DNA of 64,000 bases from Callaeas wilsoni (taxonomy: Eukaryota > Chordata > Aves > Passeriformes > Callaeidae), in NCBI GenBank assembly GCA_013398955.1, contig VWPU01012725.1:19651-83650 (forward strand), in the 5' to 3' direction. The translations under genes and the position numbers were made by a program. A model generated the notes under the pieces. It was not told the origin of the DNA. It saw only the letters and a list, made by a program, of their open reading frames with translations, and did not search any database. Numbering within the stretch: position 1 is the first letter of the stretch; every line of letters starts with the position of its first letter. This document shows positions 1 to 64,000 of this stretch, piece by piece.

Positions 1-3000
1 TGTTTCCTTCTTGCTTTGGTTTACCAGCAGTTGAGCTAACATTTGCAAAATCAGATGATATTTTGGTAAAACTTTGTGAAAGGGAATGGGTCTCTTGTGC
101 AGTTTGGTACTTTTTCCATGAAGGGTTTTGCAAAATCAGAACTGTCCCAATTATCTAAAGGTAATTCTATACATGAAAAATGTTTTCATTGGATTTCTGG
201 CACTTCCCAGTGCGCAGACTGAGCCATTCACAGAAATGCTTTGGATCACTGATACATACATTTAATAAGCAAAATTATTTCTTGCAGCTAGTTTGAGATG
301 AAAACTCTCAGCTGAGACCCAGCTGAATCTGAATCCTGACAGTCTGTGCGTGCCCGCAGCGTTACTAATGCAGTGCAGCTGTCTGTGACACAGACAAGTG
401 AGACTTGGAAATGCAGTGCAGGTCTGACTGAGTACGATTGAACTACTCTGGCAACACAGCAGAAGCATGTGTATTTTAGTTAACTTTTCTCTTCCCTTAC
501 CCTGCACATCATGAGCCCTTAATTTCCTCCAAAATCAGCCAGTTTGGCTGGGTTGGTTTATCTGCTTTGCGTGTGTTCCTTGGATACATATATAAATCCA
601 TTTACTGTATCTCACACTACCAAATATTATTTAACCCTGAAACTGGGAAATCACATTTGCCTTAAATGTCTAAGAAAGCACTGGGTTTTATTCTACTAAC
701 AAACATAAAATAATGTTCTTTGTTCTCTCCTGATTTATGTGAGGAAATAAGCCTCGTCTGTCCTTTCCGTTGCGGAGGAAGATCTTCAGTGCTGCTGAAG
801 CACATTTAAGATAAAATATCTTCCAACACAAATGCGCCTGATATAATAATAGGTGCTTAAACTGTGATTTATGCATCATAAAGTAACTGTGCAGATAGTT
901 CAGCAGCAGTAGATCAATTTGGATAACTTGGCACCAGTCTGGAAAAAAAATTGCTCTGGATGTAAAGAGATAATGCAATGTCCCAGTCAAACTATTGTAT
1001 ACCCACATTCTTTTAAACTGTGTTTGATTTTATGTTAATGTTTCAGACCTGAAGCTATGATGTGTGGGGTGGATAATGTGGAACCGTGATTAGTTTTACA
1101 TTTCTCGTTTTTATTCCTATTTCAGGGTAATTCTTTTTAACTTTGAGAGCTTATTACTTAATTATTATTAAAAATCTACCCGAGCAATGTGGGATACTTA
1201 AGTCCAGCTGGCTTTCTAAAAAATCCTTATGTGGTCCATTTTGCCTTATATTTACATAATTTCTGGAAAGACAACAATTACCTTTATTTTACTCTGAAAA
1301 ATGACACCATATGAGCTCTGCTCCATTACATCATTTTGGCTGGATAGTGCACCTTTTCTAACTTCATGTCTAGAGCAAATTTCAATGCAATATTATATTT
1401 CCACCATCAAATTCTGTGGCAGATTTGGGATTAAAGCCCCATTTCTTAAAATGAGAACCATTTGGGGAACTGATTTCAAATATTCTTTAATTATTTTAGG
1501 ACAAAAGACGTTCTTGTCTGTTGTATTGCTGTGCAAAAAAAATGCAGAATCAGATATGTCTTCCATGAACTGGCTGTGTCAACGGTAATATTTAGGAACA
1601 TTGAGTGGCAGAGCAGAAGTTTTGGGTGATAGTGTGCTCTGGAAAGTGAAGCCCGTGTAATGGAACATTTCCCCAGCCATCAGTGGTTCTGTGGGATGTT
1701 GAGTGTGATTCATGAGACCACAGAAGGGATCCCACTGATGGTGAGATATAAAAATGGATGAAAGCCCCAGAGTCAAGTGTTACATGAATGGCATTGCTGT
1801 CAGTGCTAAGATGGAACAGGCAGGGCGTGGGTCTGCCGAGAGAAATGAGCAGGCTGTGCAATAAAGCATCCTCGATGACAGTCCTGGTAAACGGGGTGGT
1901 TTAGTGGTGCCTGCTGAGCAGAACTAAAGGTTCAGGTGCATCAGGACTGGAGATGTGCTATTAGAATAGAAGTGGGGCTGCCAGAGTCTCTCCTTGCTAA
2001 ATAGCGAGCTTCCTTGTCCTAGTAGAAATTTGGAAGGAAGTGAGAGACAGCTAATCTTCTTTTATGTAGCCTAATGGTATCCAGCCTCAGGCAATGCTGC
2101 AGCACCCTCTCTCAGTGAAACCCTGTGAGGACTGAAAACTCCTCACTCTGAGGATTTTTGATTTTCTTAAGATCCCATATTTCCCAGCTCTTTGCCCAGT
2201 TCCAAGCCCTGCTGCATGGCAGCCATGTGCTTTCTTTGGCTCTCCTGCTGCAGTTTGCTTTCCTCCTTCCATTAGAAAAATAGAGAAGTTGGTGTCACAT
2301 GGGCTGTGTGCTTCTTGCATTTCAAACCCCTTGATGGAGGTTTTCTAACTTTCCCCCAAAGAAGATATTTGAGGTACTTTTTCAAATGATGTTTTGTAAA
2401 TAGCTACATAACCAGACTGACTGGCTCAGGAATATCCTGCCTGTCTTCTAAAGCTTTTTTTTCTAGTGAAAAGAGTTTTAAAGTTTGCAGAAGCTGTTCT
2501 GTGAATGAGTTATGGAAAAAGTTGAGGCCATCTGATCATGCAAATGTACTGATCGAAAAAGCAGTGACCTCTTTCCCTGGGTCCCAGTAGGTAGTAGACC
2601 AAATCTCAGATTTCATTTGAGTGCTGGAGTGCTAAATTGAACCGAGAGAAATTTGTGTGAAGTGTCTCTGTGATGTTTAAAGAGCAGACACTAGGGGGTA
2701 GCCTTCCCCTTCCAAAGCACCCGAATACATGAATTATGAGCTTCCTGAGTTTCGTATATAAAACCTCTTTAAGCTGTTTAGTTATCCCAGTTCTCAGACT
2801 CCATTCACAAAATGCCCTTTTTGTTTTCTTCTTCTCTTTGTTACGTTGGGAAAGCATCCACTAAGCTCAGATCTTCATTTCTTAACTAGATTCAGTAGAT
2901 CTCCCCCTCTCTCTCTTACCCCTTGGGGACTTTGCTCTTGTTCACTGTCACAAGAGCTTCCCATAGGACTGTCCCTAGGAATCCTTATGTCCTGGCTCTG

Positions 3001-4025
3001 GCTATAAGGGGCTGTTGTAGCATGCTGGCAAAGGGGAAAGATGCTGCCTGTGTGGTGAGTAGTGCTGCTGTGTCCTTTGGTACTTGTGCACTAATGAGTT
3101 CAGATTAATCATCTTTGCTGTCCAGTATGTCAGTAAAATTGATTACTTGTGTTAGATGTATAGAATTCCATGTGTTTGTTATGCTGGTTTGCACCACTCT
3201 GTGTACATTAATGTTTTCTGCTTACTGAGTTTCTATAGCAACAGGTAAATGCTTTTCCAAGGCTTTTACACTCTGGAGTAGTGTTCATCCTGAAAGTGCA
3301 TTATTTGGAATTAAAAAGCAGGTATTTATCTGCCGTGTGATAAACTTGCAGTTCTGCCACATGAGATGTGATTTTTATGTGTGTGTACATGTGTTTGTAT
3401 ACACATACCAGAAAAAAATTAATGCCTCTTGTGGCAGGTTTTTTTCCAAAGAATTGCAGATTTGATAGGAAACATTAACTTAAGAGTAGCTTTTAGAGAA
3501 AAATTGGTGATTTCTAAAATATAGCGACCTTTGTGAAGCAATCCGAAATAGGAATGCTTTCTTGCCTTTCCTCAGGACTTGGTTTTATCCCTCCAAAATA
3601 ATTTGTTTTGGTTTGGATTTATAAAGTAATGATTAAAAAACTGTTTTGACATACCTATGTGGCCGGAATGAAGAAAGAAATTTTCCAGATTTTGTTATTT
3701 TCTCTGTCTTGCCAGTCTGCTAACAACAGACAACATCAGTAGCTTTTGTCTTTACATGCTCGTGGCACGGGGTTTAAAAATCCCTTGTTTGCACACATAT
3801 GCATGAATCCTGGCACGACTCCACTAAACTGTGCCTCTTCTGTGCCTGTCCCAACTGGTGCTAACGATATCAAGCCTGTCCGAAGGAAAACAAAATCATT
3901 TGTGTTTCTCATTAAACAAAAGAGGAAATAGCTTTCAGGACGTAATACTGGAAGAGTGAGCTCTCAGCAATGTGCGAAAGGCTCAGTGTGCAGGCGAGCT
4001 CCAGAGTTATCGCTTCTCTCCGCAG
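1..4025 (+). other. MAP7D3: intron of MAP7D3 upstream of first visible exon
   Basis: About 4 kb of AT-rich sequence precedes the first recognisable exon. That exon begins at codon position 2, so at least one coding exon must lie to the left. I looked for the family's N-terminal coiled exons (Trp- and Arg/Glu-rich, with a WSW-type motif) and saw none here. Short open frames carry no recognisable domain, and no RNA gene or known repeat was identified. Confidence 0.6.
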
Positions 4026-4127
4026 CCAGCAAACGCTCGCCCTCCACAGCCAACCTCAAACAGGCCGAGGCCGCCGTGAGCAAACGCCTCTCGTCGTCTG
4101 CAGCGCTTCTGAACGCCTCGGATGGAA
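4026..4127 (+). CDS. MAP7D3: MAP7D3 exon a (Ser/Arg linker)
   Basis: The acceptor is CTTCTCTCCGCAG and the donor GTAAGT at 4128. The 102-bp exon is phase 1 at both ends. It encodes SKRSPSTANLKQ and VSKRLSSSAALLN, which match the linker that follows the N-terminal coil in MAP7 and MAP7D1 (KRST... and ISKRLSSSS...). It is CpG-richer than the surrounding intron. Confidence 0.9.
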
Positions 4128-7100
4128 GTAAGTGTGGCTGTGCGGCTGCTGGGAGCAGGGCACTGCCGAGCTGGGGCTGGGGAGGAGGCGGGAGGTGGAA
4201 TCAAACTCCTCCCTCCTCCCCTGCTATGGGACTCGCTTCACGTTTTGATCTCAGACGCGTTTCGTGCAATTTGTTAATCCAGCTTGACTGTTCAGGGCTT
4301 TGACCCAGTTGATGGGATCTCTCTCTTCTCCTAAGAGCAATGGTAAAAACTGCCGGTTTTTTATTTTTTATTTCTGTAATTCTGTTAGTAAAGTCAAATC
4401 TTGGTGAATGATTCACAGATGATTTCACGTCATCTCTATGGATTTGCATGCCTTAATTCACACCCTAAAATTTCAACAAAATAGAAATAGTACAAAAATA
4501 AGGTTTGCCTTGTTCTGCTAGACAGCTTCAGTCATTTGATTGCCAGTGGGAAGGAAAAAAATCAATTTTGACAAGGAATTGTCCTAATCTACTTGTTAAG
4601 ATAAATAAAAACTATTTGTAGAAGCACATATTTTGGCTTGTTTTAGCATGAGATTTTGTTTTGGGGAATCTTCCCAGAGTTTCATAGGAACCTGCCTGTA
4701 TCACAAATATGGAGGTTTTTGGCTTTTTTTTTTCCCCTAAAGTGATGAATAAGCTAAAAGCTGTTTACTACAAAAGCAAATTCAGCTAGGTCTGTGCTGC
4801 AGTGTTCTGCCAGTCTGCAGCCTCTGATCAAGCAAACTGTGCTAAAAGAATCCCTGACACAGACACAGCTAAAGGTGGTTTTGCTGGTTCGTGTTGGAAG
4901 GTGATGCAGCAGAAAAATTTGTGCTCATACACTTCATGCCTGGTGGGGAAATCAGTGACTATATTTATACTGGCAGGGGCTCTGAGTCACCAAAGGCTGC
5001 TTGTGATTTTAAATTATATTTATATATTATGTGTCTGCAGGGTTCAGCTCTGGGTATGAGTCAGAAGCAGGGCTGCAAAGTACAAATTAAACCTCTTGCA
5101 AAGGAAGTCACTAATTATCAACTAATTGGGATTGCTTTCAAACTTATTGTCATACCTCGAAATCCTTTGTGAATCCTTAGTCGCTTTGGAGAAAATATTC
5201 TCAGGTGGCCTGAAATACAACAAATTTGGACAGGACTCCAAGTGATCTATGTGGGCAGGATGTAGAGGTTGACTTAGGGTGATCCTGTGCTCTCAATCTG
5301 ACACTTGGGGAGAAATGTCTGTGGTAAAAAGATGGGTAAATTCAGAGGACATTAAATGCAGTCACAGAATGAACCAGATTGCTTCTGTCGTGCATGTGTG
5401 CCTGGGAGGGTGAAGGAGCAGAATGTGGAAATGAGAAGACGATGCTTGTCCTGGATCAGTGGAGTATCTCCACTTAACACTGTATTGTGCGTTAATTCTA
5501 GGCTCACTCATACTCAGAGAATGTGAGCAAAATTGTCTTTTAAAATTCTCATGTATTTTAAAAGATGCACAAGGATGGCCTCAGTAGGTCAAACAAGAAT
5601 CTGTTGTGACTGACATCCTGCTGCTGTGACCAGAAACATACAGAAATATAAGAAATAATGCTTCATATAAGACGATTCTTCCCTGATCCAGTTTTTCTGC
5701 TTCTGAAGAATCCAATATTATAAAGCAACTTAATCATTCTTCTGTCTCTTAGGGAAGTGGGGCAGGTGTTGGAGGGGACCTCTGAGCTTTTCAGCGTAAT
5801 TAATCCATGCACTTTCACTTCCAGGTACCACAAAGAGAAGTGCCTCATTAAACAGACTGAATAACAAAGTCCCTCCACATTCCCAGCAGTCAGCACCCAA
5901 AGGTTCGCAGGTGGAACAGAAAGATGCTAGAAACCAAGTTTGTTTTGAGAATTGGGAGGCAGTAAATGGGATATTTGAAGATGACTTTAAACCATGTCCC
6001 AGTTCCACTATAAATGTTTTCACTCAGGCATTCATGCAGTCTGTGCACTGTGGCATAAATACCATTATGCACATTGCAGTGCCAGATATTGGGTAACTGT
6101 CTCTAAACCAGCCTTATTCCTCTGAGAAGTGGAAGGGTGGGGGGAAAGTAGACAAATGATAGCCAAACCATTTAACTCATGAGAAAATAGTGCTTCATAA
6201 TGGTACATTGATGGTTTTAGCTGATTAGTGAAAGCAAAGCATGGGATGGCAATTTAGAAAATTATGTATAAAAGTATCTTGTTAAACATAATCTTCCTTA
6301 CGCTTGGTCTCTAGGAGGAACAGAAAAGAAGAGGAGCACATCTTTGAGTAGAATGAATAGTAAACCCCAATCCTCTCCAGAGCTAGAAAAAGTGAAAAAG
6401 GAAGAAAAACCAGGTGGTTGTTCCATAAAACTGATTTTTTTTTTAAGCCTTTAAAGTTGGATAGGGTTAATTTCACTAGCTTCCTAGGTTCTTAAATTTC
6501 TAGGACTTCTTAATGGCTTTTTAGTTACCCAGTGTTAAAGATAAAATAGTAAAAGTTAAATTTTTACTTTTGGACAAAAAAAGAAATCCTGTAAGAAGTT
6601 CTTTGTCTTTGTTAAATGGCACTGCAAGCAGATAGCAACATGTCTCTCTGCTTAAGAGAGCAATGTATTTGAGAGCTGGTAGGTTTAAGTGTCAGAAATG
6701 GTAAAAATGTCACTGATCTGTTCACTTCTTAGTTAAATCTTACCTTTGCTTTTTTAAGTTCCCTTTAATTATTCAATTTAAAAGCAACTTCTCTGTTCCT
6801 GTTGCTGGTGTAAACCATGTGCATGCAGAAGGAAGAAGCCTGTTTTCACTTCAGTCTCTTTTGGTCTGTGTATTCCCCAGTAGGTTACAAATAACCTCTT
6901 TCCTAGGTACTTCTCCTAAACCTGAAGAATAGCACCTTGTCTAATGTATTTTTCCCTCTGAGTTAACAATTCTGAAACTTTCCTTTTTAGCAGCTCTTGC
7001 CAACAGTTGAAATTATTTCTGCTTCAGAATCTTTCCTGTATGAGAGAATGATGGGTGCTGCCTATGTGAATCTGTGTGCAGGCAATGCTTGACCATAACT

Positions 7101-10100
7101 GCTCGCTTTGACTTGCAAGTCTCTGTTTATTATGTCAAAACAGCCTTTTCTGCAATCTAGAGAATGTAGCTCTGAAGAGCTCAGTCAGAAAGGTCTCATG
7201 CTTTGACTGGATTCAGCATTCACCTCTGTTGTACACGTGCCAGTCTCTGCACATTAAAATGGCTTGTACTGAGCAAGGCAAGAACCAGAAGTGCAACATG
7301 AGAGATTGCAGTGTTTAACCCTTCTGTGCTTTTAGTTTGGAATTCCCTCTCCATGACTTCAGTATTATTCTCCCAAAAATGTTATGATTTGCAACGATGC
7401 TCAGTCTTCCTTCGCTTTGTACTGCTTGTCTTTTCCATGATATGATTTCATGTTGGATCCTTTTTGATTTGTTCCTGTCATTCAGCTCGTCGCTCCCAGC
7501 TCAGTCCCCTGGACAGTAGCGTAATCAGCCGCCTCCTCGCCCCCACGCAGGCCTCCCTAGCTAGGAGTAAAAGTGCTGCTACCTTGTCGGCTGATGGACA
7601 GGACCCCTCAGGTAACAGGAGGGCAGCAAAACCTCAAAGTCTTATGCAGTTGCTCTTCAAGCAAGAGCTTAGGTGATAGCTGCTAACTGTGCTACACTTT
7701 GGTCTGAATCAGACAGTTAATACGTGGTTGTGTGTAATATTACTTACCCAGTATTTTCTGTGGTCATTAATACCCAATTCATATGCTGTGTTGCATGTTT
7801 ACTTTACAAAACCATAGAATAATATTGTCTTTTAAACTCCAGTGCTGGTTTACTTGCTCTGCAGAGAACCAGATGCTGGTATTCGTTCTGGGGCTTTTGT
7901 GTGTGGTTTTTTTAACTGACAGAGATCTGCATTTGTACCCTCAAATCAATCTGAGACATTCTGGTTAGAGCAGTACTAGGTAATGAAAGGAAAAAAAAAC
8001 CCAAACAAACCTATAATTTCAAAAGTGCAAAACCTGAATTTCTTTAGGGGAAGAAACTCTTGCAGAAACATGACAATAGGGTTACCTTTAGATAAGTACA
8101 GGGAGCTCTGAGCTGGCTTCATTCAGCTGATTGTAGAAGTGAAGGTCTAGTAGGAGAGGAGAGAAACCCTGGCTGACTCAAGCAGCTTTGTATTGGTCCA
8201 GATTGAGCTGGTATGTCCACACTGGGGCTCAGTTTAGTTCTAGAGCAGGAATTTGCATCATGGGCAAGCCCCACTAGCTGCCTCCCAGTATGTCCTGGAA
8301 TTGTTACTGGTTAATTAATAATGCCCCAGTAAATGCACCTCTGGAACCAATGTGGCGTCCTTTCTCTTCTTTTACCCTACAACGTGTGTTCCCAGTTTTG
8401 CTTGTTTCTTCTTAAGTATGTTATCCCATCGTTATTTATTATCTTACACCATTCCACTTAGTCTGTGTCAGTAATGGTGACATTTCCACACTGTTCCCCT
8501 TGTTTAATAATCAGTTTTTATTTTTTTGGTTTGTAGTCAGTAGTCATATTTTTACACACCTGTGTATGCGCTGCTTTTATCTTACCATGAATACTTCAGT
8601 TCATGTCATGTGGGGAAATACCATCTTTTTTTCTGTTATTGTTAGCATGTGACACTCACTATTGCTGAATTAAATACATGTTTTTATAAGTTTACTTAGA
8701 GGTACTTTTTTCATTTCAGTAGAAAAGTACCTGTGCTTTAGCACAACCTGTGCACAAACAGAATGCAGTTCTCCTTGTACAAATGCTGCAAATTCAAAAA
8801 TAAAATGTATTTTCCATAAAGTTACAATACTAAATGCTGGCATTTGTCACAATTTATTTGAATTATAGAAAAATCCAGTATCTAGTTTTAGAATATTTTT
8901 GCATCTATGTGTGCCTGTCTGTCTATGATCATGTTAGTAAAAAAGTAATAAGATAAAATTTCTTTCAATGTCTTATATGTGAAGAGATTGACACTTCACA
9001 TGCGAAATGTATTGTAGTTAAATAGTTGACATTTTTCTCTTGATGGATTTCTTTTACCACCTTTGAAAAGAAGGGAGGTTTCCTCCTTGAGTATAGAGGA
9101 AACATGCTTAAAATCTGAACCTGTCATGAAGAAATTGTCAGGAAAGATGCTAAAGCCATTAAAACTGAAGCATTTGTGATCAAATGCAACTTGACTAAAA
9201 TTAAAGTAATGCTGGTGTACTGCAAATTTGGTCCATTTTTGGAAAAGCATTTTATTTTTATCTACTGCAGACTGCTGCTTTCAGAGTGGTTTTATTCTTG
9301 GTGCTGTTGCTTCCCAAGTACTAATTGTGTGGTGGTGGTGTCTGTCTGTGACCCGTTGCACTGTGCACTGCCTGCGGTGTTTCCCTGTATGGTTTCTAAC
9401 ACGCACAATCTCTCTTTCTCTTTTTCTCCCTCTTCCTTCTCTCCTGTTCTTATGCTGTGCACTTGGTTCTCGTTTTGTCTTGTCAAATTCCTAACTTTTA
9501 TAGAATCTCACCTCTGTCCTCGTTCAGCTTCAGCCAGTTCCATCAGTTCCCCAGTCCCAGCTCCTAAAGTGCCGGTGCGCAGCCGTAGCATCGACAGGTT
9601 GAAGTCCTCTGTGTCTTCATCTGATGCAAGTTCACCTGATTCAACCCAGGTTTGTTGAAAATCCACAGGAATTAACTTTCTATTAATCTGGGGGGTTGGA
9701 ACAGTTCAGGATGGGATCCTGTTTCACTTCTTTGCTGCTGCTTTCAGTAAGCATTAATGAAATGCATTAATGAAATTAAGCATAATGAAATAGCATTTGC
9801 CTAAAAAATACAGAGTACTAAAATCAAATTGGAATTTTATGCATCTCTCTTGTATCTTGAAGGCATATTGTTTGCTGCTTATGGTTCCCAAAGTTTAATT
9901 TATGTAAAAATTAAACACAGACGAGGTCTGTGTTTTGGAACATAAAGGAAATTCAGAGTGCATCTTGTTGAGCACTTGCTTGTTTGTTGGAATAGCAGCT
10001 CCTCTGTGTGCAGTGTATTCCAGAGAGTCAGCAGTATTTTGGTTTTGTGTATCTTCTAGAAATCAGAGACAGAAAAACCATCCCCAAGTTCTGGTTTGAG

Positions 10101-13100
10101 GCGCCCTCCCTCACCATCCGTGTCTGCCCGTAGAAGATCCCCCTCTCCTGCTAATTTGGTGAAGCGTCCTCCATCCCCTTCTGCAGTCAGGTATGTGTCC
10201 AAATTAAACCCCTTCTGCAGTCAGGTATGTGTCCAGGTTAAAGCCCTTCTGCAGTCAGGTATGTGTCCAGATTAAAGCCCTTCTGCAGTCAGGTGTGTGT
10301 CCAAATTAAAGCCCTTCTGCAGTCAGGTGTGTGTCCAAATTAAAGCCCTTCTGCAGTCAGGTATGTGTCCAAATTAAAGCCCTTCTGCAGTCAGGTATGT
10401 GTCCAAATTAAAGCCCTTCTGCAGTCAGGTATGTGTCCANNNNNNNNNNNNNNNNNNNNNNNNNNNNNNNNNNNNNNNNNNNNNNNNNNNNNNNNNNNNN
10501 NNNNNNNNNNNNNNNNNNNNNNNNNNNNNNNNNNNNNNNNNNNNNNNNNNNNNNNNNNNNNNNNNNNNNNNNNNNNNNNNNNNNNNNNNNNNNNNNNNNN
10601 NNNNNNNNNNNNNNNNNNNNNNNNNNNNNNNNNNNNNNNNNNNNNNNNNNNNNNNNNNNNNNNNNNNNNNNNNNNNNNNNNNNNNNNNNNNNNNNNNNNN
10701 NNNNNNNNNNNNNNNNNNNNNNNNNNNNNNNNNNNNNNNNNNNNNNNNNNNNNNNNNNNNNNNNNNNNNNNNNNNNNNNNNNNNNNNNNNNNNNNNNNNN
10801 NNNNNNNNNNNNNNNNNNNNNNNNNNNNNNNNNNNNNNNNNNNNNNNNNNNNNNNNNNNNNNNNNNNNNNNNNNNNNNNNNNNNNNNNNNNNNNNCCAAA
10901 TTAAACCCCTTCTGCAGTCAGGTGTGTGTCCAGGTTAAACCCCTTCTGCAGTCAGGTACGTGTAGACATCTTTTATTCAGCACAAAATGAAGGCTGCTTC
11001 CTGTCTCAAGACAGCTGAGCTGTTAGTTTGAATGGCCTATGCTATGCCTTGTTTGTACAGAAAAGACTTCATTTTGGGTCCAATTTCCCTTTCCCACAGT
11101 AGAGATGCATCTTTTACTCCAACCTTTGTTGTGCAGACAAAACCCACCCTAATTTTCTGTGCAGCACTGAAACCAACAGGATACCTGCAAGCTGTTGAAT
11201 AAACTGATCCACCTGTATTAGCATAGGAAGTTTCTTGGAGTGGAATCATGAGGTTCATCCTAGATGTGCAGTAAATGGAGATCTGGGCTAGCAGTCGTGT
11301 TTTGATGTTAGCCCACAAGTAGCAAGTCTGTATGCCCAAGGTATCTTGGAATCCTGGTTTGAGTTTTATGGGGAAGGCACTGGTAATTGTGGGTGGATTT
11401 GTTTTTTAAAGTGAGGTATGTAATAGAAACTAAACAAAGAAGACTGCTCTCCTCAGATGCATGGTTGAGGTTTTCATTGGTAGGTCTGAAAAATATTCTT
11501 TAATTCAACAGACAGAAGACTCGCCCACCTTCACCTGGCATGTCAAAACAAAGGCCACCATCTCCTACTCCAGTCTCTAAATCTGCACCCATCCAGCGTC
11601 CATCTCTCACACCAGGTGTTACAAACATTACCAAAAAGAAAACCGAAGCAGAGAGCAAACCAAAGGATAAAAGCACAGATGGAATAGGACAAGAGCAAGG
11701 TGCTTCCCCAGCCTTGGAGAGGGATGCAGGAGCAGCTAGCACAAAAACCAAAGAAGGTGGGTGTTTCTCAGTGTCTGACTCACTCCTGCTCGAGGCCTCT
11801 CCAGTGTGTGCTGGGACTGGGCAAACAATTGGCTTGTGAGGCAGAGCACTGGAGGGTAGGATGCTTTAAGGCAGAAGCTGTTCATTGCTGATTATACGAT
11901 AATTTTACATGATATGACTTTGGGATGTGAATTTTAATGCAGTAGTTGGTTTATTTGACTTGGAGATTTAAGTCAGAAGCTTTCAATTTTACTACTCGTA
12001 CTGTAATTTTAAGAAAAGCAGAAATCCTCTTTGCCTCTTGGGCTTCAGCTGCTCTAGCTGAGGGTTCTACTAGCTTAGGTTTATAAAGTCAGTAGTTAAA
12101 CTACGCAAAAGTCTTTCAGTTCAGTTGGTAGTTCTTAAAATGCTCCACTGTAGAGACCTGCTTGGAGGACAAAATCAGCTCCTGTTCATCACAGGCTGAG
12201 AGAGAGTTTTCAGAACACTCGAAGGCTGCCTCGGCCTGAGTTCCAGTGAGTGTGTAATCATTGCTGTCCTGGGAAGAGTGATCAGTTCAGAAGTTACACT
12301 GAGAAATTATCCTGGTAGATTAAGGAGAGCCATATACCGGATAAGCAATTAGTGTCCTCGTCCTCTTCATTGTGGCACGTGAGCCCGGCCTCTGTCCCTC
12401 GCTGGGAAAAATGCCAGCTGCCATCTCCAACAGAATCTGGGAGAGCCTTCTGATGAGGCCTGGCAGGCAATTCACTGTGGGGAAGGACTTAGGGGACCCT
12501 TGACAGGAAAAAGGAGGGATCTTTAGAATGTAAGTTACAGCCAGTGGGCAGTACAGGGGGTGAATCCATCGGACACCAGGTAAGTGGGAACATGTGCTTG
12601 CTGCACGTTACTGCATGTGCGGTTCCTGTGTGCATTCCTCGGCTGCTGCTGCTCTCTGCCACTTCTGAGGCTCCTCCTGGCACTGCTTCTCTTGGATGTG
12701 GAGAAGTGTCATTCAGCTGAAGAACTCATGGTGCAGCTCTCTGGGCATGTGTTCTGTGGAAGGAAGCCTGGCTGTCAGAGGTGGATGTTTGTACGAAGTC
12801 ACACATCCGTCTTTGGTGTCACGTCCTTTGTCTTTGCAGTCAGAACGTCCATCCCTCAATGTGCTGCCATACTATTGACAAATGTCTCGTGTGCCTCAGA
12901 GCATCATCAGTTCTGATCAATGTCATCAGTTGGTTGAAGCCTCCATAACAGTGTGTCCTAGTCCTGTATCTTCCAGTTCTTCTGGAACACGAGCATCTGT
13001 CCTTGTTCCTTGGATGCCTGATCTGTCTCCTCTCTACACTGACTTCTGAAACTGTATTAACTCAGTTTATCTGTTTCCCCTTTAGTTTATTTCTAATCTC

Positions 13101-16100
13101 AAGGTAGTCATCTTTGTAGTGATTCCTACTGGGGCTGGGCAAAGCTCTTTTTCTCTGACACATAGAACAGAAGGAAATAGTGGGCATGTTCTTCAACATA
13201 AGAGATTATTTCATTTCTCTCTTTGAACATTTTGGTACATTGCAGTATTTCTATGTGAGGCAAAATCTTTTTTCTTAAAAAGTTGCTTTCAGTTTTCAAG
13301 GCAATTTTCATTTTACACATCTGTGTCAGCAGTTCACCCCATGGGTTGGTGCAATTCCCTATCCCAGACAGCTTCTGAAGTCAGAGCACACCAGTGAATG
13401 GCATGTGGCAAATCAGTCTCTAGGTCTTGCAGGTTTAGCCTGATTTCAGCTTTGTGCACTTGTTTCTTCATCCCATCTCTTCTCCTTCAAACTGAACTTG
13501 TTTGCCTGTAGCTGACAGGCAAAAACTTGATTGTTTTTGTCTTGTTTTTTGTGTCTTCCTACTGCAATATACTGTTCCGCAGTAAAACACTTTTTATTTT
13601 TCAGTGACTTGGAGCAGTTGTCATTTCTGGCAGCAGCCTCTCGCAGCTTCTCTGAGAATTAAAAGGCTTGTTCAACTTAAAGCATAAGAAGTGCTCCTTC
13701 ATGAGCTCTCCCCTTATGCGTGATGATAGGTAATAAACTATCATGGAGCCTCACATTTTGTATCTGGGTATTGAAGGCTTTAAAATATGATTCCTAGATT
13801 AATTGTGAATTAATTACTTACCTTGAAATCTGTTGGAATCTTCCCTCCATCCAGCTAGCACTACATTTTGCAAGTGTTCAGAGATTGTTTCTCTTGCCTC
13901 TTTTTCCCTTTCCCTCCCTTCCAAAAAGATCCTTTGATAAAAAGACTGTTCTTAGCAGTAATGACTAGGAGTACGAGGAGAAGGAAGCTGAGTGTAAAAG
14001 ACTGCCAGAATTTTCTTGAGGCATGTGAGCAATCATATTGGGAAGTCTCATGGCCTGCCCTATGGAAACAGGCTGTACAGGGGTACATGGAGATGAAAAC
14101 AGTATTGAAGTACCCATATGGAAATCATCAATAAAACTGCAGAAGTGAAAATGTAGTGGGAAGGTCCCCAACCCTTTCTTTTGGGTTGTTTTTCCCTGTT
14201 CTTTCCATATCTGCAGTGTTCTGAACCGTTCTGACTAATATTCTTCTGTCAATACCAGATACCGTATTTAAGCTGTCATTATCATGTTGTAACCCTAGAA
14301 CTTAAAAGTCTGAAACCTTTAGGCTTCTTGCTGAGCATTAGGTTGTCTTATTTAGGCTTAGTTTTGAGGAGGGGAAATAGGTTAAACCTGATATTAAATG
14401 TCAACAGATTTGATACAACTGGATGAGATTGCAAGTGCACAACAAAAAATGGCCTCTGCTGTAAAAAGTGAGTAGTCTGAACAGAAAGTACACTCTCATG
14501 GCAGAGGAAGAGAGAGACATTTTGTCTTCCTCATGGCTGTACACTGGCAACAGTAAATGAAACCTATTAAGTTACAGAATATAGGAAGAAAAGCATCTGC
14601 CTGTCTTGAATAGGCAGATCTGCTAATGGTTTTTATAAATGCAAAACGCTCTTTCTTGCTCAGGAGGAGGAGGACTCCTTTTGACTGAGTTCAAATTTGG
14701 AACAGTCATGGCTGATTTTTGTTAGTACCATCATGACTGCAACTTTTTCCCGAATCAGAAGTAATGTCTTGTCTGGTGAGGTGGTGTTTTCTCAGCTTTG
14801 GATAAATCTAAATGTTAGAACACTCTCTATGCCTGCACTATATCAGTGCTGAAATGCTTTTCCTAGGACTGCAAGAACAATTTTTATGCACAAAAGACAG
14901 CCATGATTCAGCTGCTGAGAGTTTGCTCTGTGTAATTATACCCTGCAGCTGCAGGTAGTGATTACGTGTCCAGGGGCCTAAGCAGCTTTTCATTTATTAA
15001 AGTTCTTCATGATGACATTGTGTTTTGAATTACTTGTCTTCAGGTCAGAAGTAAAACAAGTGGTCAAACCCTGATGTCATTGTTCATTAAAATTACCTTG
15101 ACTTGAAGGCTTTATAAATGTTAAGCAAACATATATGTGCTGATTTGTGAAATGTTCAGGAGAAAGGCAGGTCCTCACCAACATTATGATGCTGCTGCTC
15201 TGCTGACATCAGGAGCTAATTCTCTGAATATTCAGATGATGAGTTCTTAAATCACATTCAAACAGAAATAGTTCTAGAAAATGGGAATAACTCATAGAAA
15301 TCAGACTTCTTTCAATATATATATTGAGAGCAGCTGGATGGCAAGATGGTTCTGTTTTGACTTTTTTCCTAATGTTAATTTATAATGGTGCCTCTGATGT
15401 TCAGACACCAAAACACCAGGCAGGTCATGAAGAAACATGAACAGCGGGACCTGCAAAGACCTACTCTCCTGGCAGTTGAAGCTGTTTTGATCTCCATGTA
15501 AATTGGAAATTGATTTGTTGCTAATGTAATAGAAATACGGTATTACTGGAGTCATTAGTATGTGCTTTCAGGGCCAGATAAAATGATCATTATTTGCAGC
15601 CTAAGATACTCTATAGAGGTATGAATGTTAATGTTATGAAACAAGAAAAATAAAAGAATGAGAATTTCTTCTTTAGGGTCGTGTGCATTCAGTTTTATTA
15701 GAAGGAAGTGCTTTATTTCCTAAAGCAGTTTTTTTTCCAGTTTTCTTTTCAGTGTTCAAGCATTACAGAAAAAAGGGTATCTTGTCAGAGACACGTTTTT
15801 AAGTGCTGTGATAATTGGAGAGTGTCTTTAAGTGTATCATGTGGAATATGGCTGGATCAGTGTTGAAATGAGCTGTTCCTATTTCAGTGTCAGGGAGATA
15901 TCGTGGCTCTGCATCTTCAGGGCTCCCCTTTGGCCCTGGCAGGCCATTAGATAAGGTTGCACTCGCTGTGTGATGAGCACTGATGGAAAAGATAGAGAAT
16001 CACTTGGCCGTAAGATCTCATCTCACAGCGATAACATCTTTCTTGATTTTAAGTTACTGGAGCTTTCTAACAGCAGATTCTTTTAACCTTTGCAGAATCA

Positions 16101-19100
16101 GGTAGCAAAACAGTAGCAGGGACCACTACAGCTGAAGAAGCTGCTAAAATCTTGACAGAGAAGCGACGTCTGGCACGGGAGCAAAGAGAGCGTGAAGACC
16201 AAGAAAGAATTCAGAGACAGGAAGAAGAAAGGTAACAATCGAGGGGAAGGAAGGGATGCTTTCAGTGGCAAGGTGTGGTTGGAAGGGACGCTCCAGCTGT
16301 ATATGTTTTCTAAGTTTTAATTGAAGTTCCTGCAAATGTTAATCCAGTTCCTGAAGCGGAGAGGCACTGGCACCAGTCTGGGGCAGGTTGCTGTGTGTAA
16401 CATCAGTTTATATCTCAGGATATATGTAATGCACAGCCTCTGTGAAATCACTGCTTCTTTTTCCTGCCAGTCACCAGTGAGGCTTTTATTTCAAAACTAG
16501 AATGTGCTTTCTGCACCACTTGTGTTTGGTTTGTTTGTATTTGCTTTGAAAGAGTTGACCTCTCTGTATTAAACTTTCCTTTGATCATCTTAGGCAGTGG
16601 TTTGATGGTACATTAAATCTCACTTGAGTGATATGAAATATCGATCAGGAGTGTTGCAGGCAAGTAATTTAAAGTGTTAAATCAGTGTGTATTCGGTTCA
16701 CTGCATAGAGTTGTTAAAAAAAAATTGCTAAGTTAGTGCTGACTAACTTTATTCTAGATCAGGGGTCACCTGTCTGCTTCTGTGAACATGGTGGAATGTC
16801 AGATTTTGTCTGTTTCCCAGTGGTGGATATGAAGCTGTCAGAAACTTGCATATAATCTGCTCTAGGTGTTCTATCAGAAATATGTCATCAGATCTGCTCT
16901 GTATGTCTGCAAGAGCTGGCACTGTACACCTTTAGTGTATCTCTGACTTCAGGCAATAGAAGAAAAAGTCTTTTAGGAAATCCCACTAAATTTATGTTTG
17001 ACAGTGATTAAAAGCTTCATTAGTGTCATGGTTGCAGATGTTTTTTATTAAATGGTCGTTGCTTAATCCAGTTCTTAATCAAACATTCCATTACTGGAAG
17101 AACCTGCCTTGACTTAATCAGCAAAGAGCATTTACTCACAAATAATTTCTTCCAAGTTATTCTGATTTTCCCTTTGACAAGTCTGGATGGTGGCATTTGT
17201 AAATCCACACCAGAAAGTATCTTTATGCACTTATTTTTTGACTGGAATGCCTAGAATTTTCTTGCTTTCCTACTCTGTCTCTTGTGCATGCACACTTTTA
17301 AAGAAATAAATAGCCAGTAATCTGTACCTTGGAAACTCCAGAATCAGAGAAGAAGAAATGGCCAGGAGAGCAACTGAGGAAAAAGCACAACGGGAGGAGG
17401 AGCTCCGGAAGCAGGAGGAGGAAAAGAGGCTGAGTTACGAAGAACAGCAAAGACAAGCTGAAGAAGAGAGGATCCGCCGGGAGCAGGAGGAGCAGGAAAA
17501 ACTCGCAGAGCTTCAGCAGCAGGTCTGTGGCTCCAGCTGTGTTCCTGGTAGAAGCTGCTGTGGTTTCGAGAGGGTTGCCTTTGATTTTTCTTACACTGAA
17601 TGGTTTTGACAAATGTCTGAGATGGATTTGAGAATGTCTGTAGGTCCTTTCCTTGCCCTGGTCTCTGTGATTTATATTTTTTTCCCTAGCATTTCATAAA
17701 TTCACATGTGGGCAAAAGCAGCTGTTTTGGAATATTTTTTTTAGCCATCAGGGATACTCTTTTGCATATGTAGAATATTTGTACTGAGCCCACTTTACCA
17801 GCAGACTGCTTTGAGTTCAAAGGAGATGGTCTGTCTGGAAAGTAATCTGGTTTAGTCTGATTCCTCTCAAAGAAAGATTGGTAGTGTTTCCAAGTCTGCT
17901 TTTCCTGTTGCTGGATAGTCTTCCACGGCAAGTTTCTGTGTACCTTTACAAAGGCATCCTTTGAACTGAAGGGAGCAGTTCTGCAGAAAGTGGGCTTTCC
18001 TTAAATTAGATTAATTCTGAAAACTAAAGCAGTTTTATATTGAAATTATTTGTGTTCAAAGAGCTGTATCTTATGAATGGCTTTGCCATGTGCCTGGATA
18101 TTTCTTCAAACGTTTGTTAATAACAAATACTCAGAGTGTTAACTATGTTTCTATCTTCTTTCCAGTCATACTGGAGTAGATTTTCCAGTGTAGAAGGAAT
18201 AGAAGATGTTCAGCACCAGGTGTCTTGGTAGCCATACCTGACTGCCAAGATTTTTAAGTTAACCTTGACACATTTAGCATTTAATTGCTATCTTGTTACT
18301 TTATAGATTGTCCTCGTTAGCCAAATGCTCATCCTGAAGCATAGTTTGAACAGCAACTTTCAGTAGCTCAGCAACATTCAGAACATTTGCATTACCTCAG
18401 TATAGCTGGTTTCAGTTTCTGAATGTCATAGGAATGTGTATTTCATGTCAGTAGCTGGGTAATTGTCATTTAGTTGTAATGTGTGGTCATATTAAACAGT
18501 GATTGTCTGGTGTTCCTGTCTGTGTTGAACCAGAATCTGTAACTGCTTTGCTTTTGACTGTTGGGAATGAGTTATGCACTGGGTGCTCTCTTCTTTTTGT
18601 TTTATTTTCAGAGAGAAGAAGCTGAAGCAAAAGCTCAAGAAGAGGCTGAAAGACAGCGACTGGAAAGAGAGAGGATTATGCAGCAAAATATGCAGGAAAG
18701 GCTTGAAAGAAAAAAGGTAGCCTGTTTTGAATTCTCAGCCTAAAATGAAAGGCAAATGGTCTCAGATGCGAGTAAATAGAAGTGTGCTTTTTTAAAGACT
18801 GCCAACTCTGGTTTGTGAACTTTAAAAACGGTGTTTAAAATAGTACACTCATGAAATATGAAAGTATTATTATGATTAATGAACGTTTAACTGGAATGCT
18901 GAAATTTAAAGCTTTGTGTGTCATTGCAAATGTTTTCCGTATTTTAACAGAGAATCGAAGAAATAATGAAAAGAACACGAAAATCAGATCAAAATGAATC
19001 CAAGGTACTTTTTTGTTTGCATCTGTGTAATGACAGAATAGGACTTTTTGCCTTGTATCCAGTCTTCCTCTGTTATCCTTACACAAAATGGCTGCCACAG

Positions 19101-22100
19101 GAAGTGCAAAGTTCTGGTGCACCAGAATAATTTCCAGTAGCTTCCCATTGCACACATTCTTCTTTGCTTGCTCTGGTGAAGAGTCTTTGTTACATTTTTG
19201 TTCAAGGCCTACAGATATAATGTTATCTGGTATTATCTATTCCAGATTGGTTTTAAACAAACACTGGTTAGTAATGGATTTTTTTTAACTGTGTGCATTC
19301 TGCCAGGACTGCTTTTCCCCAGAAAACTGAGATTTCTGGCATCATCTATTTACTTAAAGCAAGTCTTGCATTCTCTTTGGATTGCTGTTGCTACAGTAAA
19401 CTGGATGTGTTTTTGTTAGTAGTGACCTTAGTTTTGTGGAAAATTGTGCATCTTGAGGAATAGTTGTTCTTCTTCGAACATTCGAATATTCAAGTCTTCA
19501 AATAGCTGAAAATCAATAAAAATTTAGCACACACCTTGGAGAAATGAGGGGAAAAGGAACTTGGGATTAACAGGTAGGAGGTGGAAGTGGGTCCCCTGGG
19601 TGTTGCTGGGTGACCTGGTTGTCTGTGAGCCTTTGATCTCATATGGCCTCACTTCTGGGCACAAAATGGTCTTGTGTGGGAGCTGTGGCTGAGTTTGTGA
19701 AACTGTAGAGGACAGGGAGTTGTTCCAAGTAACACTCTGGCAATTCAGTTGCAGAATGAAGGGAAGTCTGCCTCGGAGGTGATGGAGGGAGAGGATATTG
19801 AAGAGGAGGAAGAGTTGGGTCTCGAGAAGACTGATCAGCCAGGTAAGGAAGCTGGATGAGTCAGGCCGGGGTGGCAGCGAGTGTCTCAGTGATGTTCAAG
19901 CTCTGTTGAAAAGGTCAATCCTAACAGCACTGGGATGGTCTGAGACCCCAGTCCCAGAGATGTCAAGGGGACTGCCTTCTTGAACAGAGAATCAGTCAAA
20001 ATGATTTGAGAGTGAAATGCAGGCAGCGTGCTTTCATTTTACAAGTGGATTTTTAAAGATGAAAAACAAATTTCATGTTGGTATAGGCAGCTTGTCTGTA
20101 GACAAATGAATCTGTTGAAGCCAAGTGCCTTGGGCTTTGGCTAGGAAAGGTTATTTTGGCACTTGTGTTTTATTCATTTAGAACAGCAATTCTGCTACTC
20201 AAGTTCTTTTTTTCTTGTATTTTATTTTTTCTCCCCCTCCCTCCACCCTGCAACATTCAGGAAAGCTAAATGGTGTTGACTTGCTCCAGGAAGTCAAGGG
20301 GGAGGCAGAGGATTGTTTAGAGACTGCACAAAGCATGATCTCTGCAGAATCTGAGGAGCAAGATGAGTCAGAGTTGAAGGCCAGTGAAGTGTTCATGAAT
20401 GGAAGTGACTTGAAAAGCGACGAGGGGTCTCTGTCTGTTACTGAACTAAAGGATTCCAGGTGAGTCTGCTGTACTGTGGGAGCACTTTGCTCTGCACAAG
20501 AAATCTCTGTCTGTGTTTAAATTAAATGCAGTGCTGTCTGCAGCCCCTTGCTGGCTGCGTGGTGTCTGTGTGCCTTTCTCCAGGCATGTGGTGTGTGCTG
20601 TCAGCTCACAGCCTCACACAGAGCAGCTAGCTCGGGATAATTGTTTGTTTAGATGGCACCGTGTTAACAGTGCTGCCTTTGCTGAGAAGTGAGACACACA
20701 GGCAGCAACATGGCAGCGTTGATTATAAAAACTGACATTGGCTTGAAACCTTTTCCATTGAAATGCCTTGCAGTTCTTGTCATTAACAAAACATTGAACA
20801 AGGGGAAGGAGGATTACACTGGAAAGGAAGAATAACCTACAGAAAGCTCTAGAACACTTTTGGTTCTGCTGAAACACCAGATACAATGCAGAAGCCTCCC
20901 GTAGTGAGGAATTTGGCTTTTTTTCTATTTCAGATTTTTTTTTTTTTTTAATGTAAAGCATTTTCATCTCCTACTGGAAAATCTGTCCTCTGATGCTTGT
21001 TCCATTTGCTCATCTAAATGCTAATGATTTAGAAATGACATTGTGAACACTTTTTTAAAGTGATGATAAATTAATGTCATTCCTCCAGTGATGGAACATA
21101 AAGACATTTTCACGATTGTCCTAAGAATGAATGAAAATTGATCAGTAATTTGGGTTTAGATTTTGAATCTGTTTTAAATATTACTGGTCTTCTGAGACTT
21201 AGTTTTGTATTCAAAAAGTCTTAGCTGGAGAAAAAAAAGGAAATACGCACACTACAAAAATTGAGACTTAATGATCAATGCTTTAAACTTGTTGCTTTCT
21301 TATATCAAATTTCTAGAGAGAGTCCTTACCTGAGAGCTGTTAGTATAGTAAAAAGTGGGTATATATTGCTGAGTTGTTCTTCCCCATTGACTCTGGGAGG
21401 GGAGATCCTGTGTGGCAGCTGGAGCTTGTCTGGGAATGCCCTTTGGGATATTCAGTGCTTTGCAGAGCATGCGGATTGCTAATTGTCTGGCCTGGAATCA
21501 ATGTAAAGGTTAAACATGTGGAAACTGCAATACAAGTACCAGTTTTCTTTTTTTTTTGTAGCCATCCTGCAAAAGAAATGGTTATCGATGACTCGGGGAA
21601 GTTGGATGTTCGTGAAGCTGATCATACAATTGGACTTATTCAGAATCTTAATGGAAAATCTGGTTCATGGACTTTTGAGGAGTTCATTGACGTTGGAGTG
21701 CATTCCAAGTCAACCAAACTGAGCTCAGACAGCATCTCTGCTGGTAACTGTAATCAAAACTTGAATGATGCTGCTACAATACCTTCTAGTCCCAAATTGG
21801 CTTTTGAGGAAGATGGTGCAGTGAATTCATTGACCAAACCTATAGATGCTTCATCAGGTAATCCAAGCTGACTTCTCTGTGTCTCTTCCCCTGGCTAGGC
21901 AATTCACTTCCTTGCGTTTTGCTCTCCTTGCCTTAACTACAGCTTCTTATTTTCAAGGCACTTTTTCCAATATGTAGGCTGGAGGGAAGGCTCTTTCTTT
22001 AGTGTTTTTAACTTGAATTCTGTCAAAAGGAGTCACCAACTGATGCCTTTTTAGGGACTTGCTAAGGCCCAACATTAAGGCTCTTCCAAAGACACAGCCG

Positions 22101-23197
22101 AGCCCTTGTGAAGTTCCAAACAGCATTGAAGCTCATATGTGAAGCTCATACTTTAAGGTTTTTCTAAGATATGTTAAATAGCACATGTTACTTTTGAAGA
22201 TACTAAACAGTTTTAAAAGTGTCTGATGTAACTCTGCACACCAGACCTTTCCACTCCTAGGCATGTTCTGTAACTTTGATGCTGACCTGTGTGGTTTTAC
22301 AAGGTCTCTTCAGACTCTTAGCAGTGTATTAGCTGTCCTCTGCTTACTGTAGAATAGCCTTTCACTTCACTGAGGCAGGTAACACCAACCTGGCATTCCA
22401 CAGATGGTTGTGTTACATTTTGGGAGGAGTAATAAAGCTGTACACACACAAAATAGTCTCAATTTTCTGAAAGAGGTGGGGCTGCATCTCAAGCCACATG
22501 TAGGTGAGAAGCCAAGCCCTGATGCAGTACAGCATAGTGTGTCAGAGAAGCTTCAGGAAGCCAGTTTATGTAAGACTGGACTTCTCTGGTGTTGGAGCCA
22601 AACCCCAAAGGGCCGTTTTCACAGGAGATCTCTTTCCATGGGATAAATGACTGTGTGATCAGTTGAAGTGAAAGCTAGTGGAAAAACAAGCCTTGCTATC
22701 CACATTTCCTTCCAGTGATGTGTAGCACTTTCTTTGATTAAAGTGTAGCACTTTTCTAGACTGAACTGTTTCCCGAGTCTCCTCTGTCACTCTGCGTCTT
22801 GTGAATTTTAGTTCCATGGGCACACCCTGATGGAGGCTTCCCTTGAGGCCACAACAGACTGGGCCATGGGAGTAGACAGATTTGTTGTGGTTCTGCTGAT
22901 CACTTTTTGTTGCGATCAGAATTACTAACTTTTTAGTGAAGGAAGTGTGGCCTTTTAATTTTGAACTTGAAAATGTTTAGACATAATACAGTTTAAGAAT
23001 TCTGTACATAACTTTGAAAACTAATGTTCCTGTAAAAAGAAAGAAAACCTACTGTGCTGGTTTTGGACTGTAAGTGACCAAGTGGTTCTGTGCTCACTCC
23101 TGGATGTAGACTGACAGTGATGATGGATGCATGTGGCATACACACAGTTGTGATGGTTAAATGTTTTCTTCTCTTTGCTCTTTGGACAGAACTGTGA
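4026..23197 (+). CDS. MAP7D3: MAP7 domain-containing protein 3 (spliced, 5' incomplete)
   Basis: This is a MAP7/ensconsin family microtubule-associated protein. Family members bind the microtubule lattice through an N-terminal coiled region and recruit or activate kinesin-1 through the C-terminal MAP7 domain. Fifteen GT-AG exons join in one frame (102, 78, 99, 126, 146, 131, 245, 136, 181, 105, 54, 88, 199, 296 and 8 coding bases), giving about 660 visible residues. In order they hold KRSxS-type Ser/Arg linkers, a RRSQLSPLDSSVISRLL block, repeated RPPSP motifs, the Glu/Arg/Gln-rich MAP7 domain ending in ERLERKK-RIEEIMKRTRKS, an acidic linker, and a C-terminal WTFEEFIDVGVHSKS block. The initiator and N-terminal coiled exons lie upstream of the window. 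The family call is firm. The choice of paralogue D3 rests on the convergent FHL1 neighbour, the arrangement I know from human Xq26.3; D2 or MAP7 itself is less likely. Confidence 0.88.
5825..5902 (+). CDS. MAP7D3: MAP7D3 exon b
   Basis: The acceptor is ACTTTCACTTCCAG. The exon encodes TTKRSASLNRLNNK followed by VPPHSQQSAPKG. The donor AAAG|GTTCGC at 5903 is weak, but it is the only nearby GT that leaves the one base needed for the next exon, which starts at codon position 2. GCAG|GTGGAA eight bases further on would break the frame. The exon is 78 bp, phase 1 to phase 1. Confidence 0.85.
6315..6413 (+). CDS. MAP7D3: MAP7D3 exon c
   Basis: The acceptor is TTGGTCTCTAG and the donor CCAG|GTGGTT. 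The 99-bp exon, phase 1 to phase 1, encodes GTEKKRSTSLSRMNSKP and a Lys/Glu tail (KVKKEEKPG). Its KKRSTSLSRMN start resembles the KRSASLNRLN start of the exon before it. Confidence 0.87.
7486..7611 (+). CDS. MAP7D3: MAP7D3 exon d (VISRLL block)
   Basis: The acceptor is TTGTTCCTGTCATTCAG and the donor CTCAG|GTAACA. The 126-bp, phase 1 to phase 1 exon encodes RRSQLSPLDSSVISRLL, then LARSKSAATLS. This is one of the most recognisable conserved blocks of the MAP7 family; MAP7D1 has RRRTQLTPLENSVISRLL and LARSKSTAALS. Confidence 0.95.
9504..9649 (+). CDS. MAP7D3: MAP7D3 exon e
   Basis: The acceptor is CCTAACTTTTATAG and the donor CCCAG|GTTTGT. The exon encodes ESHLCPRSASASS, then VPAPKVPVRSRSIDRLKSS and a Ser-rich end. 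A second acceptor, CCTCGTTCAG at 9527, lies 24 bases inside in the same frame and would drop eight residues. I prefer the first because CPRSAS-like sequence also occurs in relatives. The exon starts at codon position 2 and ends in phase 0. Confidence 0.88.
10060..10190 (+). CDS. MAP7D3: MAP7D3 exon f (PPSP-rich; 3' end seeds the minisatellite)
   Basis: The acceptor is GTATCTTCTAG and the donor GTCAG|GTATGT at 10191. The 131-bp exon encodes KSETEKPSPSSGLRRPPSPS, SARRRSPSPAN and KRPPSPSAVR. These are repeated proline-directed Ser sites in a basic context. Its last 16 bases are repeated, with the donor site and following intron bases, in the 34-bp tandem array that begins at once downstream. Confidence 0.92.
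10175..10955 (+). repeat. 34-bp minisatellite duplicating an exon end and its 5' splice site
   Basis: The unit is 34 bases. It starts GTATGTGTCCAAATTAAA, or a variant with GTGTG, CAGGTT or CAGATT, and ends CCCTTCTGCAGTCAG. Unit starts are at 10191, 10225, 10259, 10293, 10327, 10361, 10395 and 10429 (cut by the gap), then 10922 after the gap, with a last AG|GTACGT junction at 10956. Each boundary copies exon f's own CAG|GT donor. Units differ at only a few positions, which implies recent or homogenised expansion. Confidence 0.97.
10440..10895. other. assembly gap (456 N) inside the minisatellite
   Basis: The gap lies entirely within the 34-bp array, which continues on both sides. Unit starts flanking it (10429 and 10922) are 493 bases apart, 14.5 units, so the N run does not keep the repeat register and is probably an estimated length. 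Open frames reported across the N run are meaningless. Confidence 0.95.
11512..11756 (+). CDS. MAP7D3: MAP7D3 exon g (RPPSP/Lys-rich)
   Basis: The acceptor is CTTTAATTCAACAG and the donor AAGAAG|GTGGGTG. The 245-bp exon completes the split Arg codon of exon f and encodes RPPSPGMSKQRPPSPTPVSK, LTPGVTNITKKKTEAE and a Lys/Ala/Glu tail. It continues the RPPSP repeats of exon f and ends in phase 1. Confidence 0.9.
11757..14407 (+). other. MAP7D3: MAP7D3 intron (first part of 11757-16095)
   Basis: About 2.65 kb with no exon I can support. A pyrimidine tract and AG at 12826-12840 looks like an acceptor, but no matching donor or family sequence follows. If the 14408-14467 cassette is not real, the intron is one piece of 4339 bases ending at 16095. 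Confidence 0.6.
14408..14467 (+). CDS. MAP7D3: putative 60-bp cassette exon of MAP7D3
   Basis: After AAATGTCAACAG there is an open 60-base segment ending in the near-consensus donor AAAAA|GTGAGT. Its phase (1 to 1) fits exactly between exon g and the next exon, adding 20 residues that begin DLIQLDEIASAQQKM. The acceptor has a weak pyrimidine tract and I do not recognise the peptide in relatives. It is a prediction from splice signals and phase; including or skipping it keeps the frame. Confidence 0.4.
14468..16095 (+). other. MAP7D3: MAP7D3 intron (second part)
   Basis: About 1.6 kb, AT-rich. I see no coding segment, RNA gene or recognisable transposon. Confidence 0.55.
16096..16231 (+). CDS. 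MAP7D3: MAP7D3 exon: start of MAP7 domain
   Basis: The acceptor is TTAACCTTTGCAG and the donor GAAAG|GTAACA. The 136-bp exon encodes SGSKTVAGTTTAEEAAKIL, then TEKRRLAREQREREDQERI. MAP7D1 has AGTTDPEEATRLLAEKRRLAREQREKEE at this point, so this is the beginning of the C-terminal MAP7 domain, the part known to contact kinesin-1. The exon ends at codon position 2. Confidence 0.95.
17342..17522 (+). CDS. MAP7D3: MAP7D3 exon: MAP7 domain coiled-coil
   Basis: The acceptor is CCTTGGAAACTCCAG and the donor CAGCAG|GTCTGT. Sixty codons are almost wholly Glu, Arg, Gln, Lys and Ala (REEEMARRATEEKAQREEEL, then EEERIRREQEEQEKLAELQQ), giving a long charged helix. The end is phase 0. Confidence 0.94.
18612..18716 (+). 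CDS. MAP7D3: MAP7D3 exon: MAP7 domain coiled-coil, continued
   Basis: The acceptor is TTTTATTTTCAG and the donor AAAAAG|GTAGCC. Thirty-five codons encode REEAEAKAQEEAERQRLERE and end QERLERKK. The ERLERKK end is shared with MAP7D1. The exon is phase 0 to phase 0. Confidence 0.94.
18951..19004 (+). CDS. MAP7D3: MAP7D3 exon: end of MAP7 domain
   Basis: The acceptor is CGTATTTTAACAG and the donor CCAAG|GTACTT. Eighteen codons encode RIEEIMKRTRKSDQNESK. The EEIMKRTR motif matches the conserved end of the MAP7 domain. The exon is phase 0 to phase 0. Confidence 0.94.
19755..19842 (+). CDS. MAP7D3: MAP7D3 exon: acidic linker
   Basis: The acceptor is ATTCAGTTGCAG and the donor CCAG|GTAAGG. It encodes NEGKSASEVMEGEDIEEEEE and GLEKTDQPG. 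The tandem acceptor CAG-TTGCAG would add two codons (Leu-Gln) in frame if the upstream AG (19748) were used. Confidence 0.85.
20261..20459 (+). CDS. MAP7D3: MAP7D3 exon: acidic Ser-rich linker
   Basis: The acceptor is CCTGCAACATTCAG after a long pyrimidine tract (20217-20249), and the donor is CCAG|GTGAGT. The 199-bp exon encodes GKLNGVDLLQEVKGEAED, MISAESEEQDESELK and LKSDEGSLSVTELKDS. It is a variable, low-conservation segment between the MAP7 domain and the C-terminal block. Confidence 0.87.
21562..21857 (+). CDS. MAP7D3: MAP7D3 exon: conserved C-terminal block
   Basis: The acceptor is CTTTTTTTTTTGTAG and the donor TCATCAG|GTAATCC. The 296-bp exon encodes SGSWTFEEFIDVGVHSKSTK and, near its end, PKLAFEEDGAVNSLTKP. 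These align with the NFEEIINLPIGSKPS and NPILAFDDEGTLGPL segments of MAP7D1, so the reading is close to the protein's end. Retaining the intron would add GNPS and a stop at about 21871. Confidence 0.94.
21858..23189 (+). other. MAP7D3: last MAP7D3 intron
   Basis: 1332 bases before the predicted terminal exon. The first codons after the upstream donor reach a stop at about 21871, so retention would give a near-full-length protein with a different last four residues. Confidence 0.5.
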
Positions 23198-24615
23198 ACA
23201 GTAGAGACCTGGAAATAATCTGATTGCACTTCAGTAATCCAGTGTTTTCTCAAGTACCGAAGGCCTTGTTTTGAAAAGCTGCTTGTTTACCTTTATCCAT
23301 CTTCAAGTTTGCAAAAATCGCCAGGGGAGGGATGACAGACTTCTAATTTGCACCTTGAAACATTTCAGGGAAACTGTTGTGCTAATGTTCTTTTTCCGTT
23401 CGTTTAGCTAATTGTTAGATAAGGTTTCCTAGTTCAAATATTCCTTGTTTCCCCTTTACAGACTTTACAGTAACCTGACTGAGTCTTTTTTTTATTTGTT
23501 TTTCATAACAGTATCATGTAGAACATGCCACTGGAGCCTCCCCACTTAGCTGCAGACTTTGCATATTTCTAAAATGATCCTGATGAAATAAAAGACTCAC
23601 TCAGTGTATGTTAAAGCTGAACTCCCTTTTTAATGTCTAGAAAAATGTTGTTGCTTGTTGGTTCATGTGCTATTTAAAAATGCAAAATTTAGTATCTTCA
23701 ACTTTGAATGGAGAAGAAAAATTCCTTATTATCTAATGTGGAAATATTGGCAGTTTCAAAATGCAAGTGTTGTACCATCACTAATATGTTTTAATCTATT
23801 GGCAAATCTCAAAATATTTTTCAGCATGTGCTCTAATATATTACAAAACTGTTGAGTCCCTAGATTTGTCTGTCAGTGCAGTTTAAGGTGTCAGGCTTTT
23901 AAAAAATGTTTTCCTTTTGAATTACTTATTTATCTACACTTATGGAAGTATTATTTTATTGTGTACATAACAGTATTAGACCATTGAAGTCATGTTTTGT
24001 TCATGTTAATTATTCTAAGTGGTCCAGTTCCAGCTCTATAACAGTGGCTGCAAGCTGCATATATATTTCCCTTCCCCTAAAGCCTGCATTAAATAATCTA
24101 TTTAACCTGAACTTGCCTGCTTTTTTCAGCATGAAGAGATTAACGAAGCATCTTCTGAAAACTGCTACTAAAAGTAATAATGCAGCCTTGTTCTGATGTC
24201 TCCTGTACCAGATAGACTGGATAGGTGATTGATTTAAAGAGTAGCTGTCTCAACTCCTGCTACAGCCCGTTGGCTGATCCCTCAATTCCAGTGATGCAGC
24301 TGGGCAGCAGCTGTGTTTGCAGTGGGTTTGCTGGAACTACACCTGTTCTTTCCTCGACACCTCAGTTGCAACAGGAGCCCTCAGCCTTTTCCCTCTTGCT
24401 GTTCAGAAATACCGTAGAACTGTTTTAGACTTTAGAGCAGTGCCTTAGGTGAAAGGAAAACTGTATTTTTGTATGATAGCTGTTTTGTTCTGGCAGAGAC
24501 AATCATTCTAACAAAGATGCCGATATTTTTTTCTGTGCTGAGATTTGTTGGATGGTCTGATCCAGCCCTGTGTAAATACATGCGCACTGTTAAATAAACT
24601 TTGCAGTTGAACAAT
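23190..24615 (+). CDS. MAP7D3: MAP7D3 terminal exon: two codons, stop and 3' UTR
   Basis: A strong acceptor (TTCTTCTCTTTGCTC, then TTTGGACAG) ends at 23189. In phase 1 it gives Glu-Leu-stop (stop 23195-23197), so the protein would end ...DASSEL, comparable to the ...TAEVI end of MAP7D1. The rest, to about 24615, is 3' UTR. An alternative terminal acceptor, TGCCTGCTTTTTTCAG at 24129, would give Ala-stop. The two cannot be told apart without transcripts. Confidence 0.6.
23587..23592 (+). terminator. MAP7D3: possible proximal poly(A) signal of MAP7D3
   Basis: AATAAA in GATGAAATAAAAGACTC lies 390 bases after the predicted stop and would give a short 3' UTR. Downstream sequence includes CAGTGTATGTTAAAG. 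Its use is unproven. Confidence 0.4.
24593..24598 (+). terminator. MAP7D3: MAP7D3 poly(A) signal
   Basis: AATAAA lies in GTTAAATAAACTTTGC, followed within 40 bases by a GT-rich stretch (CTGTAATGTTCAGTGTG). This fits cleavage near 24615. It is the last good plus-strand signal before the FHL1 3' end. Confidence 0.7.
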
Positions 24616-25354
24616 GCTTTATTTCTGTAATGTTCAGTGTGACCTTACTAGGCCTCTCCACCCCTTGCCATGCTGACCTGCCTTGGGATGCACTCTGGTG
24701 CTGCTCTAACTGCTCCAGCTGCAGATTCCCAAACTAGCAGCCTCTGGTAGTTGCATCTGTATGGTTGGGAGGAGCTTTACACTAACACCTTCAGCTCTCG
24801 CTGTGTTTGTCCGTGCTGATGGCGTGTTCTGAACTGAGGAATTCTTTAACCTGCTTTTCCCTGCCAGCCTTTGCCTTTGCCCTGCAACAGCAGCATCTCC
24901 AGCAGTGGAGCAGTGACCAGCAAGCTGCTGCCTTTTCTTCTTTGTGCAAGGGTTCTTTGTCAGTAGTTGAAAGGGAATGGCTGGAGCAGATCCAGTTGAT
25001 AAAGTATTTCACTACTGTGGAAAAAAAACCTCCTTAAACCAGCACTCAGGTTGCTGAAGTGTGGTAGATCTGTACATGAACAGTGGCTGTACATATGCTC
25101 TCCAAAGGGCTTTTTCACACAGGCTGTTTCTGGCAGATGGTCCAGTGTCAGTTATATATTTAAAAAATTAATTAGTTTATGGAAATTGTTGCTTTAGTCC
25201 TCAGATATTTAAGGGTGCAATGACAGCACAGCTGACTCTTACTTTGCCAGTATCAATGTAGTAGATTTGGTTTCAATAGCTCAGCCCTAAGACCCGTCAA
25301 TCATGTAGGATGGCAAAATGGAAAAAAAAAAGTAATTTCCAGACTCTGGATTCC
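24616..25354. other. short interval between convergent MAP7D3 and FHL1
   Basis: About 740 bases separate the two predicted cleavage sites. I see no supported gene, although short open frames occur on both strands without recognisable domains. A TTTATT at 24618-24623 is an AATAAA on the minus strand, so a distal FHL1 end could overlap the end of MAP7D3. Confidence 0.6.
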
Positions 25355-26170
25355 AAGCAGGCACTAGCCTCACTTTTATTCAGTCTCTAAACATACACTG
25401 ATATAATAGGAGAGCTAGCGTTGTCTGAGCTATTTTTAAGGCACTTGTAAATGCATGTGCATGTTGTAGGTGAAAGATTTACTACTTGTTAATGGATTAA
25501 TAATTGTACACAGACAGCCTTGTTTAAACAATGATATAAAAAAAGCTGAGGAGGACTTGCAGGCAAACCATGCGGAAATCAAGAGTAAAACAAGTTTATG
25601 GAAACTTAACTAAGCTAAATGTCACTGCCAAAACATTGTTATCTGTAAGATGAAGCCATTCCATACATGTGCTGCAATGTGGTGTGGTAGAGTAAGCTAA
25701 GGTATTTATTACTTATTAATGGTGTGGTGTATGTTGTGTATCTGTACTTGTAGAAGCATAATAATGGATCCCTCTGATCCCAAGTGCAATCTTTGCATCT
25801 CTGTGTCCAAGGTACATGCCTTGTCAAACCCACTTCAGTTAAGTGCCAAGCTTAATCATATACCAGATAAGTTTAAAACTAGATTTGTTTTAGTTTAAGC
25901 CACACACAGATGATGCAGTGTGTGGATCTCTAAATCTAACAGCATTTCAAGCCTTTATACTAGGAGTTACTTGGAAACAAGGTTAGATTTTTGCAAGGCT
26001 ACATGCTTTTGTACTGCAGGAGCTTCAAAAGTCAAACCCAGTATATTGAGGCTAATTTAGTTCTTACACTTAAATGGAAAAAGTTAAAATTCTCAACATG
26101 CAAAAACCTGCTCTTTTACCAGGACTGTTTGGGAAAGCAGGGCTTTAAAATCCATCTTACATCTGCTCAT
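25355..26170 (-). other. FHL1: FHL1 3' UTR
   Basis: The untranslated region runs from the TAA at 26171 to a likely cleavage site near 25355. It is AT-rich, with several short open frames of no significance. A proximal signal (AATAAA at 25710-25705, minus strand) could give a shorter form. Confidence 0.6.
25375..25380 (-). terminator. FHL1: FHL1 poly(A) signal
   Basis: The minus strand reads AATAAAAGTGAGGC, about 790 bases after the stop codon. Downstream TAGTGCCTGCTTGG is moderately GT-rich. Confidence 0.55.
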
Positions 26171-26325
26171 TTACAGTCGCTTGGGACACTCAGCACAATA
26201 AATTTTTCCGTTATGGCAAACAAAGCGCTTGTTGGCCAGACCACGGGCACACTTTGTGCATTTGAAACAGTAATCGTGCCAGGATTCATCTTCGTAGTTA
26301 ACCACACTGGTTCCTCTTCCAAATC
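26171..26325 (-). CDS. FHL1: FHL1 last coding exon (LIM4)
   Basis: The exon follows a NAGNAG acceptor (CTCTCCTAGCAG). From the CAG it gives [35 protein letters not shown] and AECPKRL-stop (TAA at 26173-26171). Using the upstream TAG would insert one Ala. Human FHL1 has no Ala there, so I take the CAG. Confidence 0.95.
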
Positions 26326-29300
26326 CTGCTAGGAGAGAACACAATTATAGGACGGCGATAGTAGCTTTGCCTGGGCTGGGTTATCCCATCAAACAGCACA
26401 GCCTGTTCTGCTGCCTCAGTGCTTCTCTAGGCTTGCAGGCCATAGGGGGTGCCTGAAATATTAAAGTGGCAACTGAGGCATGGTTTTGTTGGTTCTTCTG
26501 ATGTTTCTTGGAGAAATAAGTATCTTAGCATAAGGCTTGCATGGCTTGTCTCTGCAATAAGCTTTTTCCCTTGGCTCCTTTCTCCAGCAAACAGTCAAGG
26601 AGAGATGTGGAGCAAGGACAGGTTGGGCTAAACATTTCTGGGCTAAGATCCATGCTCTAAAATGCAGGATGGAATGTGAGCCTCACGGGACTGGCAGGAC
26701 AGTGCCCACATTTCAGGGCTGAGCTCTCTAATCTAGTGAGTTTTAAGTGTGGAATACATCAGAAGGGGTGCAAATGTCCCTTTGGAGCAATAAAACACCG
26801 CTCGTTTTAGGCTTAAGGGTCCCAAACTGAGACATGGGTGGGAACAGTTGTGGTTGGGGGAGTTTTGAAAGAGGTAAATTTGAGACATGCGAAGGCTGAA
26901 GAGCTCAGTTACTAGCTCAGCCTCCATCCAGCACAAGCACGTGGCTCAGAGTCAGATCCCATGTAAAATGCTGGTATTGGGCTTGGGTTACCAGACCTGC
27001 CTCTGATGTTAGCCATCCCTGGGCTCCCTGTCTTTGGGGGATCGCTGTCCTGACCTTCAGCACCCACTGCCCTCAAGCTGCATTTAATCCAACATACCTG
27101 TAATAGGATTCTTGCATCCAGCACACTTCTTGGCAACACACTCCTTGTAGCATTCAACGCAGTAAAACTCATCCTCCACAGCTGTGAAGCGCTTCCCACC
27201 CAGTTGCTTCTTGCAGTTGGAGCAAATGAAACACTCGGAATGCCAGGGCTGTTCCTGGTAAGTGAGGCCTCCAGAAGTGATGGGCTGGGAGAGAAGGAGC
27301 AGAGGTGTGGTTTAGAATCAGCAGGGGAGAAGAGAGGTGACATAGGCATGGGGTGTAAGGTAGGAAAGCTTTGTCATGGAGAGGATCTTTCCAGAGTTTG
27401 CACCAAAATTTAACTGGGCAGTTCACTTGAGTCCCTCTAACCTGAAATCCCACATACCTGGCACTTTCATAATACTTTCTTTTACTTGCAGTAACTGAAA
27501 TTCCACATTAATCAGTTGCAGAAGCTGTAAAACAGCTACTGTTTCAATTCTTGAATATTCAGTACTGCTGCAGAGCTTAAACTATCCCCAAAGCAAGTGC
27601 AAGACTGGTATCAATTGGTTTCTGCAGTGTTGCTGTCAGCTAACCCAACAACCCCTGCCCAGATCCTGTAATGCACAGGAACGATCGGCTCTCCCATCAT
27701 TCCACCAGCTGCTGGCACCAGTATCTCAGGGAAAGAACATCAGCTTTGGTGCAGCTTCAGCATGGTCTGCCTGCTGGTTCACCCTCCCAGCTCCCAAAAG
27801 GCACATGAGGGCTGGTTCTGGCAGTTGCCTCTGCAGAGGGGAAGGACTTACGTTCTTGCACTTAGCACAGGTCTTGGCAAACTTGTGCTCATGGCAGGAG
27901 ACACAGTAGAATTCATCACCCTTGGGGAAGAAGCTCCCAGATCCAATCACTTGCTTGCACTGGCTGCAGGTGAAGCAGTCCTTGTGCCAGACCATCTTCT
28001 TGTACTCAACATTTTGGTCTCCTACAACAGATAAAAATAACTTGTCATGTGAGATTTCAGGCCTGTGGCAAACCCTTCCTCCTGTACCTTGTAACATCTG
28101 TGGGCAAGACCTGTCCATAACTATGCACAGGATTCCACTGGAATGCAGACAAGGGATGAGCTGGTAATTTCTGTATCTGATTTTAGCCAGGACCTGCTAG
28201 TTTTTCTTAAAATAGTTAATCAGACCAGCTGCCTGAGCCTTTGAGGACCTGGATTTACAGAGCAAAGCTTTTGGTAGGAATGGTTTAAGACTGCCATTAG
28301 GGTTAATTATCCACATGAGGGTTAACTGTGAAGCAGCTTTTCAACACTTGCATAAAATGGACAGGTGAGAGCAACAGTCAAAATTTACTGCTCTGAGGTG
28401 CTCCAGCCTTCCACTGTGATGCCCAAACCCCTAACTGCAGCCTCCCAGCCTCATAAACCACCCTGGTTATGCCCTAGAGCAGAACGTGGCCCTCAGACCC
28501 CAGTCACTTACACAGTACCTGCAATAATGGGCTTGAAGCAGCCCTTACACCTGGGTGCATCCTCAGCAGCGGTGCAGTTGCTGCACCAAACCTTGTTGTT
28601 CTCCCTCAGCATGAAGGGCTCGTTGACCAGGGATGTGTAGCACTTGAAGCAGCGGAAGCAGCTGTCGTGCCAGTAGCGGTTCTTGAAATGCAGCTCCTGG
28701 AACGAACAGAAAGGGAGGGAGGGAGTGAGAGAGAAGCTTTTATCTCCCCCTGAGCAGCCCTAAAGCCAAGCTCCAGTCTCATCAGCCTGGGCAGTAAAGG
28801 ATAGATTTGTTGTTCCTGAGTTTGTCTGATTCAGTGGGTAGAGCTACAACTCCTCTTCAGTCGCTTAAGGGAAGGACATTTAACCAAACTCAGTGACACA
28901 ATCACATTCACTTTGGACTTTTGGAGGTGCAGAAGATGCTTCAAACCAACAGCTCTGAGATTTGAAGTTCTGCAAGTGTGGGCTTCTCAGGTTCTTACAT
29001 TCCCTCTAGTTCAGGTGTACATTATTATTGCCATAAACATTTATCTGGCCCCAAAGGTATTTCTAATGACTTCAGTAATATCATATTTCTATACACAAGC
29101 AACACCAGCTTCCAGTTTTAGTGGAGATCAAAAGGTTCCACCACCAGGCTTGCAGATATTTGCAGGTCCTCCAGTTTGTGTTTCTTCATGTCCTACTTGC
29201 TGTTATGGTGTCTGAACATCAGAGATACTATTATAAATTAACATAAGGAAAAAAACCCAATAGAACCATCTTGCCATCCAACTGCTTGTTCTCTCTCTCG

Positions 29301-29851
29301 CTCTCTCTCTAAAGAACTCTTGATTTCCATCATGAAGCAATAAGCATCTGACAAACTGACAAAAATCAGACCTCAGTGCTTTGCCCAGAAGATGAGTTTT
29401 GCAGGCCCTGTGCAGGCTGGCTCCCTGCAGTTCTCTCTCCAGGGCAATTCTGCTTTTACAGCAGTTCATGTGGCTGAATCTAGACCCTGAAATGAGATCC
29501 TGTGCCAGAGCAGCTCACCATGAGCATCCCTGTGCACGCCCCAGCACTGCTCTTTGCCCAAGGAGCACAGGGCTGGCAGCCAGAGGACTCCCGAAGAACA
29601 GCTCTTTCACAGTGGCTCAGAGGCAGACCAGAGCAAACAGGAGGGTGATCAGCACCTGCCTCTCCTCATCACCCACTGAGGTGCTCGGCACTGACCTTGG
29701 AGTCGGCCCCGATGGGTTTCTTGCACTCGGTGCAGGTGTTGGCGCAGAACTTCTCGAAGCACTTGACGCAGCAGTGCCGCCCCTCCTTCTTCACGTACTT
29801 CTTGCCGTGCAGGGGGTCGCGGCAGTAGTGGCAGTCGAAGCGCTCCGACAT
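26171..29851 (-). CDS. FHL1: Four and a half LIM domains protein 1 (complete, spliced)
   Basis: FHL1 is a zinc-binding scaffold of muscle sarcomere and nucleus, built of an N-terminal half LIM and four full LIM domains. Five exons (156, 178, 170, 187 and 155 coding bases) join in frame to 281 residues plus stop, against 280 in human FHL1. The protein starts [20 protein letters not shown]; human has [20 protein letters not shown]. It contains [48 protein letters not shown] and SWHDYCF, and ends YCAECPKRL. Every LIM shows its CxxC pairs and, where complete, its H-x2-C, so no zinc ligand is missing. The ATG at 29851 has A at -3. Identity as FHL1 rather than FHL2 or FHL3 rests on the PITGFGxGxSVV and GADSK segments and on the MAP7D3 neighbour. 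Confidence 0.96.
27098..27284 (-). CDS. FHL1: FHL1 exon (LIM3)
   Basis: The acceptor is CTTCTCTCCCAG and the donor TTACAG|GTATGT on the minus strand. The 187-bp exon encodes [34 protein letters not shown] and [13 protein letters not shown], very close to human FHL1 LIM3. Confidence 0.96.
27852..28021 (-). CDS. FHL1: FHL1 exon (LIM2)
   Basis: The acceptor is TATCTGTTGTAG and the donor AAGAAC|GTAAGT. The 170-bp exon encodes [38 protein letters not shown] and [11 protein letters not shown]. It is nearly identical to human LIM2. Confidence 0.96.
28519..28696 (-). CDS. FHL1: FHL1 exon (LIM1)
   Basis: The acceptor is GTTCGTTCCAG and the donor TTGCAG|GTACTG. The 178-bp exon encodes [33 protein letters not shown] and [14 protein letters not shown]. 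It is the most diverged of the FHL1 exons from the human sequence, but all zinc ligands are kept. Confidence 0.95.
29291..29310 (+). repeat. short CT microsatellite
   Basis: Ten CT-type dinucleotides with one CG interruption, in the FHL1 intron before LIM1. On the gene strand it reads GA. Confidence 0.85.
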
Positions 29852-29877
29852 CGTGCCCACGGTGTAGCTGCCAGGCC
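29696..29877 (-). CDS. FHL1: FHL1 first common coding exon (half LIM)
   Basis: The acceptor is CTGTGCTCTTGCAG and the donor TCCAAG|GTCAGT. The ATG is at 29851 ([10 protein letters not shown]). The exon also has an open 26-base leader upstream of the ATG encoding PGSYTVGT. That leader corresponds to the PSSYKVGT of longer mammalian isoforms, so it can be coding when joined to an upstream coding exon. GC and CpG are high. Confidence 0.96.
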
Positions 29878-30381
29878 CTGCAAGAGCACAGCGGGTCAGG
29901 GGACAGCCCTGAGCCCTGAAAACTGCTCCAGCCTTGTGGGGCTGTGCACGTCAGCAGGAGGAACGTGGCTCAGGAATGAGCATGCGGTGGTGTTGTCACG
30001 CTCCTCGAGGGCTCCAGGGTAGAGAAAGCAGCTGCAGTCAAGGAGAGCTGAGTCTCAAACCAGCCTTTCCCCATCCCCTTGTTGAGTGGAAGGATGCTAG
30101 ACTGGTTTATTTACGTACTGCGCATCGAGCAAGGCTAATGACACCTAAACACTCCCTGAGAGTCCCTTAGTTCATGGCTGCAGGCCTCAAGTGAGGTCCT
30201 GGCTGAGGCACCGCATTGCTTGTGTGCAGAAATCACCAACAAACATGAGCAGAGTGGAATTGTTTCCATGTTTCCAGCCTGAACCCACAGCCAGCTGCAG
30301 CCCTCCAATGCCTTTTGTGCTGGATAGTTGTGCAGCTTCCAGCTGCCTCTTTTCACCAGGCTTTCACATATAAAATCATAA

Positions 30382-30401
30382 GGGGGGGGAAAAAAAAAAA
30401 A
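30382..30401 (+). repeat. G8A12 homopolymer run
   Basis: Eight G followed by twelve A, with further A tracts to 30411. A likely sequencing-error-prone site; no coding meaning. Confidence 0.8.
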
Positions 30402-30684
30402 GGCCAAAAAAACCAATGAAAAAGGCTGCCTCCATGGAGAGATGTTTTTCAGCTCACACCAGCCAGGCTCTGCCAAGGTCTGATGTTCCACCATGGCCAG
30501 GGAGCTGGCAGCGGGTGTGGGGGATCTTGACTGGAGGATTTTCCACTTTGGCTCACGCTTTCTCCCTAGACACCCATCCCTTCCTGCACTCCCAGTCTCC
30601 TGCTAATGGCTCCCTCCATTGCAGGCACCCTTCCTCAGCAGAAGCCACCAACACTCCTGCGAGGAGGCTGCAAGGGTTCTGGCA

Positions 30685-30838
30685 AGATTCAGAGAATCCT
30701 GGAATGGTTTGGGTTTGAAGGAACCTTAAAGATCATCTTGTTCCAACCCCCCTGCTATGAACAGGGTTGCCAGCCACTAGATCAGATTGCTCAAAACCCC
30801 ATCCAGCCTGGCCTGGAACACTTCCAGGGAGGGAACAT
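30685..30838 (-). mobile_element. CR1 LINE fragment (3' end)
   Basis: Read on the plus strand it begins AGAGAATCCTGGAATGGTTT and continues ACCTTAAAGATCATCTTGTT, then CCATCCAGCCTGGCCTGGAA. This is the reverse complement of the standard CR1 3' end. It is truncated at its 5' side, in the same orientation as FHL1. Confidence 0.9.
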
Positions 30839-33800
30839 AAGAGTTACAGAAGCCTGTGGAGCCCCACAGAGGCAGCTCCATCCCTGCCCCAGCACGGCAG
30901 AGTCCTGTTTCCCTGCACAGCCAACACCCCAGGACACAGCCCTGAACTCGGCATCGTCACCAACTGGTCTGGCAAAGGGACTGCCAAGAGGAAATATCCT
31001 CTCTTCCTGATAGAGCAGCAGCATCAGCACAGAGCAAGGAAGGGAGAGGACATCGTCAGGCCACACAAATTGCTGCTGCTGCCTCCATCACGTGGCCTCA
31101 CCTTGGACCACCCCACCCAGCCATGGGGGCTACCTTGGAGCCTGTTCCTCACAGAGCTCAGTGGTACCACAGTGCTTATTCCAGCCATTCTGCTCCAAGC
31201 CCAGCACAATGTGTCTTTATAAACCAAACCAGTAGGAATTTTGGGGTGCAGACAGGGTGTGTCACTCCTGGCTGTGCCCTCACAACAAAGGAGGGGCAGT
31301 GGGACCCCGTTGGGCTCGCCCTTGGCTGCAGGATGCTCTTGGTCTGCCCTGTTATGGCCTAAGGGCCTGTTCACAGGATTGTCATGGGCTCTTGCCCACC
31401 CCAGTAATTCCAGATTTACCATCAGCTACAGGGCCCAACCTCACCAGACCTCTGCAGCACACCAGGAACAGCCCATCACAGCTGGGTACAAAGCCACAGG
31501 AGCCTGTATGTGAACACTTTGCCATCATAGCAGAGCATCTGACTCATCTGGGCCCAGGAAGACTGGGACTCACACTGCTACCCTGCAGGCTTTAAAATCC
31601 AAGAGTCATCACACTGTCTCCTCTTTGTCACCCTCTCAATAAAATAGGGTCAGAACAAGTTGAAGGATTTATATTTCAGAAAGCCATACAGAGAGCCCTA
31701 AAGAAAAGTATCATATGGGGAGGCTGCAGCAGAGGTGGAGGCTCCGTTCACACCCTGTCCCTTCCCCTAAAACTGACAGAAGCAGGCTGGAGGCCAGGCT
31801 GGTAAGAATTGTATTTTGTGGGGGACCAAGGCCTGGAAATGGTCCCTTGGCAAGGCCAGGAGAGGCCATGTCCTGCTGACAACTACACCAAGGGCTATGA
31901 GGTACCTGTTCAAGCAAATGAAACAGATAAACAGCTGGGAAACATGGAAACTATGTGAGCCACTGCCAGCTCTGCAGAGCTCTAGCAAGCAGGTGGGTTT
32001 TATTTGGAAGAAATGCAATTGCAGAGTCCAGGGCAAATGGTATTGAAACGTCCCTGATCTCAGGTTTAGGGTTGCTTTCAACCTGAACACATAATCTTGA
32101 AAGCATGGCTCAGGGAGCAACATAATCCCGTGTTCCTGTGTAACACATCACGCGCTAATGTGAAACACATTTATCACAGCAGCTCTGCAGCTCCACAGGC
32201 AAATTAACACTGGGCCTGGCAGCCCCCAGACTGGGCTGCGCACGCAGCTTCTGCCTGCCTCGTGCCATCTCACACACCAGAAAGCCCCTTTCATACAGAG
32301 GCAGGGGCATGAATTTGCTTCCAGCTTTTGCAGAAGCTTTCTGCCCTCAGCACTATCATTCCCAAGTTCCTGATCTAGAGCCAGGAAAGGCACCTCTGTC
32401 CCCTTGCCTGCGGTGAAGATGCAGTGGTCGCATTGCCCCTGCAAATGTGCTGGCTGCTCGTGGGCTCTGCTCACCTGGGCCATGTCTAGAGCCCACATCA
32501 GCCAGCCCATCTCCCACGACCCTCCCACAGGAGCAGCCCGCCCAGGGTATGGTGCACAAGAGCCCTGAAAGCCACCAGTGTGCGGCAGAGTGGAGCCCCA
32601 GGCCAGTAGCAGCTGTGCTGGGACCATCAGATTATTTTCCCCAAATGGAGCAAACATCTGTGGACACTTCAGAGCTCAGCTTCATTTAGTATCCTACAGC
32701 TGGTGCCCTCAGCAGTCCTGTCCCCTCTCATGGAAAATAACAGAATAGATATTTCTAAATGTATTTCTAAAGCCTGCTTGGCAGCAGGTCATGGGTTTGG
32801 AGTTATCTCCTTAATAACCTGATCACCCTCCAGCTGTACCAGGTCCCCACAGCATAACTTTCCAGAGCTTCCAGGTATATTAACCCTGGCCTGTCTTCAC
32901 TGTCTGAAAAGTAGGCAAGTTATGAAACTAAGGGCACACTGGGTATATGGAAAAATCGTTACTTCCTCGGGGTCTTTATTTAGTGCCTTCTGCATGACTT
33001 CCCGTATGAGCTGTGCAGCAGCTGCTGAGCACAGGGTAGGGATTCACACCAGGGGTACAACAGTGCTACAGCAACCCAAAACCAGGGTAAGCACTCACTA
33101 AACTACCACTAAAACCCAGAGCACTGAACCTCTGTGCTTCTTTTCACACTGCTGTGCTTAAAATGAGAGCGGTACATGCTGATATTTTAGCTCGGAAGTT
33201 ACTTGAGCACAAATTCCTGTGGCTGTACCTTTACACCAGACTATGGCGTCTCCAAGGGGACAGCCTGGTCAAGTGTCTCTTGTTTAGCCCCAGGAGAATC
33301 ACATACCCTGAGGACATGCACTGATCCAAACCCCATGACAGCTTGACACTGAGGCCACAGAATGGGATTTAGAAAGCAGAGGAGAAGTATGGACAGGCTG
33401 GAACTATTCCCCCACCAGGCATGTGCAGAGGATTGTTCTGCTGGAGAGAAGCGGGTGAAAACAGAGAGCACAGGCAGCTGGGGAGAGGGATAAATGCAGA
33501 ATGTGCCCATCCTTAAATAGCCTAGAGGACCCTCAATAAGAGATGAAGAAAAATACAGCTATACTTCCAGAAACTAATCCCGCTCTAAGCAAGGGAGCCC
33601 TGTCCCACCAGCCCTGGCAGGGTGTTCTCTAAATGTAGCTCCCTGATGGATTTGGCTACAGCTGGAGGGCGCAGGGCCAGGCCAGTGGCCTTCTCAGGTA
33701 TCAGGGTATTTGGCACAAAGACCCACTGGAATACAGCCCTAACATTTACCTGACCACAGAGGTGCCAGTTCTCCACTTGTCCCCTGAAAGCATCTTCTAC

Positions 33801-34354
33801 TTTTCAAAAACAGCACCTCAGCCCTTGGACAACCACACCTTCCATCCTTCAGAGATCTCAAACTCTTGGGCCCCAGGGGCTTCCACACACCTCACGAGGT
33901 ACCAACACCAAGCAGTCAGAGGGCTGACAGAGGGCCAGGGCCACATCTGCACCCTGCAGCATGGCCAGCTTTGGGATGGAAAGGGTACAGACCTAAGAAG
34001 TGCCACTCCACAAAAGCTACTGCAGCCACACAACCCCTGCCCCCCGTAGGTTCCTGCCATCATCCCGGGCTGGTTCATCCCAGTTCAGCCAAAGCAGCAT
34101 CACAGGGGTTTGCACAACAAATGGAACCGAAGCATTCAGCAAAGGGAGCTGAAGCACAGCTGATAAGCAAAGCACTTAGCACAGGATATGTGTTAATGTC
34201 TCTGGAGAATATGTTTAAATGTGATAAACCACCAAGGAAGAACTTGAAGTGTGGTCTCTAAACACAACTGTACTTACACTTTACGGATTATTCTGCCACT
34301 TAAGAAGGAAGATGAGGCTGGAGTTGTTAACCCTCTGCCCTACACACAGTTGCA

Positions 34355-34402
34355 TATGGAAGAAAAGGAGCAGTTGCTTATGGAAGAAAAAGAGCAGTTG
34401 CT
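34355..34402 (+). repeat. 24-bp direct duplication
   Basis: Two copies of TATGGAAGAAAA-G/A-GAGCAG-TTGCT lie head to tail, differing at one base. Non-coding, within an FHL1 intron. Confidence 0.9.
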
Positions 34403-36646
34403 TTTTGACTCTCCATTGGTTTTATTTTTTTCTCGTCAGACTGAGTACACAGCCCCCCACTGTCAGGCACTGGCTACACCTGCCTGTTTCAGATCAGTCC
34501 TGGCAGCCCTGGTCTGTCACCTGAGTTACTATTCTCAGCATTCCTCTATGCAATGTCGCATGGTTTGCTATAAATACCAGGGAAATATCCCTTAAAAGAA
34601 GGGTCCTGTTAATCCCAAATGCAAAGTGACACTCAGGACTGCACTGGCACAATGCCCTGGGCAACAAACATTTGCAAAGCCCGAAGAAAGAAAGAAAAGA
34701 AATCTCTTGTAGGTCGTTTTTGTTGGGAGGGCTGAAAATACTAGAGCTGTGCTCTCCCATTGCCAGGCTGGGGCACGTGCGAGTCTCGTACTCTATAATT
34801 CAAAAATTAATCTGTTGATAAAATGAAAGCTTCTTTATTTAGAGCAAGAACAGCTCCAAGTTCCTCAGGCAGTTGCCAAAAACATTCCCTCCGGTCCTAT
34901 TGCCACCATGTCTGAGCACATCCCAGTCATTACTAAATCTTCACAGTTCCCCAGGGAAGTAGGGACATGCTATATATTAAAAACCATTAGCCCAGCCCCG
35001 CAAACACTTTCCCCAGGGATTGCTTTGGCACTTAGTGCAGAGCTCAGCGAAGGCTAAAAAGGCACCACTGCCTCGAGTAAGGCTGAGCACTTTAGGCAGA
35101 GTTTAAGCAACAAAGTCAAAACCTTTCAAAATTAAAAAAATCCTGTTCAGTGTCTAACTCTGTGACTGCAGTAAGTTTTGTCCTTTGAGACTCCCCTGTT
35201 ATATTCCCAGCTATGCACTGGTCTGCCCCACCTCAGCAGCTGGGTGCCCTTCTCACACCCAGGTGCTCCCAGGTGCCAAAATGAGATTTCCTCCTGCTCT
35301 GGAGGATTCAGCCCCACCCTGAGCAGGCACTGTGGTACCCCCACAGCTGTCCTGGGGTTCCCAGTGGCCTGCAGGATCAGACACCGTGCTGTGACTGTTT
35401 GGCAGCAGCACTCCGACCTCAGCATCTGCTCAGAACACCCTGCAGTATTTTATATTACAGCACAGCATCAAGTCTGCGAGTTAGTGCCTCAGGGGACATG
35501 CCCTGAGGAAGATGAGAAAGAAAAAAATATATAGCTGGGAGTATAATGGAAGGGTGCTACAGCATCAGTCAGTCTTGTGGGCTGCAGTTAAACACCTTCT
35601 TACATCAAATGATACCACAGAAGTCAGATTTTACTCGCAATGGTGCCCTGCACGTGTATGTGCATCCCACAAGCAAGTCCTGAGCAGTTACATGCTGTGC
35701 AAGCAGCCTCGTGTGTGTGCCTTGTCCTGGGAAGCTGAGCAGGAAGCTGAGCAGCAAACTGTGCCCTTTTCTCCCCAGTTTTGAGGAGGCTCTCTGTTCC
35801 CAAGCCTGGGAGCACTCCCGGCTCCTGTTGTGCAGCAGCTCAGTTTGATGCCCACGGGAGCTGTGCCCCAAAGTGACGCCCTCTCCCCAGGCACATCCAC
35901 CCTCTGAGCTGTGTCTCACCAAGAGGTGCAAGGGCACTGCCGCTGTGCTGTGGTGTAGGGCTGTGAATACGCCCTGGATATGCACAAAAACGGCTTCTAA
36001 GAGTCAGACAGGCTTTCAAAAATCCCAAAGGGCTTCTGATTGTCTTCAGCTGCAAGGCTAGAGGAATTAGTCAGGATGGGAAGACACCACAGGGTTGCAT
36101 GCCATGGAGACATGTAAAATATGATCTCAAGATTCCTGTCAGTGTTAATGGAAAAATTAACATTTTCCTGTCGCTGGTAAGGGTCAGCCCATCTGAACTA
36201 AAAGACAAACAGAGAAGAGGAAGTAAACACAAACTTCCCACCAGAGCAGAGCAAACCATCTGGGTTTACACACTGGTCTCCCCTCTGCTCTGGGTTTCTC
36301 TGCTCACTGCGATAAACTTGCAGCAAGGAGAGGCATTGTGCCCCATTTTCACCAAGTCTTCCTCAAATAACAGCTGAGCCCCAGCCTTCCCACAGCAGCA
36401 GATACAAAAGCATTTACCATCCAAAGCGTTTTACAAAATAAATGAGGCCACCACCACCACTCTGCTCCAGCACCAGTCTCCCACACTGGTTATCAGCCCA
36501 TTTGCCACCAGGAGTCACAGCTGCAGATTGCCGAGGTTTAAGTCTGCATTCAAAGTTATTTCTCTGGCACAGGAGCCTGTTAGCAAAACCTTCCTCCCTG
36601 TTTACCAGGCGTACTCCCACAACACCTGGCAGCACTTCCACTTTAC

Positions 36647-36668
36647 CTGTGTGCCTGTGGAAAGCCAT
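36647..36668 (-). CDS. FHL1: FHL1 alternative first coding exon
   Basis: On the minus strand, GACCATGG provides a good Kozak ATG at 36668. It is followed by Met-Ala-Phe-His-Arg-His-Thr and a split Gly, then the donor ACAG|GTAAAG. Joined to 29877 it gives [16 protein letters not shown] ahead of MSERF. Human long FHL1 isoforms begin MASHRHSGPSSYKVGT, 16 residues as here. The 5' end of this exon is not defined; it probably carries its own start site. Confidence 0.82.
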
Positions 36669-36754
36669 GGTCAGCAGCCCAAAGTCACCAGCAGCCCCTC
36701 AGGTAATGGAGTTCAGAGCCTCTGGGCTGATAAGGAGCTGCCTCATTTGATAAC

Positions 36755-36785
36755 ATACATTTAAACGGAGGCTATTAATATGGAC
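36755..36785 (-). promoter_or_regulatory. AT-rich element upstream of the alternative FHL1 exon
   Basis: About 100 bases before the alternative ATG there is CTATTAATAT (36772-36781), which matches nine of ten positions of the MEF2 consensus, next to a TTTAAA motif. Together they could form a muscle promoter for the long isoform. This is motif inference only. Confidence 0.3.
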
Positions 36786-39700
36786 AGGACTCCTACCAGA
36801 TGTCCACTCCCCTCCCCAGAGATCACAACCTTAATCCCCCTTGGAAATTCTTACCATTTTAGGTGATCTGAGGGAGAAGAATAGGATCCTGAGACCTCTA
36901 GGTCTCTGCAGGCAACAGTCAAATACCTGCCCAGCTACTCAGCACCCAAATTAGTCCCAAAGGCAGAATGAACTCATGAACTTGACCCCATGCTGGTACT
37001 ATTTGGCCTTGGCTTTAGAGTGAGATTGTGTCTCGTAACAGTCCTGAGCTAAATTACAGACCCAGCATGAATGCTGCTCTGCCATGGCTGAAGGGAAGAG
37101 GTGGATCACAGCCCTGTGGGGGCCGGAGGGGCTGCAGTCCCAGGAGCCAGCAAGGGGCTGTCTTCTGGTTGTAGGGCCCAGAAAGGATGTGGCTGTACCT
37201 CAGGGGACTCAGTAGACAGCCCACAGAAGTACCAGCACATGCACCCATGAGCGGGTTGGATTTGCTCTCAACATGGAGGTCATGCTGAAGCCTTACTGCC
37301 AGTAAAACTGCCATTCCTGGTCCCTCACCAGCTTTTTCCCTAAGGAAGCTCACAGCATTAACTGTTCGAAGGGAGCAAGTCCCTGAAGAGCAGCACTCAG
37401 ACAGATGGGTGTCACGAGATGGAGCTTCTCTAGCATCTAGCGTGGCTTTAGAGGCACTGGCTCATGCCTCTGTCCTCTTTACTCAGGTGTCCACAAAGCT
37501 GTCAGGAAGATCCCAGCTCCATGGCTCCAGCTGACCTGTTTCCACCCAAGTCACAGCAGGAAGGGAGGGACCTCTGGCTCGGGGTCACTCCTGTGGGGAC
37601 CCCGAAGGCTGCAGCAGCTCCACAGCCCCGCACTCACCCTGGGTTATGCAACTGCTGCCGGCAACGCTCAGGGCTGGGGGCCAGGGACGCCCAGCTGCTA
37701 ATCCTGCCTCCCACTGACGCACTGCACGGCCGTGGGAAAGTCACTGAACCTCCCTGACAGCCACTGGGAAGAGCCAATGTTTATCATTCCTTCCAGGGAG
37801 CCCATCGTGGTGGTGTCTGGCCTCTGAAGAGCAGCCCTGCTACAGCCAGGAACATCTCTGCTTCCTGCTTGCAGAGGGCCCAAGAGCTCCTCAGCCACAC
37901 ACACGTGCACAGTCTCCAGCCTCAGCACTGGGCTGGGTGAGCCCTGGAGCCTCCACACCCATCTTAGCCCCCCAGGCAGCATGTGCACAAGCTCAGCATC
38001 TCACCAGCATCCCGACATCCCCAGGTTTCCAACATGGCCTGGAAAAGGCCACTCTTGACAGCATGCCATTCCAAAAGAGCACAGCATGGATCCACTGGCG
38101 CAGCAGATTGAGGCTGGGAAACGTGCTAAAATACTAATGCACTGAAACACTTTGGCAAGGAAAAACCCAATGTTATTCTGCCCCAGCTCATCTATAAACT
38201 CCAGCAAATTGTTTGCATAATTCAGATGGCAACAGGAACCCTAACAACTGGTATTTTCCTGTTCTAATCTTGCTGCACACAGTGTAATATTTACAGACCT
38301 GAGTTCATTTTTGGCAATGCACGTAGAGGTTGCACCATTAACCATTCTCATTCCTTTCCAGTTCCCTACACAAACCTCTGGCACCCTCCCACCCGGCCGT
38401 CATTTCCTACTTCCCCCAGAATTCCCTGGTATTTCCACTGGACTCCTTTGCTCCCATCGTGAGCGATGGAGCAGGGTCTCTGCGCGGTGCCAGCGGCTGC
38501 CACGTCCCAACTGGAGGTGGCTGCAATCAGCAGCAGTTTGGCAGCTGCAGAGGGGTGTGGAGAGCAGGGATGGACACTTGGACGTCACAACATTTCATGT
38601 CCACAAACACATGTGTTCACAGCACCACAACAGGCTAGGGCTGGAGAAGAGAGGAGAGGGAGAAAGCTTGGCCAAGAACCAGGAGGAAGACCCAGACCTG
38701 CGGAGCTCCCTGGCATGGCTCACTCTGCAAAGCCCCTGCTGATCCGCCAGAGCAGACTTTAATAAAAAGGCCATTTTGTTTGAATTTGTGGCCTCCTGGT
38801 TCAGCAGCAGGAATGGGCTGGGGAACGACCTTACTGCTGCTCTTGGTTTCTTGCCTGGTTTTAGCCAGATAACTTTGGACAATTCCCATTTCCTTCCCAA
38901 GCGCCTCCTCATCCACACAAGCCCAGATGATTAAACGCAGCGGTGGTGCAGGTGCAGCACAAGTACCAAGGAGGGACATCAATGCCCTGTCAAACAAACA
39001 TGCCAGGGAGCAGACACCTCCAGGAAAGAGAGGGTGCCCCAGAATGGAGCTGTGCCAGCCCTGCCTGAGCCCTTGTCTGTGCACCAGGCACCCACAGGTC
39101 CCAGAGGGAAGAGTGCCCCAGATACACAAATACACCAGTGAGTGCACAGCAGGCTTGGGATGTCATGTTTTTAACATTGAACTTGTCCTGTAGGTTTTCC
39201 AGGGAGCTGCCCTGGACACACTGATCCCACCCAGTGGGTCTGACTGCAGAGCAGCATGGCAGGGGCATAGTGTCATCCACTCGGATAAACAAATGATTCA
39301 CGTTGTGATTTCCAGAGTATTTTCTTGCCCTAAGAATCCTGCCAGAAAAGGTCCGGATCTCTCAGCTTGCTCGCACATCCTGCTGTCATTCAACAGGCAG
39401 AAACTCCTAAAGGGAGCTGTTCTAACCCAGGCATTGATGAACTATTAGTCACCATCATCAAAGAAAGCAGCAGTAAATATCAGCAGCAGAGCACCTGTGC
39501 ACCTCCTAAAGTAATGCTGTGCCTCCTGCACATGCTGTTGGCAATGCACGGTGCACCTGCACAGAAGAGCACGCTGCCATTCACCAGGCTCCCCATAAAA
39601 TGAGAGTTTCACATTGCTCCCTACCCTTCCTGTCCTGAGGGCAGATCCATTTTTTTAAATTTAATTTTAAAAGTCTCAAGTTGCACGCATGTGTCCTCCC

Positions 39701-42700
39701 ACAGCAGAGCACTCCTGTCCAACAGATCTCAGTTATAAACTTCCTTGGCTCCTTGAGGCAGAAATAAAACAATGTTTTAAAAATGTTTCTTTGGTTTAAT
39801 AAAAAGACAAAGTTTGCAGGAAGACTACCAGTAAGAGAGTTGAGTTTGAGAGGAGAAAGGACACACATACAGCTCTCTCCAAGGAAAAGCTCTTTGCTCT
39901 TGTGGCTGATCCATCAGACAGACGTAAGAGGCAGCAGTCCCCCATGCCACAGAAACGCTGGACAGGTTTGGCCCCAGGACTGACACTGGGGGCTGATCCA
40001 AGTCTCCAATCACTCAGTATCCAACATGCTTCCTGCTCGCAGCACTGGCAGAAGGCACTGCAGAGCAGTGTTTGCAGATCATCGGGAGAGGACTGCCAGG
40101 GGATGATGGCCCCTGGTCCCCCCAGCCAGAGACCCTGCATGACACAATCACACCTGAATCAGAATGGGAATTTTCCACCTTGTCCTTTCAGAACTAGACA
40201 GTTTCTCTTTGAAGTATCCCAAAAATGCTCCACAAGTCTCAAATCCAGCTCTGTGTACAAGGATGTGCCTCTGCACCCCTAAAGCATCCCACAGGCACCC
40301 ACAGGAACACGAGGCAGAGACAGCTGGGGTGTACCCACACCCAGAGCAAAACCAGCAAGGATGTCACTGCAGTGACAGGGGAATGAACACACCAGGCACC
40401 AGGTGAGCCCCTGGAGTTCTCAGGGAACCAGCTCAGAGGGGACAGTAGAGAGGGAGAGTGGCAAGACATGGCAAAGGCACGATTCTTCCATGCTGAGCCC
40501 CAGCTCACAGCTGGCTCACAGCAGTTGCTGAGCCTTTCAGTGCCAAGGGAAGCCTCTTGGATCAGCTGTGGAGGTAGGGACAGAGGAACTGGGAATAGAT
40601 TTATGAAGCAAATTCAGGGTGGGAAACCTTCAGGAGCTCAGATATAGTGTGAGTTGAAACAAAAGGCGGAAAAGAAGGCAGGGTAAGAAGAGACCAAAAA
40701 AAAGGGATAAGGGCGTAGTAATAGGAAGGAATGGTCAAGGGATAACAGAGCTGGAAATAAAGGCACCTGAAAAAAAGCAAAACCAGGAAGAGACATAAAC
40801 CAAGTTTTTCCCCATCTGCCTCCATCCACAGGCTGGACTGTTTCCAGGACTATTCCCGTGGCAGCTCCAAATTTATTTCCCTGCTGCCATCTGCTCTGTG
40901 GCTCCCCTCCACACACACTCCCGACTGGCACTTCTTCCCATCACCTGTTGCTGACATGGCAGACCTCTCCCTGCTGCTGAGAGCCAAGCGACACTGAGGC
41001 CTGGGGGGAGTGTCTGCACATAAATCAGGAGCTGCTTTGTAGTCCCAAAGCTTTGTTCAGTTCCTCTTCCCCATTCTGGCTATGGCAGTGTGGTGGGATG
41101 CAGGCAACAAACAGCCCCATGGCAGCAGCCCCGGGCTCCAGAGAGGACAGGGGAGAGGAGAGGCTGCAGCAGGTGCTGGGCTGAGCTGGCTTTGAATAAC
41201 CTTCAAAGTAAAGTCCATTTACTTCCATCCCTCCTCCTCTTTCTTGCATTACAGATAAGATGCCAAGGCTCTATCTCCCAGCAGCAAGGATGTTGAGTGT
41301 CTGCTGTAGTCGCAACAGTAAGATTTACACCTTCAGTGCAAACTCAAAAAAAGACAGCCCCAAAGGGCTGAAGATTTTTAAAAAATCTCTTAGAAAGACA
41401 AATGTCTTAGTCTTGAAATGCACTTGCTTAAATGTGAGTCATATTTTTCTTCCCAGCTCTGTCTCCCATGTCCTTCTGCTGTGAGTGTGCAGGCGGTGGA
41501 CTGGGAGGCTCAGCAGGCTGCCCACAACCCCCTTCATGAACTGCAAGATGAAGACCACAGGTCTGAACATGCCCACAAAGGTCATAAAATCCTAAGGGGA
41601 GACAAAGACTTCCTCTGCTCCTCTTGGGAGAAAGATCCACATGTACTGCCAAGATTGGTCTGATTCTGATGCCTTGTAAGAGCACCAGGCGCATAATTGG
41701 GCTAAAAATCTTCAACACTGCATTTACCTCTTCCTCCCCAGCAGCCCTATAACTGGGTCATGCACAGACCCACCCAGCAGTGCTGTGATGCCTCTCAGTC
41801 ACTTCTGCCAGGTGATGTGTCCTGGGAGGAGCCATGGGGCCAACCAGCTGCACCACAACTCAGTTATTCCCCACCTTATTACCCCAAAGCTTCACACTGA
41901 GGACAGTGGAGATATTCAGGGCCATTTTGGCCAAGTTTAGGTCTTTCTTTGTTCACGTTTAGTTGCACTCACGTGCAGGAGGAATGACGAGTGGAGCCAA
42001 ACGTGAGGCAAATATTCACCAGTCACAGCTTTCCCCTCATGGCTTAGCCCTGGCTTCAGAGCTGAGAAAAGTAACTCAAGTCCCTGTCAAATAAATAGCA
42101 CAGTGATCCAGCCAGGCGGCACAGCAGTCTTTCCCAGGACAGATGAGGTGTGAGGAACAGGCACAGCAGTATAATCCCGCCATACCCACACAATAAATGC
42201 TCATGTCAGGGCTTTAACAAGTAGCGAGTGAGCCATCACTGAAATAATATTTCACAGTGTCCATCAGGCTCTCTGCACTTCCAATAGCTCCCACTTCCTT
42301 CTCATGGGCACAGCAGCTGGCTGGGGGATGCTCTGCCCCAGTGAGATTAAACAGCTCACTGTGGAGCTCATGGAAGGAAGTTCAGCTACTAGTTTGCTTC
42401 ACTGCTTGAAAGCTGGGTCATTCCTTGGAAATCTACCCACTAGGAGCCAGAAATCAGCAGCTACCCAGACATCAGCTACAACACACACGTGCTCCAGCGT
42501 CCCCCGACACCCTCCTGTGTTCATGCAACAGGACCTGGCAGCAAGGAAGAGTCACAAGGTGGGTGCTGGGTGCTGCAGACTCTGCCCAAGCTCCTCCTCC
42601 AAAGGCTGGGAATGCTTTCCGTGTGATGTTTCCTAGCAAAATGCCACGTTCCCGGGAAGCTGCTGGGCAGACGGTTCTGCAGACCTCCGTCCTCTGCCCA

Positions 42701-45700
42701 CACAGGACAGTGGCCAAGCCAAATCCCCACACCAGCAGTGCTCTGTGGCACCAAGGAGCCTTGGTGTTTCCCCTTACAGATCTTGATTTTCAGGGGAGGA
42801 GAACAAAGGGCTGTTTGTGGATGGACTGTGATTCTGGCAAAACATTCTCCAGAAATTCAGCACGTGAGAGACACTGAGGATAGAAAGCTTCAGCTCAGGT
42901 GGTCAGAGAAGGGCAAAGCAAAAGCCCTCAGAAAAGGGCTGCCTGGCTAAGGGTGAAGACAGGCCACCTCTTTGATGAGGACGTGCCCTTCCAAGCATTG
43001 GCATGCCGGTTGGGAAGACTCCCTGGCATCCAGCACACCATCAAAGCACTGCCCGAACTTGGCACAGGCCACAGGCCATGCCCTCAGCACTGACTTAGAG
43101 CTGACAGAGCCAGCCCTGGCACATGGTTTCAGCAGGAGAAGCAGCCCAATACCCGGAGCAGGGCAGTCTCCCCAAGCAAGATTAACATTTGGCTGTCTGC
43201 ACCCTCAGTTGTCAGCCAGAGCTGGTGGCTGAAAGGACCAAATCACCCTTGTTATGTGGCCATTTTAAAAATAACCTTTCCCAAAGCCGCACAGTGCATA
43301 ACCCCGTGTCTGTCTCAGCTCCAGGAGCTGAAGGGGATCAGCTTGCAGGGCTGACGGGTATTTTTGGGGACTCTGACTAATTGTCAGGACATATGCTGAG
43401 CATTCTTTACAAGGAAAAACAAAGCTGCAAAGTCTCCTCCAGTGAGGCCTAAGGGGTTGGATTAGTCACAAGAGTTATTTTCATAAACCTCTGCTTTAGG
43501 AAAGTTTGATTTAACTTCCAGCTTCAGATTAAGTGCAGTTTAAAATGGAAGAAGGGGTCAACTTCCTTGCACCATGAAGGCTGAGCCTCATTGCAGCAAC
43601 AAGGGCAGGAGAAGTGGAAACTCTTCATCTTGGAGTGGCTTCAGATTCACAAGTGCTTCTTTGGCACCACATGGAGTATTTTACCCGTTGTGTCCCTCTT
43701 CCTCCCTCCACTCTCAGGCGCTCAGAGGCTCCAGAGCCTTGATGTCCTGCAGCCCAACATGAAGTGCTCCTCAAAGGCCACATCCCCTGAGAGGAGCAGA
43801 GCTCAGCAAGTTCTTGCAATTTTATTTACCATTAAAAAGACTTCTTTCTAAAAGCAACCTGTTTTGAGTGGGTTTCTTTGTTGTAGCTCCTTGCTGCTTC
43901 TCCTCCAAGGGGCCTCTTGCACCAACCTGAGCACCTCAGCAGCCCTTCACTCACGTGCCAGTTTAAGCCAACACTCACCCAGTTCACTTTATGCTTACTA
44001 AGCCAGCAAATAAAGCACCTGTGTGCAACATCTCCACAACACCCTGGGACACACGAGCCAGAGCAGCCCATGTTTCCCCACCACTTTGCTCTCCCTTTCA
44101 GCCCAGAAGATCTTTGGGATGCTTTAAGCCCCACTGCTGTCTCAGCCCATGCTGTTGGCCCATGGCCTTGTTCTTTCCCCTTTCTCTGGCATATATCAAA
44201 CCTGCTCTTCTCATTCAGCAGACACACTGCACCAGAAGCACGCACATCTCAAGATGACAAGAGCTCTCTGAAGTCTCCACCAGTGCTCTCTGTACAATTT
44301 CCCCCTGAGCTGCAGAGCAATTTCCACTGAGGAAAGTGTTGTCAATTCAATTTCTAATAACGGCATTAAAATGTATGAGCCATTTCTCTGGAGTCAGGGA
44401 TAATATTTTCAAAGTGCCTGTGTGATACAGGAATGTAAATCTCATTTTTCATAAAGCGATAAGGATCCCGAGTCTTTCTGGAAATATGTCAGATCAGAGC
44501 TGGGCAAGGACTACACAGGAAAGATTTCCCTGTGGGGTCGGTAGAAAACACAGATTCAAATGTTTAAAAAAGGAACAAATATCTTTAAATCTTTCATCAG
44601 GGTTAGGTTTCAACTTCAGCCAAAACCTGAGAGTCCCAGCCCAGAACAGTTTTCAGAGCCCTGCCCTGGTTTGCGGTATCCCAGCTGAGTGCCATTATCT
44701 GCAGGATAGAGGCTGTTTTGGAGAGGGAGGCAGGGGAATTCTCCTCCCCCAACATACTCCCACTCTAGTTTTTTGGTAACCTAGCAAAATTTGAGTTCCT
44801 TTAGTGTCTTGGAAATGTTAAGGTCAGTAGACTAACACTTGGTAAGAGACAGTTCGGGCCAAAGGAGGGTGGGGAGGGGAGGTTACTGAAACTGCTAAAT
44901 TTATACCTTCATCCCCCTCCTCCACAAGGCCAGGGCATTCAGACCAAGGGAAGGTCTCCTCTCCTCTCCCATGCTCCTCCAAGGGTCTCACAGCAGCTCT
45001 GCATTTCTACCAGTGCTGACTCTTGGAGCAATGGGCAAAGTCTGTGTGTGGGTACATTCATTAAACACAAACTTTGGAATAAGAAAAGTGAGATACTTAG
45101 AAGAGTGTTTGATTTCAAACACAGAAATAAACCAGCTGGAGTTGGTAAGAGTACTTGTGTGTTTGATTAAGCCATCCCCTGCTCTGGGGCTGGATTCAGG
45201 CCCAAAAAATAATTTTGTTTTCTTTTTCAAGTAGCAGAGAGACAATAAATTCAGGGACAATGAGCAACGCAGTCTGCAAAGAGAAACAGCCCTTCTCAGT
45301 GCAATCACTGCAAGCTCTGCAACTACTGCCCACATCCAGCTGTTAGAGGATGGGCTCCATGTGACAGAAAAGTAGTGCTAATTGCACACAAATGCCAGAG
45401 AAAACTGTCAAAAAGCTAAACCTGATGCGAAACAGTGGTTTGCTTTCTTTTAAAACCAGCTTGTGCAACCTCATTGCATGAGAGCCCATAAGCACCACGT
45501 CCCTCTGGGAATGCTGCAGGACTATGGGGAAAGGGTGAGGTTTCCAAATCCTTGAGGGCTTTTCCTGCAATAGCAAGGACTCTGTTGTCCCTTTGGTAAA
45601 GTTATTCCACTTGAGATGAATTCTCAGCTGTGCTGGAAAAAAGCCTGGTAGAAAGCCTTGCCTGTTTTTTCCAGTGCTGAGCAAGGTTAGGCTTGGTCCT

Positions 45701-48605
45701 GGATCTGCAGAGCACAGCAGTGGGTTTAGTCACCCAGAGACAGCCAAAAAGCAAACACACCTTGATATCAAGAAGGTGGAATACAGGGAAGGACACGGGG
45801 AAGACCTACAAGGATGCCTGACCTGCTCCCAAATGTTAACATCCAGCACTGCACCCCACAGAAAGGAGGTGATGCAAAGGAGCATCAGACACCACATGCA
45901 AACAATTCACATCAGAGCAGCAGTGTCTCATCTCCAAAGAGCTGCTGAAAACAGAAGATAAAATGCTCCACGTGGCATCCGTAGATTTTAAAGCTTTTTA
46001 GCATCCTGCCTGGCTCCGTTATGGACAGTTTGGGGTCACACTGGCCGGGGTGCAGGGCTGTGCTGTGCAGCAGGGTCACACAGACTCAACCCCAGCCACT
46101 GGGACAGCCCGGGCACACCAGAGCACTGCCCACCTTGCAGCTATAAAAGGTGAACTCGTGTCTGTCTCACCCAGATCCCACTCAGCTATAAGTCCTCGCA
46201 TGAAAATCACCTTCTTTCAAATGCCAGACTGCTTCAAGAACCAGGCTTTCCCTGAAGCTGATGGCTGAATGCAGTGGTGGCACTGAAAGCTGCCTGTGAT
46301 GCTGAGGGACTTGGTTATGTCACCAAAGCTTTTCCCACATGGCTTCAAAAAGGAGCTGGAAAAAATCCACCCACAGTCCTGGAAGGGACTTACAAGAACA
46401 CATAATTTTACAGATCTCTCATGATTGTAAAATTATAATAAAAGACTTCCAAAATACAAAATACCCCTGCTGAAACTAATCTCTTTTTATAGATGCAACC
46501 TTCATCCCTTGTTTCGGAAAGCTATGAAGTTAATCCAAAAAAAGGATCATGTTTTTTCATCATGTGAGTAGAGTCACAGATCACTTTTCAGGGGCTCAGC
46601 TTTTGTTTGCATTTGTGCTGTTGATAATTGTTCCCTGTTTTCACTCACTGGTAACTATGTCTTAAAAGATTTGCTGAAATCCATCAGTGGGCCTCTGGTA
46701 AGGGGCTCACACATTGCTTCATCAAGACAGCTGCCAGGTGATGTTCTCATGTATTTCTGCACAACTTCACGTGTTTGATAATTCAGCAACGGGGAGCAAA
46801 ACCCAAGCAGAGACCACAGCCACAGCTTTGTCAGCCTCCTCCCTGCAGCACCATGGTGCAGAGGGACAGGCAGTACTTCCTCCTATAGACAGACCTTTTC
46901 AGTTAAAACTTGTATTTCTTCAGAAAATGCGAGTTCATTGAATGAAGTGCATCTGGAAACATCTCTGTCCCAGCAGAGAAAGGTGCAGGATGCTACAGGA
47001 GCCCTGCCTGGGCTGCCAAGAAACCGAGTGCAGCACAGCCTCCTTATCCTGCCTTTCTCGTGGCACCCCACGAGAGCCCCCTCCAACCCCAACCTCCATC
47101 ACCCCAGAAATGACACCTCTGCACCCACAGTGCCTTGGCAGGAGGTGACTCCAAAAGTGCAGTCCTGACCTGCTTAAACTGGGGACACTTCAGGGTGAAA
47201 TAATGCCAGAGTCCAAGTTTCCAAGCTCCTGCCCCAGGTATAGTGCAGAAGAGAGGGTGAGGTTTTTCCAAGCTCTTGCTCCAGCCCCTGGAGCAGCAGC
47301 AGGGAGAGGCTCAGCCTGTCAGTACTCCTGTCGAACCAGCTGCTTGGAACCAACCCTTACCTACAAGTCAAGCACCTCCATTTTCTCCACAATCCTTTCA
47401 CACAGAGAAGTTTCCAGGATAGGGGAGATGGCAGAGAAGACCACCTCTGCAGCATCTAAAGCCACCCCCAAGGCTCTCCAGCCCCCAGTCCCATGAGGAA
47501 TATCATTGCCATACTTCCAGGAATTGTAAAAGCCCTGTCTCAGCAGCCAGCTTCACGCACCATCCCCTGCACGATCTCATTTACAAGGCAAAAGCTGTTT
47601 GGCAAAACAGCTCACACAGCATCCAAATGTCGGTGGAGCAGACAGCATTCCTGGCGCTGGCTCCCTTTCCATCCGGCTGCTCCGGCTCAGGCACCGACGC
47701 TGCTCCAAGGATGAGCTCATCGCTATTTCAGGTTGAATTTGCACTTGGCGATCTCCCTGGTAACCAAAACAAGTTGCTCCTTGGTTTATAAGAGATTTAT
47801 TGGTTGTTTGGTTCAGTGTCTAGTGGAGCACACAGAGACTTCCCCTCGTTACAGCAGCGGCACAGGCTGGGGGAGAGCTGGGAGCGGGAGGTGTTCACAG
47901 CCGTGCTCCGGGACGGGCGGTGTGAGCACTGCAGGGCAGAGGGAAAGCTGCCTTCGGGCTCACCCAGCGGCATGGAACTGAGGAAGGGAGGCGTGAGGCA
48001 CGGCTTTCACTCACACACACCACAGGTGAGCCTGTATGGCAGCCCCCTGCCACCCCAAACAAGCGTTACAGCCTCTCCAGCACATCAGAGTAACCGCAGG
48101 GATGCTGTTTGCAATCCTCTCCAGCCAAAAATCAGCAAATCTTTCCCCAAGCAGGAATGGTGTGTCCCCCATCCACTGCAAGAAACCCATCCCACCACAG
48201 GGACAGGTCCAGAGTCGACGTTTCCACTTTCTCCTATAAATCATTATGGTGATACTGGCATACGAGAGAAGGGACTATTACAGCAAGGTGTGGATGACAT
48301 GTTCTAGCATCCACCAAAGTAAATCCAGACAGAATTTAACAGACTTGCATCCCCACGGGGTGCCCTTGTGCTGCTGAGAGGTGAACATCTGCTGCTCTCC
48401 AATCCTGATCCCATCCTGCCATCCTGGCCCTTTCCAGAGGCAGCACTGAAATATGTTATACATCAAGTGGCATTCGCCTGGCGGGCTGTCCCCTGGGGAA
48501 GCCAGACTGGCTTTCAGTGGGCAGAGCAAGGGTAGACAGGAAACTGGATTTGCATGTGTTGAGTGAAATACGTAGCTCTGTGTGTTTTTAAGGTGACATG
48601 AGACC

Positions 48606-48620
48606 AGAGAGAGAGAGAGA
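48606..48620 (+). repeat. short GA microsatellite
   Basis: An uninterrupted AG run of 15 bases in a GC-rich FHL1 intron. Confidence 0.8.
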
Positions 48621-51600
48621 AATCCTTGCACCCTGGGCTGTTCATTACTGCCTCTCCACAGTACCGTCAGAAGAAAGATCTCATCAGGACAATGCTTAGA
48701 GATCACCAGGGAATTTCTAAGTGGAAGCAAAGCCACTCAGTCTCCAGATTACTATCTCCAATTACTCAATCCGGATGAGGACCACACCACCTGTGTTCTG
48801 GAGGTGCTGTCTGTGTTTGCATTCCCTCAAACCACTGACTGCCCTGTGGTTAATGCTGTACCAAAGAGCAGGATGCAGTGCCAAGCCCCTGGAATGCTCT
48901 CGGGATCCTGACACTGCCTCCGTGGGCTCTTCAACTGAGCAGGCATCAGTCAGAAACTCATCAAACTCACCCACTGGATGAGGTAAGTCAAGCTGGAAAA
49001 ATCTCTGTAGGACACAGCAAGAGCATTGTGAGTGCACACAGCTGTCCCAAGGCAGCAGTTTCCTGGGATGCTGCAGCCTCGGGGATGACACACCTACCAG
49101 GAATTTTAAAGAGCTCTTTGCTATCTCAGTGCAATGAGAAGAGGGGAAAACCAAGAGGCACAGGGTGAAGTGGAAAAGGCTCAAGAGTCCAAAAACGAGA
49201 CGATAACACAGAAGCTGGAAAGGGAGGCAGGCAGTGCCTCAGAAGTGACTAATTCCAAACCTTTGCTCCAGTGTTTATTATAGAAAACAGATAAGAAAGG
49301 CTGATGGTAACAACTGCCAGGGGCAGCCAGTCCCAAGGTAAACAAACAGCAAATGCCTTGGCAGCAGCCTGCCAAATCCAGATGGTTCCCACATCTTGGG
49401 GCATTTCTTTAAAAGAAAGGACATTATTTTCTCCCCCACAGCATCCTCCCAGCAGTGAGGGGGCTATATTTAGGGTAGTGTCATAGCTAAGGGGATCTTT
49501 GGTCAGAGACCACTGGAAGCACATGAAAACTGAATATTCCCGTATGAAGGCTCTGAGGAAGATCTAGGAGCCAACTCCCTGCAGGAAAGTCAACTAACAA
49601 CCACTGTGGGCTGGACCAGTCATGGCTTTAGTGTGATGAACCATTTCTGTTTTTCTTAGCACAAGAAGAAAGGCATGTCCAGCACTCTGGTTCATATGAG
49701 AGAGTTTTGGAGGATTGAGTGGATTTTTTGCTCTGTCCAAGCAAAACAGCAAGAGCAATTCTTGCTCTGCCAGAAGCTCTGAACTCCTCTGCAGCTGAGA
49801 GCTGGTGTAACACAAGAACCCTCACACTCTGGGGCAGCTGCTGCAATGCTAAAGGGCCTTGAAGCAAAATAGGTGGATTATAGATCCCTGTACCAACTGT
49901 GCCTCCCTGCAGCAGTCCCTCGGCATATGGAGCACGCACAATTTCTTGTGAACAGGGGTCTCTTAAAGCCATCATTTCAGCAGACAGACACCACTGGAGC
50001 CAGCCAACATTTGATTTGAAGCTCCCTCATATGTCAGTGCATCATAAAGCATGAAGGTCTCTTATGTCTTGAAGATAACCGGGAGGATTTTCCAGGAGAG
50101 AAAGTTTTCTATTCCATTCAATCATTCTAGCCATTTTTCATGTTATTTACCTCCCCATCCACATCACAGTAGAGACAGGAGAATAGATTCATTTCACTGT
50201 TGCTCTGCAGTTCAAGTAAACTAGCTCTGAAACATTTTGATCCAAGCTATTGAATCTCAAGCTATACCTGTTAGCCTCTTGTGAGGCAGATTTTAGTCTC
50301 CTCTTTTCCACTCTGCTCATCTCCCCTTTCCAGGGATGGGAAAGGATTAGAAACAAGGAAGCCAAAAAGCTGCCCTGCACTGCATCTTCCCAGCAGGGAT
50401 AGTTTTCCCCTGTCCTTCATTAGTTGTCTGGGTGACAAGTGGCATTCTGTCTTTGATCCCAACAGATCACAAATGCAGTCGTGTCCCACCAATTTCAATC
50501 CCTCACAGTTCATAATCCTTGGCTGCCAGCTCACACCACAGACAGCTCTGCCAAGCAGCAGCAGGAGGGATGCATCCCAAAAGACACCAATCACCTCAAG
50601 GAACAGAAAAAAGTGAGGCACATCTGTGGAACAAGTGGGTCTTCTGAAAACATCAGTCCAAAGTCAAGAGGGTTTGAATTTCTTATTTACAAAAATAATG
50701 CAATTCTGTAACAGCATCCAAACCAAAACTGTAACTCTGCCTGAAAGTTTCCAGTCAGACACACAGCAAAATATCTGCCCTTCCACGCTGGATTGCAGCT
50801 CCATCACTGCCGGGAACCCTGCCCTAGCTCTCCAGCTTCTTCCAGGGAACTCTAGTTCAGCCTTTTTTGAAAGAATGCTTCCAACCCTGTCTATCCCATT
50901 GCAACATGGCTGTAATGCAATCCTTGCTCTACTTTGATTTTCTCCAAACCCTTAAAATGTAATTTTAGTCCTGTCTTGCCATAGGACACAAACCCCATTT
51001 CCCCATCTATTCTGATGGGGATGAAAAAGCTGAAGAAGCAGAAGAGCAAGCATCCATCCATCCCTTTGTCCCACAGAAAATGCCATGCTCTCTTGCTCTG
51101 AGAGTAGGAATTTGCTCTGGCAGCATTCTTGGCACTACACATGCCTGAATCACTCTTGAATTATCAAGGGCCAGCTCCTGCCTCAGTGTGTGCTGCAGGA
51201 AGGGCGAGCACTGCCCTGTCAAGGGCTTTTCTGTGGCTTTCCAACAGCAGCTTGGAGCGGAGCAAAGCCTTTGCAGAAAGCACTCCAAGCAGCAAAATGA
51301 GCCATTTCTGGTAGGAGAGTTTTGCCTACAGGCCTGGGGAGGTTTTGCAGAGAGAAATGCTCAGCACACACCAGCCTCGGCCTCTTGGCTCCGATTCTTT
51401 CCTACAGAAGCCAGCTGGGGTGATATTCCCAGAGCTGGCTCTGGGCTGCTCATCTACAGAAAGCCCCAGTTAAAGCACATTGGGGAGAGGAACAAGCTGG
51501 GCTATGTCCTGTCTCTGAACTCCAGGGAAGCCCCAGTCCTTTGGTCCTCCACCCAGCCAAGTGGCTGCAAACAGGGTTTTTACTGGACTCAAGGATAAAA

Positions 51601-52402
51601 GAACTGAAGCCAGAATACATGGCACAGTCCTTCCAAAACCACACTGCAGAAGTGGAAGCATGCATTTATCTAAATAGCATTTAATTCTTTAGAGTCCCAG
51701 CGTCTCAAGAGCCATCTGCTTAAAACTCCTCTCCAAACAGAGTATCTAAATGAAATATGAGGTCTCTTTCTTCCTCCCACACTCCCTCTGCCAAAATCAG
51801 ACACAAAATGACTGATCTCAGACATTTCTGCTTTGTTACTTTCCCTGTCTGCATTTCTATAACAGAGAAATTAAACGAAAAGAGATCCCAATGAATCAAG
51901 CTGTAGTACTTTGACTTACAATGCATTTTCTTTTATGAAATCACAGGTCAGTTCTGGGAAGGTTTATAGCATAGACATGATTTCCATTATCTTTTCAAGC
52001 AAAAATGAGTCCACCCTGCTCAAGGTATAGAATTGAATCTGAAATCTCAGCTTTGCTACCTTTGCTCTCCTACCAGCAGGGCACAAGGTGACAGGGGCTG
52101 GGGACCACGAGGGTGACAGGCAGGCATTGACTGCTTGGCTCAACCCTCCACACATCTGCATCTCCGTGTGACCCTTGTGGAAGCCTGGCACCAGAGTCTG
52201 CCCATGGCTCTCCAGGGAGCTGCTCTGATTTAGGAGCAATCAAATCAAAACCAATCAAAAGCCTGAGCAAACTTTGCACATCGCTGGTGGTGAGGCTTTT
52301 CTTGCTCTGTTTAATGCCACTGGGACTTCAGGGCTAAGCAGCACCACAAAAAGGGAAATGCTAAACACAGGCTTGTGTGATCCTTGCCTCACCAGTAAAG
52401 AT

Positions 52403-52597
52403 CAGAGGAATTTTCCACCTAAATGCCCCAATGCATTCCCTGGATGGTGAATGAACTTAAAAGAACACAGAGGAATTTTCCACCTAAATGCCCCAATGCA
52501 TTCCCTGGATGGTGAATGAACTTAAAAGAACACAGAGGAATTTTCCACCTAAATGCCCCAATGCATTCCCTGGATGGTGAATGAACTTAAAAGAACA
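52403..52597 (+). repeat. three perfect 65-bp tandem copies
   Basis: The unit starts at 52403, 52468 and 52533 with CAGAGGAATTTTCCACC and ends GAATGAACTTAAAAGAACA. The copies appear identical, which indicates a very recent duplication. It is not part of the CR1 that follows about 90 bases later. Confidence 0.95.
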
Positions 52598-52689
52598 TAA
52601 TTGACACAGGCTCCTGCTGAGGGTCAGTGTTTGCTGGCTCACACCTGCCTCTCTGCTCTGTTTCATAAGAGCTCACCTGCAGAGCTGTA

Positions 52690-53180
52690 CCTAGCCTTGG
52701 GGTCCCAGCACAGGAAGGACGTGGAGCTGTTGGAGCGAGTCCAGAGGAGACAGTGATGATGAGCTCTGAGGGATGGAGCCTCTGTCCTATGGAGACAGGC
52801 TGGGAGAGCTGGGATTGCTCAGCCTGAAGAAGAGAAGGCTCCGGGAAGACCTTACTGCAGTATTGTATTTCAGTATTTCAAGGGGGCTCACAAGAAAGAT
52901 GGGAACAAGCTTTTTATCAGGGCTTGCTGCAACAGGACAAGAGGCAAAGGTTTTAAACCGAAACGGGTTAGATTTAGACTGGATACAAGGAAGGAGATTT
53001 TGACACTGGCAAAACCAGTAAGATGCTGGCACAGATTGCCCAGAGAGGTGGTAGATGCCCCATCCCTGGAAGTGTTCAAGGCCGGGTTGGACAGGGCTCT
53101 GAGCAACCTGGTCTAATTGAAGATGTCCCTGTGGACTAAATGACCTTTAAAGGTCCCTTCCAACCAAACTATTCTGCCAT
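52690..53180 (+). mobile_element. CR1 LINE fragment, about 490 bp
   Basis: Recognisable CR1 landmarks occur in order: GAGCGAGTCCAGAGGAGACA, CTATGGAGACAGGCTGGGAG, GCCTGAAGAAGAGAAGGCTC, TGCCCAGAGAGGTGGTAGAT, CCCATCCCTGGAAGTGTTCA and AGGTCCCTTCCAACC. The copy is 5'-truncated and decayed, antisense to FHL1 within its intron. The usual ATTCTATGAT tail is degraded. Confidence 0.93.
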
Positions 53181-55157
53181 ACAAAAGGAAGTAAGCTGCT
53201 GCTTCAGGGCAAAGAGGTCAGTTCCTTAAAGCTTTTGTTACATCCTAGTGCAATGGGTGTGGACTGCAAGCCATATTCATGTGATAAGGATTTAGATTAC
53301 AGATGAAGTGCATCCTACAGCATGATTCCCCTATCCAGGGACATGAACAGGGACCTGGCCGGGCTCCCCCAGCTGCTTCGTACCATATGTCTGGATTTTC
53401 CATTCATGGTACAGTTCGGTGGAAAAGCTGCTTCCGAAATAAAGGCCAGCCAAGACGGGCTGGAGAGTGTTTATTTTCAAATGTTTGAGTACCCTAAACG
53501 TTGCCTCCTTTTGAACAGCTGCCATTGTTTACATCCAAGCAGAGAATTATACCAGCATACAGGGAGACAAGCCATCGCTCACAGCAGGGAATAACTTCTG
53601 TTAGAAACTGTTCAAGCCCAATTCTAAAATCTTTCCCCAGCCAAAATTCCCAAAGAGCAGTGCATGTCAGAAACCAGCTGTAAAATCCCAGCCCTGAACT
53701 TGCTCCTCAGAGCCACAGTCCAAAATCTGAGCAACTGGCTTTCTGCTGCACTGAGATCTGGAGGGGTTTGGGGTTTTTTGCACTTGTGGTGCCAGCTCTG
53801 AAACACCTACCCACATTTTTCTCTCAGGTATTAGTCAAGGATGAATTTTTATATACTGAGCTCCTTAAGGAAAAATTAGGAACTGGTTTGTATTCAAGAA
53901 TGCTGTATTTGGGAAAAAAAGAGAAAAGGGTGTTGTCACTGAAGTATGTGGGTGCTTTTATCATTAAAAAAGAAAGTTGAAGTTTCAAAGCCATATTTGG
54001 TTGCTTGATCAGATATTTGCTTTGTACATCATGGCTTAAGAATTTAATCTGTTTCCTTTTGGAAGTTTTTTTGTTGTTTTTATAAAAACACACTTCCTCT
54101 CAAAACAGGGTAAAAGACTAATTGGTAGGTGGATTGTTTTAATAATTTTCCTCATTCCACGTGCTAGATTTCAGTGGCTTAAAAGATAGCCACGTCCCTT
54201 TCTCAACCACAGACTGGCTCCTGCTTATACAACACAAACTGGACCAGAGTCACATGCATTAACTTATCTTTTGACCAGTTACTAAAGAAGAGATTAATGA
54301 CAGAAACACCCATCTTACAAACACATGGAGAAGTACAACTTCACTCATGCAAGTGACTTCCCAAATCTATATTGATACAGGAGTGCAGTATTTGTACAAA
54401 GCTAAAGGCGTTTGCATTCACTTGGGTGCAGCTGCAGGAACTCTGCAACTGCCTGCTATTCTGTAATACCGAAAGAAAGAGGAAAGTGTGATAGTTATTA
54501 GGTAAAAGCTTGCATTTCCATATTCCCCAATTCTGTTACTGCCAGCCTGCTCCCAGGATTGTTCCTCACATCATCTGAGAGCCCACAAAACAGCCTCTGC
54601 TTTAGCTGTTTCCTCCCCAGCTCTCATAAAAGCCTCAAAGATGCACATCTGATCACCTGCCCAGGAAAGCACAGAGTTGACAGCTCTTACACAACTCAGT
54701 ACCACTGCAAATGCTCCCTAAGCACCAGTTCGACTTGGAAGCAAAGAGAAGAGCTGTATTTATACCCCAGTGGCTGCTGGTACTTTCAAAGCAACCACTT
54801 TCCAGGAGGGAATATGCATATCAGAAAAAGAGGATGCAAGTGAAATCAGAAGGAAGAATGTAGATAAATCCCATTTCCAAAACACCTCATAAAACAAGCA
54901 GTTTCTGAGGTTAACTCAGTGAACCACGGAGAAATTGCTTGCTAGAGAGTGTTTCAGAAGTACATTACACACCCACAGGCTTCCCACTCCCCATCCCTGC
55001 TCTCACAAACCCTTCTCCGGCAGAGCAGTCACAAGGCAGAGAAAAGACCAGCACCAGCCCTGAAATCCAAAGATCTGCGAAGCGTGGGATGCTGAAACGC
55101 TCCCTGCCCTGCTCAGAGAGACGATGCTCGAGAGGAGAGAGGGAGGCATGTGCTTAC

Positions 55158-55286
55158 TGGCTGCCGGAGAGCCCGGAATGCTGCGAGGCGGCTGCCGCCG
55201 GGAGGAGGAAGGGATGGACCGAGCGCTGCGAGTGGCTGCGGAGCGGACACGGGAGCGCTTTGGTCCAGGGCTGGACTGGGATGTCC
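55158..55286 (-). other. FHL1: candidate untranslated first exon of FHL1
   Basis: On the minus strand a CpG-rich segment runs from about 30 bases after a TATA box to the near-consensus donor GGCAGCCA|GTAAGC (55158/55157). It is a clear CpG-rich promoter-like block in the 30-64 kb part and sits upstream of FHL1 in the right orientation. It contains no long conserved frame. The start site is estimated from TATA spacing. Assignment to FHL1 is inferred from position and strand. Confidence 0.5.
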
Positions 55287-55310
55287 AGCGGGAGGGACGC
55301 GGCTTCCACA

Positions 55311-55316
55311 CTTATA
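55311..55316 (-). promoter_or_regulatory. FHL1: TATA box of the candidate FHL1 promoter
   Basis: The minus-strand sequence is CTGCTATAAGTGTGG, followed by GC-rich sequence. An E-box CAGCTG lies about 75 bases upstream (55391-55396), and an A/T run at about 55340-55360 lies between. The spacing fits transcription leftwards from about 55286. Confidence 0.5.
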
Positions 55317-58300
55317 GCAGGGAGGTGCATGGCAGGGGAAAAAAAATAAAAATGTTAGACCAGCCCATAGCACCGATCGTGCCCGGGAAGCAGCTGGAGG
55401 TGGGGAGCAGCCCGCTCCTCCCAGGGTCACTGCACCATCCATGGGGGGAAAACCCCAGCCAGCCACGGCACTGTGCCAGCAGAGCTCTTCCCTGACTCCC
55501 CACAACAGCACAGCGCTGTCACGGGAACCACGGGGAGCAGCAGGCTGGGAAAAGCCCCCTGCCCCCAAAGTGCCAGGCACTGCACTCCCAGACAAGGAAA
55601 ACGAGGCACAAAATTTTTGCAGGAGGATGTGCCGGCAGGCTCCTGTCCTGTCCAAACAACCCTCTCTCAATGCTAGAGCCTTTCCTGGAAGCTCAGTTAT
55701 ACATCACCTTCAGGTTCATAGACAGAGTTTGCAGGACACAAAACGAACAGCAGGGATGTATTTCAAGTGAGAAATTTGCAGGGAGGGAGGGCACCCAACT
55801 GAAGGGAACACCAAAAAAATTATGCCACAAGACGAGCATTTTCTTCAAAGCAGACATGAAAAAAAGTACTGTCAGGTAGGAATTCATCTCTATTTTAAAT
55901 AAATCTGCCTGCCTCTGCTGCACCACACCAGAAAAATCTCACAACATTCACATTTATTTTCTTTTCTCCCTTTTCCCATCCCTTATTCTTTTTATATTCT
56001 TCTGAGTTTATCCCACTTCCTTCCATTTTTCTGTTATTGGACACATGGCCCAGCAAGTAACTAAGTTTGTTTTTTAGCAAGAGGTGCTTGTGTTGGAGCT
56101 CTTGCTCTGCAAACAGGCTTTTGTGGTGCCTTGGAGAGCCACCACAGAGCTCCTGACTAACGGCAGGAGAGGCTGGTAGGTGTGCCTGACACAGCACCAG
56201 TATCCCTGGAAAGCAGATCACTACACTTGGGCCAAGGAATTTCTCTTTGTTAGTAAAACAAAAACATTGTGTAATAGCAAACATACCCTCTTTATAAAAA
56301 CATTCGTATTTTTCGCGTCTCTGTTCCTTCAACAGGTAAGTCCCACAGATTCCTCCAACACTGCATCATCCATATTAACAGTGTCCCTAGCAGGGACAGG
56401 AACACTGGGCTGCCCTGAGGTTCAAGGCTCAGACTGCCACCACTTGCCAAGAACAACTTCAGGCGTGCATAAAACACCGATGTGAAACACCAACATCATT
56501 TGTCATTATGGACTGAAGTTTACACTTGATTTTCAAAGGAATCCAAATACCCATTTCCAGCTCATTTTTCCAACAGCTCTCCCAGCAAGCATAAAACTCA
56601 CTCACCATTAGCGAGAGCTTTTCTCTAATGGCTGTAACCAACCATCAAACCTACAAGAACATTAACAAAACCCCCCTGCCCCTAAGGTATGATGTTTGTT
56701 ACACATTCGCAGCTGCAGAGCTCCAGGATTCATGTGAAATTGCGGAGATGAGACCAGTCAAGGATGGGACATTCAGGCAGAGCATTCCCAGTTCGATAAA
56801 TCAAGCCAAGAGCTCCAGGAGAAACCAGAGTTGTAGAGTGTGAGGATACAAAGAAAAAACAGGTGTTGCACAGCTGTAGGAGAACATCACCAGGGAAAAG
56901 CTGCCCTGCAGGCAGCTCCTGCGGGGTTTCTTCTTTCGGAGAAAAAAGCCCTCCTGCCTCTGACCATAAACAGAAATAGGAGGAGAGAGGAGTGGGAAGG
57001 GCACTGCTCCAAGAGCAGCTGTACCAATGGAGTCCCTTCACCAGAGACCAGCCACTGCCCCTGCGCCCATAGGAGTGTTTGGGGACTAATCCTGCACCTC
57101 TGCAGCTGCATCTTGGAAGATCCCAACCAGATGATGCATCCTGGAGAAGCACGAGTGCTCTGATAAGTGCCTGACAGCAGGCACCTGCAGCCCACCCGCA
57201 GCTAACAAGCATCCCATATCTGCAGGGAATGTCATCAGGCTGCTATCAGGATCCTCTGCCTCTTATTTAAAGTATTAGATGCCTTCCACGTGTAACACAA
57301 ACTAGAGATTTCATGGCCAAATCCTAAACACCAGCTACCATCAAAAGCAACTCCTAGGCAGCATATCTGTCAGCTTAATAGAGTAGCAGATAAATAATAA
57401 ATTCAACTGCTTAATGTGGCTCCCACTGATTACAGCAGAGCACGTTGTTATTTGAGTAATTCATTGCTCTCATTGCATTGCAGCTCAAGGCCTCCTCCTG
57501 CAATTGCTGCATCCTTTAGGTCCTTGTTGGATTCACTACCCAGACCCATGTGCACAATGCCACATCCAGGAAAAAAAGCAGAATAAAAATCTGCAAAGGC
57601 ACATGGCACAGAGCAAGTGCTTTACCCCACCTTCAGTATTGCTACTCCTGCCAGACAGTGAGTGTGTGCAGGATCAGACCTTAAATCAGACCTTAAAATG
57701 ACCAGTATACCTGACAGAGAAGAATTTAAGCACTCCAAAGCTTGCACTTATCACAGCAGTAGCTTTAGTCTGTTTGGAAAAGAGCAGCGGATGATTTAGA
57801 GAGCAAGAACAGCATGCAACCAGAGTCAAGGAACAGGCACTGGGGCATTGCCACATTACAGATACGGTAAAGCACTATAAAAATCTCTGCCAAAGCATTG
57901 GATTAAACAAGAATAAAGTGCAAGAATGACACAACTCATTGTGTCATTGCAAAGGACTGAGTCAACTCTGAGTCAATCCCCTGCTACCCCCAGTGCTCGC
58001 TAAGGAAGATAATCAGTTACCCTGCAAATTGATTTTTGGCAAACACAGTAAACAAATCTAAAAAAGAAAGACTCCAATGATCCAATATATCCTTGACTGG
58101 TTATCCAAACAAAATGAAGTATAAGCAGAAGCACTTAAAACCGAGTTGGTTGAATTACTCACTCAAATCTATCGGCTAGGAAACTTTATTTGGAGATGGT
58201 AGAGCTTGCAGAGGGTGTGGGGAGGCTGCTCTACAAACCAAGTGCTCTCCAAGAGACCCCGAGGGCAGGACACCCCCAAAGCCAAGGGCTCACCCCAGAG

Positions 58301-61300
58301 CAGGGATCGTCTGCACCAGTGGAGAAAAAGATGTGCTTTGATTCATCCTTTGGGTCTTCATGCTGGTTCCATTAAATCCCTCTGCAGGCACAGAGGGGAA
58401 AAGGCTTCCACACTGGGGGCCCTGGTTTTGCCAGTGGAAGGAAGCCACTGCATTTTGGGGTGAATCCAAGCAGAGTGCCACTCGCGTGCCCAAGGGTGGG
58501 TTTGGCTGTCCTGGTTCCCACGTGCCAAGCTGGGGCTGGGTGTGACATGTCCTACCCATGGTGTCCCCTAGCCAGGACCGACAGCGGTGACAATCACCCT
58601 GTGTGACATGGGGCTGCCCCACTTACCTGCTCCCTGTGGAACACCACGGCCTCACAGAGCCACAGCAGCTCTTCACACCAACAAAGATAATCACACACAA
58701 ACCCTGCAGAGCCCTCCTCTCGCAGTGAACCTCTCAGCCCTTCCCTCAGCTACCTCAGCTCCAGGTGAAAATAATCACCAATCCCCCTCGTTAAAGCAAT
58801 TACCACTCATTATCCCCTCTCACCCCTTTGTCCAAAACAGCTGGGAAGGGCTCTTTTCCCATTCCAAGTTGCAGTCTGAGGGATGCAGCTATTTTGGGCT
58901 TAAGGTACCACGACAAACCCTCTTGACTCCCCAGGGTCACTGCCCTGTTAATTCCCTAATTGACAGGCTCCATCCTCCTTTCACCACAGAGCCACCTGCT
59001 TTCTCCAGCCCCTGAGAGCAGGAAGCCTTCCCAGCAGAGGCAGCCACACAGGCTGGCTGCTGTGTAGAAGTCAGTCGTGCCCTGTTTTGGATGGGTTCTT
59101 TTCCCACTGGAACATAAAGCATCCGTGGCCCACACATGGCTTCCCAGCTGAAAGGAGAACTATCACATTGGACAGCTGATCCCTTGAGGCCCCAGTGATG
59201 GCTCCCTCCTCAAGCTGTCCTCTGACTTTTCCAAAGTCTGTTTTCAGCCCCAGGTGCACAGGGAAAGACACCTTGCTCTGCAGCGAGTCATTTCAAGAGA
59301 TGCAAGAGAGAGGAAAGAGAGGAAAAGAAATAGGGAAAGAGATCCATCAGTCTCCACACCCTCAACCATCCCACCGTTCTGCTGCCCTGGGGGATAACTG
59401 GAGGCCAGATGGAGCCCCAGCCCTGCAGGCAGCTGGAACTCACCTGACACCAGCTAATTACCTCACAGCCATCAGCACAAAGTCCCCACGCAGGCAAAGT
59501 AATGGAAAAGCTGAAACACTTCAGAGTCATTCCTCTCTGGGAGTAAGTAAGGGAGGGGTTATGGAAGGTTGGAACGGTGTGGTTAAAACATCAGTGATGC
59601 AAAGCCTTTTCCATGGAGTTTAAATACATAACATGCTGCTTTCCAAGCTGATGCAAAGGAGAGCATCACAACCTGTCGGCCACATGCCGTGGGCTGTGAT
59701 CCTCAGTGGGAGCAGCCAGCCTGCCAAAAACCAGACATCTCCCAGCTCTCTGTGCTTCTGCTGCAATTTTTCCTATCAGTGTGGTCTGGAAATCACACAC
59801 ATGCAAGGGATTGAGGGTGAAATTGCTGAGGGGCATCAGTGGATTCCTCTTCATCACTGGTTGAGCAAACCAGGAAAGGACCGAGTTGTCCCGGCCTCAA
59901 GTCGCACCATGGGAGGTTTAGATTGGATATTGGGAAATATTTCTCCACTCAAAGGGTGGTCAAACATTGGAACAGGCTGCCCAGGAAAGTGCTGGAACCC
60001 CTGTCGCTGGGAGAGTTCAAAACCACGTAGATGTGGTGCTTAGAGACATGGTTTAGAGCTGGGATTGGCAGTGCTGGGTTAATGGTGGGACTCGATATAA
60101 GAAACCTTTTCCACCCTTTATGATTCTATGATTCTTTTAATTTAGTGGGCAAAACAGCAAGCCACAAAAAAAGGATTTTGATTGTATTAGGTGACAGGCA
60201 CAAGACTACTCAGCTCTCCCCAATTTAGTGTCAAAGTATTTCTGTAGCATAGCCCTAAGATACCATCAGCAAACCTGGATCAACGGATCAAAGGAAATTT
60301 CCAAAAGCTGGACAATCACCTGCTGAGAGCCTGTTAGTGAATAAGCCCATGAGTAATTACAGTGGCTGTGTTATTTGTGATATCACTGCTACTCAGATTT
60401 TCCTGAGTGACACCAGAATCTGCACATGGAGAAGGGATCTAGCTAAAGATTGTTCCCACCTTTAAAAAGCAGCTGCAGGCATGGCTCAGCTATCAGAGTA
60501 AGAGGAGCAGCCGTGTCAGCCCTCTTGGTGTCCTTTGGCAGAGTCCAAAATGCTTCTCCCAGTACAAGTTGCTCCTTCTGTGCATGGAAAATTACAAAGG
60601 TGACTCCCATTTATAAAAGATGATGCACCAGAGCCCTGCAGGAATGGACCCATCTGTTGACTGCAGCAAGGCTGCATTTGGAAAAGGCAAGAGAAACTAA
60701 GGTTTCCAACAGTCTTTCCAGCAACAATTTAAGTTTTCAAGGAATGTTGGCAGCAGTCACAGCTATTTATCTGCAGCCTGCAAGGGGCTATTCAAACACG
60801 CCAGGTTTTCTGCCAAGGGTAGGGCTTGAGGTTTTCTGCTCCACAGTCGTTTGAACCTCAGCATTTCCATCCACATTCATGTGCTGGGTCCTGGTGGTTT
60901 TTCCTGCTGGATCACAAGCAGGGATGTGGGAGCAGCAGGCAGCTTGTGGCCACGGGCACCGCCCCACTGGGACAGGGTATCCCCGTGAGTGCACACCTCT
61001 GCCTCCGCATCCCCGCACGCCGACCTCGTGGTCTGTGCAAACCCTGCCCCGAGCACAGCCCGCAAACTGAAGCGTGGGGAACAGCCCGGGCAAAAAACCA
61101 GCTTTGCTCCTGCACAAGCACTGCTATCTCTAGAACTCTTCAGCCACCCTCTGCTGAAGTCAAGTAAATTTCCATTGACTCCAACAATTTCTCGGGCACA
61201 GTTTGAGTAAGCGTTTCCAGACTTTGGCCCTTCCAGCAAACACCTTGGCCAGACATTAAACAATAACAGGAATCCATCAAATATTTGAGTATTTGCATAA

Positions 61301-63884
61301 GCCAAACAGATAAAATTTAAGAAGAAATTTGGTTCTTGGTCTTTAACAGTTATCAGTTCCTGGGTGGATACCTATTGAGAGAGATTTAAAAAAGGTTTCT
61401 AATAGCAATGAGGTAAAGTAATATACAATATAAGGTTTTCCTTCAAACAGAGCAAAGGGATTTGTGATGATACATATTACAGACACATGTATATCTTTAT
61501 CTTACTATACATAATTACCCTAACGTTGATCTTCTTCCTTGGTGCGAGACTCACCAGGAGTTTCATGTTCCAGACTTGAAAAGATGGCTTCCAGGCATCA
61601 GACCAAAATTAAGCTTCTTTATTAATTTTAGCTTTAGATTTTAGTCTAGGAAAAAAATTATTCAAGGTACCCACAGGCTAACATGAGTAAAATACATATT
61701 TTAATGGCAGAGGAGATTTTCACAGCATGACAAATTTCATTTTGCTTGAGTCTGCAGCTAAAATCAAATCAATTAGAAAGCTGAGGACCATGAAGAAACA
61801 CATACAACTGGATTAGATCATTCCATGAACATGAGAGACAACAGGCACATAATGGGCTGGGGCTCACAGTGTTTGCTACAGCTCAGGGAACCAAAATTAA
61901 ATTCCTCATCGTGGTACAAACTGCTTCCTTGACTTGGGCTGAGTCACAACATGGGCCCCTCAGGCAATACCTGCCTGGCTCCAGGGCTGCTGGGAATGCT
62001 GTGGACACACTCCAGAAAGGAACAGTGGTGCTCGGTGCCTGCAGTCCCTTGTTTGTGGCCGCGTTCACCTGTCAGCATGACCATGATGGAGGGGTTTGCT
62101 GAACGTGCCTCAGGTTCCTGTGTGCACAGAGACATAAGAGCATTTTTTGCTCCCCTCCTAGGGAGGCAAAGATATGTGAAGGTTTAAAATGCAGGCTTTG
62201 CAACAACAGACAGGTAGTAAGAGGACAAACTTTCAGACTCAAAAGCACCCCATGGAGCAGATTCTGGCTCCAGAGCAGAGCTGGAGACATGGAACCACTG
62301 CAAAAGGCTCACACAAACCTTCTCTGCTGCTGCAGCATCTTCCAGTCCATGGGATGGGGTGCAGAGTCACACCCCAGCCCCCTCCAGCACCTGCCACAGT
62401 ACTCCAGAGTGTCCTTGTTTCTCTGCATGCAAAGCCTCGATTTTGACTTACAATTAATGCAAGTGAAAATCATATTTAGTGACATAGTTAATGGCATCTG
62501 AATCTGCGCAGAGGCTTAAATTTGGTGTGCTTCAAGGTATCAACATAAACAATCCATATGGTGCCCAGGGTTACACCAGGAGCAAGGTGGAGAAAGCAGC
62601 CACTGTCCAAGGCTATGGATGAGATCTGTCCCGGGGGCTGGAACTGAACACCAGCCCAGCTCACCACACCCAAGTGCCTCCGCATAAATCAAAGTCTTTT
62701 GCTTTTCCCTGAAGGCACTGGGAATTGTACTTACTGCTCAGACCTGCACTGATGGTGATGTGGAAAAGCCAGGTCACACCTTTCCATCTTTTCTGCTTTC
62801 TCCTTGTGTCCAACAGCACTGGCTAGGTGAGCATTTTGAATTTCTAGACCGGATCAATTTTCCTTTGCTGAAAAAAACATTGGATTAATATTATAAGATT
62901 ATTGATGGAAAACTTAGTCACAAACAAGGTTGGGGTTTTTATTCTCTCTGCCAAACTAATCAAGGGAATGGTATCCCATTAAATTATATACTTCATGTTA
63001 GCTTCATACTTAGGCAAAAAGTAAATTTGTATAAGATTTCCAGAGGCTTTGTTTCACAAACAAAAAAAGAAATAGTCATGGGAAAATTACAAACCATTTG
63101 GCACTAAGGAAATTATGAATGCAATTTCCTGAGCTCAGTGTGCTGAAGGAGCTGAAGTAAATAGCTGTCAGGCAGCTTTCTCGAACAAAAGATTTTAGGC
63201 TTGATACTCAGCTGTGAAGGAGATTTGTCTGTGCTGGACTTTTGTTCTCCTTCCAGTCAGATAGGATTTTCAACTGGCTTAATTTAGCTGGCACAAAGGG
63301 AGCATGGGTGTGTTGCCTTTGGTTTAAACCGAATTTTCTGGGAATCATCTCTTGAGTAAAAATGACAGAACTCACTTCTTTGCTGAGTTCTGCTGAAGAA
63401 AAGTAATTTAACGATGATTTGAAGTCAAATTGAGAGACCCAAGAGAAAGATCTCAGACATATGCATGGCTACAGAGAAGCTGTCTTCCTGCCATTTCCAA
63501 ACTGAAATAAATCTCTTCAGTAAAAGCAGATTGGGATTTTTTTTTCCCCTCAGCAGCTCAAATGAGAGTTGGGAACAGAAGAAGAAACTGAACCAACAGC
63601 AGGGAAAAATATTTGGCATTAGATAGTCTGGATCTGAGGAAGAACATGAGAATTGTGCACAGACTGCTTAGATTTTGATGAAGCAGTACCTCAAGAGAGC
63701 TCCTGCCACGAAGGGTGACAGAAGCATGTCCCAAGACAAAAAGGACTCCGGGTGCTGCACACTCCCTTCCCACCTCCCTCACGCAAACCGGAGCGGGTCA
63801 GTGAAAAATGCTGCCAGACCGACCTGGGGGACTGGTCGGTGCCTCGTGTCCCCTCCCGCAGCCGCTGGCTGGGGTGCAGGTGCT
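55317..63884. other. 5' flank of FHL1, no gene recognised
   Basis: In human the next gene on this side is SLC9A6; I saw none of its membrane-segment exons here. The region contains one CR1 fragment (59872-60138) and AT-rich non-coding tracts (57220-57480 and 61290-61800). Open frames over 130 codons on both strands lack domains and splice context. Confidence 0.5.
59872..60138 (+). mobile_element. CR1 LINE fragment with intact 3' tail
   Basis: The fragment contains GGTTTAGATTGGATATTGGG, GGAACAGGCTGCCCAGGAAA and a 3' end TATGATTCTATGATTCTTTT, the direct-repeat tail typical of CR1. Its inner sequence differs from the 52690 copy, so it belongs to another CR1 subfamily. Confidence 0.92.
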
Positions 63885-64000
63885 GCTGGGTGCAGTGGGC
63901 GCCGCTGGGTGCAGTGGGCACTGCTGGGTGCAGTGGGTGCTGCTGGGTGCAGTGGGTGCTGCTGGGTGCAGCAGGCACTGCTGGGTGCAGCGGGCGCTGC
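63885..64000 (+). repeat. 19-bp minisatellite running off the window
   Basis: Six units start at 63885, 63904, 63923, 63942, 63961 and 63980, with core GCTGGGTGCAGTGGG plus a variable four-base end. The array continues past the right edge. Open frames here (minus strand Thr/Ala/Pro-rich) are artefacts of the repeat. Confidence 0.95.

What the first reader, a model, noticed from the sequence alone, without database searches (positions are those of the whole stretch)
10175..10955. Minisatellite that multiplies a 5' splice site in MAP7D3
A 34-bp unit copies the last 16 bases of exon f plus its donor and 18 intron bases, giving at least ten CAG|GTRTGT or GTACGT donors in a row. Each unit also holds TTAAA and a pyrimidine-rich CTTCTGCAG, so a unit boundary resembles a 3' splice site joined directly to a 5' splice site, the layout of recursive splice sites. 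The unit is 1 mod 3. Using donor 2 or 3 shifts the frame, and using donor 4 or later includes the in-frame TAA at 10273-10275. Only the first donor keeps the protein intact, so array size could tune productive splicing.
Basis: partly seen in the sequence, partly recalled or inferred. Interest (0 to 1): 0.78.

Follow-up and report, generated by a model that had tools for sequence, protein, structure and literature searches.

The report
Repeat multiplying a bird splice site
In a bird genome, probably a songbird's, a short DNA repeat straddling an exon end of the gene MAP7D3 has copied that exon's splice signal at least ten times; it is real and unusual, but repeats of this kind are known from human genes, and most likely the cell mainly uses the first copy.

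Summary
Observation confirmed. A 34-bp minisatellite starts in the last 16 bases of a MAP7D3 exon (10060-10190) and gives ten visible CAG|GTRYGT donors, eight before and two after a 456-bp N gap. The gap is out of register with the unit, so copy number is unknown. Frame claims hold: donors 2-3 shift the frame; donors 4-8 meet TAA 10273-10275. In the 120 best-listed bird proteins (of 5763 hits) the junction is as donor 1 predicts in 112; 8 have 1-4 extra residues.

Recursive splicing is not supported: 10 of 10 sites miss a published search motif, narrowly, by one base. Length-dependent tuning is untested and less likely: flanking introns are 410 and 1321 nt, and minigenes with two identical donors under exon definition used the upstream one only (PMC9225289).

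Best reading: a local minisatellite, mostly silent because donor 1 wins, perhaps with leak. [quoted passage not shown] New member of a known kind. No RNA, population or other-bird DNA was available.

The parts
10060..10190 (+). MAP7D3 coding exon 'f', 131 nt, ends ...SPSAV(R)
   Evidence: Splice consensus and open frame; junction SPSAVR|QKTRPPSP matches bird MAP7D3 proteins
10175..10208 (+). Unit 1 of the minisatellite: 16 exonic + 18 intronic bases, contains the productive donor
10191..10192 (+). Donor 1 (CAG|GTATGT), the only one of those tested (1-8) that joins directly to 11512 in frame without a stop
10175..10439 (+). Left part of the 34-bp array, 8 donors with GT at 10191 + 34k, k = 0..7
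10273..10275 (+). TAA that falls in frame if donor 4 or later is used
10440..10895 (.). Assembly gap, 456 N, out of register with the 34-bp unit
10896..10963 (+). Right part of the array: donor CAG|GTGTGT with GT at 10922, and last, partial copy CAG|GTACGT with GT at 10956
11512..11756 (+). Next MAP7D3 exon 'g' (QKTRPPSP...)

Best explanation
A minisatellite arose by local duplication of a 34-bp segment that straddles the end of a MAP7D3 exon, so every readable copy carries a full, fairly strong 5' splice site (shown). Splicing most likely uses the first donor in most transcripts: the exon lies between introns longer than 250 nt, and under exon definition the donor nearest the exon's own acceptor tends to win among equals (inferred from published minigenes). 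Later donors are mostly silent decoys with some leak into frameshifted or stopped mRNAs that nonsense-mediated decay would remove (inferred). The array is therefore tolerated and probably free to vary in length, as the human CBS 31-bp VNTR does (inferred by analogy).
For: Array and donors as described. The frame through donor 1 is open, and the junction reads as donor 1 predicts in 112 of the 120 bird proteins listed (best 120 of 5763 hits; several isoforms per species); the other 8 have R replaced by SR (3), RQN (2), SRQN (2) or RYASR (1), and none carries the array's read-through peptide. Searches for proteins with the donor-4 read-through tail (3 candidates, none at E <= 10) or the donor-2 frameshift tail (no candidate) found none; these searches did not return the ordinary orthologues either, so their sensitivity is low. 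Flanking introns are 410 and 1321 nt with the gap as given, the long-long class of PMC9225289; there five exon-defined minigenes with two identical CAG/guaagu donors all used the upstream one exclusively. CAG|GTATGT also sits at 27100 on the minus strand, where the reading frame of an FHL-type LIM exon appears to end and go on in the next exon (my inference), so the nonamer is probably a working donor in this genome. In human controls the CBS unit c.1444_1467+7 is present in 16-21 copies (17, 18, 19 and 21 copies at 0.05-0.77 in Czech and 0.19-0.38 in pooled African chromosomes; PMC2630376), so such arrays are tolerated.
Against: No RNA data. The minigenes held two donors, not ten or more, and of consensus sequence (CAG/guaagu); with weakened donors the two larger constructs (L and XL) mostly skipped the exon. 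In the same paper natural pairs of near-equal strength favoured the upstream site in only 60%, and all pairs together favoured the downstream site in about 60%. Array donors are stronger than 10 of the 13 other donors that I inferred for this gene in the window, both by pairing to U1 (-9.6 to -10.2 kcal/mol) and by a recalled frequency matrix, so they should bind U1 and could compete. [quoted passage not shown] and the CBS VNTR is by title associated with reduced CBS activity. Neither paper is held.
Confidence: 0.68

Rival explanations
1. Splicing rheostat: the donors compete, later ones feed decay-bound mRNAs, and array length sets the share of productive MAP7D3 mRNA.
For: Ten near-equal donors; each of donors 2-8 gives a frameshift or stop when joined directly; [quoted passage not shown]
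Against: Exon definition favours the upstream donor; later donors would make ever longer exons, 165 nt for donor 2, 369 nt for donor 8 and about 860-900 nt for donors 9 and 10 with the gap as given; no protein record with the predicted tails, a weak negative.
Confidence: 0.16
2. Scarless self-removal: each unit's TCAG|GT works as a dual-specific site; splicing from one unit to the TCAG of a unit at least two further on removes a multiple of 34 nt, leaves TCAG|GT, and the final mRNA is the same. The array would be removed stepwise, or surplus units corrected after use of a later donor.
For: AGGT core in 10 of 10 units; [quoted passage not shown] For the 8 array sites scored as acceptors, pyrimidine share upstream of TCAG (0.59-0.65) overlaps the low end of 14 real acceptors of the gene (0.59-0.88), and the longest pyrimidine run (7-8) lies inside their range (4-15). 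One of those 14 real acceptors also has an AG only 6 nt upstream.
Against: Published recursive-site search motif missed in 10 of 10, by one base; a competing AG 4 nt upstream in each unit, whose use would add TCAG and shift the frame; the acceptor at 11512 is outside the array; a one-unit step of 34 nt is very short for an intron (recalled).
Confidence: 0.1
3. Assembly artefact: the array or its length is wrongly assembled.
For: N gap inside the array, size out of register.
Against: Units differ by substitutions in the intron part (+3, +12, +13, +19, and +4 in the last copy), and the flanks run into exon and intron sequence that fits the gene. A gap inside a tandem array is what short reads give.
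Confidence: 0.03

Closest known systems
[quoted passage not shown]
   Same: By its title, a minisatellite whose units supply splice donors to one transcript; seen only as a reference in two papers, one of which cites it for minisatellites 'interfering with gene splicing'.
   Different: Paper not held, so unit length, frame effects and donor use could not be compared; I recall the gene as 6-16/IFI6, from no call.
Human CBS 31-bp VNTR, c.1444_1467+7(16_21)
   Same: By its name the unit has 24 exonic and 7 intronic bases, so it includes the donor, and the annotated exon end lies in the first unit (my reading of the name); 31 is 1 mod 3 like 34; substitutions between units.
   Different: Other gene and sequence; copy number known to vary, not tested here. 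The primary paper (Lievers 2001) is not held.
Tandem arrays of dual-specific AGGT splice sites (UBC, VCX3A; Duan et al. 2024, PMC10809524)
   Same: AGGT in every repeat unit, so an intra-array splice is scarless.
   Different: UBC units are 228 nt, coding, and multiples of 3, with shown use of the sites; here units are 34 nt, nearly all intronic, use unknown.
Recursive splice sites (PMC10156609)
   Same: YAG joined to GT with pyrimidines upstream.
   Different: Search motif missed by one base, extra AG, spacing 34 nt, no lariat evidence.
Intron gain by tandem duplication of an AGGT segment (PMC4974935, abstract and outline seen)
   Same: Duplicated segment crosses an exon-intron boundary and carries AG and GT.
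   Different: No new intron is evident here; the copies lie inside an existing intron.

Membership tests
Minisatellite/VNTR spanning a 5' splice site (CBS type) | Tandem unit of tens of bp with many copies | tested here: met
   34 bp, 10 visible copies
Minisatellite/VNTR spanning a 5' splice site (CBS type) | Unit includes exon end and donor | tested here: met
   16 exonic + 18 intronic bases, CAG|GTRYGT in 10 of 10
Minisatellite/VNTR spanning a 5' splice site (CBS type) | Normal protein uses the first donor | tested here: inconclusive
   Predicted from protein junctions in other birds, 112 of 120 listed; whether those birds have the array is unknown, and there is no RNA from this species
Minisatellite/VNTR spanning a 5' splice site (CBS type) | Copy number varies between individuals | not testable with these tools
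   One assembly, with a gap; own-genome search did not complete
Recursive splice site | Y5+N0-4YAGGT | tested here: not met
   0 of 10 array sites; each has N5; motif from PMC10156609
Recursive splice site | Lariat or sawtooth evidence | not testable with these tools
   No RNA reads
Dual-specific splice sites in tandem repeats | AGGT core in every unit | tested here: met
   10 of 10 readable units
Dual-specific splice sites in tandem repeats | Used as both 5' and 3' site | not testable with these tools
   No RNA reads
Dual-specific splice sites in tandem repeats | Spliced intron length a multiple of the unit | tested here: inconclusive
   Intron f as inferred is 1321 nt with the gap as given, not a multiple of 34, but the gap size is an estimate; its acceptor at 11512 is outside the array

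The most novel reading that the evidence does not exclude
The array is a length-variable splicing device: ten to about twenty-five strong donors either draw MAP7D3 transcripts into decay in proportion to copy number, or act as dual-specific sites that remove the surplus units scarlessly, so that a frame-breaking repeat at a coding boundary is corrected at the RNA level. The evidence excludes neither.
Probability: 0.17. Interest if true: 0.6.

Novelty: new member of a known kind. Interest (0 to 1): 0.36.

Why it matters
It is a natural test of how the spliceosome picks among ten or more nearly identical donors in a row, beyond the two-donor minigenes that I read about. If donor 1 is used almost always, it shows how robust exon definition is and why such repeats are tolerated; if not, copy number would be a heritable dial on a protein of the family that recruits and activates kinesin-1 (abstract of PMC6446838 as listed).

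Tried and rejected
Recursive splicing as the lead: set aside after the motif test; the acceptor survey is mixed and does not exclude it. Assembly artefact: kept only for the length. RNA structure: the array folds better than shuffles (z -2.76, 1 of 200 shuffles as good); the repeated, self-complementary CTGCAG may be the reason, which was not tested. Rfam: no match at gathering score in 9000-12500. Unit core in viral contigs: none. Protein records with the out-of-frame tails: none, weak. Invariance of the 15 exonic bases over 10 units could be selection or homogenisation; not claimed. Which copy is ancestral (GTATGT first or GTACGT last): not decidable without another bird's DNA.

Papers, what I saw: PMC10809524: abstract, results part 1 of 2, sections 7, 8, discussion. 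PMC9225289: abstract, results part 1 of 2, passages. PMC2630376: passages and section 13. Passages only: PMC1395315, PMC7277093 (no VNTR in the part held), PMC10156609, PMC2915984, PMC3549977 (chicken MUC2, no array of donors in the passages), PMC3618361. PMC4974935: abstract and outline. Everything else: search listings. Searches for repeats on splice donors showed no bird MAP7D3 case in the rows listed; some searches listed only 20 of 199, 20 of 4,644 and 12 of 325 papers, and the library holds only open-licence papers.

Full report
What is there. A 34-bp tandem repeat begins in the last 16 bases of a coding exon (10060-10190) and runs into the following intron. Ten copies are readable: eight up to 10439 and two after an N run of 456 bases; the last copy is partial and stops matching near 10963. 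The same point of the unit on the two sides of the gap is 459 bases apart, 13.5 units, so the gap length is an estimate. If it is about right there are roughly 23 copies; this is not established. CAG|GTRYGT occurs 13 times in 64 kb against 1.37 expected, 10 of them here. Across the ten copies the 15 exonic bases next to the donor do not vary; the intron part varies at +3, +12, +13 and +19, and in the diverging last copy at +4 and at several positions from +9 on.

The gene. Fourteen exons that I chose on the + strand between 4026 and 21857 join into a 661-residue open frame with a Pfam MAP7 domain (E 4e-44). The protein search gave 5763 hits; the 120 listed are from birds by organism name, mostly called MAP7D3 (a few 'ensconsin-like', 'MAP7D2-like' or hypothetical). 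The closest are songbirds: Pseudopodoces humilis 96% over the whole query, Ficedula albicollis 97% over 86%. An FHL-type LIM gene lies next door on the minus strand; the tools' best names for its first LIM stretch are FHL2 (2miu) and 'FHL2/3 N-terminal LIM domain', while FHL1 is what I recall beside MAP7D3 in human. The window is from a bird, probably a songbird; the species is unknown. The own-genome search did not complete in nine attempts.

Which donor makes the protein. Exon f joined by donor 1 to 11512 gives ...PSPSAVR|QKTRPPSP.... Of the 120 listed proteins 112 have a single R at that place as donor 1 predicts; 8 have SR (3), RQN (2), SRQN (2) or RYASR (1). Rows include several isoforms per species, and whether those birds have the array is unknown. 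Donor 2 (+34) and donor 3 (+68) shift the frame and stop 34 and 81 codons after the exon end, within exon g; donors 4 to 8 stop at TAA 10273-10275. Searches for records with the predicted tails found none, which is weak: such mRNAs would be decayed, and the searches, which rest on exact short words, did not return the ordinary orthologues either.

Strength. By pairing to the U1 5' end (recalled) array donors score -9.6 to -10.2 kcal/mol; 10 of the 13 other donors that I inferred are weaker. A recalled frequency matrix gives the same count. The nonamer CAG|GTATGT also sits at 27100 on the minus strand at what appears to be the end of a LIM exon. So the array sites are competent in sequence, and silence, if they are silent, must come from context.

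Recursive splicing. The analogy was tested with the search motif of a lariat study, Y5+N0-4YAGGT (PMC10156609, passages). All 10 array sites, unit 1 included, have N5; 34 of 229 YAGGT sites in the window, both strands, meet the motif, none of them in the array. As acceptors, the 8 array sites that could be scored have a second AG 4 nt upstream and pyrimidine shares of 0.59-0.65 (TCAG) or 0.53-0.59 (GCAG), against 0.59-0.88 for 14 real acceptors of the gene; their longest pyrimidine run, 7-8, lies within the real range of 4-15, and one real acceptor has an AG 6 nt upstream. One unit of 34 nt is very short for a vertebrate intron (recalled); two units, 68 nt, would be possible. So recursive splicing is not supported, and not excluded.

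Because each unit contains TCAG|GT, a splice from one unit to the TCAG of a later one removes a multiple of 34 nt and restores the same boundary. [quoted passage not shown] Its authors think such expansions less harmful because they can be spliced out. That could apply here; nothing here shows it.

How it most likely works. The exon is 131 nt between introns of 410 and 1321 nt (the second counts the gap as given). In PMC9225289 flanks over 250 nt mean exon definition; five minigenes with two identical strong donors used the upstream one exclusively, and natural pairs of near-equal strength favoured it in 60%. Against this, all natural pairs together favoured the downstream site in about 60%, weakened donors gave mostly exon skipping in the two larger constructs, and each construct had two donors, not ten. 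On balance donor 1 should dominate, with leak. The array would then be a tolerated passenger.

What is known. The human CBS 31-bp VNTR is written c.1444_1467+7(16_21), by its name 24 exonic and 7 intronic bases repeated 16-21 times; in controls 18 copies is the commonest Czech allele (0.77) and 21 the commonest in the pooled African sample (0.38) (PMC2630376). 31, like 34, is 1 mod 3. A literature-mining table lists it as 'exon 13-intron 13' with raised homocysteine (PMC1395315), and a 2001 paper is titled as associating it with reduced CBS activity (reference lists). [quoted passage not shown] Neither is held. So the kind is known, and the 1995 title counts somewhat against complete silence. 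No bird MAP7D3 case showed among the rows listed by the searches made.

Verdict. Observation confirmed; anatomy and frame logic confirmed; recursive splicing not supported; length-dependent tuning possible but less likely than dominance of donor 1. A good natural experiment on donor choice, not a new mechanism on present evidence.

Noticed in passing
52403-52597: Three perfect head-to-tail copies of a 65-bp unit (100% matches), which may be a recent duplication or an assembly effect.
   Followed up: partly
63879-64000: Imperfect 19-bp (and 57-bp) tandem array GCTGCTGGGTGCAGTGGGC that runs to the window end.
   Followed up: no
26170-29870, minus strand: FHL-type LIM gene next to MAP7D3; one of its exons appears to end in the same donor nonamer CAG|GTATGT (27100).
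   Followed up: partly
Bird MAP7D3 proteins P0042, P0059, P0062, P0063, P0076, P0079, P0092, P0100 (compare P0054): Small differences at the exon f/g junction (VSRQ, ARQNQ, ASRQNQ, VRYASRQ against VRQ) in birds that are not songbirds; the swan Cygnus olor has records with and without the S, which suggests shifting splice-site use at this junction.
   Followed up: partly
10156-10439: The repeated self-complementary CTGCAG just upstream of each donor lets units pair in predicted RNA folds (z -2.76).
   Followed up: partly
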